DNA of 64,000 nucleotides from Sediminicoccus sp. KRV36. Its GTDB lineage: Bacteria > Pseudomonadota > Alphaproteobacteria > Acetobacterales > Acetobacteraceae. The stretch spans positions 3,555,001 to 3,619,000 of the forward strand of contig NZ_CP085081.1 of the NCBI RefSeq assembly GCF_023243115.1, in the 5' to 3' direction. Of this stretch, positions 1 to 64,000 are shown piece after piece. Below the pieces are notes generated by a model. The model was not told the origin of the DNA, did not search any database, and worked only from the letters and a program-made list of their open reading frames with translations. Made by a program: the position numbers and the translations under genes. Each line of letters starts with the position of its first letter. The first letter of the stretch is position 1.

Positions 1-312
1 CAGGCTCATCAGCGTTTCATTGCCGGCCAGCGTGTCATTCGCCAGCATCCAGGTATGGCCATCGGGCTGCGCCCGCGCCGTCTCCGTGGAGGCGACCGAA
101 CCCGAGGCTCCGGCGCGGTTGTCCACCACGATCGGCCGGCCGAGGATCTCCTGCAGGCGCGGCTGGAGAATGCGCGCCACCGTGTCATTCGAGCCGCCCG
201 GCGGGAAGGGGATGATGATGCGAACAGGCCGCTCCGGCCAGGCCTGCGCCCAGGCCCCCACGGCGAGGCCGGGCGTTGCAAGCAAGGACCCCAGGGCAGT
301 ACGACGGCGCAT
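1..312 (-). CDS. Bug/TctC family periplasmic binding protein (partial, N-terminal part)
   Basis: This is the first 104 codons of a tripartite tricarboxylate-type (Bug/TctC) extracytoplasmic solute receptor; the rest lies beyond the left window edge. The ATG at 312 opens with a twin-arginine-like start (MRRRTALGSLLATPG) and a signal peptide ending near AWAQA. It is followed by the family signature WPERPVRIIIPFPPGGSND, where the ligand carboxylate loop sits, then VVDNRAGASGS and ARAQPDGHTW. The family binds small carboxylates or related ligands in the periplasm; the ligand cannot be read from sequence. It lies 56 bp downstream of a LysR gene on the same strand, so that regulator may control it. 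No TctA/TctB membrane genes are seen nearby. Confidence 0.9.
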   Translation of the reverse strand, partial: MRRRTALGSLLATPGLAVGAWAQAWPERPVRIIIPFPPGGSNDTVARILQPRLQEILGRPIVVDNRAGASGSVASTETARAQPDGHTWMLANDTLAGNETLMSL

Positions 313-368
313 CTTGTGGCTCTCCCGGATTTGATTGCCGCCACCAGACCACAGGCCGCCGCCCCGCC

Positions 369-1232
369 TCAAGAGGCTTGTGCGAAGCCCGCGCGGATCG
401 CCTCGACCAGCGCCTCACCCCCCGGCGAGAGCGGTGCATCCCCCACCGCCAGCAGGATGCCCATCTGCGGCAGTTCCGGCAGCCCTTCGGCCGCACCCAT
501 CCAGGCGAGGCCGGGCGGCAGGCGCGTCGGCGTGGAAATCGTGATGGCAAGCCCCGCCAGGGCCACCGCGAAGCAGCCCGATTGCGTGGTGCTGTTGTAG
601 CTGATGCGCACGCGCCGCCCCTCGCGCCCCAGCGCCTCCAGCGCGGCACGGCGCCAGGTGCAGCCGGGATGGGCGGCGGCCAGGGGCAAGGGGTCGCGCT
701 TGTGCAGTGTGGCCCCCTGCGGCCCGACCCAGCGCAGCGGGCCGCGCCAGACTTCCTCGCCCTCGCGCCCATGGCCCTCGGTCAGCAGAGCGAGGTCGAT
801 ATGGCCATGCGCCAGGCGCTGGGCCAACTCCTCGGAGGACATGCAGAGCACATCCACCTCGATCCCCGGATGCGTGCGGGCGAAGCGGGCGAGGATGCCG
901 GGCAGCCATTGCAGCGCATAGTCATCCGGGCTGCCCAGCCGGACCTGGCCGGTCAGTCCGGGCGTGCGGAACGTGGTGATGATCTCCTCATTCAGCGCCA
1001 GCAGGGTGCGCGCGCGCTCCAGCAGCCAGGCGCCCTTGGGGGTAGGCTCGAGGCCGCGATGGCCGCGGCGCAGCAACTCCTCGCCCAGCACCTCCTCCAG
1101 CCGGCGCATCTGCATCGAAACGGCCGATTGCGTGCGGCCGATGCGCTCGGCCGTGCGGGTGACGCTCTCGCCCTCGGCGATGAGGACGAAGCTGCGGAGC
1201 AATTCAGGATCAAGGCCGGCGGGAAGGTTCAT
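369..1232 (-). CDS. LysR family transcriptional regulator
   Basis: A 287-residue protein of normal LysR length. The N-terminus (about residues 8-66) is a winged helix-turn-helix with the typical LLRSFVLIAEGESVTRTAE and RTQSAVSMQMRRLEE recognition region; the remainder is the two-lobe effector domain, including GQVRLGSPDDYALQWLPGIL. It probably senses a small catabolite. It is divergent from the DUF1127 gene and upstream of a Bug/TctC gene on its own strand, the usual arrangement for local control of uptake or catabolism. An inverted repeat lies directly upstream at 1240-1256. The effector is unknown. Confidence 0.9.
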   Translation of the reverse strand: MNLPAGLDPELLRSFVLIAEGESVTRTAERIGRTQSAVSMQMRRLEEVLGEELLRRGHRGLEPTPKGAWLLERARTLLALNEEIITTFRTPGLTGQVRLGSPDDYALQWLPGILARFARTHPGIEVDVLCMSSEELAQRLAHGHIDLALLTEGHGREGEEVWRGPLRWVGPQGATLHKRDPLPLAAAHPGCTWRRAALEALGREGRRVRISYNSTTQSGCFAVALAGLAITISTPTRLPPGLAWMGAAEGLPELPQMGILLAVGDAPLSPGGEALVEAIRAGFAQAS

Positions 1233-1239
1233 GAGTCAT

Positions 1240-1256
1240 CATCACAATAATTGATG
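1240..1256. promoter_or_regulatory. candidate LysR operator in divergent spacer
   Basis: CATCA, seven bases, TGATG: an inverted repeat 8 bp upstream of the lysR start and about 80 bp upstream of the DUF1127 start. Its position between divergent genes suits autoregulation by the LysR protein. The half-site length is short, so chance occurrence is possible. Confidence 0.35.
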
Positions 1257-1336
1257 TTGACCGTCAAGATTAGTCGTTTGAATGATGTTTCCCAGCCTGG
1301 GATAACAGCGTTGCGACTTAGAAAAGGAACGCACCC

Positions 1337-1567
1337 ATGTCCGCCCAGTTCAGCCCCCTTCCCTCCGCCCTGCGGCTTCCGGCCCGGTTCGCGGCGCCGA
1401 AGGTTGGCCTTGTCTGGCTGACTTACCTGGCCCGTTTCTGGCGCGCCTATGACACCCGCCGCCAACTCAACGAGCTGGACGCGCATCTGCTGCGCGACAT
1501 CGGCGTGACGCGGCTGGACGCGCAACTGGAAGCCTCCCGCAAGCCCTGGGACCTCCAGGGCCGCTGA
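1337..1567 (+). CDS. DUF1127 domain small protein
   Basis: A 76-residue protein. The C-terminal half carries the DUF1127 (YjiS-like) pattern: TYLARFWRAYDTRRQLNELD followed by LLRDIGVTRLDA. Such proteins are small, basic, and in other alphaproteobacteria have been tied to RNA turnover and phosphate or carbon physiology; that is family knowledge, not visible here. An AAGGA ribosome binding site sits 8 bases before the ATG. It is divergent from lysR, and its stop abuts the convergent stop of the protease gene at 1568. Confidence 0.85.
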   Translation: MSAQFSPLPSALRLPARFAAPKVGLVWLTYLARFWRAYDTRRQLNELDAHLLRDIGVTRLDAQLEASRKPWDLQGR

Positions 1568-2386
1568 TCAGCGGATCGCGGCCCAGCTGGTCGCCGCCGC
1601 CTGGCGCGCCGCCTCACGCCAGGGGCGGCCGCGGGTATCACGGATCGGCCCAGGCTGATCCGGCAGGGCCGCGAGCGCGATGCCCATCCGCTCCACCTCG
1701 GCCATGGCTTCGCGAATATCGAGGATGAAGACCTGGCGCCGCGCGCCCTCGGCCAGGCCGGCGAGATCCACGCCGGTCATGGCCGCCAGCAGCGGCGCGC
1801 CGCCCGGGTTGGGCAGCGCCGTGGTCAGCCCCATCACGCGGCCTGAACGATCCACCACCGGCCCGCCAGAGAATCCCATCAGTGCCCCCAGCCCGGCCGT
1901 GAAGCCGGGGCCGAAGCCGCGCATCTGCACATAGGGCCGCGCCACCCGGCCCTCGGCCAGCGCCCGGCCCAGGCCTTCCGGCCCCATCGCCCAGACCGGC
2001 TCCCCCGCCACGGGCAATCCGGGCGCCAGGGCGGCCGGACGCAGGAAGCCCTCGGGCATGCGCAGCACGGCCAGATCCATATGGGGGCTGGTGCCGACCA
2101 GAATGGCCGGCACCTCGGCCAGGCCATCCGCACGGCGGATCGTGACGGGTCCGCCCGCCTGGCGCATCACATGCGCATTGGTCAGCACATGCCGGTCATC
2201 CACGGCGATGGCCGCGCCCACGGACACGCCGCTGGCCTGCAGGCTGGCCAGACTGTCCCGCGCTACCCGCGCGGCGGGCGTCCCCTCGGCCTGCTGGGCG
2301 GGCAGCGGGGCGCAGCCCATGAGGAGCGTGAACCCCAAGGCCAGCGCGGGCGCCAGAATGGCAAGGCGAGGCATGTTTTCCGGCAT
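1568..2386 (-). CDS. Trypsin-like serine protease, putative lipoprotein
   Basis: A 272-residue S1-type (DegP/S1C-like) protease without a PDZ domain. The N-terminus is a lipoprotein signal with lipobox LLMGC, Cys25 being the expected lipidation site. The catalytic triad is complete: His72 in TNAHV, Asp104 in HMDLAVL and Ser173 in GFSGGPVV. It should act in the periplasm, anchored to a membrane, on misfolded or specific proteins. The start is uncertain: Met1 (2386) or Met5 (2374), the latter having a weak GGAAAA before it. It ends directly against the convergent DUF1127 stop. Confidence 0.85.
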   Translation of the reverse strand: MPENMPRLAILAPALALGFTLLMGCAPLPAQQAEGTPAARVARDSLASLQASGVSVGAAIAVDDRHVLTNAHVMRQAGGPVTIRRADGLAEVPAILVGTSPHMDLAVLRMPEGFLRPAALAPGLPVAGEPVWAMGPEGLGRALAEGRVARPYVQMRGFGPGFTAGLGALMGFSGGPVVDRSGRVMGLTTALPNPGGAPLLAAMTGVDLAGLAEGARRQVFILDIREAMAEVERMGIALAALPDQPGPIRDTRGRPWREAARQAAATSWAAIR

Positions 2387-2540
2387 GGAAATGTTCTGCT
2401 TCCGGTTTGATACCGGGTCAGCCTGGCGAAGAAAAGTTGATAATTTCCTGGCAGGCGCAGCGGCCTGTGGAAGATTCCAGGGATGGCTTGGGGATCAGAC
2501 GCAACCCCGGAAAGCTTGACCTTGCAAAGGAGAGTATTTA

Positions 2541-2555
2541 GAACATTTCAAGAAC
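2541..2555. promoter_or_regulatory. LexA/SOS box upstream of imuA
   Basis: GAAC-N7-GAAC (spacer ATTTCAA), which is GTTC-N7-GTTC on the other strand, the alphaproteobacterial LexA operator. It lies directly before the imuA-imuB-dnaE2 cassette, a known LexA target. It ends 4 bases before the longest possible imuA start, arguing that translation begins further downstream. Confidence 0.85.
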
Positions 2556-2594
2556 ATCATGCTCCTCTCCCCTCGCCCCTCGCCCCAGGCCCCG

Positions 2595-3338
2595 ATGGCC
2601 GATGCCGAGCCGCAAGCCCCGGCGCCGATGGACCGCACCGGCCTTCTGGCTGGCCTGCGGGCACGGATCGCGCGCCTCGATCCCGGGCTGGAAACCGCCC
2701 GCGCCACCCTGCCCCTCTCACCCGAACTGGATGCCCACCTGCCCTGGGGCGGCCTGCCGCTCGCCGGGCTGCATGAGGTGCTGGCGGCCGAGCCCGGGGC
2801 CGGCATGGGATTCTCGGCGCTGCTCCTGGCCCGTGCGCAGGCGGCGCTGCCCGGCCGCTCCGTCCTCTGGATCGCCGGCGAGCCTGATGCCTATCCGCCG
2901 GGCCTGGCGCAGCTCGGCCTCTCCGCCGCCAGCCTGATCCTGATCCGCGCCCCCCGCCCGGCCGATGCGCTCTGGGCGGCCGAGGAAGGGTTGCGCTGCC
3001 CCGCCATCGCCGCCGTGCTGCTGATGAATGCAGCGCCCGACCTGACGGCTGCCCGCCGCCTGCAACTCGCGGCCGAGACGGGGGGCGGCATCGGGTTGCT
3101 GCTGCGGGGCGATGATGAAAGCCCCGGCCCCACCGCGGCACTGACTCGCTGGCGCCTCTCGGCCCGCGCGGCCGAAGGTGGTTCACCGCACCATCTGGGC
3201 GATCCCGCCTGGGAGATCGCGCTGCTGCGCGCCCGCGGCGGAAGGCCGGGCGCCTGGGCGGGCGAGTGGGATGCGCTGCGGGGCGAATTGCGCGTTCTGG
3301 CCCCGGCTCTGCCGGAACGGCGGGCGCGGGGGGCGTGA
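2595..3338 (+). CDS. imuA: ImuA, SOS mutagenesis cassette RecA-like protein
   Basis: ImuA of the LexA-controlled imuA-imuB-dnaE2 translesion mutagenesis cassette. It is a RecA/SulA-like protein that supports the error-prone polymerase. The region LDAHLPWGGLPLAGLHEVL is the typical ImuA start, followed by a RecA-like fold (GFSALLLARAQAALPG, SVLWIAGEPDAYPPGL); a full Walker A is not seen, as usual in this family. An ATG at 2559 would extend the frame by 12 codons but sits almost inside the LexA box, so 2595 or 2631 (MDRTGLLAGLRARIARLDPG) is more likely. The order imuA, imuB, dnaE2 on one strand supports the call. Confidence 0.85.
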   Translation: MADAEPQAPAPMDRTGLLAGLRARIARLDPGLETARATLPLSPELDAHLPWGGLPLAGLHEVLAAEPGAGMGFSALLLARAQAALPGRSVLWIAGEPDAYPPGLAQLGLSAASLILIRAPRPADALWAAEEGLRCPAIAAVLLMNAAPDLTAARRLQLAAETGGGIGLLLRGDDESPGPTAALTRWRLSARAAEGGSPHHLGDPAWEIALLRARGGRPGAWAGEWDALRGELRVLAPALPERRARGA

Positions 3339-3345
3339 TGACGGG

Positions 3346-3430
3346 AAAAGAGGCCTCCGGCGGCTGGGGCCCCATATCCAGGACAGGGCGGCCCCAGACC
3401 CCTCCCCTCAAGTACTGGGGTCTGGGGCCT
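3346..3430. repeat. dispersed intergenic GC-rich palindromic element (copy 1)
   Basis: Begins GGCCTCCGGCGGCTGGGG and contains arms CTGGGGCC (3364-3371) and GGCCCCAG (3390-3397), then a second CTGGGGTCTGGGGCC stretch. A shorter copy with the same opening lies at 42132-42170. Here it fills the imuA-imuB spacer, which in many relatives is very short. Confidence 0.7.
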
Positions 3431-3450
3431 TCTCATGAAGCGCGCGGCGC

Positions 3451-4803
3451 ATGACCGGCCGCCGCGCCGCGCGCACGCCGCGCCTGCCGCTCTTCGAGGC
3501 CGGCCCGCCCGTGGCCCCGCCCCTGCCCCCCGCCGCGCCCGAGGCGCCACGCGGCACGCGCCGCTTCCTGATGCTGCATGGCGCGGGCCTCGCCTGCCCC
3601 CGCGCCGCCATCTGGGCGCTGCGCTTCTCGCCCCTGGTCGGCATCTGGCGCGAGGAGGGGCTGCTGATCGAAACCACCGGCCTGCCCGAACCCGAGCCCG
3701 CATTGCTCGCCCGCGTGCTCGCCGGTTTCGGGAAGGCCGGGCATCCGGCACGCGGGCTGATCGGCGCGGCCCCGGCCGCCCTGGCGGCGCTGCTGCGCGC
3801 GGGCCTGCCCTCCCAGGTGCTGGATGCCGAGCCGGATCTGGCGCGCCTGCCGGTCAGCGCGCTCGCCCTGCCCGAGGCGATGATCGCGGCCCTGCATCGC
3901 CTCGGCCTGCGCGAGGTGGCGGCGCTGGAGGCGCAGCCGCGTGGCCCGCTGGCGCGGCGCTTCGGCCCCGCCATCGCCCAGGAGTTGGCCGCCCTGCGCG
4001 GCGCCATCGCCCCCTTCACCCCCATCCGGCCGCCGCCGCAGCACGTCGCCGCCCGGGATTTTCTCTCACCCCTGGTCACCGCGCCGGGGCTGGAGCGCAT
4101 GATCGGCGCGCTGATCGCCACACTGTGCGAAGGGCTGCTGGCGGCGGGCGAAGGCGTGCGCGTCCTGCGCCTCACCGCCTTTCGCGGCGATGGCTCCTGG
4201 CAGGAGCTGCGCCAGGGCCTCGGCCAGGCCAGCCGCGAGCCCGCCCATCTGCAGCGCCTGATGGCCCGCCGCGTGGAGGAGTTGCGGCCCGAACTGGGTT
4301 TCGAGCGCCTGATCCTCGCCGCCGAAGTGACGGAGGCCCTCACCCCCCGCCAGCCCGGCCTGCCCGGCGAGGACACCGCGCCCGAGGCCTTGGCCACGCT
4401 GCTGGATCGGCTGGGGCAACGCGTCCAGCTCTGGCGCCTCGCCCCGCATGCCTCGCATTGGCCCGAGCGCGCCATCCGCCGGGTCAGCGCCTTCACGGCC
4501 CCCGCCGTCTTCACCCCGGCACCCCGTCCGCTGCGCCTGCTGCGCCGGCCGCTCGCGCTGGAGGCCGTGGCCCTGCTGCCCGATGCACCGCCCTCCCTGC
4601 TCAGGCTGGGCCGCCAGGCGCATCGCATCACCCGCGCCATGGGGCCGGAACGGCTGGAGCCCGAATGGTGGCAGGGCCACACCGCCCGCCCGCGCGACTA
4701 TTACGCCGTGCAGACCGAAAGCGGCGCGCGCTGGTGGGTCTGCCGCAGCGGAGCGCCAGGGGCGCCGGATAATCGCTGGTATCTGCATGGATATATGGTG
4801 TGA
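3451..4803 (+). CDS. imuB: ImuB, Y-family polymerase-like accessory protein (N-terminal part apparently missing)
   Basis: ImuB, the catalytically inactive Y-family-like protein that links DnaE2 to the sliding clamp. The C-terminal two thirds match the family: FSPLVGIWREEGLLIETTG, the little-finger region, and the tail LLRRPLALEAVALLPDAPP ... GPERLEPEWW ... ARPRDYYAVQTESGARWWV. The first about 85-100 residues of a usual ImuB palm appear absent: a proline-rich 38-residue leader runs into RRFLMLH and then jumps to the segment that normally precedes FSPLV. Length is 450 residues against roughly 480-530 expected. It overlaps dnaE2 by 4 bases (GTGA), indicating translational coupling, and follows a palindromic element. 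Confidence 0.8.
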   Translation: MTGRRAARTPRLPLFEAGPPVAPPLPPAAPEAPRGTRRFLMLHGAGLACPRAAIWALRFSPLVGIWREEGLLIETTGLPEPEPALLARVLAGFGKAGHPARGLIGAAPAALAALLRAGLPSQVLDAEPDLARLPVSALALPEAMIAALHRLGLREVAALEAQPRGPLARRFGPAIAQELAALRGAIAPFTPIRPPPQHVAARDFLSPLVTAPGLERMIGALIATLCEGLLAAGEGVRVLRLTAFRGDGSWQELRQGLGQASREPAHLQRLMARRVEELRPELGFERLILAAEVTEALTPRQPGLPGEDTAPEALATLLDRLGQRVQLWRLAPHASHWPERAIRRVSAFTAPAVFTPAPRPLRLLRRPLALEAVALLPDAPPSLLRLGRQAHRITRAMGPERLEPEWWQGHTARPRDYYAVQTESGARWWVCRSGAPGAPDNRWYLHGYMV

Positions 4804-7800
4804 TCTTCGGCGAACCCGCCGCCCTCTCCAACTTCTCCTTCCTGGAGGGCGCCTCCCACGCGCGGGAGCTGGTGGAGACGGCCCAAAGCCTGGGCCATTC
4901 GCTGATCGGCGTGGCCGACCGTCAGGGCTTCGCCGGCAGCGTGCAGGCCATGGTGGCGGCCGAGCAGGCAGGGATGCGCTATCTGCTGGGCGTGCGGCTC
5001 ACCCTGCTGGACGGCGCCGAATACTTGGCCTGGCCGAGCGACCGCGCCGCCTATGGGCGCCTCACCGCCATGCTCTCGGCCGCGCGCATGGAGGCGCCCA
5101 AGGGCGAATGCCCGCTGACGCGCGAGGCGCTGATCCAGGCCGCACTAGGCCAGGCACTGGCGCTCATCGCCCCCCGCCACCCCGATGCCAATTTCGCCAC
5201 GCGGCTGCGGCGCGATACGGCCGAATTTGGCCGGGTGCTCGCCATGCCGCTAATGGTCGCGGCGAGCCATCGCGCCACCGGCGATGATCGCGCCCGGCTG
5301 GATACCCTCGCCGCCATGGGCGCGCGCCTGATCGCCGCGGGCGGCGCGCGCTACCACGCGGCCCATCGAAGGCGCCTCGCCGATGTGCTCAGCGCCATCC
5401 GCCTGGGCCGCCCCGTGGCGGAACTCGGCCTGGACGCCGAACCCAATGGCGAGGCTTGCCTCAAGCCCGAGGCCGAACTGCGCCGCCTGTTCCAGGGGCA
5501 TGCGGCGGCGGTGGATCGCGTGGCGGAGCTGGCGGATGTCGCGCGCTTCTCCCTGCGCGAGCTCGCCTATGAATACCCGGACGAAATTCTCGATCCCGGC
5601 CGCACGCCGCAGGAAACCCTGGAAGCCCGGGTTGCGGCCGCGACGCGCGAAACCTGGCCCGAGGGCGTGCCCCCCAAGGTCCAGGCGCAGCTTGCGCATG
5701 AAATCGCGCTCATCGCCAAGCTCAACTACGCGCCCTATTTCCTGACCGTGCATGAGATCGTGCGCTATGCGCGCTCCATCAACATCCTCTGCCAGGGGCG
5801 CGGCTCGGCGGCCAATTCGGCGGTGTGCTACGTGCTCGGCATCACCGCCGTGCCGCCCGACAAGCACGACCTGCTGTTCGAGCGCTTCATCAGCGAAGCG
5901 CGCGACGAACCGCCCGATATCGACGTGGATTTCGAGCACGAGCGGCGCGAGGAGGTGATCCAGCACATCTACCAGCGCTATGGCCGGCATCGCGCCGCCA
6001 TCGCCGCCACCGTGATCCGCTTCCGCGAACGCAGCGCCATCCGCGAGGTGGGCAAGGCGCTGGGCCTGGATGAGGCGGTAACGGCGCCACTCGCCAAGGC
6101 CGTCTGGGGCGCGGGCGATGCGACCTGGGAGGAGATCGCCGCCGAACACGGCCTCGATGCCGAGGACCCGCGCCTGAAGCTCGCCTGCGAACTGGCCGAT
6201 GAGATCCAGGATTTCCCGCGTCATTTGGCCACCCATGTCGGTGGCTTCGTCATCACCCGCGGGCCGCTGACCGAGTTATGCGTCGTGACCCGCGCGGCGA
6301 TGGTGGATCGCCACACCATCGAATGGGACAAGGACGACATCGAGGCGCTGCGCATGCTGAAGGTGGATGTGCTGGGCCTGGGCATGCTGAGCTGCATCCG
6401 CCGTGGCCTGGCGCTCATCGGCAAATCCGCGCTGACCGACATCCCGCAGGATGACCCCGCCACCTATGAGATGCTGAGCCGGGCGGACAGCCTGGGTGTA
6501 TTTCAGGTGGAAAGCCGCGCGCAGATGAACATGCTGCCGCGCCTGCGCCCGCGCCAATTCTACGATCTGGTGATCGAGGTCGCGATCGTGCGCCCGGGCC
6601 CCATCCAGGGCGACATGGTCCACCCCTATCTGCGCCGCCGCAATGGCGAGGAACCAGCCGAGGTGCCGCGCGGGCTGGAGGGTGTGCTGGGCAAGACGCT
6701 CGGCGTGCCGCTGTTCCAGGAGCAGGCGATGAAGATCGCCATTGTTGGCGCCGGCTTCTCGGCCACGCGGGCGGACCAGCTGCGCCGCGCGATGGCGACC
6801 TTCAAGCGCAACGGGCAGCTGCCGCAATTCCGCGCCGAATTCCTCGAAGGCATGGCGCGCAATGGCTACGACCCCGGCTTCGCCGAGCGCTGCTTCAAGC
6901 AGCTGGAGGGCTTCGGTACCTATGGCTTTCCGGAGAGCCATGCGGCGAGCTTCGCGCAGCTGGTCTACATCTCGGCCTGGCTGAAATGCCACCATCCGGC
7001 GGCCTTCGCGGCGGCATTGCTGAACAGTCAGCCCATGGGTTTCTACGCCCCGGCGCAGATCATCCGCGATGCGCGCGAGCATGGCGTGCGCGTGCTGCCG
7101 ATTGATGTGACGGTGAGCGATTGGGATTGCGGCCTGGAGTATGCTGTCCCGCCCGATTCAGACCTCTGGGCTGCGCCCTCCGATCATCGGGCGCATGCCG
7201 GCCCACCCGATTCAGACCTCCGGGCTGCGCCCTCCGATCATCGGGCGCATGCCGGCCCGCCCGATTCAGATCTCCGGGCTGCGCCCTCCGATCATCGGGC
7301 GGGGGGCGCCCTGCGCCTCGGCCTGTGCCAGGTGACGGGCCTGGGCGAGGCCGTGGCGCAGCGCATCGCGGCCGCGCGCCCCTTCGCCGATTTCCGCGAC
7401 CTGGTGCGCCGCGCAGGCCTGGATCGCGGCGCGATGGAGCGCCTGGCCGAAGCGGATGCGCTGCGGGGCCTCGGCCTCGACCGCCGCGCGGCACTGTGGG
7501 AAGCGGCGGCGGTCGAGCACGCCATGGAACTCGCCGCCCCGATCACGGAAGCCGCGCCGCAACTCCCGCTGGCCACGGCGGGTGAGCGCGTGGTGCTGGA
7601 TTATGCCGGCACCGGCCTCACCCTCGGCCCGCATCCACTGGCGCTGCTGCGCGGCGAGCTCGCGCGGCGGGGTGCGGTCAGCACGCAGGAATACGCCCGC
7701 GCCCGGCAAGGCAAATGGCTGCGTGTGGCCGGCCTCGTGCTCGTGCGGCAGCGGCCAGGGAGTGCCAAGGGCGTCATGTTCTTCACCATCGAGGATGAGC

Positions 7801-8108
7801 ACGGCACGGCCAACCTCGTTCTCTTCCCCGATATCTCGAAGCGCTTCCGGCGTGAGGTGGTGGCCGCCCGGCTGCTCATCGCCGAGGGCCGGCTGGAGCG
7901 CACCGAGGCGCATGTGCCCATCCTTCACCTGCTGGTCCGCAAGCTGGAGGATCACTCGGCCCTGCTGCACGGGCTGCATGCGCTGGATGGCGACACCTGG
8001 GCCAAATCCATCGCCCATGCGGATGAGGTGCTGCGGCCTAACCTCTCGCCCGATCCGCGGGTGAAGCGCCAGGAAGCGCTGCGCCAGCCGAGCCGGGATT
8101 TCCATTGA
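4800..8108 (+). CDS. dnaE2: Error-prone DNA polymerase DnaE2
   Basis: C-family DNA polymerase for SOS mutagenesis and lesion bypass; 1102 residues. It starts with GTG inside the imuB stop. It has an N-terminal PHP domain (LSNFSFLEGASHARELV), the palm catalytic motif PPDIDVDFEHERRE with a further acidic motif EWDKDD, the helix-hairpin-helix region (ALRLGLCQVTGLGEAVAQ) and a C-terminal OB domain (WLRVAGLVLVRQRPGSAKG). The RRAMATFKRNG and FGTYGFPESHAASFA motifs are typical. Oddity: between GLEY and ALRLGL lie three near-identical 18-residue repeats (unit PPDSDLRAAPSDHRAHAG), encoded by a palindromic element at 7152-7301. The frame stays open, so the protein is probably functional with an extra loop. 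Confidence 0.95.
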   Translation: MIFGEPAALSNFSFLEGASHARELVETAQSLGHSLIGVADRQGFAGSVQAMVAAEQAGMRYLLGVRLTLLDGAEYLAWPSDRAAYGRLTAMLSAARMEAPKGECPLTREALIQAALGQALALIAPRHPDANFATRLRRDTAEFGRVLAMPLMVAASHRATGDDRARLDTLAAMGARLIAAGGARYHAAHRRRLADVLSAIRLGRPVAELGLDAEPNGEACLKPEAELRRLFQGHAAAVDRVAELADVARFSLRELAYEYPDEILDPGRTPQETLEARVAAATRETWPEGVPPKVQAQLAHEIALIAKLNYAPYFLTVHEIVRYARSINILCQGRGSAANSAVCYVLGITAVPPDKHDLLFERFISEARDEPPDIDVDFEHERREEVIQHIYQRYGRHRAAIAATVIRFRERSAIREVGKALGLDEAVTAPLAKAVWGAGDATWEEIAAEHGLDAEDPRLKLACELADEIQDFPRHLATHVGGFVITRGPLTELCVVTRAAMVDRHTIEWDKDDIEALRMLKVDVLGLGMLSCIRRGLALIGKSALTDIPQDDPATYEMLSRADSLGVFQVESRAQMNMLPRLRPRQFYDLVIEVAIVRPGPIQGDMVHPYLRRRNGEEPAEVPRGLEGVLGKTLGVPLFQEQAMKIAIVGAGFSATRADQLRRAMATFKRNGQLPQFRAEFLEGMARNGYDPGFAERCFKQLEGFGTYGFPESHAASFAQLVYISAWLKCHHPAAFAAALLNSQPMGFYAPAQIIRDAREHGVRVLPIDVTVSDWDCGLEYAVPPDSDLWAAPSDHRAHAGPPDSDLRAAPSDHRAHAGPPDSDLRAAPSDHRAGGALRLGLCQVTGLGEAVAQRIAAARPFADFRDLVRRAGLDRGAMERLAEADALRGLGLDRRAALWEAAAVEHAMELAAPITEAAPQLPLATAGERVVLDYAGTGLTLGPHPLALLRGELARRGAVSTQEYARARQGKWLRVAGLVLVRQRPGSAKGVMFFTIEDEHGTANLVLFPDISKRFRREVVAARLLIAEGRLERTEAHVPILHLLVRKLEDHSALLHGLHALDGDTWAKSIAHADEVLRPNLSPDPRVKRQEALRQPSRDFH
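7152..7301. repeat. 54-bp palindromic repeat, three tandem copies inside dnaE2
   Basis: Three copies start at 7152, 7206 and 7260 (period exactly 54 bp, the third truncated). Each contains a 40-base core that opens CCCGATTCAGACCT and closes ATCATCGGG, with a small inner stem GGGC-TGC-GCCC. The ends CCCGAT and ATCGGG are complementary. The same family (CCGATTCAGACCT ... CATCGG, also 40 bases) occurs twice between livF and livH. Because 54 is a multiple of three the dnaE2 frame is kept. Confidence 0.9.
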
Positions 8109-8181
8109 TCCCGCGAGAGAGCCTTCGGATAACGGGCCAGGTGAAGCGGCAAGCCGGCCCATCACCTCCCCCGGCCAGGTG

Positions 8182-9309
8182 TTATGGCGCAAACTCCGCG
8201 CGGATCGCGGCACCATGCTCGCCCAGGCCAGGCACCGGCCCAAAGTCACGCGCCCCATCGCTGAAACGCGCGGCCGGGGCGGCCAGCGCCACGGGCCCCT
8301 TTTCCGTCTCGACCGTGATGCGCCGCAGCGCCTTGTGGCGGGACAGCCCGGCCACGTCATTGACGAAGCCATAGGCGGTATTGGCGCGGGTCAGCCGTGC
8401 CACGCAGGCCTCCCGGTCATGCGCCTTGAAGACGGCCGCGATATGCGCATCCACCATCGGCCGCTGCGCCACGCGTTCGAGATTGATGCGAAAGCCCTCG
8501 CGCTCCGTCAGGCTCTTGTCATCCAGGAAATGCTCGGCGAATTGCGCCCATTCGCGCTCATTCTGGATGGAGATGAGGATCAGCGCGCCATCGCTCGTCT
8601 CAAAAGCGCCATAGGGGCAAAGCGACGGGTGCGCGAGGCCGATGCGCTGCGGCTCCTTGCCGGTGCCTTCCAGATACAGCAGCGGCACATTCATCCATTC
8701 CGCCATGCCGTCGAACAGGCTGACCGCGACACCTTTGCCGCGGCCGGTGATGCCACGCTCGATCAGCGCCTCCAGCACGGCGGCATGCGCGTTCATGCCG
8801 CAGGCGATATCGCAGGCCGAGACGCCGACGCGGCCCGGCCCCTCTGGCCGGCCGGTGACGGAAGTCAGGCCGCTTTCCGCCTGCACCAGCAGGTCATAGG
8901 CCTTCATGCCGGCATATTCGCCCTCCTCGCCGTAACCGCTGATATCCACGGTGATCAGGCGCGGATGCCTCGCGCGCAATTCGGCCGAGCCGAAGCCCGC
9001 GCGGCCCATCGCGCCGGGCGCCAGATTCTGGATGAAGACATCGGCCTTTTCCAGCAGCCGGGCGAGCAGCGCCTTGTCCTCAGGCTGCTTGATGTCGAGG
9101 CACAGGCTTTCCTTGCCGCGGTTCAGCCAGACGAAATAGGTGGAAAGCCCATGGCAGGCCGCGTCATAGCCGCGCGCGAAGTCCCCCTCGGCCCGCTCGA
9201 TCTTGATGACCCGCGCCCCGGCATCGGCGAGCTTCATCGAGCAGATGGGTGCCGCCACCGCCTGTTCCATCGAGACCACAAGCAGCCCCGCCAAAGGTTT
9301 CCCGCTCAA
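8182..9309 (-). CDS. CaiB/BaiF family (class III) CoA-transferase
   Basis: A 375-residue family III CoA-transferase, which moves CoA between carboxylic acids. The start matches the family (PLAGLLVVSMEQAVAAPICS, LADAGARVIKIERAEGDFAR), followed by NRGKESLCLDIKQPED and the region YDLLVQAESGLTSVTG, whose Asp is the expected catalytic residue. The start codon is TTG at 9309, four bases after the stop of the upstream Bug gene, so the two are almost certainly one transcript. That pairing suggests the Bug protein captures a carboxylate which is then activated as a CoA thioester. The substrate is not predictable. Confidence 0.88.
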   Translation of the reverse strand: MSGKPLAGLLVVSMEQAVAAPICSMKLADAGARVIKIERAEGDFARGYDAACHGLSTYFVWLNRGKESLCLDIKQPEDKALLARLLEKADVFIQNLAPGAMGRAGFGSAELRARHPRLITVDISGYGEEGEYAGMKAYDLLVQAESGLTSVTGRPEGPGRVGVSACDIACGMNAHAAVLEALIERGITGRGKGVAVSLFDGMAEWMNVPLLYLEGTGKEPQRIGLAHPSLCPYGAFETSDGALILISIQNEREWAQFAEHFLDDKSLTEREGFRINLERVAQRPMVDAHIAAVFKAHDREACVARLTRANTAYGFVNDVAGLSRHKALRRITVETEKGPVALAAPAARFSDGARDFGPVPGLGEHGAAIRAEFAP

Positions 9310-9312
9310 TCC

Positions 9313-10275
9313 TCAACCCCCTCGTTCCATGCGCGCCGCATGAATGAATGCACCCCAGCGGGCGTGTTCGGCGCGGATCAAAGCCGCCGCCGCCACCGGG
9401 CCCCGCTCGGCGCCCTCGGGCGTGATGACGGAGTCCGTGGCGAGGCGCCGGGCTACCATCTCATCCTCCAGCGCGCCCTCCAAGGCCTGCGCCAGGGTCG
9501 CGATGATCGGCGCGGCCGTGCCGGCGGGCGCGGCCAGCATGTTCCAGATGGCAAGCTCAGGCATCGCCAGGCCGATTTCGGCCGCCGTCGGCACCGTCGC
9601 GATCTCCGGCAGGCGCTGCGGGCCCAGCACCGCGATCGCCCGCGCGCCGAGATGCGTGGCGGGGATGGCGGTGATCGCCTGGTCCACCATGATATCGAGC
9701 AGCCCGGCCTGCAGATCCTCCAGCGCCGGCCCGCCACCCGGATAGGTGACGAGTTCCCCGCCATCGCCCAGGGCGCGCATCAGCATCACACCGCCCATGT
9801 GCAGCGCACTGCCCCGCCCGGCGCTGCCAATGCTCAGCCGCCCCTCCCGGGCCAGCCGGCGCAACCCCGCCACGTCCGTGATGCCGGAGACGCGGCTGGC
9901 CAGCAGCACCATGGGGTTGGTGCCGATCAGCCCGATCGGATTGAGATCTACGAGGGGGTCATAGGCCAGCCGCTCGAACAAATGCGGGTTGAAGGCGAAG
10001 GTGCCGAGATTGCCGATCAGCAGCGTCCGCCCATCCGGCGCGGCGTGGGTCAATTGGCCGATGGCGCGCTGGCCGCTTTCACCAGCCATGTTCTCGATCA
10101 CCACCTCCGCACCCAGGCGCTGGGCCAGCGCGGGGGCGATCAGCCGGGCCAGGACATCCGTGGCCCCGCCCGCGGCGAAGGGGATGAGCAGGGTGATCGG
10201 CCCCTCGGGTCCGGCGGCCAAGGCGGGGCTGGCCGCCAGCCAGCTCAACAGGGCGCGACGTGTCATCCGTGGCAT
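9313..10275 (-). CDS. Bug/TctC family periplasmic binding protein
   Basis: A tripartite tricarboxylate-type receptor of about 320 residues. The ATG at 10275 is chosen because GGAGG lies 7 bases before it; it gives MPRMTRRALLSWLAASPALAAG, a Tat-like signal. Family motifs follow: ITLLIPFAAGGATDVLARLI, VVIENMAGESGQRAIGQL and APDGRTLLIGN. The typical VPYRG segment is changed to TYPGGGPALEDLQAG. It lies directly before the CaiB-type CoA-transferase in one operon. No TctA/B partners are present; the ligand is unknown. Confidence 0.9.
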   Translation of the reverse strand: MPRMTRRALLSWLAASPALAAGPEGPITLLIPFAAGGATDVLARLIAPALAQRLGAEVVIENMAGESGQRAIGQLTHAAPDGRTLLIGNLGTFAFNPHLFERLAYDPLVDLNPIGLIGTNPMVLLASRVSGITDVAGLRRLAREGRLSIGSAGRGSALHMGGVMLMRALGDGGELVTYPGGGPALEDLQAGLLDIMVDQAITAIPATHLGARAIAVLGPQRLPEIATVPTAAEIGLAMPELAIWNMLAAPAGTAAPIIATLAQALEGALEDEMVARRLATDSVITPEGAERGPVAAAALIRAEHARWGAFIHAARMERGG

Positions 10276-10406
10276 GCTGGCGCCTCCCACCTTTCCCGGC
10301 GTGCCGGTTGGCACCATATTGACACAAGACTGCCATTACGGCGCGGGAAGGTTAAGCACCCCGCATCAGGAGCCCAGGCCATGCCCTTCCCGCATCGCAC
10401 ATCCCC

Positions 10407-10853
10407 ATGACCATGTCCTGGGGTGACAAATACCGCGCCGCCAAGCCCGCCCGCGTGACCGTTCTCGAAAAGCCCTTCGCCGGGCTGCGGGAGGGGGCGC
10501 GGCTGTTCATCGCCTCCCCCAAGGTGATTGACGCCTATCTGCGCGCCATCCCGCCCGGCAAGACCAAGGATGTGGCCGCGATGCGCGCCGCCCTGGCGAA
10601 GAAGAACAAGGCCGAGGCCACCTGCCCCACCTCCACCGCCATCTTCGTGCGCATCGTCGCCGAATGCGCGCTGGAGCGTGTGGCGGGCGGCGAGGCGGTG
10701 AGTGCCGTGCCGCCCTTCTGGCGCATCGTGGAACCTGAGGGGTCGCTCGCGCAGAAACTCTCCTGCGGGCCGGAATTCATCGCCGCCCAGCGTGCGCTGG
10801 AAGCCCCCGAGAAGCCCGTGAAAACCCCCAGGAAGAAGGCCGTCGCCGCATGA
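10407..10853 (+). CDS. Uncharacterised protein, possibly a diverged alkyltransferase-like (MGMT C-terminal fold) protein
   Basis: A 148-residue protein that I do not recognise with certainty. Residues about 47-130 show an order of motifs like the DNA-binding domain of O6-methylguanine methyltransferase: AIPPGKTKDVAAMRAAL, then TCPTSTAIFVRIV, then VPPFWRIVEPEGSLAQKLSCG and QRALE. In the methyltransferase the PFWR position is PCHR with the acceptor Cys; here that Cys is absent, as in alkyltransferase-like proteins. The C-terminal tail is lysine-rich. The stop overlaps the start of the Rid gene (ATGA), so the two are co-translated. The start could also be Met3 at 10413. The fold assignment is inference. 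Confidence 0.6.
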   Translation: MTMSWGDKYRAAKPARVTVLEKPFAGLREGARLFIASPKVIDAYLRAIPPGKTKDVAAMRAALAKKNKAEATCPTSTAIFVRIVAECALERVAGGEAVSAVPPFWRIVEPEGSLAQKLSCGPEFIAAQRALEAPEKPVKTPRKKAVAA

Positions 10854-11191
10854 CCCAACGCTTTCCCGGCAGCAATCCGACGCGCAGCCGCGCCGTGCTG
10901 CACAATGGCATCGTGACCACGGTGGCGACGTCTCCCGTGAAATCCGATTCCATGTATGAGCAAACCCAGGGCGCGCTTGCCGCCATCACCGGCGCCCTGC
11001 AGGCGGCCGGCAGCAGCCAAGCGCAAATCCTGACCGCCATCTGCTACTGCGCCGATATGAGCCGCAAGGCGGAGCTGAACCAGGCCTGGGATGAATGGGT
11101 GGACCGCGCGAATATCCCGATGCGCGCGGTGCTTGGCGTGCAGCTCGAAGGGCGGGACCTGATCGAGATCATCGCCACAGCCGCCGTTTGA
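10850..11191 (+). CDS. RidA/YjgF family protein
   Basis: A 113-residue Rid-family protein. These form trimers; the RidA branch hydrolyses reactive enamines and imines made by PLP enzymes. The C-terminal signature NIPMRAVLGVQLEGRDLIEI contains the conserved Arg that binds the substrate carboxylate in active members. The mid-region QTQGALAAITGALQAAGSSQAQIL is typical. It overlaps the upstream uncharacterised gene by 4 bases (ATGA). Its stop lies 6 bp from the convergent acyl-CoA dehydrogenase stop. The subgroup (RidA versus Rid4-7) is not resolved. Confidence 0.85.
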   Translation: MTQRFPGSNPTRSRAVLHNGIVTTVATSPVKSDSMYEQTQGALAAITGALQAAGSSQAQILTAICYCADMSRKAELNQAWDEWVDRANIPMRAVLGVQLEGRDLIEIIATAAV

Positions 11192-11197
11192 TCGCCC

Positions 11198-12361
11198 TCA
11201 GTAGCTGCGCGGCATGCCCAGGACGTGTTCGCCGATATAGCTCAGGATCAGGTTGGTGCTGATCGGCGCCACCTGATAGAGCCGCGCCTCGCGGAACTTG
11301 CGCTCCACATCATATTCCTCGGCGAAGCCGAAGCCGCCATGGGTCTGCACGCAGGCCTCAGCCGCCGCCCAGGCCGCATCGGCGGCGAGCATCTTGGCGG
11401 TATTGGCTTCCTCGCCGCAGGGCAGGCCGGCTTCGAATTTCTCCAGCCCCTTGTGCAGCAGCGCCTCGGCCGCGCGCATCTGGGCATAAGCCTTGGCGAT
11501 GGGGAATTGCACGCCCTGGTTCTGGCCGATCGGCCGGCCGAACAGGATGCGCTCCTTCGCATAGGCCACCGATTTCTGCGTGAACCACTTGGCATCGCCG
11601 ATGCTCTCGCTGGCGATCAGCAGGCGCTCGGCATTCATGCCGTCCAGGATGTAGCGGAAGCCACGCCCCTCGACGCCGACCAGGTTTTCGGCCGGAACTT
11701 CCATGTTGTCGAAGAAGACCTCGCAGGAATTGTGGTTCATCATCGTGCGGATCGGGCGGATGGTGAGGCCTTTCGCCGTGCGCATGTCCACGATGAAGGT
11801 GGAGAGGCCCTCGGTCTTCTTCGCCACCTGGTCCTTCGGGGTGGTGCGGGCCAGCAGCAGCATCAGGTCCGAGTGTTCGGCGCGGCTGGTCCAGATCTTC
11901 TGGCCATTCACGATGTATGTGTCGCCCTGCTTCACCGCCGTGGTGCGCAGGTTGGTGGTGTCCGTGCCGCTGGTGGGCTCGGTCACGCCGAAGGCCTGCA
12001 AACGCAGTGTCCCCTCGGCGATGCCCGGCAGATAGCGCTGCTTCTGCTCGGGCGAGCCATGCTTGAGGATGGTGCCCATGATGTACATCTGCGCGTGGCA
12101 GGCGGCACCGTTGCAGCCCTCGGCGTGGATCGTCTCCAGGATCGCAGCCGCGGCGGAAAGGGCCAGGCCGGCACCGCCGAATTCCTCGGGAATGAGGGCG
12201 CCCAGATAGCCAGCCTGGGTCAGGGCGGTGACGAATTCCGTGGGATAGCCGCGGCGGGCATCGAGCTCGCGCCAGTATTCGCCCGGGAAGCGGGCACAGA
12301 GCTTGCGCACCTCCTCACGGATTTCGGCATGCGGGTCTGCGGCGATGAGGGCTTGATCCAT
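11198..12361 (-). CDS. Acyl-CoA dehydrogenase
   Basis: A 387-residue FAD-dependent acyl-CoA dehydrogenase. The ATG at 12361 is chosen over a 53-codon upstream extension because AAGGAGA lies before it. It shows the FAD/substrate signature FGVTEPTSGTDTTNL, the WTSRAEHSDLMLLL strand, FGRPIGQNQGVQFPIAKAYA and QTHGGFGFAEEYDVERKFRE. The C-terminal position that carries the catalytic Glu in short and medium chain enzymes (YEGT) here reads VAPIST, whereas GMNAERL supplies a Glu at the position used by isovaleryl-CoA and long-chain enzymes. This suggests a branched or unusual acyl substrate. It follows the GlcG-Bug-Bug genes on the same strand. Confidence 0.9.
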   Translation of the reverse strand: MDQALIAADPHAEIREEVRKLCARFPGEYWRELDARRGYPTEFVTALTQAGYLGALIPEEFGGAGLALSAAAAILETIHAEGCNGAACHAQMYIMGTILKHGSPEQKQRYLPGIAEGTLRLQAFGVTEPTSGTDTTNLRTTAVKQGDTYIVNGQKIWTSRAEHSDLMLLLARTTPKDQVAKKTEGLSTFIVDMRTAKGLTIRPIRTMMNHNSCEVFFDNMEVPAENLVGVEGRGFRYILDGMNAERLLIASESIGDAKWFTQKSVAYAKERILFGRPIGQNQGVQFPIAKAYAQMRAAEALLHKGLEKFEAGLPCGEEANTAKMLAADAAWAAAEACVQTHGGFGFAEEYDVERKFREARLYQVAPISTNLILSYIGEHVLGMPRSY

Positions 12362-12402
12362 GGGGCGTCTCCTTGCCGCCAGGATTAGGCCCCGAAACAC
12401 AC

Positions 12403-12564
12403 TCAGGCAAGGACCAACGGCCGGGCGGCGCAGCAACGCGCCATGCCGTCCATCACCAGCGCATCGAAGGCCGCCGCGCCGTGCGCTGCGGTCTCCGTCA
12501 CTGAAGCCGCATGGCCGCACGGCGTGACGGAGGGCCCACGCACCGCCACGTGAGGTTGGCGCAT
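12403..12564 (-). CDS. possible small coupled ORF, unknown
   Basis: A 53-codon frame whose ATG overlaps the upstream Bug gene stop (TGATG). It ends 41 bp before the acyl-CoA dehydrogenase start. The protein (MRQPHVAVRGPSVT ... VLA) has no recognised motif. An inverted repeat TCCGTCAC ... GTGACGGA lies within it. The third-position GC is high but this is uninformative in GC-rich DNA. It may be a real small gene, a remnant, or chance. Confidence 0.22.
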   Translation of the reverse strand: MRQPHVAVRGPSVTPCGHAASVTETAAHGAAAFDALVMDGMARCCAARPLVLA

Positions 12565-13532
12565 CAATCCGCCTGCACGCGGTGCTCCCGCACGAGGCCG
12601 CCCCATTGCGCGATCTGCCGCTCCAGGAAGGGGCCGAGAACGCTCTTGTCGCCCAGCACCACCCGGGCCTGCTGCACCTCGGTCATGGTGCGGGTCACCC
12701 GCTCCTCACGGAAGGATTCCTGCAGGGCGGTGAACATGCGGGCCTGCATCGCCTCGGGCGTGCCATGCGGCGCGAAGACGCCCCACCAGGCCTCCGCCTC
12801 AAGCCCGGTGAAGCCGCCTTCCAGCGCGGTCGGCACATCGCGCAGCTGCGGCAGGCGCTCGGGCCCGAATTGCACGATGGGGCGCAGCGTACCGCCGGCG
12901 ATATGCGGCGCCACCACGGCGGCACTGCCGATCATCATCTCGACATGGCCGGCCACCGTGTCGTTCACGGCCAGGCCACCCCCGCGATAGGGCAGATGCG
13001 CCATGCGCACGCCGGTCTGCGCGGCGAGCATGATCATCGTCAGATGCCCGATCGTGCCATTGCCCGTGCTGCCGTAATTCACCGCATCGGGCCGCGCCCG
13101 CGCCGCCGCCACCACATCGGCCAGGTTGCGATAGGGCTTGTCCGGCTTGGTCGCGATCACATAGGGCGCGCCGCCGATCAGCATCACGGGATCAAGGTCC
13201 CGCGTGATGTTGAAGGGCAGGTTGGGCAGCAGGGCCGGCAGCGTCGCGTGGCTGTCGAAGGTGAGCAGCCAGGTCTGCCCATCGGGCCGCGCCGTCGCCA
13301 CCGCCTGGGTGCCGAGCGAGCCCGCGGCACCGCTGCGATTCTCCACCACCACCGGAACGCCCAGCCGCTGCGTGAGGCCGGGCGAAGCGAGGCGCGCCAC
13401 CGCATCCGTGCTGCCACCCGGGGCGAAGGGAACGATGATGCGGATGCTGCCCGAAGGCCAGTTCTGCGCGCTGGCAATGGCGGGTGCCGCCAGCATGGCG
13501 CCCAAGGCCCCGCGCCGTGTGATCTGGATCAT
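12564..13532 (-). CDS. Bug/TctC family periplasmic binding protein
   Basis: A receptor of 322 residues. The start at 13532 (MIQITRRGALGAMLAAPA) is supported by a Tat-like signal ending ASAQN and by GGGGGAAA just before it; the frame is open for 46 more codons upstream without Bug-like sequence. Motifs are IRIIVPFAPGGSTDAVARL, VVVENRSGAAGSLGTQ, TARPDGQTWL and HLPYRGGGLAVND. It lies 31 bp after another Bug gene on the same strand. The two differ clearly, so they probably bind different ligands. No TctA/B genes accompany them. Confidence 0.9.
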   Translation of the reverse strand: MIQITRRGALGAMLAAPAIASAQNWPSGSIRIIVPFAPGGSTDAVARLASPGLTQRLGVPVVVENRSGAAGSLGTQAVATARPDGQTWLLTFDSHATLPALLPNLPFNITRDLDPVMLIGGAPYVIATKPDKPYRNLADVVAAARARPDAVNYGSTGNGTIGHLTMIMLAAQTGVRMAHLPYRGGGLAVNDTVAGHVEMMIGSAAVVAPHIAGGTLRPIVQFGPERLPQLRDVPTALEGGFTGLEAEAWWGVFAPHGTPEAMQARMFTALQESFREERVTRTMTEVQQARVVLGDKSVLGPFLERQIAQWGGLVREHRVQAD

Positions 13533-13563
13533 GTTTTCCCCCATTTGCTCGTCAAGTTGTTGT

Positions 13564-14526
13564 CTATTCAAGCTTGGCACCCGTGGCCGCGACGATGGGC
13601 CGCCACTTCGCCTGTTCCGCCGCGATGTAGTCGCCGCTTTGCGTGGGCGACAAGCTGCCCCCCACCTCAAAGCCGGCAGCCTCCAGCTCGGTCCGGAAAT
13701 CGGCGGCGCGCAGCGTCACGGTGATCGCCTCGGCAAGGCGCGCGCGGATCGGCTCGGGCGTGCCGATGGGCAGCATGACCGCCAGCCAGACCGCCGCCTC
13801 GAAGCCCGCGAGGTTGAGGGCCTCGGCCACGGTCGGCACCTCGGGCACCAACGGGCTGCGCGCGCGGGACGCCACGGCCAGCATGCGGGCACGGCCGGAG
13901 CGATGCTGCTCCAGCGTGGTGGCGACGGTGTCGGTGATGGCATCCAGATGCCCACCCAGCAGATCAGCCATGGCAGGCGCGCTGCCGCGATAGGGGACAT
14001 GCTCGATATCCACCCCGGCCTCGCGCTTGAACAGCTCGAACGACATGTGCAGGTAGCTGCCTGTCCCAGGGGAGCCGTAGCGCAGCGCCCCAGGCCGCGC
14101 CCGCGCGGCGGCGACCAGGCCAGCTAGGCTGTCCGCGACGCCGGGCCGCACCACGAAGGCGACGGTGGCCGCCCCCGGAATGGCGACGGGCAGGAAATCA
14201 CGCAGCGGATCGAATTGCGGGCGCTCGGCCAGCAGCGGATAGAGTCCCAGAGTACTGGCGGTGCCGAACAGCATGGTCTGCCCGTCGGGCCTGGCGCGCG
14301 CCGCCTCCAGCGTACCGATGGCGCCCGCGGCACCGGCGCGGTTCTCGATCACCACCGGCTGGCCCAACTGCGCCGGCAGCCGCGCCGCGAGGCGGCGGGC
14401 AAAGACATCCGTGGCACCCCCCGGCGGGAACGGCACGATCATGCGCAGCGGGCGATCCGGCCAGGCTTGCGCCTGTGCGACCAGCGGCGCCGCCAAAGGC
14501 GCCAGGAGGAGCGCGCGGCGCTTCAC
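13564..14526 (-). CDS. Bug/TctC family periplasmic binding protein
   Basis: A 320-residue receptor with a GTG start at 14526 overlapping the stop of the GlcG/HbpS gene (GTGA). The signal peptide is MKRRALLLAPLAAPLVAQAQA. Motifs are LRMIVPFPPGGATDVFARRL, VVIENRAGAAGAIGTLEA, ARPDGQTMLFG and HVPYRGSAPAMADLLGG. It is translationally coupled to the heme/small-ligand binding GlcG-type gene and followed by a second Bug gene, so the three probably form one transport or sensing unit. The ligand is unknown. Confidence 0.9.
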   Translation of the reverse strand: MKRRALLLAPLAAPLVAQAQAWPDRPLRMIVPFPPGGATDVFARRLAARLPAQLGQPVVIENRAGAAGAIGTLEAARARPDGQTMLFGTASTLGLYPLLAERPQFDPLRDFLPVAIPGAATVAFVVRPGVADSLAGLVAAARARPGALRYGSPGTGSYLHMSFELFKREAGVDIEHVPYRGSAPAMADLLGGHLDAITDTVATTLEQHRSGRARMLAVASRARSPLVPEVPTVAEALNLAGFEAAVWLAVMLPIGTPEPIRARLAEAITVTLRAADFRTELEAAGFEVGGSLSPTQSGDYIAAEQAKWRPIVAATGAKLE

Positions 14527-15017
14527 AGCCCGGCCTCCCGCCAGGCCGGCGCCGGCTCGGCCGGATGCGCCCCCAGCCCCGCCGCGCGGATGCCCATGAT
14601 GGCGGCATATTCATCGCGGTCCGAGGCATCGCCCGAAACGCCCACCGCGCCGATCGCCTGGCCCTGCGCATCCAGGATGAGCACGCCGCCAGGGACAGGG
14701 ATGAAGCGCCCTTCGCTCGCGGCGGCGATGGCGGCCTGAAACGCCACGCGCTCCCTCAGGCGGTCCCGCACCACGCGGCTGCCGATGCCCATGCCGAGTG
14801 CCGCCTGCGCCTTGCCACGCGCGATCTCGAAGCGCAGCACGCCGCAGCCATCCTCACGCCGGAAGGCCACAAGCTGAGCGCCCGCATCGAGCACGGCGAC
14901 GGCGAGCGGCAGCAACCCCTCGGCACGGGCCGCGGCCAGCGTGCCATTCAGCACCGCTTCCGCCTGCTCCATGCGCAGCGCCGAGGCGATGGGTACCAGG
15001 AAATAGCCTTCGGCCAT
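14523..15017 (-). CDS. GlcG/HbpS family protein
   Basis: A 164-residue member of the GlcG/HbpS family, small alpha/beta proteins that bind heme or other small ligands and are often encoded within glycolate or diol catabolic operons. The pattern is VLNGTLAAARAEGLLPLAVAV, LDAGAQLVAFRREDG, GKAQAALGMG and VPGGVLILDAQGQAIGAVGVSGD, the last being the conserved glycine-rich loop. No signal peptide is visible. It is the first gene of a run GlcG-Bug-Bug and is divergent from the CBS-BON gene. The biochemical role is not established for this subgroup. Confidence 0.85.
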   Translation of the reverse strand: MAEGYFLVPIASALRMEQAEAVLNGTLAAARAEGLLPLAVAVLDAGAQLVAFRREDGCGVLRFEIARGKAQAALGMGIGSRVVRDRLRERVAFQAAIAAASEGRFIPVPGGVLILDAQGQAIGAVGVSGDASDRDEYAAIMGIRAAGLGAHPAEPAPAWREAGL

Positions 15018-15112
15018 GCGCGCGATCCCTCCTCCCGGCCGTCATTTTGCATCGCGGCCGGGTTGCTGGAGGTCACGCTATCGCATCGGATGCAGGTGCG
15101 GGAGGGGCCGGT

Positions 15113-15126
15113 TTGATCCGGCGCAA
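15113..15126. promoter_or_regulatory. candidate FNR/FixK box
   Basis: TTGA-N6-GCAA (TTGATCCGGCGCAA), matching the FixK/FNR consensus TTGA/C-N6-T/GCAA. It is centred about 110 bp upstream of the CBS-BON gene and about 100 bp upstream of the divergent GlcG gene. CBS proteins are often induced by low oxygen in alphaproteobacteria, which fits, but the match is based on one site. Confidence 0.4.
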
Positions 15127-15229
15127 AGCCACCGCCCGCAAAGCTTCCTATAAGAGGTCAACCGCCGCCCATCCCATTCGTTGAAGCCATGGGCACGCAT
15201 CGCGCGGAACGCCGGAAGGAAGAAGACGC

Positions 15230-15922
15230 ATGAAATCCAAGGAATTGATGACCACCAACCCCGTGGTCATCTCGCCCGAGACACCCGTTTCCGCCATTGC
15301 CGAGTTGCTGGCAGCGCGCGGGATTTCCGCCGTGCCGGTGGTGGATGCCGAAGGCATGCCGCAGGGCATCGTCACCGAGGGCGACCTGATCCGCCGCCTG
15401 GCCGAGCATCCGCCCGGGCCGCTCACCTGGTTCCTGAACCTGTTCTCACAGTCGGCGCCGCTGATCGAGCGCTTCGCCAAGGCGCATGGCAAGACAGCCC
15501 GCGACGTGATGACCAAGGACCTGGTCACCGTCAGCGAGACCGAGACGGCCGAGCGCATCGCGGAGCTGATGGAGCAGAATCACATCCGGCGCGTGCTGGT
15601 GGTGAAGGGCGGCCGGCTGATCGGCATCGTCAGCCGCGCCGATCTGCTGCGGGCCATCCTGCGTGGCGAGACGACGCCGCAGGAAACCCATGACGACCAC
15701 GGCATCCAGCTGGCGCTGGTCAAGGCGATGCGCGCGCAGCCCTGGGTGGATACCTATTGGATCTATCCCTCGATCAAGGCGGGCACCGTCACCTTCCACG
15801 GCTTCGCGCGGAACGACACGATGCGCCAGGGCCTCTCCATCATGGCGCGCGAGATCCCCGGCGTCGTCGCGGTGAAGGACGAAATGACGGCGATGCCGCT
15901 GATCCTGCGCGCAAGCTTCTGA
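15230..15922 (+). CDS. Two CBS domains plus BON domain protein
   Basis: A 230-residue protein. Residues about 1-60 and 92-150 are a CBS pair (LMTTNPVVISPETPVSAIAE, GISAVPVVDAEGMPQGIVTE; VMTKDLVTVSETETAERIAE, HIRRVLVVKGGRLIGIVSRAD), which binds adenine nucleotides as an energy sensor. Residues about 160-225 are a BON domain (VKAMRAQPWVDTYWIYPSIK, GTVTFHGFARNDTMRQGLS), usually involved in membrane or phospholipid contact. Ribosome binding site AAGGAAG precedes the ATG. A FixK-like box lies upstream and a strong hairpin downstream. Confidence 0.92.
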   Translation: MKSKELMTTNPVVISPETPVSAIAELLAARGISAVPVVDAEGMPQGIVTEGDLIRRLAEHPPGPLTWFLNLFSQSAPLIERFAKAHGKTARDVMTKDLVTVSETETAERIAELMEQNHIRRVLVVKGGRLIGIVSRADLLRAILRGETTPQETHDDHGIQLALVKAMRAQPWVDTYWIYPSIKAGTVTFHGFARNDTMRQGLSIMAREIPGVVAVKDEMTAMPLILRASF

Positions 15923-15935
15923 GCCTGCGCGCAGG

Positions 15936-15965
15936 CCGCCAGCGCCGGATCGCCGGCGCTGGCGG
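15936..15965. terminator. bidirectional hairpin between convergent genes
   Basis: A perfect 13-bp stem (CCGCCAGCGCCGG / CCGGCGCTGGCGG) with an ATCG loop, in the 53-bp gap between the convergent CBS-BON and livK stops. No U-tract is visible, so it may be an attenuating or exonuclease-blocking hairpin instead of a strict intrinsic terminator. Confidence 0.65.
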
Positions 15966-15975
15966 TGCGTGGGCT

Positions 15976-17184
15976 TCAGACGTTGGCGCCCTCGATCACA
16001 TTGCCGAAGCGCGCCCAGCCCGTGCCGGTCCAGCGCTGCAGCTGCATCTGGCGGATCACGTTGAAATTGGTGGGCTGGGTCTGCACCTTCACGCCGGGCA
16101 GCAATGTCGCGATCTCCATCGGCGCGATACTCGCCGCTTGGCGCATCACATTCTCCCGGCTGAAGTCATTGCCGCACTGGCGCAGCACCTGGATCATGGT
16201 GGTGCCGACGCCATAGCCATAGGTGAAGTTGTTGTCGGTCAGGTCGGCGCCGGGAATGAAGCGCTGCATGAAGGCGCGCCATTCATTCATCCCCGGATCA
16301 TTGGCCCAGGCGGGGTCGCTCTGGTCCTTGCGATAGTCGGAGGTGATGAGGCCGACACCGCGTTCCGGCCCTGCCGGCTGCATCACGGCACCGACCGAGA
16401 CCGAGACGTTGGTCATGAACATCATCGGGCGCCAGCCGATGTCATGCACGCGCCGGATCGCCTGCGCCGCGAAGCGCGGGATGACGCCGCAGATGAGCAC
16501 ATCGGCACCGCCGGCCTGAAGCTGGACGATCTGGCTGTCCACCGTCGGGTCGGTGGCTTCATTGGTGGCGACGCGGACCATGGAATCAAAGCGCGGCCCC
16601 AGCACATCGCGCACGCCGTTCAGATAATCCCGGCCGAAATCGTCATTCTGGTGCAGCAGCGCGATCTTCGCGTTGGGCCGCGTCTCCAGGATGTGCTTGG
16701 CGTAGATCTGTGCTTCCACGCGGTAGCTGGGCTGCCAGCCGATGGTCCAGGGATATTCGCGCGGATTGGCCCATTTATCCGCACCCGTCGCCAGAAACAG
16801 ATGTGGCACGCGGCGCTGATTCATGTAGCGGTGCACGGCATTGTTGGTGGGCGTGCCGAGCTGGTTGAAGGTGAAGGCCACGCGGTCCTGCTCGACCAGG
16901 CGGCGCGTCTGCTCCAGCGTGCGGGGCGGCGCATAGGCATCGTCATAGACGATGAAGTTGATGCGCCGCCCGCCCACGCCGCCCTCATCGTTCAGCCGGC
17001 GGAACATCGCCGTCAGGCAGGTGGAGATCACCGAATAGGCCGATGCCGGACCCGAGAGCGAATTGGTGCTGCCGATGCGGATTTCCGTGGCGGTCACCCC
17101 GGGCGCTTCCTGCGCGGGGGCGATGTTGGGCAAGGCGAGGCTGGCGCCCGAAGCGATCAGGACCGTACGACGTGTCGTGCTCAT
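15976..17184 (-). CDS. livK: Branched-chain amino acid type ABC transporter substrate-binding protein
   Basis: A 402-residue periplasmic type I binding protein of the LivJ/LivK family. The N-terminus has a Tat-like signal (MSTTRRTVLIASGASLALP, cleavage near APAQE). The family start IRIGSTNSLSGPASAYSVI is followed by GGVGGRRINFIVYDDAYAP and, later, IALLHQNDDFGRDYLNGVRD. It overlaps livM by 4 bases (ATGA) and is last in the livG-livF-livH-livM-livK order. Proteins of this type often bind aromatic or short-chain acids, not only amino acids, so the ligand is open. Confidence 0.9.
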   Translation of the reverse strand: MSTTRRTVLIASGASLALPNIAPAQEAPGVTATEIRIGSTNSLSGPASAYSVISTCLTAMFRRLNDEGGVGGRRINFIVYDDAYAPPRTLEQTRRLVEQDRVAFTFNQLGTPTNNAVHRYMNQRRVPHLFLATGADKWANPREYPWTIGWQPSYRVEAQIYAKHILETRPNAKIALLHQNDDFGRDYLNGVRDVLGPRFDSMVRVATNEATDPTVDSQIVQLQAGGADVLICGVIPRFAAQAIRRVHDIGWRPMMFMTNVSVSVGAVMQPAGPERGVGLITSDYRKDQSDPAWANDPGMNEWRAFMQRFIPGADLTDNNFTYGYGVGTTMIQVLRQCGNDFSRENVMRQAASIAPMEIATLLPGVKVQTQPTNFNVIRQMQLQRWTGTGWARFGNVIEGANV

Positions 17185-18137
17185 GATGTTTCCCTCCCAG
17201 GAATGCTGCGTTTTTTTGTGGTGAAGCGACGGACCAGCCCGGCGACGCCATCCGGCAGGATAAACAGGAACAGGATCAGGATGCCGCCATAAATCACGCC
17301 GGGTGCCGAACGGCTGATGGCCTCGGCGAGGTTGGGGACGAACAGGACAAACAGCCCGCCAAAGACGGAGCCGAGGATGGACCCCACACCGCCCACCACC
17401 ATGCCGACAAACAGGCTGATGGAGAGGATGAAGGTGAAGCTGTCAGGTGCCACGAATTCCACCACGGCGGCCGAGAGCGAGCCCGCCATGCCGGTGATGA
17501 TGGCACTCACGGCAAAGGTGCGGGTCTTGAGGCTGGCGAGGTCCATGCCCATCGCCTCGGCAGCGGTGGGGTTGTCCCGCACGGCCATCATGGCGCGGCC
17601 GATGCGCCCACGCAGCAGGTTCGCCACCAGCAGGTAGCAGAGGCCGGCCACCAGCAGCGCCACCACATACATGTACTGGTCGGGCGTGAGGGCCAGCCAG
17701 GCGGGCGCCTCGGGCTTGAGCAGGAACAGCCCCTGCACGCCCCCCGTCCAGGCCTCGACCGCTTTGTGCTTGAGGATCTGCGGCACCGCCACGGCCAGCG
17801 CGAAGGTGGTCAGTGCCAAATAAAGCCCGCCCAGCCGCAGCGCGGGAAACCCAACCCCCCAGCCGACCGCCCCGCACACGATGGCAGAGACCGGCAAGGT
17901 CGCCCAGAAGGACCAGTCGAGCAGCGACATGGGAATGGCGGTCGCATAGGCGCCGACGGCGAAAAAGGCGCCATGGCCAAGCGAGATCTGGCCATTATAG
18001 CCGGTCACGATGTTCAGCCCGAGCACGGCGAGCGCCATGATCACCGCGAGGGTGAGCTGGAACAGGTGAAAGCTCTCCAGCACCCAGAGCGGGACGAGGG
18101 CGAGGGCAAACCCGGCGGCGAGGAGCGGCGGCTTCAT
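17181..18137 (-). CDS. livM: Branched-chain amino acid type ABC transporter permease LivM
   Basis: A 318-residue inner membrane permease with about 8-9 hydrophobic segments. The conserved early stretch GLNIVTGYNGQISLGHGAFF and the cytoplasmic coupling region RIGRAMMAVRDNPTAAEAMG, which docks with the ATPases, identify it as LivM. It pairs with LivH. Its ATG overlaps nothing upstream but lies 4 bp after livH; its stop overlaps the livK start. Confidence 0.92.
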   Translation of the reverse strand: MKPPLLAAGFALALVPLWVLESFHLFQLTLAVIMALAVLGLNIVTGYNGQISLGHGAFFAVGAYATAIPMSLLDWSFWATLPVSAIVCGAVGWGVGFPALRLGGLYLALTTFALAVAVPQILKHKAVEAWTGGVQGLFLLKPEAPAWLALTPDQYMYVVALLVAGLCYLLVANLLRGRIGRAMMAVRDNPTAAEAMGMDLASLKTRTFAVSAIITGMAGSLSAAVVEFVAPDSFTFILSISLFVGMVVGGVGSILGSVFGGLFVLFVPNLAEAISRSAPGVIYGGILILFLFILPDGVAGLVRRFTTKKRSIPGRETS

Positions 18138-18141
18138 GCGC

Positions 18142-19014
18142 TCACACCCGGCTGAAGACGACGCGGCCGAACAGGCCGGAGGGCCGCACGACCAGCACGC
18201 CGATGATGATGACCAGCGCCACGGTCAGCTTCAGTTCCGTGCCCACCACATAGGCGCCGGCCAGATTCTCCAGCACGCCCACGGTGAAGCCACCGATCAC
18301 CGCCCCGGTCGGGTTATCAATCCCGCCCAGCAGCGCACCGGCAAAGGCATAGAGCAGGATGCCCAGCATCATGTTCGGATCCAGGAAGACGGCGGGTGCG
18401 ACCATCATCCCCGCCACGGAACCGATGGCGGCGGCCAGGCCCCAGCCCAGCGCCAGCATCCACCCCACGCGAATGCCCACCAGCCGCGCCGAGCGCGGAT
18501 TATAGGCGGCCGCGCGCATGGCCAACCCCAGCGAGGTATGCGCAAAGAACAGATAGACCAGGACCAGCACCGCCAGCGTCACCGCGGTGCTGCCCAGTTC
18601 ATGCGCCGAGACCAGCCCGCCGAACAGCAGCCCATCGCTCTGGAAGGGCGTTGGGAAGGCCTTGGTGGTGTAGCCGAAGATCCAGCCCGTCCCATTGCCG
18701 ATGATGAGCAGCATGCCGATGAACACGCCTACATGCGTCAGCACCGGCGCATTCTGCACCGGCCGCATCAGGATGCGCTCCACCAGCGCGCCCATGATGA
18801 AGGAGACGACAAGTGTGGCGAAGAACGCAACCCAATAGGGCAGCCCCGCCTGGATCATCGTCAGGGCGATGAAGGTGGAGAGCGTCGCCATCTCACCCTG
18901 GGCGAAGTTCACGTGATGCGTGGCCTGGTAGATCATCACCAGGGCGAGTGCCACGGAGGCATAGATGCCGCCCGTGGCGATGCCGGCGACGAGCTGATGC
19001 GCAAATCCATCCAT
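18142..19014 (-). CDS. livH: Branched-chain amino acid type ABC transporter permease LivH
   Basis: A 290-residue inner membrane permease with about 8 membrane spans. It starts LVAGIATGGIYASVALALVM and has THHVNFAQGEMATLSTFIAL, the LivH equivalent of the N-terminal signature. The coupling region is TSLGLAMRAAAYNPRSARLVGI. It forms the channel with LivM. Upstream, between this gene and livF, lie two palindromic repeats that separate the ATPase genes from the permease genes and could lower expression of the downstream part. Confidence 0.92.
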   Translation of the reverse strand: MDGFAHQLVAGIATGGIYASVALALVMIYQATHHVNFAQGEMATLSTFIALTMIQAGLPYWVAFFATLVVSFIMGALVERILMRPVQNAPVLTHVGVFIGMLLIIGNGTGWIFGYTTKAFPTPFQSDGLLFGGLVSAHELGSTAVTLAVLVLVYLFFAHTSLGLAMRAAAYNPRSARLVGIRVGWMLALGWGLAAAIGSVAGMMVAPAVFLDPNMMLGILLYAFAGALLGGIDNPTGAVIGGFTVGVLENLAGAYVVGTELKLTVALVIIIGVLVVRPSGLFGRVVFSRV

Positions 19015-19037
19015 GGGCTATTCCCTCCCCCAGCCGG

Positions 19038-19141
19038 CCGATTCAGACCTTCGCTCCTGCGTCGCTTCGCTCATCGGACGGGGCCCTGCCGTCCGGCCGA
19101 TTCAGACCTTCGCTCCTGCGTCGCTTCGCTCATCGGACGGG
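19038..19141. repeat. two copies of the CCGATTCAGACCT palindromic element between livF and livH
   Basis: Copies start at 19038 and 19097, each with a 40-base core opening CCGATTCAGACCT and closing CTCATCGG; the two are identical over the core and separated by GC-rich spacer. The second abuts the livF stop. They are of the same family as the element in dnaE2 (shared first 13 bases, central TGCG and end CATCGG). Confidence 0.9.
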
Positions 19142-19861
19142 TCAGTATCCCAGATAGGCGCGGCGGATGGCCTCATCCTGGCGGATTTCGGCGGCGGGGC
19201 CGGAGGTGACGATGTGGCCCGTCTCCAGCAGGTAGGCGCGGTCGGCCAGTTCCAGTGCGAGATTCGCGTTCTGCTCCACCAGCAGGATGCCAACCCCGCT
19301 CTCCTCGCGGATGCGCCGCATGATGCCGAAGATTTCCTGCACGATGAGGGGCGCCAGGCCAAAGGAGGGCTCATCGAGCAGCAGCAGCCTGGGCCGCATC
19401 AGCAGCGCCCGCGCAATCGCCAGCATCTGCTGCTCACCACCCGAGAGCGTGCCGGCCTGCTGCTTCCAGCGCTGCCTGAGGCGGGGGAACCACGCCCACA
19501 TGCGCTCGAAATCCTGCTGCACCTCGGCATCGCGGCGCGTATAGGCGCCGAGCCGGAAATTCTCCTCGACGGTGAGTTCCATGAAGGTGCCGCGCCCGTC
19601 GGGCACATGCGCGACACCGAGCCGCGCGATCTCCTCCGTGGCCATGCCGGTGATGCGCTGGCCGCGGAACAGGACATCGCCCTCCGCGCGGATCATGCCG
19701 CAGACGGCGCGCAGCGTGGTGGTCTTGCCCGCGCCATTGGCGCCGAGCAGCGCCGTCACGCTGCCTTCCTCCACGACGAAATCCAGGCCGTGCAGCACCT
19801 GGATCGGGCCATATCCGCCGCGCAGGGCCTTCGCTTCAAGCAGCATGCGCGTCATGCCCAT
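19142..19861 (-). CDS. livF: Branched-chain amino acid type ABC transporter ATP-binding protein LivF
   Basis: A 239-residue ATPase. Walker A is GANGAGKTT, the signature is LSGGEQQMLAIARALL, Walker B is LLLLDEPSFGLAP and the switch His is replaced by Gln in LLVEQNANLAL, which is normal for LivF. The loop GRGTFMELTVEENF is LivF-specific. It overlaps the end of livG by about 26 bases (or 20 if Met3 is the start), so the two ATPases are co-translated. Confidence 0.93.
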   Translation of the reverse strand: MGMTRMLLEAKALRGGYGPIQVLHGLDFVVEEGSVTALLGANGAGKTTTLRAVCGMIRAEGDVLFRGQRITGMATEEIARLGVAHVPDGRGTFMELTVEENFRLGAYTRRDAEVQQDFERMWAWFPRLRQRWKQQAGTLSGGEQQMLAIARALLMRPRLLLLDEPSFGLAPLIVQEIFGIMRRIREESGVGILLVEQNANLALELADRAYLLETGHIVTSGPAAEIRQDEAIRRAYLGY

Positions 19862-20615
19862 CCCCGAGATAGGCGCGGATCACATCGGCATTGGTGCGCA
19901 CCTCATGCGGCGTGCCATCGGCGATCTTCTTGCCGAAATCGAGCGCCACGACCTTGTCCGAGACGCGCATCACCAGGCTCATGTGATGCTCGACGAGAAG
20001 GATACTGAGGTCGAAGCTGGCCCGCACCTGTTGCAGCAGCGTGGCCAGTTCATCCACCTCGCCGTGATTCAACCCGCCAGCCGGCTCATCCAGCAGCAGC
20101 AGCTTGGGGGCCGAGATCAGCGCGCGCGCCATCTCGACGCGCTTCTGGGTGCCAAAGGGCAGGTCCGCGACGAGCACATCCGCCACATCCTGCAACGCCA
20201 GCAGGGCCAGCAACGCATCCGCCCGGCGCCCGGCCTCCGCTTCCTCGTGGCGGGCGGCGGGCAGGCGCAGCGCATTGGCGAGGAAGCCGGCACGCCCCGC
20301 GGAATGGGCCCCCGCGAGCACGTTCTCCCGCACGGACATGCTGCGGAACAGCGCCAGGTTCTGGAAGGTGCGGCCGAGGCCCAGCGGCGCCATCGCGTGG
20401 CGCGGCAGGCCGGTGGTGTCGGTGCCGGCGAAGATCACGCGGCCCTCGCTTGGCCGGTAGATTCCGCTGATGATGTTGAACAGCGTGGTCTTGCCCGCGC
20501 CATTGGGGCCAATCAGCCCGCAAATCTGGCGCTCCTCCACGTCGAAGGACACGCCTCCCACGGCGGTGACGCCGCCGAAGCGCATCACGACGTCGCGCAC
20601 TTCAAGCAACGCCAA
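19836..20615 (-). CDS. livG: Branched-chain amino acid type ABC transporter ATP-binding protein LivG
   Basis: A 259-residue ATPase if translation starts at the TTG at 20615, which follows GGGAG by 7 bases and gives MALLEVRDVVMRFGGVTAV. No ATG is available between the domain start and a long non-homologous upstream extension. Walker A is GPNGAGKTT, then GRTFQNLALFRSMSVREN; the signature is degenerate (LPFGTQKRVEMARALI), Walker B is LLLLDEPAGGLN and the switch is LLVEHHMSLVM. The last two features are normal for LivG. It heads the liv operon, downstream of oxyR. Confidence 0.9.
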   Translation of the reverse strand: MALLEVRDVVMRFGGVTAVGGVSFDVEERQICGLIGPNGAGKTTLFNIISGIYRPSEGRVIFAGTDTTGLPRHAMAPLGLGRTFQNLALFRSMSVRENVLAGAHSAGRAGFLANALRLPAARHEEAEAGRRADALLALLALQDVADVLVADLPFGTQKRVEMARALISAPKLLLLDEPAGGLNHGEVDELATLLQQVRASFDLSILLVEHHMSLVMRVSDKVVALDFGKKIADGTPHEVRTNADVIRAYLGDGHDAHAA

Positions 20616-20788
20616 GCGTTGCTCCCGCTGTCCTGGGCGCCATGCTTCCTCCCTGGGCCGCCGCTTTGCGGTCGGTTTCTTCCTGGAGGTCAATGCAGCC
20701 TGAAATCCTCGGCCGCTGCAAGCATGAAGTTCGGGCAGCTCAACCAGGGGTCGCAGCGCAGCCCAGCCAATCGCCCGGCAGCGGGCGG

Positions 20789-21712
20789 CTACGCGGCCTT
20801 GCCAGCCTGGGACTGGCTCGCGCGCAGCGCCTCGGCCGAGCGGCGCACCACTTCCGCGATTTCCAGGAACTGGCCGGCCAGCGGATTGGTCTTGCGCCAG
20901 ATCATGCCGATCCTCCGGGAGGGCCGCGGGCTCTTGAAGCGCGTGACGCAGACCGAGGAGGAGCGCGTTTCCACCGCCACCGCCATCTCCGGGATGAGGG
21001 TCACGCCGATGCCGGCACTGACCATCTGCACCAGCGTCGAGAGCGAGCTGCCATCCAGCAATTCGCGCGGCAGCGCCGAATGCAGATTGCAGAAGGAGAG
21101 CGCCTGGTCCCGGAAGCAATGGCCTTCCTCCAGCAGGAGCAGGCGCATCTTGCGCAGCGTCTCGACATTGGGGACGGGCTTGCCCGCATCCTCGCCCGGC
21201 CGCACCAGGACGAAATCCTCCGAGAAGAGCGTCACTTCGGTGAAGGAGGATTCGGAGACCGGCAAGGCCACGATCGCCGCGTCAATCCGGCCTTCCGCCA
21301 GCTCATGGATCAGGTTCGGCGTCAGGGTTTCCCGCACATGGATATCCACGCCCGCATAGGCGCGCGTCAGCTGCGCGATGATCGTCGGCAGCAGATAGGG
21401 CGCGATGGTCGGGATCACGCCGATGCGCAACCGCCCGACCAGTTGCTCGCGCGAGGCGCGGGCGAGGTCCGCCAATTCATCCACCGCGCGCAGGATGCCC
21501 CGGACGCGCTGGGCGAATTCCTCGCCGAAATTCGTGAGGCGTGTCTGGCGCGCGCCGCGCTCAAACAGAACGGCGCCCAGCACCTCCTCCAGTTCCTTGA
21601 TCTGCATGGACAGGGCCGGCTGCGAGATGGCGCATTGATCGGCCGCCCGGCCGAAATGGCCGTGCCGGGCCAGGGCTTCGAAATAGCGGAACTGCTTGAG
21701 CGTCAGACTCAT
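20789..21712 (-). CDS. oxyR: OxyR, hydrogen peroxide-sensing LysR regulator
   Basis: A 307-residue LysR regulator. The DNA-binding helix is HFGRAADQCAISQPALSMQI. The two redox cysteines of OxyR are present as Cys199 and Cys208 in EGHCFRDQALSFC, the same numbering as in E. coli, so peroxide sensing by disulfide formation is expected. It is divergent from katG, the classic arrangement, and should activate it. An inverted repeat in the shared spacer (21742-21759) is a candidate site. The liv genes lie downstream on the same strand after a 173-bp gap. Confidence 0.93.
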   Translation of the reverse strand: MSLTLKQFRYFEALARHGHFGRAADQCAISQPALSMQIKELEEVLGAVLFERGARQTRLTNFGEEFAQRVRGILRAVDELADLARASREQLVGRLRIGVIPTIAPYLLPTIIAQLTRAYAGVDIHVRETLTPNLIHELAEGRIDAAIVALPVSESSFTEVTLFSEDFVLVRPGEDAGKPVPNVETLRKMRLLLLEEGHCFRDQALSFCNLHSALPRELLDGSSLSTLVQMVSAGIGVTLIPEMAVAVETRSSSVCVTRFKSPRPSRRIGMIWRKTNPLAGQFLEIAEVVRRSAEALRASQSQAGKAA

Positions 21713-24263
<2,551 letters not shown>

Positions 24264-24521
24264 TCAGCCACCCCGCATCCGGGTGTCGTCGCATGGCGGC
24301 GGCATCCGGATGGCAGCCATCACCTGCCCGGCGCGCGAGCGCCGTGTGCAGGGAAAGCATTTTCAAACCGTGCGACTTCGCCCGGCGAATCTGCAAACAC
24401 ATGACAACAGGAGCCTGGGCGCGCTTCACCGTCTTCTCTTCCGGTGAAACGCCTCCATACAGGCGCCGGGCGGCCCTGCCCCCGGTGCCATTTTCCTCCA
24501 AACGCCCGGCTGGCCGCCAGT

Positions 24522-24869
24522 TCACGGCGCGCGGCGCGAAACTCCATCCTTGATGAACACCTCAAAGGGCGAAGTGCCCTCGGCACTGCGGTCCATGGCC
24601 GACCAGCGCGCCCGCGTGCACAGGATACCGCCCTGCACCGGCACCGCGTGGAACAGCGCGATATTGCGGAACACCTGCCCATCCGGCAGCGTCGCCGTGA
24701 AGGGCGTGACACAGCGATCATCCAGCACGATCGGATCATATTCGCCGATCATGACGCCAGCGCCGCCGGTGCTCTCGAAGCGCGGCACGAGGCGCTCCCA
24801 GCTTTCATAGTTGGGCTGGGCCAGGGCGGGGGTCGCGGTCAGGGCAAGCAACAGGGCAATGCGGCGCAT
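24522..24869 (-). CDS. small secreted protein of unknown function
   Basis: A 115-residue protein with a clear Sec signal (MRRIALLLALTATPALAQPN). The mature part has two Cys (DDRCVTPF and GGILCTRARW) that could form a disulfide in the periplasm, and the segment GQVFRNIALFHAVPVQGGIL. I do not recognise a family. It stands alone between katG (convergent, 258 bp away with no feature in the gap) and the IclR gene 29 bp downstream of whose stop it starts. Confidence 0.7.
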   Translation of the reverse strand: MRRIALLLALTATPALAQPNYESWERLVPRFESTGGAGVMIGEYDPIVLDDRCVTPFTATLPDGQVFRNIALFHAVPVQGGILCTRARWSAMDRSAEGTSPFEVFIKDGVSRRAP

Positions 24870-24898
24870 GGCGTGTCTCCGTGGGGTTCACGGAGGCG

Positions 24899-25765
24899 TT
24901 ACGCGGCGGAGCTGCCCCTGGATGCGTCCGGGAAATTTCCGCCCATGGCCAGCGTCAGCGTCCGCGCCGCGTCATGCACGCGCGGGCCCATCGCGGCGAT
25001 CTTCGCATCGGTCATCCGCACGGTGGGGCCGGAGATGGAGACACCCCCCACCGGCTCGCCGAATTCATTGAAGACCGGGGCGGCCACGCAGCGCATGCCG
25101 AGGTTGCGCTCCTCGTCATCCACCGAGAAGCCGCGCGCGCGAATGCCCAGCAGATCCGCCGCAAGGCTGGCGCGTGTCGCATGCGTCTTTTCCGTGAAGA
25201 CCTCCAGCACCAGGCGCTTGAGCATGGCATCGCGCTGGCGCGGCGCCGTGAAGGCGAGGATGGCCTTGCCAATGCCCGAGGCATGCAAGGGGCTGCGGGT
25301 GCCGGGGCGGAAGAAGGCGCGGATCGCCTCATGCGTTTCCACTTGGCTGACAAACACCACGCAATCCTCATCCGCGACAGCGAGGTTGGCCGTCTCGCCC
25401 GATTCCAGCATCAGCCCCTGGATGATGGCGCGGCCCTGCTCGGCCAGCTTGCGGCGGCGCAGGAAGGCGGCACCCATGCGGAAGGTCTCGATCCCGATGA
25501 ACCAGAGCTGATCCGCCTCGTTGAACTCCAGCATGCCGTGCGATTGCAGCGTGGTGAGCATGCGATAGGCGGTGGAGGCGGCGAGGCCCGATTGCTGCGA
25601 GATCTCGGTCAGCGAAAGCCCTGCCCCCCCGGCCACCAGCTTCATCAGCGCGATGGCACGATCGAGCGACTGGACGGAGCCCACCTCATTGGTGGTGGTG
25701 GCGCTGCCGCGGGGCCGGCCGCGGGAGCGCTTTTCGCCGGGCGGCTCGGAAATATTTTTTGCCAT
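24899..25765 (-). CDS. IclR family transcriptional regulator
   Basis: A 288-residue IclR-type regulator using the ATG at 25765, preceded by GGAG; the frame stays open 24 codons upstream. The winged helix is [17 protein letters not shown] ... [19 protein letters not shown]; the effector domain has [15 protein letters not shown] and [21 protein letters not shown] basic leader ([10 protein letters not shown]) precedes the helix. It is divergent from glyoxylate carboligase and probably controls it in response to glyoxylate or allantoin-derived metabolites, as IclR relatives such as AllR do. Candidate operators lie in the spacer. Confidence 0.88.
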
Positions 25766-25827
25766 TCGGAAAACTCCAAGCGCGCTGGAAAACTCAAAGC
25801 ACCTTAAAATCAGATGTTTGCGGTGAT

Positions 25828-25865
25828 TTTTTTGCAATGCAAAAAACTATTTTGAAAAAATTGCA
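25828..25865. promoter_or_regulatory. candidate IclR operators in iclR-gcl spacer
   Basis: A perfect palindrome TTTTTTGCA-A-TGCAAAAAA occupies 25828-25846. A second site TTTTGAAAAAATTGCA lies at 25850-25865 and resembles the A-tract operator of the E. coli AllR regulator of gcl. This is an AT-rich island between the divergent iclR and gcl genes. Confidence 0.6.
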
Positions 25866-25923
25866 CCAAAAAACGCCATCTGTCATCTACGGGCATCGAA
25901 ACGAACTCGCGGGAGAAGACCTC

Positions 25924-27705
25924 ATGGCCAAGATGCGCGCAGTGGATGCAGCGGTTCTCGTGCTGGAAAAGGAAGGCGTGGATTGCGCCTTCGGCGTCCC
26001 CGGGGCCGCGATCAATCCTTTCTACAATGCGATGAAGAAGCACGGCAAAATGCGCCACATCCTGGCGCGCCATGTCGAGGGCGCCTCGCATATGGCCGAG
26101 GGCTATACCCGCGCCAAGGCCGGCAATATCGGCCTGTGCATCGGCACCTCCGGCCCCGCCGGCACCGACATGATCACCGGCCTCTATTCCGCCCAGGCCG
26201 ACAGCATCCCCATCCTCTGCGTCACCGGCCAAGCGCCCCGCGCCAAGCTGCAGAAGGAGGATTTCCAGGCGGTGGACATCGCCTCCATCGCCGCCCCAGT
26301 GACCAAGTGGGCCGTGACGGTGATGGAGCCCTACCTGGTGCCCATGGCCTTCCAGAAGGCCTTCCACCTGATGCGCAGCGGCCGCCCCGGCCCCGTGCTG
26401 ATTGACCTTCCCGTGGACGTGCAGGTGGCCGAGATCGAGTTCGATATCGAGACCTACACCTCGCTGCCCGTCTACAAGCCCGCCGCCAGCCGCGCCCAGA
26501 TCGAGAAGGCGCTGACCATGCTGAACGAGGCGGAGCGCCCGCTCATCGTCGCCGGCGGCGGCATCATCAATGCCGATGCCAGCGCCGAGCTGGTGGAATT
26601 CGCTGAGATCACCGGCATCCCCGTAATCCCCACACTGATGGGCTGGGGCACCATCCCTGACGACCATGACCTGATGGCCGGGATGTGCGGGCTGCAGACC
26701 AGCCACCGCTACGGCAATGCCAATATGCTCGCCGCCGATTTCGTGCTGGGCATCGGCAATCGCTGGGCGAACCGCCAGACCGGCAGCATCGAGAAGTTCA
26801 CGGCCGGCCGGAAGTTCGTGCATGTGGACATCGAGGGCACGCAGATCGGCCGCGTCTTCGCGCCCGATTACGGCATCGTCTCCGATGCGCTTGCCGCCCT
26901 CGACCTGTTTGTGAAGGTGGCGATCGAGTGGAAGACGGCGGGCAAGCTGCGCGACCGATCAGCCTGGGCGGCCGAGTGCCTGGCGCGCAAGCAATCCATG
27001 CTGCGCGAGACGCATTACGACCAGGTGCCGCTCAAGCCGCAGCGCGTCTATCAGGAGATGAACGAGGCCTTCGGACGGGACACCTGCTACGTCACCACCA
27101 TCGGGATCAGCCAGATCGCGGGTGCGCAGCACCTGCGCGTCTACAACCCCCGCAACTGGATCAATTGCGGCCAGGCCGGCCCGCTGGGCTGGACGCTGCC
27201 GGCGGCTCTCGGCGTGCGCGCGGCCGACCCCGACAAGCAGATCGTCGCACTCTCCGGCGATTACGACTTCCAGTTCCTGATCGAGGAGCTGGCGGTCGGC
27301 GCCCAGCACAAGCTGCCCTATCTGCATGTGGTGGTGAACAACTCCTATCTGGGCTTGATCCGCCAGGCGCAGCGCGGCTTCGAGATGGATTTCGAGGTCT
27401 CTCTTTCTTTCGAAAACATCAATATGGAGCATGACGAGGCGCTCTCCGGCTATGGCGTGGACCATGTGGCCGTCGCCGAGGGCCTGGGCTGCAAGGCGAT
27501 CCGCGTGAAGAGCCCGAATGAGTTCAAGCAGGCCTTCGCCGATGCCAAGGCGTTGATGGAAAAGCACCAGGTGCCGGTGGTGATCGAGTTCATCCTGGAG
27601 AAGGTGACCAATATCCCGATGGGCACCGAGATTGACGCGATCAACGAGTTCGGTGGTGCCCTCGATGTGACGCCGGCGGAGAGGGAATTGGCGCCCGCCA
27701 AGTAG
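25924..27705 (+). CDS. gcl: Glyoxylate carboligase
   Basis: A 593-residue ThDP- and FAD-dependent enzyme joining two glyoxylates into tartronate semialdehyde with loss of CO2. The ATG at 25924 follows GGGAGAA and gives [20 protein letters not shown], nearly the E. coli Gcl start. Val51 in [14 protein letters not shown] replaces the otherwise conserved ThDP-activating Glu, a hallmark of Gcl. The ThDP-Mg motif is [18 protein letters not shown] with [15 protein letters not shown]. The usual partners hyi and glxR are not adjacent; a Bug gene follows. It supports growth on glycolate or allantoin-type carbon and fits the urate genes elsewhere in the window. Confidence 0.95.
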
Positions 27706-27771
27706 CCTCTGCCTTGCGTCACCTGTGATGACACGCCTAGGCTCCGGGTGCCGCAACACCTGGAGCCCGTG

Positions 27772-28749
27772 ATGAAGCGCCGCCTCCTCCTCTCGGTGCT
27801 GGGCACGCCCGCGCTGATAATACCCGCGCTGGCCACACCCGCATTGGCCCAATCGCCCTGGCCGAACCGCCCCATCCGCATCATCGTGCCTTTCGCGGCG
27901 GGCGGCTCGCCGGATGTGATCGCCCGGCGCCTGGCAGCGCATTTCACCCAAAGCTTCGGGCAGCCTGCCGTGGTGGAGAACCGCACCGGCGCGGGCGGGA
28001 TCATCGCCAGCGAAGCCGTGGCGAAGGCGGCCCCGGATGGCCACACGCTGGGCATCAGCAATGCCCTGCCGCATGTCACCTCACCCTTGCTGAACCCGGC
28101 GACGCCCTATGACCCGCTGCATGATTTCACCCATCTGGCGATCCTGGCGGGCTTCCCCCTCGCACTCGGCGTCAGCGCGGCGGGGCCGATCCAGACACTG
28201 GAGGAGTTCCTTGCCGCCAGCCGCGCCAAGCCGGGGGGTGCCAGCATCGGGACGCCGGGCCAGGCCTCGCTGCCGCATATCGGCATGGAATTGCTGCGCC
28301 AGACGCGCGGCCTGAACTACGTGCATGTGCCCTTCCGCGGCGGAGCGCCGGCGGCGGTGCTGGAGACCATCGCCGGACGGCTGGACGCCACCTTCGCGGG
28401 CTTTGGCGAGATGGCCGCGAATGACCGCATCCGCGTGATCGCGATGGCCGCCGAGCAACGCCTGCCAAGCCGGCCGGAATTGCCGACCTTCCGCGACAGC
28501 GGGCTCGATCTGGTCGCCACCGTCTGGTTCGGGCTTTGCGCGCCCGCCGGCCTGCCCCCCGCCATCGCGGCGCGGCTGAGCGAGGCGGCCATCGCCACCG
28601 CGGCCGAGCCCAGCTTTACGGCGAGCCTTACCCCGCTCGGCCTGCTTCCCGGGATGCGCATGGGCATGCCCCAGGCGGGCGCCTATGTCGCGAGCGAGTT
28701 GGCCCGCTGGGGTGAAGTGGTCCGCCAGGCCAACATCACCGCCGGATAG
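27772..28749 (+). CDS. Bug/TctC family periplasmic binding protein
   Basis: A 325-residue receptor. The ATG at 27772 follows GGAG by 8 bases and opens with a signal peptide (MKRRLLLSVLGTPALIIPA, ending near ALAQS). Motifs are IRIIVPFAAGGSPDVIARRL, VVENRTGAGGIIASEAV, APDGHTLGISN and HVPFRGGAPAAVLETIAG. It follows gcl by 66 bp on the same strand, so it may bring in glycolate, glyoxylate or a related acid; that is inference from position. It converges with the alpha/beta hydrolase gene. Confidence 0.9.
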   Translation: MKRRLLLSVLGTPALIIPALATPALAQSPWPNRPIRIIVPFAAGGSPDVIARRLAAHFTQSFGQPAVVENRTGAGGIIASEAVAKAAPDGHTLGISNALPHVTSPLLNPATPYDPLHDFTHLAILAGFPLALGVSAAGPIQTLEEFLAASRAKPGGASIGTPGQASLPHIGMELLRQTRGLNYVHVPFRGGAPAAVLETIAGRLDATFAGFGEMAANDRIRVIAMAAEQRLPSRPELPTFRDSGLDLVATVWFGLCAPAGLPPAIAARLSEAAIATAAEPSFTASLTPLGLLPGMRMGMPQAGAYVASELARWGEVVRQANITAG

Positions 28750-28750
28750 G

Positions 28751-29695
28751 TCAGGGGCGCAAGGCCGCTGTCAGGAACCGCACGATCTCGGCGTTGAACT
28801 GCGTGTGAAAAGCCGCGCGGTCAAAGCCCGGGCGGCTGGTGCAGATGGCCGGTACGGCGCGGGCCAGGATCTCGGTGCAGGGAGCCTGGAAGTCGTAATG
28901 CCCGGCACCCGCCACCAGATGAAATTCCGGCGGGCGCGGCAGGGCGGCACGCACCGGCTCGGCATAGAACGGTGCTGGAAGGACCGCATCCTCGGCCGCC
29001 TGCCAGAGCTGCACGGGCATGCTGAGCGCGGCCAGCGTACCGGGGCCGAAGGTGTAGCCCAGGGCGGGAGCCGCCACGACCAGGGCGCGCAACGGCAAGG
29101 GACTGCGGACCAGGGCGGCAGGGGCTGTTGCAATCGCGGTGGGGGCGCCATTGGCGATCAGCCGGCATTCGAAGACCTCGGGGTGGGCAGCGCAATGCGC
29201 GGCGATCAGCGTTCGGTCCGGCATGCCGCCCGCCGCCACCAGCACGGTGAAGGCGCCGGCAGAGTAGCCAAAGGCGGCGATGCGGCCGGAATCCACCGCG
29301 CCGGGGCTCCAGCTTTCCGCCACATGGCCGATGACGGCCACGAATTGCCGGGTGCGCGCCGCAAGATCCGTGGCGCCGGAGCGGTCGCGGAAATTATCGC
29401 CCGGATGGGTCGGCGCGGCCACGATGAACCCCGCCCCAGCCAGCGCCATGGCCGTATCGGCATGGCTCTGCGAGAAGGCCCCGCTGCCATGCGAGAAGAC
29501 CACAAGCGGCAAGGCCCGGCCGCGCAGTGCCGCGCCCGGCGAGGCACTTTCCGCCGGATACCACAGGCTGGTCTCGATCGCGGGTGCCGCGCCGTCGGGC
29601 ACCTGGATCACCCGGGTGCTGACGGCACCGCCATCGGCCCTGGCCGGAAGCTGACTGGCGAGAAGCACGAGCAGAGCGGCGAGGAAACGGCGCAT
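28751..29695 (-). CDS. Secreted alpha/beta hydrolase (dienelactone hydrolase-like)
   Basis: A 314-residue alpha/beta hydrolase with a Sec signal (MRRFLAALLVLLASQLPARA). The nucleophile elbow is GYSAG, the oxyanion loop is FSHGSGAF, and a late His lies in GAGHYDF. The order ALPLVVFSHGSG ... GYSAGAFT matches the predicted dienelactone hydrolase / PAF-acetylhydrolase-like group. It should act in the periplasm on an ester; the substrate is unknown. Its stop is one base from the convergent Bug gene stop. Confidence 0.85.
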   Translation of the reverse strand: MRRFLAALLVLLASQLPARADGGAVSTRVIQVPDGAAPAIETSLWYPAESASPGAALRGRALPLVVFSHGSGAFSQSHADTAMALAGAGFIVAAPTHPGDNFRDRSGATDLAARTRQFVAVIGHVAESWSPGAVDSGRIAAFGYSAGAFTVLVAAGGMPDRTLIAAHCAAHPEVFECRLIANGAPTAIATAPAALVRSPLPLRALVVAAPALGYTFGPGTLAALSMPVQLWQAAEDAVLPAPFYAEPVRAALPRPPEFHLVAGAGHYDFQAPCTEILARAVPAICTSRPGFDRAAFHTQFNAEIVRFLTAALRP

Positions 29696-29749
29696 GGATG
29701 ACCCTCCGGAAGCAGGTCAGCGGACGCTAGGCGCCTTTCCCGCGAATCC

Positions 29750-31315
29750 CTATTGCGGCCGCACACCCATCGCGATGGTCCGCTCATCCATGCGCGGATC
29801 ATGCCGCAGGCCGCGCCGCACCGCCCAGGTGTTCAGATATTGCACGAGCTGGATCACCGGGCGTTCCTCGGCGAACATCGTCACCGCCTCCTGCCACATC
29901 GCCTCGCGCCGCTCCTCATCCATGGTGGCGGAGGCCTGCGCGGTGAAGCGGTCGAAGAAGGGGTTGGAATAGCGCGCATTGTTGTTGGCGCCGGTCAGCC
30001 GCTGCCGGTCATTGGTGGAGATGATGTTCACCAGGAAATTCGACGCCTCGCCCGTCGAGCTTCCCCAGGCGCCGAGCTGCATGCCGAATTCGACGCGCGC
30101 GCGGCGCGGCACGAAGCCCGCCCAGGGCAACGCCTCCACCTGGGTGCGCACGCCGATGCGCGTCCACATCTGTGCGACCCCCTGCGCCAGGCGCGCATCA
30201 TTGGGCCAGCGGTCATTCGGGGTGGAGAGCGTCAGGCGGAAGCCGTCCGGGAAGCCCGCCTCGGCCAGCAGGCGGCGGGCGGCCTCCGCGTCGAAAGCGT
30301 CCGGCCGGATGTTCGGGTTGTAGCCAAAGGCTCCCGGGGGCAGCCATTGCGCGGTGGATTGCGCGGCCCCCTCCATCACGCGCTCCACCAGCGCATCACG
30401 ATTGATGGCGAGGCTGAGCGCGCGGCGCACCCGCGGATCCTTGAAGGGATTGGCGGCCAGCGGCTGGCCGGCATTGTCGGTGACGCCGGGCGGTGCCGTA
30501 TCGCGCGAGTAATCCGGCGCCAGGTAGACGGTGCGCAGGCTCGGGATTTCCGTCACCGTCACGCGCGGGTCCCGGCGCAGCCTTGCGAGGTCACTGGTCG
30601 GGATCTGCTCGATCACATCCACATCGCCCGCCAGCAGGGCCGCGGTGCGGGAGGCATCGTTCAGCAGCATGCGGTAGCTGACGCGGGCCCAGGGCTCGGC
30701 ACCGCCGAAATAGGCGTCATTGCGCGTCATCTCCACCCGGTCCCCGGTGCGAAAGGCGACGAAGCGATAGGGGCCGGTGCCGATCGCCGCGCGGCCGCTG
30801 TTGAAATCCTCAGTCGCGGCCCCCTCCGCCGCATGCCGCGCGATGATGGAGACCGAGGCGAGATCGAGCGGCATGAGCGGGTGCGGCGCGTGGGTGTGCA
30901 GCCGGATCAGATGCGGGTTTACCACCTCGACGCGCTGGATCGCGCGGAGGAAGCCGCCAAACCCACCGGGCGAATTGGGGACATTCGGCACCCGGCCGAA
31001 GGTGAAGACCACGTCATCGGCGGTGAAGGGCCGGCCATCATGCCAGGTGACGCCCTGGCGCAGCTCCATTTCCCAGATCGTGTCCGAGACGGGCCGCCAG
31101 GCAGTGGCCAGCGAGGGATGCGGACGCGCCCGGCCATCGCGCTCGATCAGCCGGTCGAAAATATGCATGGTCAGCGCATTGTTCGGGCCGACATTGTGGA
31201 AATGCGGGTCAATGGTGGTGACCGGCGCGCCCGAGCCGACCCCCAGCGTCTGAGAGCCCGCCGGAAGGCTGAACGCCACCGCCAGCGCCATGCCCAGAAC
31301 TGCCCGCTTGTCCAT
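29750..31315 (-). CDS. ABC transporter substrate-binding protein, peptide/nickel (family 5)
   Basis: A 521-residue family 5 periplasmic binding protein. The start at 31315 is preferred because GGGAG lies 6 bases before it; an ATG at 31321 would leave no spacing. The N-terminus MDKRAVLGMALAVAFSLPAG is a signal peptide. Family motifs are PHPSLATAWRPVSDTIWEM, GVTWHDGRPFTADDVVFTF and PFKDPRVRRALSLAINRDAL. It normally feeds a Dpp/Opp-type permease, but no permease or ATPase genes are adjacent, so it is an orphan here. It is followed by the alpha/beta hydrolase on the same strand. Confidence 0.9.
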   Translation of the reverse strand: MDKRAVLGMALAVAFSLPAGSQTLGVGSGAPVTTIDPHFHNVGPNNALTMHIFDRLIERDGRARPHPSLATAWRPVSDTIWEMELRQGVTWHDGRPFTADDVVFTFGRVPNVPNSPGGFGGFLRAIQRVEVVNPHLIRLHTHAPHPLMPLDLASVSIIARHAAEGAATEDFNSGRAAIGTGPYRFVAFRTGDRVEMTRNDAYFGGAEPWARVSYRMLLNDASRTAALLAGDVDVIEQIPTSDLARLRRDPRVTVTEIPSLRTVYLAPDYSRDTAPPGVTDNAGQPLAANPFKDPRVRRALSLAINRDALVERVMEGAAQSTAQWLPPGAFGYNPNIRPDAFDAEAARRLLAEAGFPDGFRLTLSTPNDRWPNDARLAQGVAQMWTRIGVRTQVEALPWAGFVPRRARVEFGMQLGAWGSSTGEASNFLVNIISTNDRQRLTGANNNARYSNPFFDRFTAQASATMDEERREAMWQEAVTMFAEERPVIQLVQYLNTWAVRRGLRHDPRMDERTIAMGVRPQ

Positions 31316-31367
31316 GTTCATCTCCCTGATCTTTCCTGGGAGGCTAACATGGGGCCTTGGCGGGCGA

Positions 31368-31832
31368 CTACTCTTCGTCGCGCCGCATGCGCTGCTGGAC
31401 CACGGGGCGCGTCGGGCCGGCACCCTGACGGCCGATCGGGATGGAGCGGACCTTCACCTCCGGCATCGGGCGCTGAAGGTCGATGTGCAGCAGGCCATTA
31501 TCCAGGAAGGCGCCCTCGACCTCGATCCCCTCGGCCAGAACGAAGGCGCGCTGGAATTGCCGGGCGGCGATGCCGCGATGAATGAAGATCCGCCCATCCG
31601 CCTCGTCGCGCTGGCGGCCGCGGATGACGAGCTGGTTATCCTCCTGCGTGATCGCCAGGTCCTCCATGGAGAAGCCCGCGACGGCGAGGGTGATGCGCAG
31701 CCGCGCCTCGCCGGTCTGCTCGATATTGTAGGGCGGGTAACCTTCGGCGTTCTTCTGCACGCGGTCGAGCATTTGTTCGAGGTGGTCAAAGCCGAGAAAC
31801 AGCGGCGAACCAAACACCGAGGATCGTGACAT
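31368..31832 (-). CDS. Small heat shock protein, Hsp20 family
   Basis: A 154-residue Hsp20/IbpA-type holdase. The start at 31832 has a strong AGGAGG 4-5 bases upstream; the longer frame to 32204 runs into the def gene and is rejected. It begins SSVFGSPLFLGFDHLEQMLD as in IbpA, with the alpha-crystallin core from YNIEQTGEARLRITLAVAGF to GLLHIDLQRPMPE. It binds unfolding proteins under stress. It is divergent from def, with 124 bp between them. Confidence 0.9.
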   Translation of the reverse strand: MSRSSVFGSPLFLGFDHLEQMLDRVQKNAEGYPPYNIEQTGEARLRITLAVAGFSMEDLAITQEDNQLVIRGRQRDEADGRIFIHRGIAARQFQRAFVLAEGIEVEGAFLDNGLLHIDLQRPMPEVKVRSIPIGRQGAGPTRPVVQQRMRRDEE

Positions 31833-31956
31833 GCAGCCTCCTGCCGGGAGCGAGGACAGACCGAAACCCCATGGCGGCGGCACCGGACCCGCAAGACTTG
31901 GCCCGCGCGCCGCGCCGTTGCAAGGGTGGGGGCCAGGCGCTACCTCACACCTCATC

Positions 31957-32493
31957 ATGACCGACGAAAAACTCCCGATCCTGCTGGTGCCCGACCCGAG
32001 GCTGCGCCTGAAGGCCCGCCCCGTGGCCGAGGGCGATGACGCGGCGGTGCGCGCACTCGCGCCGCGCATGCTGGCGACGATGTATGCCGCCCCCGGCATT
32101 GGCCTCGCGGCGCCGCAGATCGGCTCGGATCTGCGGCTCATCGTGCTGGATTGCGGCGGCAAGGACACGCCGGAACCCATGGTGCTGATCAACCCCGAGA
32201 TCATCGCCGAAAGCCGCGAGCGCGCCCTGCGCGAGGAGGGCTGTCTCTCGCTCCCCGGGCTCTACGCCGATGTGGAACGCCCGCAGCGCATCAAGCTGCG
32301 CTGGCGCGAGCTGGACGGCATGCGCCGGGAGATGGAGGCGGATGGCCTGCTCGGCGTGTGCCTGCAGCATGAGATCGACCATCTGAACGGCGTGCTCTTC
32401 GTGGATCATCTTTCGGCCTTGAAGCGCAACATGATGCTGCGCAAACTGGCCAAGGAGCTGAAGCTCAAGGCGCGCGACGCTGATGGTGGTTGA
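31957..32493 (+). CDS. def: Peptide deformylase
   Basis: A 178-residue metalloenzyme removing the formyl group from new proteins. All three motifs are intact: GIGLAAPQIG, EEGCLSLPG with metal ligand Cys96, and QHEIDHLNG with His138, catalytic Glu139 and His142. The ATG at 31957 is chosen because the 42 upstream codons lack family sequence. It is followed at 84 bp by fmt, which adds the formyl group, the usual gene pair, and then truA. Confidence 0.96.
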   Translation: MTDEKLPILLVPDPRLRLKARPVAEGDDAAVRALAPRMLATMYAAPGIGLAAPQIGSDLRLIVLDCGGKDTPEPMVLINPEIIAESRERALREEGCLSLPGLYADVERPQRIKLRWRELDGMRREMEADGLLGVCLQHEIDHLNGVLFVDHLSALKRNMMLRKLAKELKLKARDADGG

Positions 32494-32577
32494 CCACGGC
32501 GACCGCGCCGCACCGCAGCCACGCCGCGGCGAGGACCAGCGCGTGGATCGCATGCGCGCGGCGCCGGGTCGCAGCGC

Positions 32578-33522
32578 GTGAGTGGCGACCGCCAGCCCCT
32601 GCGCATCGCCTTCATGGGCAGCCCGGATTTCGCGGTCCCCGCACTGAGGGCGCTGCACGCGGCCGGGCATGACATCCGCGCCGTCTATACCCAGCCGCCC
32701 AAGCCCGCGGGGCGTGGCCAGCAGGAAACCCCCTGCCCCGTGCACCGCGCCGCCCTGGCGCTGGGGCTCGAGGTGCGCACGCCCGCACGGGTGAAGCGCG
32801 ACGCCCAGGCCCATGCCGATTTCGCGGCCCTCGACCTCGATGTGGCGGTGGTCGCGGCCTATGGGCTGATCCTGCCGCCGGCCATGCTGGCGGCGCCGCG
32901 CCGTGGCTGCCTGAACATCCATGCCTCGCTGCTGCCGCGCTGGCGGGGTGCCGCGCCGATCCATGCCGCCATCCTGCATGGCGATGCGCAAAGCGGCGTC
33001 ACCATCATGCGCATGGAGGAGGGGCTGGATACCGGGCCCATGCTGCTCGCGGAATCCGTCGGGCTGACACGGCAGAGCACCACCGCGGCCCTGCATGATG
33101 CGCTGGCCGCCATGGGCGCCCGACTGATCCTGCGCGCGCTGGCGGAGTCCCCCCCCGAAACCCCGCAGCCCGAAGCCGGCGTCACCTATGCGCCCAAGCT
33201 GACCAAGGCGGATGGGTTGCTCGACTGGGCGCAGCCGGCCGCCGCGCTGGATGCGCGGGTGCGGGCCATGAACCCCTGGCCTGGTGCCTATTTCCCGCAT
33301 GCCGGGGACATGCTGCGCGTGCTGGCGGCGGAACCCGCCGAGGACATGGGCGCGCCAGGCGCCATGCCGCCAGGAACGGTCCTGCCGGGTGCTGGCCTCG
33401 TCATTGCCTGCGGCGAGGGCGCGCTGCGCCTGTTGCGGCTGCAACGCCCGGGCCGGGCCGCGATGGAGGCGGAAGCGCTGCTGCGTGGCTACCCGCTGGC
33501 GCCCGGGCTGATCCTGGCCTGA
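32578..33522 (+). CDS. fmt: Methionyl-tRNA formyltransferase
   Basis: A 314-residue enzyme that formylates initiator Met-tRNA. It starts with GTG. The N-terminal formyltransferase domain has [18 protein letters not shown] and the catalytic Asn and His in [17 protein letters not shown], with the Asp in [11 protein letters not shown]; the C-terminal tRNA-binding domain carries [16 protein letters not shown] sequence ([17 protein letters not shown]). It overlaps truA by one base (TGATG), so the two are translationally coupled. Confidence 0.96.
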
Positions 33523-34283
33523 TGCCCAGTTATGCGCTGCTGGTGGAGTATGACGGCACCGAATTCGTCGGCTGGCAGCGGCAATCCAACGGGCTTTCGG
33601 TGCAGCAGGTGATCGAGGCGGCAGCGGCCCGTCTCAATGCCGGCGTGCTGCCCACCGCCACCGCCTCGGGCCGGACGGATTCGGGCGTGCATGCCGAGGG
33701 GCAGGTGGTGCAGCTCAGTGTCAGCGCGGATCTCTCGCCAGCGAAGCTCCGGGCCGCCATGGATTTCCACACCCGGCCCTACCGCATCGCCATCCGTGGC
33801 GCGGCCTTCGCTGCCCCGGGCTGGTCACCGCGCTTCTCGGCGATCCAGCGGCATTATCGCTTCCGGATCCTCAACCGCCCGGCGCGGCCCGCGCTGGAAG
33901 AGGGGCGCGTCTGGCATGTGCCGCTGCCGCTAGATGCGGCAGCCATGCATGCGGCGGCGCAGCTGCTGCTGGGGCGGCATGACTTCTCCGCCTACCGCGC
34001 CACCTCCTGCCAGGCGGAATCGGCGGTGCGCACGATGGAGCGGCTGGATGTGCTGCGTGTGGCGGAGGAGATCCACATCTTCGTCAGCGCCCGCAGCTTC
34101 CTGCACCACCAGGTCCGCAACCTCGCCGGCACCCTGTATGAGGTGGGGCTCGGGCGGCGCCCGGTGGAATGGCCAAGGACCGTGCTGGATGGAAAGGATC
34201 GCCGGGCGGCGGGGCAGACCGCGCCGCCGCAGGGGCTCAGCCTGCTGCGGGTGGATTATCCCGAGCCGATCGCCTGGCTGTGA
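33522..34283 (+). CDS. truA: tRNA pseudouridine(38-40) synthase TruA
   Basis: A 253-residue enzyme modifying the anticodon arm of tRNAs. The catalytic Asp53 lies in SGRTDSGVHAEGQV; other motifs are EYDGTEFVGWQRQ and the C-terminal SARSFLHHQVRNLAGTLYEV. It begins on the last base of fmt. Its TGA stop directly abuts the convergent stop of the membrane protein gene (TGATCA). Confidence 0.96.
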   Translation: MPSYALLVEYDGTEFVGWQRQSNGLSVQQVIEAAAARLNAGVLPTATASGRTDSGVHAEGQVVQLSVSADLSPAKLRAAMDFHTRPYRIAIRGAAFAAPGWSPRFSAIQRHYRFRILNRPARPALEEGRVWHVPLPLDAAAMHAAAQLLLGRHDFSAYRATSCQAESAVRTMERLDVLRVAEEIHIFVSARSFLHHQVRNLAGTLYEVGLGRRPVEWPRTVLDGKDRRAAGQTAPPQGLSLLRVDYPEPIAWL

Positions 34284-34862
34284 TCAATTGCCGGAAATGC
34301 GGCCCGTCACCCCACCGATGAACAGGCCGAGTGCCAGGTCCAGCACGACGAACATCACCGCCGTGGCACTCTGCACACCCAGCGCCGTGCGGGTGACGAA
34401 CCATTCGAGCCACATGGCATAGCCCACCGCCGCGAGACCCATCGCATTGCCGAGCCAGGCGGGCAGCCCCAGGGCCGTCGGGATCAGCAACACCACCAGC
34501 AGCAGATATTGCACGACATTGGACCAGTTCCAGGCGGCGATGAATTGCGGCCATTGCTCGCCGCGCTTGGCCTGCTCGGCCAGGATGCGCGAGGCGAGGG
34601 CAAAGGCGACCCAGCCCAGCGAATAGCCGATCACCTCGCCCGTCAGGGCGATCAGCACGCCGGCGGGGGGCGCACCCTGCGCCCACCAGGCGATGAGCCG
34701 CAGCACGACAAAGAGCGGCAGGCAGATCGCCGCCGCCAGGAAGGAATGCCGCGCGGAAGCCATGCCCGGCGGAATGAGCAGAAGCCCGGCGGCCTTGCCG
34801 CGCGCAAAGAGCCAGGCCGAGGCCAGCCCGTTGGTGATGCTCGGCGGATTCAGCGGAGGCAC
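34284..34862 (-). CDS. integral membrane protein of unknown function
   Basis: A 192-residue protein with about 4-5 hydrophobic segments (FLAAAICLPLFVVLRLIAWW, VLIALTGEVIGYSLGWVAFA, NVVQYLLLVVLLIPTALGL, AMGLAAVGYAMWLEWF, AVMFVVLDLALGLFIGG). The layout is loosely Yip1-like, but I do not claim the family. Its start overlaps the end of dapE by 13 bases, so it is probably co-expressed with dapE. Confidence 0.75.
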   Translation of the reverse strand: MPPLNPPSITNGLASAWLFARGKAAGLLLIPPGMASARHSFLAAAICLPLFVVLRLIAWWAQGAPPAGVLIALTGEVIGYSLGWVAFALASRILAEQAKRGEQWPQFIAAWNWSNVVQYLLLVVLLIPTALGLPAWLGNAMGLAAVGYAMWLEWFVTRTALGVQSATAVMFVVLDLALGLFIGGVTGRISGN

Positions 34863-35983
34863 TCCTCGATGACGGCACGGTAGAGCCCGGCCAATGCACG
34901 CAATTCCTCGACCGGCGCCGATTCATCGCGCTGGTGCAGGCTGGCCCCCACGGCGCCGAGTTCGGCCACCGGGCAATGGCGGGTGATGAACCGCGCATCC
35001 GAGGTTCCGCCACCCGTATCGAGCTTGGGCGTCAGCCCCGTGCTGCGCTGCACCGCGCGGCTCAGCGCCTCGACGAAGGGACCGGGCTGGGTAAGGAAGC
35101 TCTCGCCCGAGACCTGGACGCGCAGGCTGTGATCCGGCGCGTGTTCGGCCAGCACGTCGCGCAGATGCGCGGTAAGGGCTTCCGAGGTGTGCAGCTCGTT
35201 GAAGCGGATGTTCAGGAAGGCGCTGGCTTGCGCCGGGATCACGTTGGTCGCGGAATTATCCACCTGGATGCCGGTGACCTGCAGCGTCGAGGCTTCGAAC
35301 CAGGTGCTGCCCGCATCGAGCGGTGTCGCGGTCAGCGCATCCAGCACGCGGATCAGGCGATGCACCGGGTTATCGGCCAGTTGCGGATAGGCGCTGTGGC
35401 CCTGGCGGCCCTGGATGGTGATCCAGGCATTCATGCTGCCGCGCCGGCCGATCTTGATGGTATCGCCCAGCGCTGCCTTCGACGTCGGCTCGCCCACCAC
35501 GCAGATATCCGGCGTGTGGCCGTGCGCGGCCATCCATTCCAGCACGCGGCGCGTGCCATCCACGGAAGGCCCCTCCTCATCACCGGTGATGAGCAGCGAG
35601 AGCGATCCAGGGTGATCCGGATGGGCGGCCAGGTAGTCGGTCAGGCCGGCCACGAAGGCGGCGATGCCGCCCTTCATGTCGCAGGCGCCGCGGCCATAGA
35701 GCACGCCATCGCGGATCACGGCGGCGAAGGGGTTGTCGGCCCAGGCGGCCTCATCGCCGGGCGGGACCACATCGGTGTGGCCGGCGTAGCAGAAATGCGG
35801 CGCGCCGGTGCCGCGTCGGGCAAAGAGGTTGTCCACCTCGTTGAAACGCAGCCGCGTGCAGGTGAAGCCGAGCGGACGGAGTGCGGCCTCCATCACATCC
35901 AGCGCGCCATCATCGGCCGGCGTCACGCTGCGGCAGCGGATCAGCGCCTGCGCAAGGGGGATCGGATCAGCCGCAGCGGTCAT
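34850..35983 (-). CDS. dapE: Succinyl-diaminopimelate desuccinylase
   Basis: A 377-residue di-zinc M20 peptidase of lysine and cell wall diaminopimelate synthesis. Zinc ligands and catalytic residues are seen in YAGHTDVVPPGD, GRGACDMKGGIAAF, ITGDEEGPSVDGT and VVGEPTS; the lid domain has RRGSMNAWITIQGRQGHSAY. It acts on N-succinyl-LL-diaminopimelate, the product made from the DapD pathway, and dapD lies 280 bp upstream on the same strand. The first 14 codons after residue 4 have a diverged duplicate just upstream (36007-36048). Confidence 0.96.
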   Translation of the reverse strand: MTAAADPIPLAQALIRCRSVTPADDGALDVMEAALRPLGFTCTRLRFNEVDNLFARRGTGAPHFCYAGHTDVVPPGDEAAWADNPFAAVIRDGVLYGRGACDMKGGIAAFVAGLTDYLAAHPDHPGSLSLLITGDEEGPSVDGTRRVLEWMAAHGHTPDICVVGEPTSKAALGDTIKIGRRGSMNAWITIQGRQGHSAYPQLADNPVHRLIRVLDALTATPLDAGSTWFEASTLQVTGIQVDNSATNVIPAQASAFLNIRFNELHTSEALTAHLRDVLAEHAPDHSLRVQVSGESFLTQPGPFVEALSRAVQRSTGLTPKLDTGGGTSDARFITRHCPVAELGAVGASLHQRDESAPVEELRALAGLYRAVIEECLR

Positions 35984-36048
35984 GGCTGAGGCCGCTCCGC
36001 GGCAGGGCGGCAGCGCATCAGCGCCTGCGCAAGGGGGATGGGGTCGGC
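35930..36048 (-). repeat. partial duplication of the dapE 5' coding end
   Basis: Copy 1 is 35930-35971 (codons for ADPIPLAQALIRCR in dapE). Copy 2 is 36007-36048, in the gap between the tautomerase stop and dapE, and reads ADPIPLAQALMRCR. They differ at only four of 42 positions, three of them silent. Copy 2 has no start codon and leads into CCATGACC, the real dapE start. Confidence 0.85.
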
Positions 36049-36052
36049 CGTG

Positions 36053-36259
36053 TTATTCGCCACGCTCGGCCCGCCGCCAATCATCGGTCAACTGACCCGC
36101 GAAGCCCCAATCCTCCTCGGCGATCTCCTGGATCACGACATGCGTGTGCTCGGGCTTCTTGCCGAGCACACGCGCCAGCGTCGCCGTGAAGTCGCGCACG
36201 ATCTCGGCCTTTTGCGCCCGGGTGGCGCCCGCCGTGATCTGGAGGTTCACATAGGGCAC
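36053..36259 (-). CDS. 4-oxalocrotonate tautomerase family protein
   Basis: A 68-residue tautomerase superfamily protein with GTG start; removal of fMet exposes the catalytic Pro (M-P-YVNLQITAG). The pattern GATRAQKAEIVRDFTATLARVLGKKPEHTHVVIQEIAEEDWG is typical of small bacterial 4-OT/DmpI-like proteins, with the hydrophobic WGFAG near the active site. It lies 3 bp after dapD and upstream of dapE, so it is carried in the diaminopimelate gene group although no role in that pathway is known to me. The substrate is unknown. Confidence 0.88.
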   Translation of the reverse strand: MPYVNLQITAGATRAQKAEIVRDFTATLARVLGKKPEHTHVVIQEIAEEDWGFAGQLTDDWRRAERGE

Positions 36260-36262
36260 GCT

Positions 36263-37087
36263 TCAGTCACGCAGCAGATCATTGATGCTGGTCTTGGCGC
36301 GCGTCTGCGCATCCACGCGCTTCACGATCACCGCGCAATAAAGCGACGGCCCCGGCGAACCATCGGGCAGCGGCTTGCCCGGCAGATTGCCCGGCACCAC
36401 CACGGAATAGGATGGCACGCGGCCGATGAAGATCTCGCCCGTCGCGCGGTCCACGATCTTGGTGGTGGCCGAGAGGAACACGCCCATGGCCAACACCGAG
36501 CCCTGCTCGACGATCACGCCCTCCACCACCTCGGAGCGCGCGCCGATGAAGCAATCATCCTCGATGACCACCGGATTGGCCTGCAGGGGCTCCAGCACGC
36601 CACCAATGCCCACACCGCCCGAGAGATGCACATTCTTGCCGATCTGCGCGCAGGAGCCGACGGTGGCCCAGGTATCCACCATGGTATTGGCGCCGACATG
36701 GGCCCCGAGATTCACGAAGCTCGGCATCAGCACCACATTGGGGGCGATATAGGCGGAATGGCGGGCCACGGCGCCCGGCACGGCGCGGAAGCCGGCTTCC
36801 TTCCATCGGTTCGGACCCCAGCCGGCCCATTTGAGCGCGACCTTGTCATAGGCGCCGGCGGCGGTGTCCATCGGCGCCGAATCGGTCAGCCGGAAGGAGA
36901 GCAGCACGGCCTGCTTCAGCCATTGATTGACCTGCCAGCCCGCGGCACCCTTTTCGGCCACGCGCGCCTCGCCACGATCCAGCATCTCCAGCGCGGCCTG
37001 CACATCCTCCCGGGCCTCACCTTGAGTGGCGGAGGAGAGCGTGTCGCGCTTCTCCCAGAGGGCTTCGATGCGGGCTTGCAGGCTCAT
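36263..37087 (-). CDS. dapD: 2,3,4,5-tetrahydropyridine-2,6-dicarboxylate N-succinyltransferase
   Basis: A 274-residue trimeric left-handed beta-helix acyltransferase of the succinylase lysine pathway. The ATG at 37087 is preceded by AAGGAG; a 350-codon open frame upstream is only high-GC read-through. Hexapeptide repeats run from [20 protein letters not shown] through [19 protein letters not shown] to [17 protein letters not shown], with the family end [13 protein letters not shown]. It feeds DapC and then DapE, whose gene is nearby on the same strand. Confidence 0.96.
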
Positions 37088-37247
37088 GGGATGCGGGCTC
37101 CTTGGATGTCGGGCGCAGGCTTCGCAGCGAGGGGCCGGGGTGTCAATCTGGCGGGGGTGTCGGCTGGTGCGGCGCGGGTCAAATGGCTTCCGGTGAAAAG
37201 CCGCCCCTGATAAGCACGCAGCCGCAACCATTCGGACCCCAAGCGCC

Positions 37248-37907
37248 ATGCCAAAGCCCCTCTGGCTCGCCCTGATCCTGCCGCTGATGGCCGCGGGCTT
37301 CGCTCCCTCGGCCGAGGCGCAACCGGCCCGCGCCCAGCCTGCAGCGCCTGCGCCCGCAGCGCCCGCGCCCGCAGCACCTTCCCCACCGGCACCCGCAGCC
37401 GCACCAGCGCCGACACCCTCCGCCGAACTCCCGGACCGCACCCAGGCCAATTTCGGCGATTGGCTGGTGCGCTGCGAAACCCAGCGCCCCGCCGGCCAGC
37501 CCGTGGCGCGCGTCTGCGAGCTGGCGATCGCCATGAATGACCAGCGCGGCCAGCCCATCGCGCAGCTGGTCATCGGGCGCCCCGGGCGGGCCGATCCGCA
37601 CCGCATGCTGGTGCAGCTGCCGCTGGAGCTGCGTGTGGACCAACCCGCCCGGCTGCTGATCGACCCTGGCGCCCCGCCGGCCGAGGCGCTCATCCTCCCC
37701 TTCCGCCTGTGCAGCGCGTCACGCGGTGGCTGCTTTGGCGAGCTGGAAGCCATCCCGGCGCCCGTGCTGGCCCGCATGCGCGCGCGGGCCGAGGCGCAGG
37801 GCCGGCTGGATTTCCGCGACAGCGCGGGGCGCGAGATCCAGATCCTCTTCAGCTTCCGCGGTTTTGGCCAGGCGCTGGACGGGCTGGCGCGGGAAATTGG
37901 CGGCTGA
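37248..37907 (+). CDS. Invasion-associated locus B (IalB) family protein
   Basis: A 219-residue periplasmic protein: signal peptide [20 protein letters not shown], then a long Ala-Pro linker (about residues 25-60), then the IalB domain with [29 protein letters not shown], the Cys pair in [14 protein letters not shown] and the C-terminal [15 protein letters not shown]. The family is widespread in alphaproteobacteria; despite the name, it is not evidence of virulence. The linker suggests anchoring across the periplasm or peptidoglycan. Confidence 0.88.
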
Positions 37908-38040
37908 TTGCAGCACCAGGGGCAGCCGATCCACACCGGCTTCACCACCCCGCCCATCGCCTCGACACAGAGCCTGAAGCCGGTTTGCCGCAGGGCGACG
38001 CCATGCCAAGCTTGCGCCCTTGCTTGAGGGATTTCCGCGC

Positions 38041-39855
38041 ATGGCCGATGCCGATCTGAACAGCGCCGCCTGGCGCGTGCCGCCCACGCGCTACCTCGCG
38101 TCACGCCCCGTGGAATATGCGCTGCCGGCGGAGCCCGTTTCATGCCACGTCACCATGCAGGATGGCTGCCGCCTTGCCGTGGATGTCTGGCTGCCGGAGG
38201 GCGCGCGGAGCGCCGTGCCCGCCATCCTGATCCACACCCCCTATTACCGCCGCTTCGCCATGCGCCCCGGCAGCGAGGGCGAGGCCTGCCCCAATGCGGC
38301 GAAATTCCGCGATGCCTTCGTGCCGCGCGGCTATGCGCTGGTGGTCGTGGATATTCGCGGCACCGGGGCCAGCTTCGGCACGCGCGACAGTTTCCGCTCC
38401 CCGCGTGAACGCGAGGATGCGCGCCAGATCAGCGACTGGATCGTGGCGCAGCCCTGGTCCGACGGACGGATCGGCGCCACGGGCATTTCCTATCCCGGTG
38501 CCGCCTCCGATTTCCTGGCCAGCACCGGGCACCCGGCCGTGCGCGCCATCATCCCGCTGTTTGCCGTCTGGGACACCTGGGCCGATCACTATTACCCGGG
38601 CGGGGTTTTCCTGAACCGCCTGGCCCAGGTCTATGACGAACTCATGGTCGCGATGGACCATGACCGGCGGGACCTGCTGTCCAAGGTGAGTTACTTTTCC
38701 AACCCGGACCTGGCCGGCCCCGCCCCCGTGGATGACGACACCGATGGCAGCCTGGTGCGCGCGGCCGTGGCGGAGCATCTCGGCAATTTCCGCATGCCCG
38801 ATTTCATCACCGACCTCGCCTTTCGCGAGGAGGCGCTGCCCTATGATCCGGGCTTCTCCTCGGCGCAGATCAGCCCCTATGCGGTCAGCGCGTCCATCCC
38901 GAAGGATGTCGCGATCTACGCCGTCTCGGGCTGGCTGGATGGGGTGGGCTACGCCAATTCGGCCATCGCGCGCTACCTGACGATGCAGGGCAACCCCACG
39001 CATCTGCTGCTGGGCCCGTGGGACCACGGGGCGCGCTGCAATGTCTCGCCCTGGCGGTCGCGGATCGAGCCGGAATTCGCGCTGCTGGGCGAGATGCTGC
39101 GCTTCTTCGACGAATATCTGATGGGCCATGACACCGGCCTGCGCGACGAAGCGCCGATCCATTACTTTTCCATGCATGGCGAGAGCTGGAACGCCGCCGC
39201 GAGCTGGCCGCCGGTGCCGGACACCGCGCGGCTGCATTTCGCCCCCGGCGCACTCGGCACGGCGCCCGGCAGCAACAGCGTGGCCCACCACCCGAGCGAC
39301 TTCGCCTGGGGTTCGGGCGATGGCACGCGCTATGAGCGCATCGCCGCCATCAATGCGCTCGACTACCACACGGACTGGACGGAGCGGCAGGCCGCCCTGC
39401 CCGGCTATGACACGGCCCCCTTCGAGCAGGATATGGTGCTCAGCGGCCATGTGATCGCCGAGCTGATGATCGCCTCCAGCGAGGCGGATGCCTCCATCCT
39501 CTGCTACATTTCCGAGATCGAGCCGGATGGCACGGCGCGCTACGTGACCGAGGGGCTGTTGCGCGCCCTGCACCGGCAGGAGGCGCCCAACCCGCCCGAA
39601 TACCAATCCACCTGGCCCTTCCGGAGCTTCCACCGCGCCGACGCGAAGCCGCTCACGCCGGGTGTCGCGGAGCGCATGCGAATTCCCCTGCTGCCCACCT
39701 CCTGGGTGTTCCGGAAGGGCTCCGTGCTGCGCTTCTCGCTGGCGGGGACGGATGCGCATCACATCAAGCAGATCCCGCATGGCCGCCCGCCGGTGCTGAG
39801 CCTGCATCTGGGCCAATGCGCCCTCGATCTGCCGTTGAAACCCTTCGAGGAGTGA
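38041..39855 (+). CDS. CocE/NonD family hydrolase
   Basis: A 604-residue serine hydrolase of the X-Pro dipeptidyl-peptidase S15 / cocaine esterase type. The ATG at 38041 is preferred to an upstream TTG. The alpha/beta domain has [24 protein letters not shown] and the nucleophile in [15 protein letters not shown]; the acid and base lie near [11 protein letters not shown] and LLGPWDHGA. The C-terminal beta-sandwich begins near [18 protein letters not shown]. No signal peptide is visible. A Bug gene starts 5 bp after its stop, suggesting uptake and hydrolysis of an ester or amide in one operon. Confidence 0.9.
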
Positions 39856-39860
39856 CCCGC

Positions 39861-40832
39861 ATGCGCCCCACCCGCCGCGCCCTGCTGACCCAAACCCTGC
39901 TCACCTTGCCGCTGGCCAGCACAGCCTTCGCGCAATTCCCGGCACGCCCCTTGCGCATGATCCTGCCGCAGCCGCCCGGCTCGGCGAATGACGCGGTGGC
40001 GCGGATCATCGCCGAGCCCATGGGCCGCGCGCTGGGCCAGCCCGTGGTGATCGAAAACCGGCCCGGCGCGAATGGGATGGTGGCCATCAACCTGCTGAAG
40101 CAACAGGCGCCGGATGGCACGGCGATGCTGCTCTCCGGCGTCTCGCAGCTCTCCTTCAACCCGCATCTCTATCCGAATCTGCCCTATGATCCGGTGCGGG
40201 ATTTCACCTATGTGGCGCCCGTCACGGATGCGCCCTTCATCCTGATTGCCAGCAAGCGCTCGGGCATCACCAATGTCGCGCAATTGCTGGAGCGCGCGCG
40301 GGCCGAGCCGGGGCGACTGACCTATTCCAGCGCCGGCATCGGCAATTCGACGCATCTCTCGGTGGAAATGATCGCGGATCGCGCGAATGTGCGCTTCACC
40401 CATGTGCCCTATGCCGGGGCCGGCCAGGCGCTGACCAGCGTGATCTCCGGCGAGACGGATTTCATGATCATCGTGCTGGCCGTGGCACTCGGCCAGGTGC
40501 GGGCGGGGGCGGTTTCGCCGCTTGCGCTGGTCGCGCCCAGGCGGCTGCCCTTCCTGCCGGACCTCGTCACCCAGGCGGAGGCGGGCATCACAGCACCGCT
40601 CATGCCGGGCTGGTTCGGGCTGCTGGGGCCGGCCGGCGTGCCCGAGCCGGTCGTGGTCCAGGTGAATGCCGCCGTGCGCGCGGCCCTGGCCGATGAGAAT
40701 GTGCAGCGGCGGCTGGCCGATGTGGTGCTGGTGCCCATCCCCGGCTCACCCGCCGAGCTGCTGGCGCGCATGCAGGAGGATAGCCGCGTCTGGGGTGAAT
40801 TCATCCGCGCGCGGGGCTTGCGGCCGGAATAG
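39861..40832 (+). CDS. Bug/TctC family periplasmic binding protein
   Basis: A 323-residue receptor starting at ATG 39861, preceded by GAGGAG. Signal MRPTRRALLTQTLLTLPLAS ends near AFAQF. Motifs are LRMILPQPPGSANDAVARII, VVIENRPGANGMVAINLL, APDGTAMLLSG and HVPYAGAGQALTSVISG. The second proline in the ligand loop (PQPPGSAND for the usual PFPPGGATD) departs from its paralogues here. It is encoded right after the CocE-type hydrolase. Confidence 0.9.
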   Translation: MRPTRRALLTQTLLTLPLASTAFAQFPARPLRMILPQPPGSANDAVARIIAEPMGRALGQPVVIENRPGANGMVAINLLKQQAPDGTAMLLSGVSQLSFNPHLYPNLPYDPVRDFTYVAPVTDAPFILIASKRSGITNVAQLLERARAEPGRLTYSSAGIGNSTHLSVEMIADRANVRFTHVPYAGAGQALTSVISGETDFMIIVLAVALGQVRAGAVSPLALVAPRRLPFLPDLVTQAEAGITAPLMPGWFGLLGPAGVPEPVVVQVNAAVRAALADENVQRRLADVVLVPIPGSPAELLARMQEDSRVWGEFIRARGLRPE

Positions 40833-40894
40833 CGGCCCTTGCCGAACCGCGCCGTCGCGCTGACACTGTGACGCGTAGGAAACGGAAACATCCC

Positions 40895-41494
40895 ATGAAA
40901 CTCGCCTATTCGCCTGCCAGCCCCTATGTCCGCAAATGCATGGCCTGCGCCATCGCCCGCGGCATTGATGCCCAGATCGAGCTCTGGACGGTGCCCACGG
41001 TGGACCCCTCGCTGGTGCCGGTGAACCCGCTCTCGAAGGTGCCCTCCCTCGTCACGCCCGAGGGGCAGTCGCTCTATGACAGCCCGGTGGTCTGCGAATA
41101 TCTCGACAGCGTCGGCACAGCGCCCGGCCTGTTCCCGGCACCTGGCCCCGCGCGCTGGAATGCGCTGCGCCAGCAGGCGCTGGGCGATGGCATCATGGAC
41201 GCGACGCAGCCGCGCCGCCGCGAAGTGGCCCTGCCGCAGGATGAGGGACGCATCACCTATATCCAGGGCCAGCAGCTCAAGGTGACCCGCGCGCTGGACT
41301 CGCTGGAAGCCGAGGCCGACACACTCGGCATGCTCACCACCATCGGCGAGATCACCATCGCCTGCGCGCTGGGCTATCTCGATTTCCGCTATGCGCATGA
41401 GCCCTGGCGCCCCGGGCACCCGAAGCTGGAAGCCTGGTATGCCAAGGTGGTGGCGCTGCCGCCGATGGCGCGGACCATGCCGCCCGCTGGATGA
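40895..41494 (+). CDS. Glutathione S-transferase family protein
   Basis: A 199-residue GST. The N-terminal thioredoxin-like domain has KLAYSPASPYVRKCMACAIA with a candidate catalytic Ser, the cis-Pro of LSKVPSLVTPEG and the glutathione-binding YDSPVVCEYLD. The C-terminal helical domain includes ITIACALGYLDFRY. It is of the bacterial GST branch that also includes stringent-starvation-like and beta-etherase-like members. ATG 40895 is used in place of the 9-codon upstream extension. Confidence 0.88.
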   Translation: MKLAYSPASPYVRKCMACAIARGIDAQIELWTVPTVDPSLVPVNPLSKVPSLVTPEGQSLYDSPVVCEYLDSVGTAPGLFPAPGPARWNALRQQALGDGIMDATQPRRREVALPQDEGRITYIQGQQLKVTRALDSLEAEADTLGMLTTIGEITIACALGYLDFRYAHEPWRPGHPKLEAWYAKVVALPPMARTMPPAG

Positions 41495-41567
41495 CAATTG
41501 CGCGACGGGGGTTTTGGCCTGGCCCCCGTCGCGCCTAACATGCGCGGCGCCCACGGAGACCGCCGCC

Positions 41568-42128
41568 ATGTCCGCCACCGACCCACGCCTCACCCAGATC
41601 GCCGAGCTGATCGAACTGAAGGCCGATGGCCAATACGGCCTCTCCGACATCAACCAGCGGCAGCACGCGCTGCAAGCCGCCTGGCTGGCCGAGCGGGCCG
41701 GATGTTCGGAGGCGCTGATCGCCGCCGCCCTGCTGCATGACATCGGCCACATGGTGCATAACCTCGGCGAAAACCCGGCCGAGGACGGCGTGGATGATGA
41801 GCATGAGCGGCTGGGCCATGAATTCCTCGCCGGCATGTTCGGCCCCGCGGTGACAGAGCCGGTGCGGCTGCATGTGGCGGCCAAGCGGTATCTCTGCGCG
41901 GTGGAGCCGGATTACTTCGCCAAGCTCTCCCGCGATTCCGTCCTCAGCCTGAGCCTGCAAGGCGGACCGATGTCACCCGAGGAAGTCGCGGCCTTCGAAG
42001 CGGTGCCGGAATACGCCGATGCGGTACAACTGCGGCGCTTCGACGAGCAGGCGAAGGTGAAGGGGCTGGAGACGCCGCCGGCTGCGCATTTCCTGCGATA
42101 TGTGGAGCGGGTGATCCGGCCACAGTAG
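41568..42128 (+). CDS. HD-domain protein, PhnZ-like (phosphonate-associated HD oxygenase family)
   Basis: A 186-residue HD-domain protein. Metal motifs are QHALQAA (first His), LLHDIGH (HD pair and His), HERLGHEFL and later RLHVAAKRYLCAVEP. The last stretch together with LQGGPMSPEEVAAFE is typical of the family that contains PhnZ, a di-iron oxygenase cleaving hydroxylated phosphonates. In PhnZ a Tyr and a Glu three residues later near the N-terminus control the active site; here YGLSD has Ser at the Glu place, if aligned correctly. No phosphonate genes are adjacent, so the substrate may differ. Confidence 0.75.
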   Translation: MSATDPRLTQIAELIELKADGQYGLSDINQRQHALQAAWLAERAGCSEALIAAALLHDIGHMVHNLGENPAEDGVDDEHERLGHEFLAGMFGPAVTEPVRLHVAAKRYLCAVEPDYFAKLSRDSVLSLSLQGGPMSPEEVAAFEAVPEYADAVQLRRFDEQAKVKGLETPPAAHFLRYVERVIRPQ

Positions 42129-42145
42129 AAAAGGGCCTCCGGCGG

Positions 42146-42165
42146 CTGGGGCCGAAAGGCCCCAG
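42146..42165. terminator. hairpin terminator within palindromic element copy 2
   Basis: Perfect 8-bp stem CTGGGGCC / GGCCCCAG with a GAAA tetraloop, in the 44-bp gap between the convergent HD and Bug gene stops. It sits in a copy (42132-42170) of the GGCCTCCGGCGGCTGGGG element also present between imuA and imuB, and probably serves both strands. Confidence 0.75.
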
Positions 42166-42172
42166 ACCCCGA

Positions 42173-43132
42173 TTATTCTCGCTCTATCCCGGCCATGCGG
42201 ACGACCTCGGACCAACGGGCGCGTTCCGCAGTCAGCATGCGGTCCATGTCCTCGGGGGTGCCGCCGACGGGCTCGGCGCCCCAGCTCAGCAAGCGCTCGC
42301 GCACCTCGGGGATGCGGATGATCTGGTCGATCTCGCTGGCAAGGCGGCGGCGGATGTCCATCGGCGTGCCGGCCGGGGCCGCATAGCCCAGCCAGGCATT
42401 GGCCTCGTAGCCGGCAATCCCGGCCTCCTGCAGCGTTGGCACATCCGGCAGCAGCGAAAACCGCCGCGTGCCACCCACCGCCAGCGGCCGCAGCGTGCCT
42501 GCCCGGAAATCCTCCAGGAAGGACGGCGCCTGCTCGATGACGAGCTGGATGCGCCCCGCCAGCAGATCGGTGCGGGCCGGGGCACCGCCGCGATACTGCA
42601 CCATCTCCATCTCGACATTGCCGGCGAGCGCCCGGAACATCTCGACCGTGAGGCGCGAAGCCATGCCCGATGTGGCGAAGTTGATGGAACCCGGCCGCGC
42701 GCGTGCCAGCGCCAGAAACTCCGCGACCGTCGTGACGCCCAGCGAGGCCGGCACCACCATCACATAGGGGATCAGCGCGACCATGGAGACACCGACCAGG
42801 TCGCGCGCCGGATCATAGGGCAGGGTCTTGTAGACGAAGGGATTCACCGCCATCGGCCCCGGACTGCCGGCGAGCAGCGTGTAGCCATCGGGGGCGGCCT
42901 TCGCCACGGCATCCGCGCCCAATATGCCAAAGGCGCCGGCACGATTCTCGACCGCCACCTGCTGGCCCAGCGGGCGGGCCAGGTTCTCGGCGATGAGGCG
43001 GGCGATGAGGTCGGTGGCGCCGCCCGGCGCGAAAGGGACAACGACGCGCAGCGGGCGCGCAGGCCAGCCCTGCGCCCGCGCGAGCGAGGGCGCGGCCAGT
43101 GCGGCGAGGGTGGCGCGGCGAGAGAGGTTCAT
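42173..43132 (-). CDS. Bug/TctC family periplasmic binding protein
   Basis: A 319-residue receptor with Tat-like signal MNLSRRATLAALAAPSLARA. Motifs are LRVVVPFAPGGATDLIARLI, VAVENRAGAFGILGADAV, APDGYTLLAGS and QYRGGAPARTDLLAG. Its start overlaps the stop of the upstream flavin monooxygenase by 4 bases (ATGA), so the pair is co-translated and probably handles one sulfur- or nitrogen-containing substrate. Confidence 0.9.
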   Translation of the reverse strand: MNLSRRATLAALAAPSLARAQGWPARPLRVVVPFAPGGATDLIARLIAENLARPLGQQVAVENRAGAFGILGADAVAKAAPDGYTLLAGSPGPMAVNPFVYKTLPYDPARDLVGVSMVALIPYVMVVPASLGVTTVAEFLALARARPGSINFATSGMASRLTVEMFRALAGNVEMEMVQYRGGAPARTDLLAGRIQLVIEQAPSFLEDFRAGTLRPLAVGGTRRFSLLPDVPTLQEAGIAGYEANAWLGYAAPAGTPMDIRRRLASEIDQIIRIPEVRERLLSWGAEPVGGTPEDMDRMLTAERARWSEVVRMAGIERE

Positions 43133-44475
43133 TCGGCGGCCCTCTGCATGAAGAAGCGGTTCTCCGGCCGCGCGAGGCCGAGATTATCGCGCAGGGTCCG
43201 GCCCTCATACGCGGTCCGGAACAGGCCACGGCGCTGCAATTCCGGCACCACCAGGCGAATGAAGCGCTCAAGCCCCGTCGGCACCACCGGGGCCGCGATC
43301 ATGAAGCCGTCGCAGGCTTTCTCCAGGTACCAGCGCTCCATCAGGTCGGCCACCTGCATGGCGCTGCCCTTGAAGAAATTGCCGGCCATTTGCGGCAGGA
43401 TGCTGCGATAGGTTTCGCGCACCGTCATCTTCTGCTCCAGGGCTTTCGCCACGATCGCCTTGCCGATGCCCGTCGGGCCGATGTGCTCGAAATCCAGCGC
43501 CGGGAAAGGGCCATCCAGCGGATAGGCGGACATCTTCACGCCGACCATCTTCGACAGGTAGTCGAGCCCCACAGCGGGCGGCACCAGGTCATCCAGTTCC
43601 TGCGCCAGATGATCCGCCTCCTCGGCGGTTTCGGCGGCGATGATGGTCACACCGCTCAGGATCTTCAGGCTCTCCGGGGTCCGGCCATGTTTCGGCAGCC
43701 GGCCCTTGAGGTCGGCATAGAGTTTCTGCGCGCGCTCGATCGTGCCCTCGATGGCGAAGACGCAATCGGCCGTGGCGGCGGAAAGTTCGCGGCCCGTCTC
43801 CGACTGCCCGGCCGAGAAGATCACCGGATGGCCCTGCGGCGGGCGCGGCGCATTCAGCGGCCCGGCCACCTGGAAATGCTTTCCGCGATGGTTCAGCGCA
43901 TGCACCTTGCTCGGGTCGAGGTAGCGGCCGCTGGACTTGTCCTGCGGGAAGGCATCATCCGCCCAGGAATCCCAGAGCCCCTTCACGATGCCCGCGAACT
44001 CGGCGGCGCGCTCGTAGCGATCATCGCGCGGGACGTGTTCCTCATGGGAGAAGTTCAGCGCATCGCCAGGGTTGGAGGTGGTGACGAGGTTCCAGCCCGC
44101 CCGCCCCTTGCTGATATGATCCAGCGAGGCAAAGCGGCGCGCGACCGAAAACGGCTCGTCATAGGTGGTGGTGGTGGTGGCGACGAGGCCGATATGCTCG
44201 GTCACCATCGCCAGCGCCGAAAGCAGCGTCACCGGCTCGAACACACCCGGCCGGTCAGACGGGCTGGTGGCGGCGAACAGGTCCGGCTTGTCGAGGTTCC
44301 GGACGCCATTGCCGTCGGCGAGGAAGAGCAGGTCGAACTTCCCGCCCTCGGCGATGCGCGCGAGGCGCACGGCATTCTCCAGGTTGCTGGCGGGCTTGTC
44401 CCAGGCGGTGGGGTGGCGCCATTCGCCGACATGGGAGCCCTGGGCATTGGCATTGGCGGCGAGGATCATGGGCAT
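43129..44475 (-). CDS. LLM class flavin-dependent monooxygenase (NtaA/SnaA/DszA-type)
   Basis: A 448-residue bacterial luciferase-like TIM-barrel monooxygenase of the two-component, FMNH2-using group that includes nitrilotriacetate, EDTA, dibenzothiophene sulfone and dimethylsulfide enzymes. Features are KFDLLFLADGNGV, FEPVTLLSALAMVTEHIGL, TTTTTYDEPFSVARRFASLD, GRAGWNLVTTSNPGDALNF and PVIFSAGQSETGRELSA. It needs a separate flavin reductase, not found here. It is coupled to a Bug gene. Four 23-bp tandem repeats lie upstream of it. Confidence 0.9.
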   Translation of the reverse strand: MPMILAANANAQGSHVGEWRHPTAWDKPASNLENAVRLARIAEGGKFDLLFLADGNGVRNLDKPDLFAATSPSDRPGVFEPVTLLSALAMVTEHIGLVATTTTTYDEPFSVARRFASLDHISKGRAGWNLVTTSNPGDALNFSHEEHVPRDDRYERAAEFAGIVKGLWDSWADDAFPQDKSSGRYLDPSKVHALNHRGKHFQVAGPLNAPRPPQGHPVIFSAGQSETGRELSAATADCVFAIEGTIERAQKLYADLKGRLPKHGRTPESLKILSGVTIIAAETAEEADHLAQELDDLVPPAVGLDYLSKMVGVKMSAYPLDGPFPALDFEHIGPTGIGKAIVAKALEQKMTVRETYRSILPQMAGNFFKGSAMQVADLMERWYLEKACDGFMIAAPVVPTGLERFIRLVVPELQRRGLFRTAYEGRTLRDNLGLARPENRFFMQRAAE

Positions 44476-44553
44476 GCGCGCACTCCTTTGCGCGCAGCTT
44501 CGCGCCGGAGGCTTGCCGCGCGCAAGGGTGGCTTGGGCCGGGCCGCGTCAATG

Positions 44554-44645
44554 CTGGCCGACGCTCCGCGTCAACGCTGGCCGACGCTCCGCGTCAACGC
44601 TGGCCGACGCTCCGCGTCAACGCTGGCCGACGCTCCGCGTCAATG
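44554..44645. repeat. 23-bp tandem repeat, four copies
   Basis: Units begin at 44554, 44577, 44600 and 44623 and read CTGGCCGACGCTCCGCGTCA plus three bases; the first three are almost identical and a partial unit precedes them. Each contains the dyad GACGC ... GCGTC. The array fills the spacer upstream of the flavin monooxygenase and its last unit supplies the stop codon (44640-44642) of the next gene on the same strand. Confidence 0.9.
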
Positions 44646-44981
44646 CGGGGCGACGCGCCGCCGGACCATCCGCGTCTGCCCGGTGACGCCGCAAGCCTTT
44701 GCGCGCTCCAGCTGTGCGGCCGCTTGCGCCGCGGAGGGCAGCGGGTCCGAAATGACGACGTAGAGTCCCTGCACCAGGCCGTCATAGAAATTGCTCTCCT
44801 CGGCCGCGACCTGGATGCCGCAGGCCAAGAGCCGTCGCATCGTCGCAAGATCCGCGCGGTCACGCGTCGAGCTGTAGAGGTTGTGTGGCTGCGTGCCCCC
44901 CGTCTGGGCCCCGGTTTGGCAAGGAGCCACTGCCAACAGAAGACACAGCGAGAAGGATATCTTGAGGCGCGGCACAGGCAT
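44640..44981 (-). CDS. small secreted protein, SPOR-like C-terminal domain
   Basis: A 113-residue protein with signal peptide MPVPRLKISFSLCLLLAVAP (cleavage near TGAQT). The mature part STRDRADLATMRRLLACGIQ ... GLVQGLYVVISDPLPSAAQA ... ERAKACGVTGQTRMVRRR has the beta-alpha spacing of a short SPOR-type (peptidoglycan-binding) domain and two Cys that could pair. The family call is tentative. The stop codon falls inside the 23-bp repeat array, so the C-terminus may have been trimmed or extended by the repeats. It is divergent from the OB-domain gene. Confidence 0.65.
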   Translation of the reverse strand: MPVPRLKISFSLCLLLAVAPCQTGAQTGGTQPHNLYSSTRDRADLATMRRLLACGIQVAAEESNFYDGLVQGLYVVISDPLPSAAQAAAQLERAKACGVTGQTRMVRRRVAPH

Positions 44982-45140
44982 GTTCCTGACATTGATGGAG
45001 AGCCGCAGCCTATAGCGGGGCAGTTCAGGCAAGAAGCCGCCCGCAGCAGGCCGGGTTGTATTCACCGGCTGGCAGCGCGTTCCGGTTGCATTTTCGCATC
45101 CGGTATGATCGCATCGGGCGTCGGCGCGAAGGATATCCCC

Positions 45141-45377
45141 ATGCCAGCCCAATTTTTCGGCGTCTATCGCGGGCGCATCGTGAACACCCAGGACCCGACG
45201 GCGTCCGGCCGCGTCCAGGTGACGGTCCCGGCCATCGCTGCCGTGAACGCACTCTGGGCGCCGGTTGCCGGGCCCTTCGCGCCGGTTCGTGCCGCGCCGC
45301 AGATCGGCGCCACGGTCTGGGTGGCCTTCGAGGCCGGCGACAAGGACCATCCCGTGGTGCTCGGCACCTCCCCCTGA
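45141..45377 (+). CDS. stand-alone phage baseplate/VgrG-type OB-fold protein
   Basis: A 78-residue protein. Its whole length matches the OB domain of phage baseplate gpV/Gp5 and of T6SS VgrG: FFGVYRGRIVNTQDPTASG, RVQVTVPAI, LWAPVAGPFA, PQIGATVWVAFEAGDKDHP and VVLGT. There is no needle, spike or lysozyme part. AAGGA lies 8 bases before the ATG. Neighbours are a secreted SPOR-like protein (divergent) and a 2OG oxygenase (convergent); no tail or T6SS gene is in the window. It may be a remnant of a contractile system or a stand-alone adaptor. The stop codon is the first base of a 15-bp tandem repeat. Confidence 0.75.
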   Translation: MPAQFFGVYRGRIVNTQDPTASGRVQVTVPAIAAVNALWAPVAGPFAPVRAAPQIGATVWVAFEAGDKDHPVVLGTSP

Positions 45378-45419
45378 GGTACTGCGCCCTGAGATGCTGG
45401 GCCCTGAGGTGCTGCGCCA
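45375..45419. repeat. 15-bp tandem repeat, three copies
   Basis: Units at 45375, 45390 and 45405 of the form TGAGGTACTGCGCCC with two or three changes each. The first unit starts at the TGA of the OB-domain gene, so slippage here would extend or duplicate stop codons only. Confidence 0.8.
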
Positions 45420-45429
45420 TGGGCAGGCT

Positions 45430-46425
45430 TCAGGCGGTGGCGACGGGCCGGCGCACGGCGGAAATCTTCTGGTTCATATAGACCCCGGCCAGCACCGGCG
45501 CATGCTTCGGGGCCTCGCCGGGCGCCACCGTGCCGGGCAGGGCCGCAACCGGCGCGTCGTAATTCGGATGGCAGAAAAAGCCGAGTGACAGGCGACGCAT
45601 GGCCCAGCCCTCGCCTTCCGGGTTGACCACGCGATGCACGGTGCTGACCCAGCGCCCATTGGTCCATTGCTGCATCAGGTCACCGATATTGATCACATAA
45701 GCGCCGGGCGGCGGTTCAACCGGCGCGAAGCTGCCATCGGGGCGTTGCACCTGCAGCCCCGTGCCGCCCTCGGCTGGCGGCATCAGGATGGTCAGGCTGC
45801 CGAAATCACTATGCGCCCCGGCGCGCAGCTGGCCCGGGGCGGCGGGCGTGGTGCGGGCGCCATAATGCAGCGCATGCAGGGCGGCGAAATGATTATCGAT
45901 CTTGTCGTCGAAGAAGCCGATCGGCAGGCCGAGCCCCACCGCGAAAGCGCGCATGAGCTCGCCCGAGAGGCGCTCCATCTCGCGGAAATAGGCGGTGAAG
46001 GCGGGGCGCAGCCCGGCCGGGCGCGCGGGCCAGAGATTGGGCTGGTAGAAGGGCCGCGCCTCGGGGATCGCGGCATATTGGCTGCCATTCGCCTCGGGCC
46101 GGCCCATCGAGAACAGCGAGCGCATGTCGGGCGGCGTTTCAACCCCGCGGGAGCGGGCCAGGGTATTGGTCTCGGGCGGCGTGTAGCCGCGCAGGAAGGT
46201 GCCGGGCGGGGGGCGCAGCGCCAGCTTTTCCGCCTCGGGCAGATCGAAGAACGCCAGCGATTCCCGGCGCACCTCGGCGATGAGTTCCGGCGGCACGGCA
46301 TGGCCCTGCACGATGAGAAAGCCGATCTCACGGCAGGCCGCATCCACCTGCCGGCCGAGTGCTGCGATGGCGGCCGCGTCATGGCCGCGGATCGGGCTCA
46401 GATCCAGGATGGGAACCTCGGTCAT
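45430..46425 (-). CDS. Isopenicillin N synthase-like 2OG-Fe(II) oxygenase
   Basis: A 331-residue non-heme iron dioxygenase. The N-terminal DIOX_N part is VPILDLSPIRG ... FLIVQGHAVPPELI; the iron ligands are His205 and Asp207 (GAHSDFGSLT) and His264 (STVHRVV); Arg278 and Ser280 (RRLSLGFF) bind 2-oxoglutarate. The set is complete. Its ATG overlaps the stop of the ring-opening amidohydrolase gene (ATGA). In other organisms such oxygenases hydroxylate pyrimidines, amino acids or cofactors; the pairing here suggests a heterocycle-derived substrate. Confidence 0.9.
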   Translation of the reverse strand: MTEVPILDLSPIRGHDAAAIAALGRQVDAACREIGFLIVQGHAVPPELIAEVRRESLAFFDLPEAEKLALRPPPGTFLRGYTPPETNTLARSRGVETPPDMRSLFSMGRPEANGSQYAAIPEARPFYQPNLWPARPAGLRPAFTAYFREMERLSGELMRAFAVGLGLPIGFFDDKIDNHFAALHALHYGARTTPAAPGQLRAGAHSDFGSLTILMPPAEGGTGLQVQRPDGSFAPVEPPPGAYVINIGDLMQQWTNGRWVSTVHRVVNPEGEGWAMRRLSLGFFCHPNYDAPVAALPGTVAPGEAPKHAPVLAGVYMNQKISAVRRPVATA

Positions 46426-47462
46426 GGCGTCTCTCCTGCGGTGGCGGCGATGATGGCGGCGAACCCGCCATCGGGTGGCCCTTGCGCTTCGGCTCCTCCC
46501 GAGACGAGGACCGCGCCATGGCCGATCAGCGCGCCCAGCATCGCCCCATAGGCGGCACGGGCGTGGCGGTGCATCGCCACGTCATTGTCTTCCAGCATGG
46601 CATGCGGCAGGCCCCGGATCAGCCCATCCCGCGGCGCATCGCCCTTGGAAATCGCGGCCAGCACCCGCGCGGATTGGGCATGCGGCAATTGCGGTGCTGC
46701 GATCAGGCCAAGCCGCGCGAGGATGGCCGCGGCACCGGGCGAATCCAGCGGGTCCTCCAGCAGCCCCGCCGCGATCGCGGCGCGCGGATCGCCGCCCGGG
46801 CCATTGGCGAGCAAAAGGATCTGCTGCCCCGGCCCGTCATGCCGGGCGACGACGAAGGCGCAATGCGCAAAGCAATCGGGCTCCTCCAGCGCGATCGCGG
46901 GAATCTGGCCGAGGGCCAGCGCAACACCCTGGGCAGCGGCGATGCGCACCCGCGCATCCTGCCCCGGCGCCGCCGCATCCGAAGGGGCGCGCACCAGCAC
47001 GAGGCCGATTTCGGCGGGGTCGGTCAGGCCCAGTTGCGTCATCGCCGCACGGACCATGGCGGCCGTGGCCACGGCGTGCAGCACGCCCCCCTGATCCCGC
47101 GGGGCGATCACCGCGCGCTCCACCGCCGCCAGCAATCCCCGCGCGCCTGACCTGCCGCGCGACCAGACGACCAGATGCGGCGAGACCAGCCCCTCGGCCC
47201 CGCCGGAGACCAGGATGGGCACGCGCTCCGCCACCGCCTGCTCGGAGATCCCGAGGCGCCTGGCCAGGATGAGCCGCAGCAGCAGATCCACCCAGGGCTT
47301 GGTGAAATCATTGCGCAGCCCGTTGCCGCGCGTCTTGCACCAGATGGAGACGATGCCTGCGGGATCGAGCCGGCCATCGGCCAGCATGGCCTCGAAGCCT
47401 GCCAGGTCGTCAGGGGCCGCCATGGGCAGGCGGGTGGGAAAAATCGCCGTCATCCGGTCCAT
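46422..47462 (-). CDS. Ring-opening amidohydrolase (AtzD/barbiturase family), repeat 2 motifs degenerate
   Basis: A 346-residue protein of the cyanuric acid hydrolase/barbiturase family, built of three similar domains each giving a Lys-Ser pair. Domain 1 has Lys43 (CKTRGNG) and Ser86 (VSGGAEGLVSPH); domain 3 has Lys273 and Ser321 (VSGGAEAQGPPDGG) with RHARAAYGAMLGALIG. In domain 2 the usual Lys is Arg158 (LVLVRAP) and the usual Ser-Ala-Leu-Gly is AAAQG (175-179), so the pair normally counted as the catalytic dyad seems lost. Start 47462 is used; the longer frame is unlikely. It is co-translated with a 2OG oxygenase. Confidence 0.8.
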   Translation of the reverse strand: MDRMTAIFPTRLPMAAPDDLAGFEAMLADGRLDPAGIVSIWCKTRGNGLRNDFTKPWVDLLLRLILARRLGISEQAVAERVPILVSGGAEGLVSPHLVVWSRGRSGARGLLAAVERAVIAPRDQGGVLHAVATAAMVRAAMTQLGLTDPAEIGLVLVRAPSDAAAPGQDARVRIAAAQGVALALGQIPAIALEEPDCFAHCAFVVARHDGPGQQILLLANGPGGDPRAAIAAGLLEDPLDSPGAAAILARLGLIAAPQLPHAQSARVLAAISKGDAPRDGLIRGLPHAMLEDNDVAMHRHARAAYGAMLGALIGHGAVLVSGGAEAQGPPDGGFAAIIAATAGETP

Positions 47463-47593
47463 CAGGCCTCTCAGCGCGGGGTTTGATCTTGTCAGCAATC
47501 CGGGCGGCTTGCGAAGCGGCTTGCGGGGCTGCCTCGGGGCGGCGTCACAATTCGTGTCGCTCCGCTGCGCAAAAGCGATGCTATATGCTCCAC

Positions 47594-48883
47594 ATGACGC
47601 CGTCCGCTGCCCATGCCGCGATCCGCTTCGGCCTTGGGGCAAGGCCGGATGCGCCACTCCCGGACGACCCGAAGCCGTGGCTTGCCGCGCAGATCCGCCC
47701 GCTGGCCGAAGCGCCCGGGCCGAGCCTGGCCGAAATCCAGGCGATCCTCACCGACCGCAACCGGGAGCGCGCGGGGGAACTTCGCCGCGACCTGACCCGC
47801 GCCGAATCCCTGGCCTGGGCGCAGCGGGCGCTGATGACCGATGCGCCCTTCGCTGAACGCTGGGCGGATTTCTGGTTCAACCACCTCACCATCAGCCGCC
47901 GCGGTCCGGCCGCCGCCGCCTATGCCGGGAATTATCACCGGCTGGCCATCCGCCCGCATGTGTTCGGCCGCTTCGATGCCATGCTGCTGGCGGCGTACCG
48001 GCACCCGGCCATGCTGGCCTATCTGGACCAGGCGAGTTCAGTGGGGCCGGGCAGCCGGGGCGGCCAGCGCCGCAATGCAGGGTTGAACGAGAATCTGGCC
48101 CGCGAATGCCTGGAGCTGCACACCATCACGCCGGCCGGCGGCTATACCCAGGCCGATGTGGCGGCGCTGGCGCGCATCCTCACCGGCTGGTCCATCGCGC
48201 GCGGGGCCGAGCAGAATGAGCCGGCCGGCTTCATGTTCCGCGAGCCGGCGCATGAACCCGGCCCCAAGACCCTGCTGGGCCGCCAGTATCCGGAAGGGCT
48301 GGAGGCCGGCGAACAGGCCCTGCTGTTCCTGGCCAACCAGCCCGCCACGCATCGCGCCCTGGCGCGCAAGCTCGCGCGGCATTTCATCAGCGATGATCCG
48401 CCAGCCGCCGCCGTGGCCCGGCTCGAGACGGCATTCCGGACCAGCCAGGGTGACCTCGGCATCGTCGCGCGGGCCGTGATCGCCGAGCCGGCGGCCTGGC
48501 AGCCCCTCACCAAGATCAAATCCGGCCAGGATTATACGCTGAGCGTCATGCGCGCCCTTGGCATGCCGGAGCGCGCGGCCCCGGCCGTACTGGGGACGAT
48601 GACGCGGCTGGGGCAGGCGCTCTGGGGCGCCCCCGCGCCGATCGGCTGGGGCGATGACGCTGCGACATGGGCGGTGCCCGAGCAACTCATGCGCCGGGTG
48701 GATTGGGCGAATGAGTTGGCCGGCCGCGCCGATGCCGGCCAGCGCCTGCCCCTGGCCGAGCTGGCGGAAAACCTGCTGGGCCCGCTGGCCCGTGCCGAAA
48801 CCGTGGCCGCTGCCCGCCGCGCCGGCTCCGCGCAGGAGGCGGTGCTCCTGATTCTCGCCAGCCCCGAGGCGCATCGCCGATGA
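47594..48883 (+). CDS. DUF1800 domain protein
   Basis: A 429-residue member of the DUF1800 family, found next to DUF1501 genes in many bacteria. Features are HAAIRFGLGARPD at the N-terminus, FAERWADFWFNHLTIS, LNENLARECLELHTI and VAALARILTGWSI, then KLARHFISDDPP. The function is unknown; a role in an extracytoplasmic process is usually assumed because its partner is Tat-exported. The start is ATG 47594 or 47585 just before. It overlaps the next gene by 4 bases at the first of three possible starts. Confidence 0.88.
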   Translation: MTPSAAHAAIRFGLGARPDAPLPDDPKPWLAAQIRPLAEAPGPSLAEIQAILTDRNRERAGELRRDLTRAESLAWAQRALMTDAPFAERWADFWFNHLTISRRGPAAAAYAGNYHRLAIRPHVFGRFDAMLLAAYRHPAMLAYLDQASSVGPGSRGGQRRNAGLNENLARECLELHTITPAGGYTQADVAALARILTGWSIARGAEQNEPAGFMFREPAHEPGPKTLLGRQYPEGLEAGEQALLFLANQPATHRALARKLARHFISDDPPAAAVARLETAFRTSQGDLGIVARAVIAEPAAWQPLTKIKSGQDYTLSVMRALGMPERAAPAVLGTMTRLGQALWGAPAPIGWGDDAATWAVPEQLMRRVDWANELAGRADAGQRLPLAELAENLLGPLARAETVAAARRAGSAQEAVLLILASPEAHRR

Positions 48884-48942
48884 ACTTACCCCGAGGCGCA
48901 CCGCCGATGAGCTTAGCCCGAGGTGCCGCACCGATGATCCTG
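48862..48942. repeat. 27-bp tandem repeat, three copies, spanning the DUF1501 gene start
   Basis: Units 48862-48888, 48889-48915 and 48916-48942 read CCCCGAGGCGCATCGCCGAT plus seven bases; units 1 and 2 differ at two or three positions, unit 3 is more diverged. Each contains one in-frame ATG (48880, 48907, 48934). Confidence 0.9.
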
Positions 48943-50127
48943 CAACGCCGCTCCTTCCTGCTCGGCCTCGCGGGGGCTGTCACGCTTGGCCGCTCGCGCC
49001 TTGCCGTGGCGGCGGCCGGGCCGCTGAGCGAGCGCCGGCTGGTGGTTGTGCTGTTGCGCGGCGCGCTGGATGGGCTGGCCGCGGTGCAGCCCTATGGTGA
49101 TCCGGATTTCGCCGGCCTGCGCGGGCCGCTTGCCCTGCCCGAGCCGGGCCAGGAGGGCGGCGTCCTGGACCTTGGCGGCCGCTATGGGCTGCATCCGGGC
49201 CTGTCGCATCTGCATGCGCTCTACCGCCAGGACCAGGCGCTGATGCTGCATGCGGTGGCCGGCCCCTGGCGCAGCCGCAGCCATTTCGAAGCGCAGGACC
49301 TGATGGAGGCGGGCTCCACCCGCCGCCTGCCGGATGGCTGGCTGAATCGCGCCTTGGCGACGCAGGCGGAAAACCCCGAATCGGCGCGGCGCGGCCTCGC
49401 CGTCGGGCTGGATATCCCCCTGCTGCTGCGCGGTGCGGTGCGCGTGGGCAGCTACGCGCCGCCCGGGCGGACCCATGCCGAGCCCGAGATCCTGGCGCAG
49501 CTGGCCCATTGGCACGCAGCGGACCCCAGCCTGGGGCCGGCCTTCGCCGAGGGGCTGCGTGCGCGCGGCTTCTCGGCCGCCGTGCTGACCGGGCAGGAGC
49601 CACCGCCCGCTGGCACCCATGCCTTCGTGGCGCTGGCGGGTGCCGCCGGCCGGCTGCTCGCCACGCCGCGCGGCCCGCGCGTTGCCGCACTGGAGCTGGG
49701 CGGATGGGACACGCATGCCGGCCAAGCCGGCCGCATCATGGGCCCGCTGCGCGCCCTGGATGACGGCGTGGAGGCGCTGCGCGTGGCGCTTGGTGCCAGC
49801 TGGTCGGAAACGGCGATCTTGGTGCTGACGGAGTTCGGCCGCACCGTGCGGGTGAACGGCACGGGCGGAACGGATCACGGGACGGCCGGCGTGGCCATCG
49901 TGCTGGGCGGCGCCGTGCGCGGCGGCCGCGTCATCGCCGATTGGCCCGGCCTTGGCACCGGCCGCCTGCATGAGAACCGGGACCTGATGCCGACGCTGGA
50001 CCAGCGGCGCATCGCCAAGGGGCTGCTGTCGCAGCATCTCGGCCTGGACCGGGCCGCCCTGGCCCGCGCCTTCCCGGATAGCGAGGATGCGACGCCACTG
50101 CGCGGCCTGCTGCGCGCCGAGGCATAG
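48880..50127 (+). CDS. DUF1501 domain protein, Tat-exported
   Basis: A protein of 397-415 residues in the DUF1501 group of the alkaline phosphatase-like superfamily. Three starts are possible because a 27-bp unit is triplicated: 48880 (overlaps DUF1800 stop), 48907 and 48934. The last gives MILQRRSFLLGLAGAVTLG, a clean twin-arginine signal, and is probably the original start. Domain features are RRLVVVLLRGALDGLAAVQP, SRSHFEAQDLMEAG, LELGGWDTHAGQ, LTEFGRTVRVNGTGGTDHG and RVIADWPGL. The DUF1800-DUF1501 pair is conserved in many proteobacteria with unknown function. Confidence 0.88.
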   Translation: MNLPRGAPPMSLARGAAPMILQRRSFLLGLAGAVTLGRSRLAVAAAGPLSERRLVVVLLRGALDGLAAVQPYGDPDFAGLRGPLALPEPGQEGGVLDLGGRYGLHPGLSHLHALYRQDQALMLHAVAGPWRSRSHFEAQDLMEAGSTRRLPDGWLNRALATQAENPESARRGLAVGLDIPLLLRGAVRVGSYAPPGRTHAEPEILAQLAHWHAADPSLGPAFAEGLRARGFSAAVLTGQEPPPAGTHAFVALAGAAGRLLATPRGPRVAALELGGWDTHAGQAGRIMGPLRALDDGVEALRVALGASWSETAILVLTEFGRTVRVNGTGGTDHGTAGVAIVLGGAVRGGRVIADWPGLGTGRLHENRDLMPTLDQRRIAKGLLSQHLGLDRAALARAFPDSEDATPLRGLLRAEA

Positions 50128-50187
50128 CGCGCTTCACAGCCTGCCATCCGCACCGGCCCTGACGACGCCCCATGAACCGCGGCCGCG

Positions 50188-51375
50188 CTACCGCGCCGGT
50201 GCCCCGGCCGCCACCCAGGCGATGATCTTGCCGCGCTCCGCATCGGTGATGTCAGTCACATTGCCGGGCGGCATGGCCTCGGTCTGCACCTGCTGGCGCA
50301 TCGCGGCCGCCCAGCGCCGGATCTGCGCCGGGGTGTCCAGCATGACGCCCTTGGGCGCGGCCGCGATGCCCTCAAAGCTGGGCCGGGCCGCGTGGCAGGC
50401 CGCGCAACGGCTGGCGGCGATGCCTTGCACCTCCTCGAAGCTGGGCACCTCAGCACTGGCGAAGCGCGGGTCCGTGCGCGGCGCGACCAGCAGCGCGAGC
50501 AGCCCCAGCACCGCCACGCCGCCGGCCGGCAGCGCCCAGTTGGAACGGCCGGAATGCCGCAGCACGAAGAATTGCCGGATCAGCGCGCCGGCCAGCGCCA
50601 CCAGGATCAGCACCAGCCAGTTGAACTTCGCCTGGTACAGCATGGGGTAGTGGGGACTGATCATCAGCAGCAGCACCGGCAGCGTCAGATAGGTGTTGTG
50701 AACGCTGCGCTGGCGGCCCCATTCGGCGTATTTGAGGTCCGGCGCCAACCCGGCCTCGATGGCCTTCACCATCTTCTTCTGGCCGGGGATGATCACCATC
50801 GCGACATTCGCCACCATGATGGTGCCGGTGATCGCGCCGAGCAGCAAGAAGGCGCCGCGGCCTGAAAAGACATGCGTGGCGATCAGCGCCAGGAGGATGA
50901 GCAGACCAGAGCCCGCCAGCAGCAATTTTCGCTCATCCGTCATGCGGCGGCAGAGCAGATCATACCCGACCCAGCCGGCGATGATCATCAGCAGCGACAG
51001 CGCGATGGCCAGCCAGACCGGCAGGTCCAGCACGGCGGGGTCAATCAGATAGGTGCTGGCCTGCCCCCAATAGATCAGCATGAAGAGCGAAAACCCGCTG
51101 AGCCAGGTCCAGTAGGCCTCCCATTTGAACCAGTGCAGCGTGGTGGGCATCGCGGCCGGCGCGCCCTTGTATTTCTGCTTGTGGTAGAAGCCGCCGCCAT
51201 GCAGCGACCATTGCTCGCCACGCACCAAAGGGTTGCCGTCCTTCGGTGGCTCCAGGCTATTGTCGAGGGCGATGAAGTAGAAGCTGGCGCCGATCCAGGC
51301 GATGCCGGTGATCATGTGCAGCCAGCGCAGCAGCAGGTTGGCCCATTCGGCCAGATAGGCGGCGTCCAGCTCCAT
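50188..51375 (-). CDS. puuD: Membrane urate hydroxylase PuuD (cytochrome c type urate oxidase)
   Basis: A 395-residue inner membrane protein with about 8-9 spans and a C-terminal cytochrome c domain. The membrane part has LLRWLHMITGIAWIGASFYF and LHGGGFYHKQKYKGAP, with conserved His residues; the heme c site is CAACH at residues 324-328 with a later Met (EAMPPGNVTD) as probable axial ligand. The family turns urate into 5-hydroxyisourate with electrons passed to the respiratory chain. Its ATG overlaps the stop of uraH by one base (TGATG), and UraH uses its product, which supports the role strongly. Confidence 0.93.
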   Translation of the reverse strand: MELDAAYLAEWANLLLRWLHMITGIAWIGASFYFIALDNSLEPPKDGNPLVRGEQWSLHGGGFYHKQKYKGAPAAMPTTLHWFKWEAYWTWLSGFSLFMLIYWGQASTYLIDPAVLDLPVWLAIALSLLMIIAGWVGYDLLCRRMTDERKLLLAGSGLLILLALIATHVFSGRGAFLLLGAITGTIMVANVAMVIIPGQKKMVKAIEAGLAPDLKYAEWGRQRSVHNTYLTLPVLLLMISPHYPMLYQAKFNWLVLILVALAGALIRQFFVLRHSGRSNWALPAGGVAVLGLLALLVAPRTDPRFASAEVPSFEEVQGIAASRCAACHAARPSFEGIAAAPKGVMLDTPAQIRRWAAAMRQQVQTEAMPPGNVTDITDAERGKIIAWVAAGAPAR

Positions 51376-51725
51376 CAGCTGCCCCGATAGCTGGTGTAGC
51401 CGAAGGGCGAGACCAGCAGCGGCACGTGGTAATGCACCTCTTCAGCCAATCCGAAGCTCAGCGTCACCTCATCGAGGAAGGGGGGCTCGGGCAGGGTCAC
51501 GCCGCGGGCGCGGAAATAGGCGGCGACCTGATAGACCAGCTGGTAGCGGCCAGGGACATAGCTGGCCTCGGGCAGGAGGTCGCCGGGCGCGCGGCCATCG
51601 GCGGTGGTAACGCCCTCCGCCAGCTTCACCCGCGCCTCCCCTTCCAGCCGATACAGGGCAAAGCCCATCCCGGCACCGGGGCGACCATGGGCCGTATCGA
51701 GGACATGGGTGGAAAGACGGCTCAT
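51375..51725 (-). CDS. uraH: 5-hydroxyisourate hydrolase
   Basis: A 116-residue transthyretin-like enzyme that hydrolyses 5-hydroxyisourate. The conserved ends are intact: STHVLDTAHGRPGAGM at the N-terminus with catalytic His, and the C-terminal YRGS. Also present are LAEGVTTADGRAP and HYHVPLLVSPFGYTSYRGS. The ATG at 51725 follows AGAGG. It is translated together with puuD; the following enzyme, OHCU decarboxylase, is not in the window. Confidence 0.96.
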   Translation of the reverse strand: MSRLSTHVLDTAHGRPGAGMGFALYRLEGEARVKLAEGVTTADGRAPGDLLPEASYVPGRYQLVYQVAAYFRARGVTLPEPPFLDEVTLSFGLAEEVHYHVPLLVSPFGYTSYRGS

Positions 51726-52063
51726 GGTGAGACCTCTTGCTGCAAGGCGTGTGGCTGGCGTGACCGGAGTGGCGAAGGGCCTAGCGACACAGCTGCGCCG
51801 AGTTTGCCCAGAATCGGCATGCAAAGCGACCCCTGCGATGTGTGGCGGCCGCGAGGAATCCCCACGCGTGAGCACCCCTGTGAGCAGATTTTGGCACCCC
51901 CACCGGGCCATCTGCCACCAGGATGCGCAGATCGCTCTCCAGGCCCGGGCTTTCCCCAAACCGTGCCGCGCGGCAGACGAAGGAAGCCCTCCGCCGGGGA
52001 CGTGCGCGCAGATGCCTTGGCGGATCTTCGTGACCGGGGCCTGAGAGCGCGAGGCGCGTGCGG
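51726..52063. other. 338-bp gene-free spacer upstream of uraH
   Basis: It lies between the uraH start and the 3' end of tRNA-Lys. Open frames exist but none has a ribosome binding site with recognisable domain sequence. It should hold the uraH-puuD promoter; I see no clear operator. Confidence 0.4.
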
Positions 52064-52138
52064 TGGTGGGTCGGGAGGGGATCGAACCCTCGGCCGCGAG
52101 ATTAAAAGTCCCGTGCTCTACCCCTGAGCTACCGACCC
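52064..52138 (-). tRNA. tRNA-Lys (anticodon TTT)
   Basis: A full cloverleaf is visible: acceptor stem GGGTCGG / CCGACCC, D arm GCTC-AGGGGTA-GAGC, anticodon stem CGGGA / TCTCG with loop CTTTTAA (anticodon TTT), T arm GAGGG-TTCGATC-CCCTC, discriminator A and encoded CCA. It reads Lys AAA/AAG. It stands alone between uraH and the cyclophilin gene. No integrase or attachment repeat is visible beside it. Confidence 0.95.
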
Positions 52139-52479
52139 GATATCAGCGCGGAGCGATTGACCCGCTGAGCGGATCATTCTCTCCGGCGATGGCCCCGAGC
52201 GCGCCTTGCCCGCCCATGAGACGCGTCTGCGCTGCTCAAGGACAGGGTTCGAGGCCCCGGGGCGTGCATCCCGTGCGGCGCGAAACACACCGCACGGGCT
52301 GGATTGTCAAGCCAGAGCGCGTTTCGTTCGCAAGGGCTCACTTCACAAGCTCCAGCCCCTTGTTTTCGAGCACCCTTATCCGTTCATACGCTTCCGTCTG
52401 AACAGATGATGCTGTGGCGGCCCGATCCTGATGCGCCTCGTTCGCGCATCGGGTGAATCGGCCAGCCGGGCTTGAACGA
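52139..52479. other. 341-bp gene-free spacer between tRNA-Lys and cyclophilin gene
   Basis: It contains a hairpin GATGCGC-(7)-GCGCATC at about 52430-52450 that lies downstream of the cyclophilin gene and may act as its transcript end. The flank on the minus strand reads GGCCGATTCA, like the start of the palindrome family seen at dnaE2 and livF-livH, but the rest has diverged. No gene is supported. Confidence 0.45.
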
Positions 52480-53064
52480 TCAGGTATCCGCCAGGACGCG
52501 CATGCGGATCAGACGGTCCGCCGGGGCCGGAACCGTCCCGCCGCCGCCCACGCCGCGCTTGATGCGGTCCACGAACTCCATGCCGGCCGTGACCTGGCCC
52601 CAGATGGTGTATTGCCCATCGAGGCTCGGCGTCGGCGCGAACATGATGAAGAACTGGCTGTTCGCGCTGTTGGGGTCCTGCGCGCGGGCCATGCCGCAGG
52701 TGCCGCGCAGGAAGCGCGCGCGCGAGGGCGGGCTGAACTCGGCGCGGATATCGGCGAAGCCGCGGTCGCGGAAGCCGCCCGTGCCGGTGCCGGTCGGGTC
52801 GCCGCCCTGCGCCATGAAGCCTTCGATCACGCGGTGGAAGGGCGTGTTGTCATAGAGGCCCTGGCGGGTCAGCGTCTTGATGCGCTCGACATGCAGCGGC
52901 GCCAGATCCGGGCGGAGCTGAATGGTCACGCGGCCATTATCCTTCAGCTCCATGATCAGGGTATTCTCACGGTCCGGGGCGGCTTGCGCCTCGGCTTCAT
53001 TCGTCTCGGACATTATCGCTCCTGCTGCGATCAGGGTTGTGGTCATCAAGGCTCGGCGGTTCAT
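52480..53064 (-). CDS. Peptidylprolyl isomerase, cyclophilin type
   Basis: A 194-residue cyclophilin. The ATG at 53064 follows GGAGGG by about 6 bases and gives MNRRALMTTTLIAAGAI, a signal-like start that suggests export; Met18 (53013) would give a cytosolic form. Active-site motifs are TPFHRVIEGFMAQGGDPTG with the catalytic Arg, SQFFIMF and the late loop LDGQYTIWGQVTAGM. It speeds proline isomerisation in protein folding. It follows coaD on the same strand after 22 bp. Confidence 0.9.
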   Translation of the reverse strand: MNRRALMTTTLIAAGAIMSETNEAEAQAAPDRENTLIMELKDNGRVTIQLRPDLAPLHVERIKTLTRQGLYDNTPFHRVIEGFMAQGGDPTGTGTGGFRDRGFADIRAEFSPPSRARFLRGTCGMARAQDPNSANSQFFIMFAPTPSLDGQYTIWGQVTAGMEFVDRIKRGVGGGGTVPAPADRLIRMRVLADT

Positions 53065-53086
53065 GCGTGTCCCTCCGTTTGGGTGG

Positions 53087-53579
53087 TCATTTGGCGACTT
53101 TGGCCAACGTGCGTTCCAGCGTGAGTGCCGGCACGAAGCTGGAGACATCGCCGCCCAGTTGCGCGATTTCCTTCACGAAGCGCGAGGAAATGAAGTGGTT
53201 CCGCTCGCTCGCCATGAGGAAGACGGTCTCGATCTCGGGATCGAGACGGGCATTCATCCCGCACATCTGGAACTCATAGTCGAAATCCGAGACGGCGCGC
53301 AGCCCACGCACGATCATTTGCGCGCCCACCTCGCGCGCGAAGCCGACCAGCAGGCCGGTGAAGGGCCGCACCTCGATCACGCAGCCGGTGCGCTTGGCCA
53401 CGGCCTCGGTTTCGGCGGCGACAAGCTCCGCGCGTTCCTCGATGGAAAACAGCGGCCCCTTGCCGATATTCATGGCGACACCGATCACCAGCCGGTCCAC
53501 CAACCGCGCGGCCCGGCCGATGACATCAAGGTGCCCGTTGGTCACGGGGTCGAAGGTGCCGGGATAAAGGGCGACGCGC

Positions 53580-53587
<8 letters not shown>
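53087..53587 (-). CDS. coaD: Phosphopantetheine adenylyltransferase
   Basis: A 166-residue nucleotidyltransferase for the fourth step of CoA synthesis. The ATG at 53587 gives [20 protein letters not shown] with the TxGH nucleotide motif; [16 protein letters not shown] is the second nucleotide-binding motif and [17 protein letters not shown] is typical. It begins inside the last codons of gyrA (8-base overlap), so it is translationally coupled to gyrase subunit A. Confidence 0.96.
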
Positions 53588-56309
<2,722 letters not shown>

Positions 56310-56333
56310 AGAATCTTGGTCCTGGGTTTAAGG

Positions 56334-56446
56334 CCAGGGGCTCTGCCCCTGGACCCCGGCAGGAAACTTAGTTTCCTGCACCTTCAACAAATGGGGTGCA
56401 GGGGACTGGTCCCCTGCTGGGGGGCGAGGGGGGCAAAGCCCCTCGC
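56334..56446. repeat. run of four palindromes between ssb and gyrA
   Basis: Four hairpins follow each other: CCAGGGGC-TCT-GCCCCTGG (56334-56352), GCAGGAAAC-TTA-GTTTCCTGC (56359-56379), GCAGGGGAC-TG-GTCCCCTGC (56398-56417) and an imperfect GCGAGGGG ... GCCCCTCGC (56424-56446). They fill the gap between the ssb stop and the gyrA start on the same strand and probably end the ssb transcript or protect its 3' end. Confidence 0.85.
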
Positions 56447-56452
56447 AATCCC

Positions 56453-56944
56453 TCAGAAGGGAATATCATCATCCATATCCGGCTTCTTCCCCGAATCCCA
56501 CCCCGCGCGCGGCGCGCCTGCCCGCGCCGGGGCCGAACTGCGCTCACCGCCGCCGCCGGAATAGCTGCGTTCCTCGCCCATATCGCCGCCACCCGAGGCG
56601 CGGCCGCCGACCAGCTGCAATTCGCCGCGGAACTGGCGGAGCACGATGCGCTTCGTCTTGCGCTCATTGCCGTCCTTGTCGGTGAAGCTCTGCGTCTCGA
56701 TCTGGCCTTCGATGTAAACCTCGCTGCCCTTCTTCAGGTACTTCTCCGCGACGTCGCCCAGCCGGTCATTGTAGATTTCGACGTCATGCCACTCGGTGCG
56801 TTCCTGCTGATTGCCTTCGCGGTCCTTGTAGCGCTCCGAGGTCGCCAAGCCGAATTTCACGACCTTGCCGCCATTCTGGAAGTTCCGCACCTCGGGATCC
56901 TTGCCAAGGCGCCCCAGAAGAATAACCTTATTGATGCCGGCCAT
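56453..56944 (-). CDS. ssb: Single-stranded DNA-binding protein
   Basis: A 163-residue SSB. The OB fold begins [18 protein letters not shown] and continues through [20 protein letters not shown] and [20 protein letters not shown] Gly-rich flexible linker (about 115-150) leads to the acidic tip DDDIPF, which recruits repair and replication proteins. It is divergent from uvrA; a LexA box lies in the shared spacer, nearer to uvrA. Confidence 0.97.
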
Positions 56945-57054
56945 GGGCCAAGCCTCCTTGCAAATCGGTGTCGGAACCTAGCTTTTCCCAAGAGGCCGGG
57001 CCAGCCCCGGCCCTCGGCTTTGCACTCCCCCACGATATGGTGCAAAACCGCCCA

Positions 57055-57069
57055 GAACACAACGCGAAC
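57055..57069. promoter_or_regulatory. LexA/SOS box in ssb-uvrA spacer
   Basis: GAAC-N7-GAAC (spacer ACAACGC), the same form and orientation as the box before imuA. It ends 22 bp before the uvrA ATG and about 110 bp before the ssb start. Both genes are known SOS targets in other bacteria. Confidence 0.85.
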
Positions 57070-57091
57070 ATTATCCCCCGGAGTGCTTTCC

Positions 57092-60037
<2,946 letters not shown>

Positions 60038-60063
60038 CCCCCCCCGGGCCGCTGCCGCGAAGA

Positions 60064-60318
60064 TCAGGCAGGGCAGCGCAAGGTCGCGCCGTAGGACACG
60101 CCGCCCGGTGCATTCACGCTGGTCTGGCGGTAGACGCCTGTGATCGGCCGCAGCACGGATGATGCCGTCACGCAGAACAGGCTGCCTTCGGAATTCGGCA
60201 GGACCCCGGCGATGGCGGAGTTCAACGTCACGATACGGGCATGGGCAACGACCCCGCCAAGGACGATCCCGCCCGCGATGAAACCAGCAGCGAACATCGC
60301 GACAGGGGAAGCTTTCAT
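60064..60318 (-). CDS. small exported or membrane-anchored protein of unknown function
   Basis: An 84-residue protein using the ATG at 60318, 8 bases after AAGGAGA; the ATG at 60324 is too close to it. The N-terminus MKASPVAMFAAGFIAGGIVL is a signal or single membrane anchor. The rest (SAIAGVLPNSEGSLFCVTAS, GVYRQTSVNAPGGVSYGA, final Cys) has two Cys that could pair outside the cytoplasm. No family is recognised. Confidence 0.6.
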   Translation of the reverse strand: MKASPVAMFAAGFIAGGIVLGGVVAHARIVTLNSAIAGVLPNSEGSLFCVTASSVLRPITGVYRQTSVNAPGGVSYGATLRCPA

Positions 60319-60482
60319 GACCATGGTCTCCTTCAAGCCGTGACCATGCCGGCCTTGTGCCGGCCGCGGCAATGGCACGGCGCCGATCAGCCCGATCGCC
60401 GGCGCCGATGGCCGCCTGTGGCATCGGCCATTCCGCCGTGGCGCGGGGTGGCCAGCCTAGTCACCCCGCGCTTGGGCACGCC

Positions 60483-60689
60483 TCAGCGCCAGCCACGCTG
60501 ATGGCCGCCCTGCCAGCCGGGGTTGTAGCCCCCGCGATACACCGGCTGCTGATAGGCATAGGAGCGGCCATAGCCGCCGCCGCCATACTGGCCGCGATGA
60601 TGCGGCCCGACGCAGGCGCTCAGCGTCGTCAGCAGGAGGATGGCACCGGCCACGCGGACCAGGGGGGATTGGGAAAAAAGCTTGGCCAT
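60483..60689 (-). CDS. small glycine/tyrosine-rich lipoprotein
   Basis: A 68-residue protein. Signal LVRVAGAILLLTTLSAC ends in a lipobox with Cys26. The short mature part is rich in Gly, Tyr, Arg and Gln (YGGGGYGRSYAYQQPVYRGG), a low-complexity type seen in small envelope lipoproteins. GGAGG lies 6 bases before the ATG. The function is unknown. Confidence 0.7.
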   Translation of the reverse strand: MAKLFSQSPLVRVAGAILLLTTLSACVGPHHRGQYGGGGYGRSYAYQQPVYRGGYNPGWQGGHQRGWR

Positions 60690-60780
60690 GACGGCCTCCG
60701 GAAGCGACGGGGTTGCATCTGTCGCTGAGGGAGAGAAAAGCATCGCCGCAAGGCGCGACCACGCCCGAATCAAGGCCGAA

Positions 60781-63348
60781 TCAAAGCAGCTTCGTCGCCA
60801 GCATGATGTCGGCATCGTCCAGGCTGCGGCGCAGCGTGAAGCCCAGCTTGCGCATGAAGCCCTGCATGGGCGCGTTGTCCGCCAGCACATGCCCGACCAG
60901 TTCCGTGATCCCCTCGGCCCGTGCCCAATCCATGGCGCGTTCCATCAGGTGGCGCGCCAGCCCGGTGCCCTTGGCCGCCGGGCTCACCACCACGGCGAAT
61001 TCGGCGGCGTTGCCGCTTCCTTCGCGGATCACGCGGGCAGTGCCGAAATTCCGCCCCTCCCGCGTGGCGATGAAGGCCATCTCCCGCCCGTAATCAATCT
61101 GCGTCAGGCGGGCGAGCATGGCGGGCGGCAATTCCTTCATGGTGGAGAAGAAGCGAAACCGCACATCCTCGGGCGGCAATTCGAGGAAGAAGGCGCCTTG
61201 CGCCGCGGCATCCTCCGGGCGGATGGGCCGCACCTCGAACAGGCTGCCATCGCGCCCGGTGAAGCCCGCCACCAGCTCCGCCGGATAGGGCGGAATGGCA
61301 AAGAGCGCCGCCTCCCCCGCCGCCCGCAGCCGGATCGCGGCATCCGCCGCCAGCACGCCCGAGGCATCGGCAAAAAGCGGATTGACGTCGAGTGCCGCGA
61401 TCTCGGGGAAATCCACCTGCAGCTGGCTGATCCGCACCAGCGCGTCGGCGATGGCCGGCTCATGCACCGGTGGCCGGTCGCGAAAGCCCGGCAGCAGCCG
61501 CGCAAGCCTGGTGCGCGCGATCAGGCCATGCGCCAACGAGAGATTGAGCGGCGGCAGGTCCAGCGCTTCATCGGCCGCGATCTCGGCCGTGGTGCCGCCC
61601 TGGCCGAAGCCGATCCAGGGGCCGAACATCGCATCCTCGGCCAGGCGCAGGCGCAACTCCATGCCGCCGCGCCGCGCCATGCGCTGCACCAGGAAGCCCG
61701 CCATCGCGACACCCGGCGCACGCCGCGGCACCTCCTCGGCCATGAGTTCGGCGGCCGCGCGGACGCTGTCGAAATGCCGCAGGTTCAGCACCACGCCGCC
61801 CGCTTCGCTCTTGTGGCGCAGCAGGGCGCGCGCCTTGAGCGCCACGGGCGGGCCGAGTGCCACGGCCGCCACGGCGGCTTCCGTCGGGGTCGTGCAGATG
61901 CGCGGCGGCAAGGTCGCGATGCCATAGGCGGCCAGCACGGCCAGCGCCTCATCCTCGAACAGCTCCAGCCGGCCAGCCGCGCGCACCGCCGCGAACAAGG
62001 CGCGCACCACAGGCCGGTCGGGCGTCAATTCCAGCACATCCGAGGCCGGGAGTTCCGCGGCCGTCGCGCGGTTGCGGCGCTCGGCGGCCAGGTGAGCGGC
62101 GCCGCGCACCACGCCCTCGGGCGTGTTGAAGACCGGCAGCCCTGCTTCGGAGAGTGCCGCGCGCTCGCCCTGGGCGCTCGCCTCACCCGCCCAGCCGAGC
62201 AGGATGGGCGCGCCACGATTGCCGCGCGCGGCGGTGGCAAAGGCCTCGATGGGGGCGGCGTCCTGCTCCGGCGCATGCAGGGCGATCACCACATCCACCT
62301 CGGCGGCACCAGCCAGCAGCCGGGCGGCCTGGGCCAGCCCCGCCCCGGCCCGGCTGCCGAGCGAGAGCGGGTTGCGCACCTCCCACCCCTCGGGGATCAG
62401 CGGGCCGAGTGCGGCCTGGGTTGCCGCGCTGAATTCCGCCAGGCGCAGCCCATGCCCCAGTGCGGCATCCGCCGCGAGCCGCGCCACACCCAGCCCATTG
62501 GCCAGGATGGCAATCCGGTCCGCCTGGCCCGCCCCGCCGCGCGGCTTGGTGCGGGCCAGGGTTTCGGCCGCGGCCAGCCATTCCTCGAAGCCTTCGGCGC
62601 GCAGCACGCCGGCGCGGCGCAGCACGGCGGCCATCACGCCATCGGCGATGCCGCTCGGGTCATCCATGCGGCCACCCGCGCGCAGCGCCAGCACCGGCCG
62701 CGTCCGCGCCACCGCCCGCGCCGCCGAGACGAAGAAGCGCCTTTGCTTGATGCGGCGGATTTCCAGCATGACGCAGGCCGTCCCGGTATCACGCGCCAGC
62801 CAGTCGAGCCCGGAAGCAAAGCCGAGCCCGTCATTGGAACCGATGCCGATGATGTGGCTGAAGCCCAGCCCCTCGGCCGCGGCCCAGTCGATCACGGCGC
62901 GCGCAATGGCCGAGGATTGCGCCATGAGCGCCAGTTTCCCAGGCCGGATCGGCAGATGCGACAGCGTGGCGTTCAGGCCGATGCCGGGCAGGGCGAGGCC
63001 GAAGCTGCGCTCGCCCACCGCCTGCACGCCGGCTTGCGCGGCCATGGCGGCAAGGCCCGGAGCGGCGGTCGGCACGATGGCCACGAAGCAGCCCATGGCG
63101 GCAATCCGCGCGAGCTCCGTGGCCTGCGCCTCGGGCCGGACGCACAGGACGGCCAGGTCCGGCGTGCCCTCGGGCGTGGCGAAACCATCGCCCATCAATT
63201 GGCCGTGAAAGCCGCCCGCCGCCAGGTTGCGGGCCAGGACGGCCGATTCCGGCAATTCGGGGTCGGCGCGGAACCACACCGAGCGCGGCTGGAAGAAGGC
63301 CGTCTCGCGAAAGCCTTTGCCGGGCCGGCCGGTGAGCAGGAGGGACAT
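60781..63348 (-). CDS. Pat-type GNAT acetyltransferase fused to NDP-forming acyl-CoA synthetase-like domains
   Basis: An 855-residue protein. The N-terminal about 470 residues resemble the alpha part of NDP-forming acetyl-CoA synthetase (CoA-binding, then two succinyl-CoA ligase-like domains, e.g. ALPGIGLNATLSHLPIRPGK and ILANGLGVARLAADAA). An ATP-grasp part follows (APPVALKARALLRHKSEAGG-like, MELRLRLAEDAMFGPWIGFG, EIAALDVNPLF). The last about 160 residues are a GNAT domain (FEVRPIRPEDAAA, EFAVVVSPAAKGTGLARHLM). This architecture is that of the protein lysine acetyltransferase Pat/YfiQ, which inactivates acetyl-CoA synthetase in response to acetyl-CoA. Whether the synthetase part retains activity is not decided here. 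Confidence 0.9.
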   Translation of the reverse strand: MSLLLTGRPGKGFRETAFFQPRSVWFRADPELPESAVLARNLAAGGFHGQLMGDGFATPEGTPDLAVLCVRPEAQATELARIAAMGCFVAIVPTAAPGLAAMAAQAGVQAVGERSFGLALPGIGLNATLSHLPIRPGKLALMAQSSAIARAVIDWAAAEGLGFSHIIGIGSNDGLGFASGLDWLARDTGTACVMLEIRRIKQRRFFVSAARAVARTRPVLALRAGGRMDDPSGIADGVMAAVLRRAGVLRAEGFEEWLAAAETLARTKPRGGAGQADRIAILANGLGVARLAADAALGHGLRLAEFSAATQAALGPLIPEGWEVRNPLSLGSRAGAGLAQAARLLAGAAEVDVVIALHAPEQDAAPIEAFATAARGNRGAPILLGWAGEASAQGERAALSEAGLPVFNTPEGVVRGAAHLAAERRNRATAAELPASDVLELTPDRPVVRALFAAVRAAGRLELFEDEALAVLAAYGIATLPPRICTTPTEAAVAAVALGPPVALKARALLRHKSEAGGVVLNLRHFDSVRAAAELMAEEVPRRAPGVAMAGFLVQRMARRGGMELRLRLAEDAMFGPWIGFGQGGTTAEIAADEALDLPPLNLSLAHGLIARTRLARLLPGFRDRPPVHEPAIADALVRISQLQVDFPEIAALDVNPLFADASGVLAADAAIRLRAAGEAALFAIPPYPAELVAGFTGRDGSLFEVRPIRPEDAAAQGAFFLELPPEDVRFRFFSTMKELPPAMLARLTQIDYGREMAFIATREGRNFGTARVIREGSGNAAEFAVVVSPAAKGTGLARHLMERAMDWARAEGITELVGHVLADNAPMQGFMRKLGFTLRRSLDDADIMLATKLL

Positions 63349-63462
63349 GGCAACAGCATATCAGGCGCGGCGGCCCGATGGGAGGTTTCCGCCTTTGCCC
63401 GTCCTGATCTAGGCTTTGGCACAGAGCGGCCCGAGCCGCCGAAAACACAGGGAAGAACGACC

Positions 63463-64000
63463 ATGCGAAGCCTCCTCGCCGCCTTTGCGCTGCTGGTGCT
63501 TGCCTTGCCCTCCCTCGCCTCGGCCCAGGCGCCCATCACCCTTGTGGTGAATTTCGTGGCGGGCGGCCCCTCGGACCTGATGGGGCGGCTGCTGGCGCCC
63601 GAGCTCTCGGCCGCCATGGGCACCCAGGTGCTGATCAAGAACAGCGCCGGCGCGGCCGGGGGCATCGGCGCGGCGGAAGTGGCCCGCGCCCGGCCGGATG
63701 GCGCCACGCTGCTGCTCTCGCCCATCGGCGCCATGGCGATCCAGCCGCATTTCCGCGCCGACCTTCCCTATCGCCCGGCCGATTTCGCGCCGATCTGCCA
63801 GGTGGCCGACACGCCCGTGGTGGTGATGTCCGCACCGGGCAGCCCGCTGCGCAGCCTGGCGGAAGTGGTCTCCCGCGCGCGTGAGGCGAATGGCGGCTTC
63901 AACTTCGCCTCCACCGGCCCGGGCTCGCTGCCGCATATCGCCACGGTCGCGCTGGCCCGGGCGGCAGGCGTGCCGATGACCCACATCCCCTATCGCGGCA
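63463..64000 (+). CDS. Bug/TctC family periplasmic binding protein (partial, N-terminal part)
   Basis: The first about 179 codons of a receptor running past the right window edge. Signal MRSLLAAFALLVLALPSLAS ends near AQAPI. Motifs are ITLVVNFVAGGPSDLMGRLL, VLIKNSAGAAGGIGAAEV, ARPDGATLLLS and HIPYRG. The ligand loop (NFVAGGPSD) differs from the PFPPGG type of most paralogues in this window. It is divergent from the pat-like gene. Confidence 0.9.
   Translation, partial: MRSLLAAFALLVLALPSLASAQAPITLVVNFVAGGPSDLMGRLLAPELSAAMGTQVLIKNSAGAAGGIGAAEVARARPDGATLLLSPIGAMAIQPHFRADLPYRPADFAPICQVADTPVVVMSAPGSPLRSLAEVVSRAREANGGFNFASTGPGSLPHIATVALARAAGVPMTHIPYRG

Follow-up and report, generated by a model that had tools for sequence, protein, structure and literature searches.

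Palindromic elements inside and next to genes

REPs of the GTAG and CGTC classes occur inside open reading frames, many of them in genes of DNA synthesis and repair, and lie close to stop codons; DnaE2 is listed among the REP-tagged proteins (PMC3733652, available text). The recB gene is tagged at about the same site in two Xanthomonas species, and other genes of this category are tagged at different sites (PMC3733652, available text). CGTC REPs, which lack a dedicated transposase according to the same text, are defined there by an unpaired terminal CGTC, TGTC or CCTC, a stem of 8-9 bp that begins with AT, a loop of 4-5 and a tail that is mostly CCA. In Escherichia coli, REPs that lie no more than 15 nt from a stop codon are treated as putative translational regulators (PMC12306157, available text). 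Palindromes inside proteins, DnaE2 included, are already known from PMC3733652, so that Rickettsia, named as the precedent when the present locus was first described from its sequence, is a valid but not the only one: coding palindromes are indeed known there, and the REP-tagged DnaE2 in the available text of PMC3733652 places the kind beyond Rickettsia as well.

The locus lies in a window of 64,000 nucleotides (the whole stretch of DNA analysed) from Sediminicoccus sp. KRV36, whose genome (G000) is a single contig of 4.91 Mb. The reading put forward here, to which we give a probability of about 0.82, is that a hairpin element of ~45 bp, REP-like and non-autonomous, has dispersed among Sediminicoccus and closely related bacteria, settling mostly next to stop codons, and that in dnaE2 it forms a tolerated in-frame array. 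A literature search on palindromes in proteins, REPs near stops, DnaE2 with palindromes, Sediminicoccus and Acetobacteraceae N-terminal extensions found no account of the Sediminicoccus element, for most papers in title and opening of the abstract, and only PMC3733652, in its available text, pairs DnaE2 with inserted palindromes. The element family, its stop-adjacent in-frame arrays and the sharing of one DnaE2 loop by different palindromes are new.

The dnaE2 array and the family of its unit

The original prediction of a palindrome-bearing 54-bp unit, present three times in tandem and in frame within dnaE2, is borne out by TRF, a repeat search, a core search and the open reading frame. The features are as follows.

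4800..8108, plus strand: dnaE2, error-prone DNA polymerase, 1102 aa, GTG start
7140..7193, plus strand: array unit 1, in frame in dnaE2, core 7150-7193 (TRF, repeat search, core search, covariance model)
7194..7247, plus strand: array unit 2, in frame in dnaE2, core 7204-7247 (the same four methods)
7248..7301, plus strand: array unit 3, in frame in dnaE2, core 7258-7301 (the same four methods)
7140..7301, plus strand: whole dnaE2 insert, residues 781-834, missing in the closest relatives, pLDDT <50 at 783-834

The product is an error-prone DNA polymerase by NCBIfam NF004225 (1285 bits against a cut-off of 939), and its matches to the PHP, alpha NTPase, finger, HHH_6 and OB domains make it a DnaE2; its best-scoring homologue, a Sediminicoccus-named protein (P0001), reaches 82% over the searched part. 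TRF resolves 3.0 tandem copies of 54 bp with 94% matches (7141-7301), and the repeat search of the window finds 58-nt copies starting at 7136, 7190 and 7244, with spacings of 54 and 54. When up to 3 mismatches are allowed, a 44-base version of the core matches at three places, all in the array, each with one mismatch (mean of 0.00 occurrences in 100 shuffled controls). The reading frame stays open across the array, the plus strand of 7140-7301 having no stop triplet in any frame, and the period of 54 bp (18 codons) keeps the frame through all three units, as had been proposed. Each unit encodes PPDSDLRAAPSDHRAHAG, with W for R in copy 1. The predicted size of about 55 residues was near the mark, alignment to empty relatives giving 54 (residues 781-834). 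The claimed 40-base palindromic core proves to be an imperfect palindrome, with a conserved 3-base bulge (TCA) on one side.

Upstream of dnaE2, the stop codon of a 450-aa open reading frame (3451-4803) without an NCBIfam match overlaps the GTG start; this frame presumably occupies the position expected of imuB. Two further tandem repeats were seen in the window: a 27-bp repeat of 2.8 copies at 48862-48937, its period a multiple of three, and a 23-bp repeat of 5.2 copies (94% matches) at 44543-44661, its period not a multiple of three, just outside a minus-strand open reading frame at 43129-44475.

An alignment of 31 copies from this genome, with 3-4 flanking bases, shows the core as an imperfect palindrome with a stem CCGAT/ATCGG followed by the TCA bulge. 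For the one structure named, 93.1% of cells are paired over the 31 copies, against 81.0% in shuffles (reached by 0 of 500), and 44 cells are changed on both sides, against 14.6 +- 2.7 expected (none of 500 shuffles as high); both comparisons are biased towards the structure, since the copies were chosen by a sequence motif and the structure was drawn from the same copies. Two of the five covariation measures are weaker: 7 pairs show change in both partners (5.3 in shuffles, with 46 of 500 reaching 7), and additional pair types number 14 (11.5 in shuffles, 18 of 500). Shifting the partner columns by 1 to 3 lowers the paired cells to at most 53%, and the pair 14-40 is unpaired in 11 of the 31 copies. 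Single-strand DNA folding gives z-scores of -2.16 (plus) and -3.09 (minus) for copy 1 and only -0.96 (plus) for copy 2; the folding of one core being weak, it is covariation across the 31 copies that carries the argument for a hairpin. No terminal unpaired GTAG occurs at either end of the alignment. Nor is there a conserved unpaired CGTC end: beyond CCGAT/ATCGG the bases differ from copy to copy and are matched by the opposite arm, with standard pairs in 29 of 31 copies at columns 2-49 and likewise at 3-48.

A covariance model of the element finds at least 95 places in this genome (E <= 0.01), which group into 48 arrays holding between 1 and 5 copies. All 24 multi-copy arrays run head to tail, and among the matches listed none has an opposite-strand neighbour within 110 bp. 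With stricter filters and among the matches listed, the family was detected in 20 of 21 same-genus genomes (none in G013) and, by covariance model R1, in none of 24 genomes from other families of the class; six of 15 genomes from other genera of the same family have matches (at least 100, 18, 8, 3, 1 and 1). An Rfam scan of the window at gathering score returned tRNA only and nothing for the repeat. The element is dispersed, its stem is kept by compensatory changes, and orthologous sites differ in its presence and copy number. The prediction that a dispersed palindromic family had become protein-coding is supported, on translation from sequence, by these matches and by empty dnaE2 sites in close relatives: a dispersed palindrome is open in frame within genes whose counterparts in relatives are without it.

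A mobiliser of the RAYT/Y1 type in this genome was rejected, as no Y1 transposase (PF01797, Y1_Tnp) is encoded there; the domain is also absent from 20 of 21 same-genus genomes. The one same-genus genome with Y1 transposase matches is G016 (L278-L280), which has at least 4 element matches.

Gene junctions and reading through the arrays

The original prediction placed the same core family in a junction it named livF/livH, and two members were found there, both flanked by genes that the frame caller puts on the minus strand.

19034..19080, plus strand: family member, first of two, gene junction, E 6.7e-9
19093..19139, plus strand: family member, second of two, gene junction, E 6.7e-9

Among the seven relatives examined, this junction holds no copy in six and one copy in one. 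Throughout the genome, with gene frames assigned by a simple codon-usage caller, 45 of the 48 arrays are flanked by or embedded in co-directional coding sequence, the other three being mixed. Only three of the 45 are internal to a gene: those in dnaE2, in a gene for an HrpB helicase and in a hydantoinase-like gene, whose best NCBIfam row, caprolactamase subunit alpha, is below cut-off. At apparently the same site of the latter gene, one in-frame copy was seen in G003 (L188) and two in G000 (L045). The array starts 2-6 nt past the stop codon of the preceding gene in 29 of 48 cases; among 2944 random places in the window, 10 do so and 1729 (59%) fall within a gene by the same caller. By inspection, the stops often lie within ATGA, GTGA or TGATG overlaps.

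Placement is similar elsewhere: of 25 loci from other genomes, which are the best-scoring per genome or record and not a random sample (L192, too short, L213, at the place of L192, L212 and the second match of L197 were left out), 20 are junctions, one is internal and four are mixed. Eighteen of these 20 junction arrays begin 2-10 nt, and 11 begin 2-6 nt, past a stop. Six junctions that hold 3 (ureG), 3 (queG), 5 (gmk), 3, 2 and 1 copies in G000 were compared with seven relatives; 26 of 30 orthologous sites are empty and four hold 1, 4, 1 and 1 copies, a proportion that overstates emptiness because split or longer matches yielded no locus and their sites were left out (the had sites of G005 and G008, the gmk site of G014 and the same3 sites of G014 and G010, for example), and these point to further occupied sites.

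At many arrays the downstream frame passes through the units as an N-terminal extension, which reads MSDVA-[RPIQTSGQEPSSHRGDAA] repeated in UreG and VTAPDDRRAKPGGLSRP.. in QueG. The genes behind the extensions are above the NCBIfam cut-off for UreG, QueG and Gmk; Mfd and AddA are named from truncated stretches and fall below it. In the opposite orientation, the sequence can be read as short open reading frames of the type M..ADSRLRA..ALQRSEA, with a stop that overlaps the next start and GGAGG a few bases upstream. Of the 24 multi-copy arrays, 19 have a usual period divisible by three (p=5.5e-6 for an expectation of one third), as have 10 of 12 arrays at the loci of relatives. A comparison of the periods of translated and untranslated arrays was dropped as partly circular, because a non-triplet period by itself closes frames. 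Judging from the frames, the arrays are probably translated. Three-copy in-frame arrays also lie at the N-termini of two proteins that by eye are Maf-like (L215, G035) and RluB-type pseudouridine synthase-like (L214, G008). At L041:1131-1297, three 59-bp units are each a small open reading frame of their own with an ATGTGA stop/start overlap, and the array ends at the GTG of the next gene.

The DnaE2 loop in relatives and in other bacteria

The insertion point is not simply between the fingers and HhH regions, as first stated; it lies inside the HHH_6 match (residues 762-897), at the tip of a predicted beta-hairpin. In an AlphaFold2 model (mean pLDDT 77.0, 50 sequences), predicted strands 778-780 and 837-839 flank the insert, and residues 783-834 have pLDDT <50. 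By alignment only, the solved bacterial polymerase III alpha chains 5fku_A and 3e0d_A have a gap at the loop relative to the profile. In all likelihood the insert therefore forms a disordered loop that caps a beta-hairpin inside the HHH_6 match. Its likeliest function is none, that of a tolerated spacer.

Comparison of dnaE2 between species, suggested with the original description, shows 0, 1 or 3 units, with close relatives empty. The site is empty in three genomes that are 93-95% identical over residues 1-780, and alignments of relatives to this DnaE2 are interrupted at residues 780 and 834-836. Between LE and LRLGLR the loop measures 3 residues in seven same-genus genomes (G003, G004, G005, G009, G010, G014, G015), and G011 and G016 (63% identity) are likewise short-looped. 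In G008 a single in-frame unit occupies the same position, its 54-nt insert showing no folding signal on its own (z -0.6; reverse -0.9). G020 and four others have loops that differ in sequence, 41 and 16 residues long. On a tree of 57 DnaE2 rows, made by a quick method with the loop left out, the own-family state at the loop changes at least four times, with gains and losses not distinguishable and with P0001, P0008, P0059 and P0062 assigned to the family by peptide alone. Over the tree columns, the DnaE2 of three genomes of the same genus group is equal to Roseococcus- and Rubritepida-named proteins.

A wider survey covered 109 DnaE2 rows that could be parsed: the query plus 108 from the 120 best database proteins, a sample of close kin. 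The loop measures 3-16 residues in 78 of them and at least 20 in 31, and the peptide motif places the own family in the four database proteins just named. Other loops read TPTLP.., PSPACGGGLGWG.. and PLRGHPPPLRGRG.., which we take to resemble well-known repeats. The loop inserts of a Roseomonas genomospecies 6 record (L094) and of Falsiroseomonas oryziterrae (L080) have 72 and 60 matches in their own genomes. The insert itself is part of both counts, and many palindromic places score once on each strand; by hand, ~40 other places remain in each genome. In an alphaproteobacterial MAG (L129), the loop stretch fits by eye the description of CGTC REPs in the available text of PMC3733652. Palindromes of other kinds thus occupy the loop in other genera, and two have proved to be dispersed in their own genomes. 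Folding on the plus strand alone gives z <= -2 in 10 of 32 loop inserts of at least 36 nt, against 1 of 64 flanking dnaE2 control windows; the remaining 22 of the 32 long-loop loci lie above -2 on that strand, so that no palindrome signal common to all long loops of DnaE2 was found and many of the extensions may not be palindromes. The 16-residue loops such as EIPGSDQPPGHRRRHA (L059-L062 type), which have no DNA palindrome signal by folding, may be decayed single copies of the unit. Among 113 homologues of at least 1000 aa and the query, insertions of at least 15 residues number 33 at the loop, 9 at other internal sites and 9 at the N-terminus. In keeping with the original prediction, rows outside the family's range lack the repeated loop among the DnaE2 examined, and some carry other palindromes.

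How the array arose and why it persists can be read in several ways. Hardly any credence attaches to the view that a stretch of normal dnaE2 coding sequence was duplicated locally without any mobile element: the copies do stand in tandem and, over 58 nt, share 90% identity with the reference copy, but the unit recurs at many other places (best 92% over 48 bp, besides the covariance-model matches, which also answer the objection that the core might have no further genomic copies) and is missing at the dnaE2 site of close relatives. It is very improbable that the loop is itself selected, with the number of 18-residue units adjusting HhH contacts with DNA or partners and so tuning mutagenesis. 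The position inside the HHH_6 match, the copy numbers of 0, 1 and 3 and the repeated changes of state on the tree speak for it; against it stand the 3-residue loops of the closest relatives and the predicted disorder of the insert, and tolerance at the loop is suggested by the sequences of very different length and composition that occupy it elsewhere. The earlier suggestion that copy number tunes the polymerase finds no support, as it varies between species but nothing links it to function.

For the N-terminal arrays, it is distinctly unlikely that they are untranslated, the proteins beginning past the array and the open frame being a by-product of G+C-rich sequence. The available text of PMC3733652 argues so for many REPs near N-termini, and since in-frame GTG codons, candidate real starts, lie inside or past several arrays, a later start is possible in some extended genes. 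However, after the first codon of ureG no in-frame ATG, GTG or TTG follows until 78 nt past the array; the distance is 128 nt for QueG and the HAD protein, and in AddA the 150 nt scanned contain none. Moreover, the ATG upstream of the ureG array is kept in relatives' ureG sequences, and the excess of triplet periods points the same way. That stop-adjacency reflects selection alone, random insertion being followed by the survival of harmless copies, is a serious possibility with odds somewhat short of even: junctions are the least harmful places in a genome so dense that 59% of random places fall inside a gene, and the dnaE2 copies sit in a predicted permissive loop, yet tolerated random insertion should scatter more evenly across intergenic space than a 2-6 nt window that holds 29 of 48 arrays. 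More doubtful is a targeting version, in which the element would seek stop/start overlaps of co-transcribed genes and, by bringing along a Shine-Dalgarno-like end (GGAGG shortly upstream of the following start) or an in-frame coding strand, insert between coupled genes without breaking either; the arrays would then supply new protein termini while keeping the frame, and an internal loop in the case of dnaE2, their copy number evolving quickly.

On the preferred reading of a dispersed hairpin element that dnaE2 tolerates, an enzyme acting in trans would move the element, tandem copies would come from local duplication in unit steps, and in translated arrays mainly three-base steps would survive. 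The dnaE2 copies would have persisted because the site is an exposed beta-hairpin tip that tolerates disordered inserts, and such permissiveness would explain the other palindromes at the same loop in other genera. The family offers a countable case of dispersed palindromes becoming protein sequence outside Rickettsia, with empty sites, copy-number differences and a frame signal. It also turns the published remark on REP-tagged DnaE2 into a testable pattern of one beta-hairpin loop, different palindromes and different genera, and raises the question of selfish DNA at gene junctions as a source of new N-termini and leader peptides.

Among known systems, the family resembles the GTAG and CGTC REPs (available text of PMC3733652) in being made of short dispersed palindromes near gene ends, some in open reading frames, with DnaE2 tagged. 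Unlike these, it has neither GTAG nor a conserved unpaired CGTC end, carries a conserved 3-base bulge, forms head-to-tail arrays and shares one DnaE2 loop with different repeat families. With the Rickettsia palindromic elements (RPE) it has in common in-frame palindromes in proteins, N-termini included (as given in the available text of PMC3733652); by their description, it differs in its tandem arrays of mostly triplet period, its strong bias to positions just after stops and its Acetobacteraceae host. Hairpins, clusters and gene-end location are likewise features of RAYT-mobilised REPs and BIMEs, whereas this genome has no Y1 transposase and its multi-copy arrays run head to tail.
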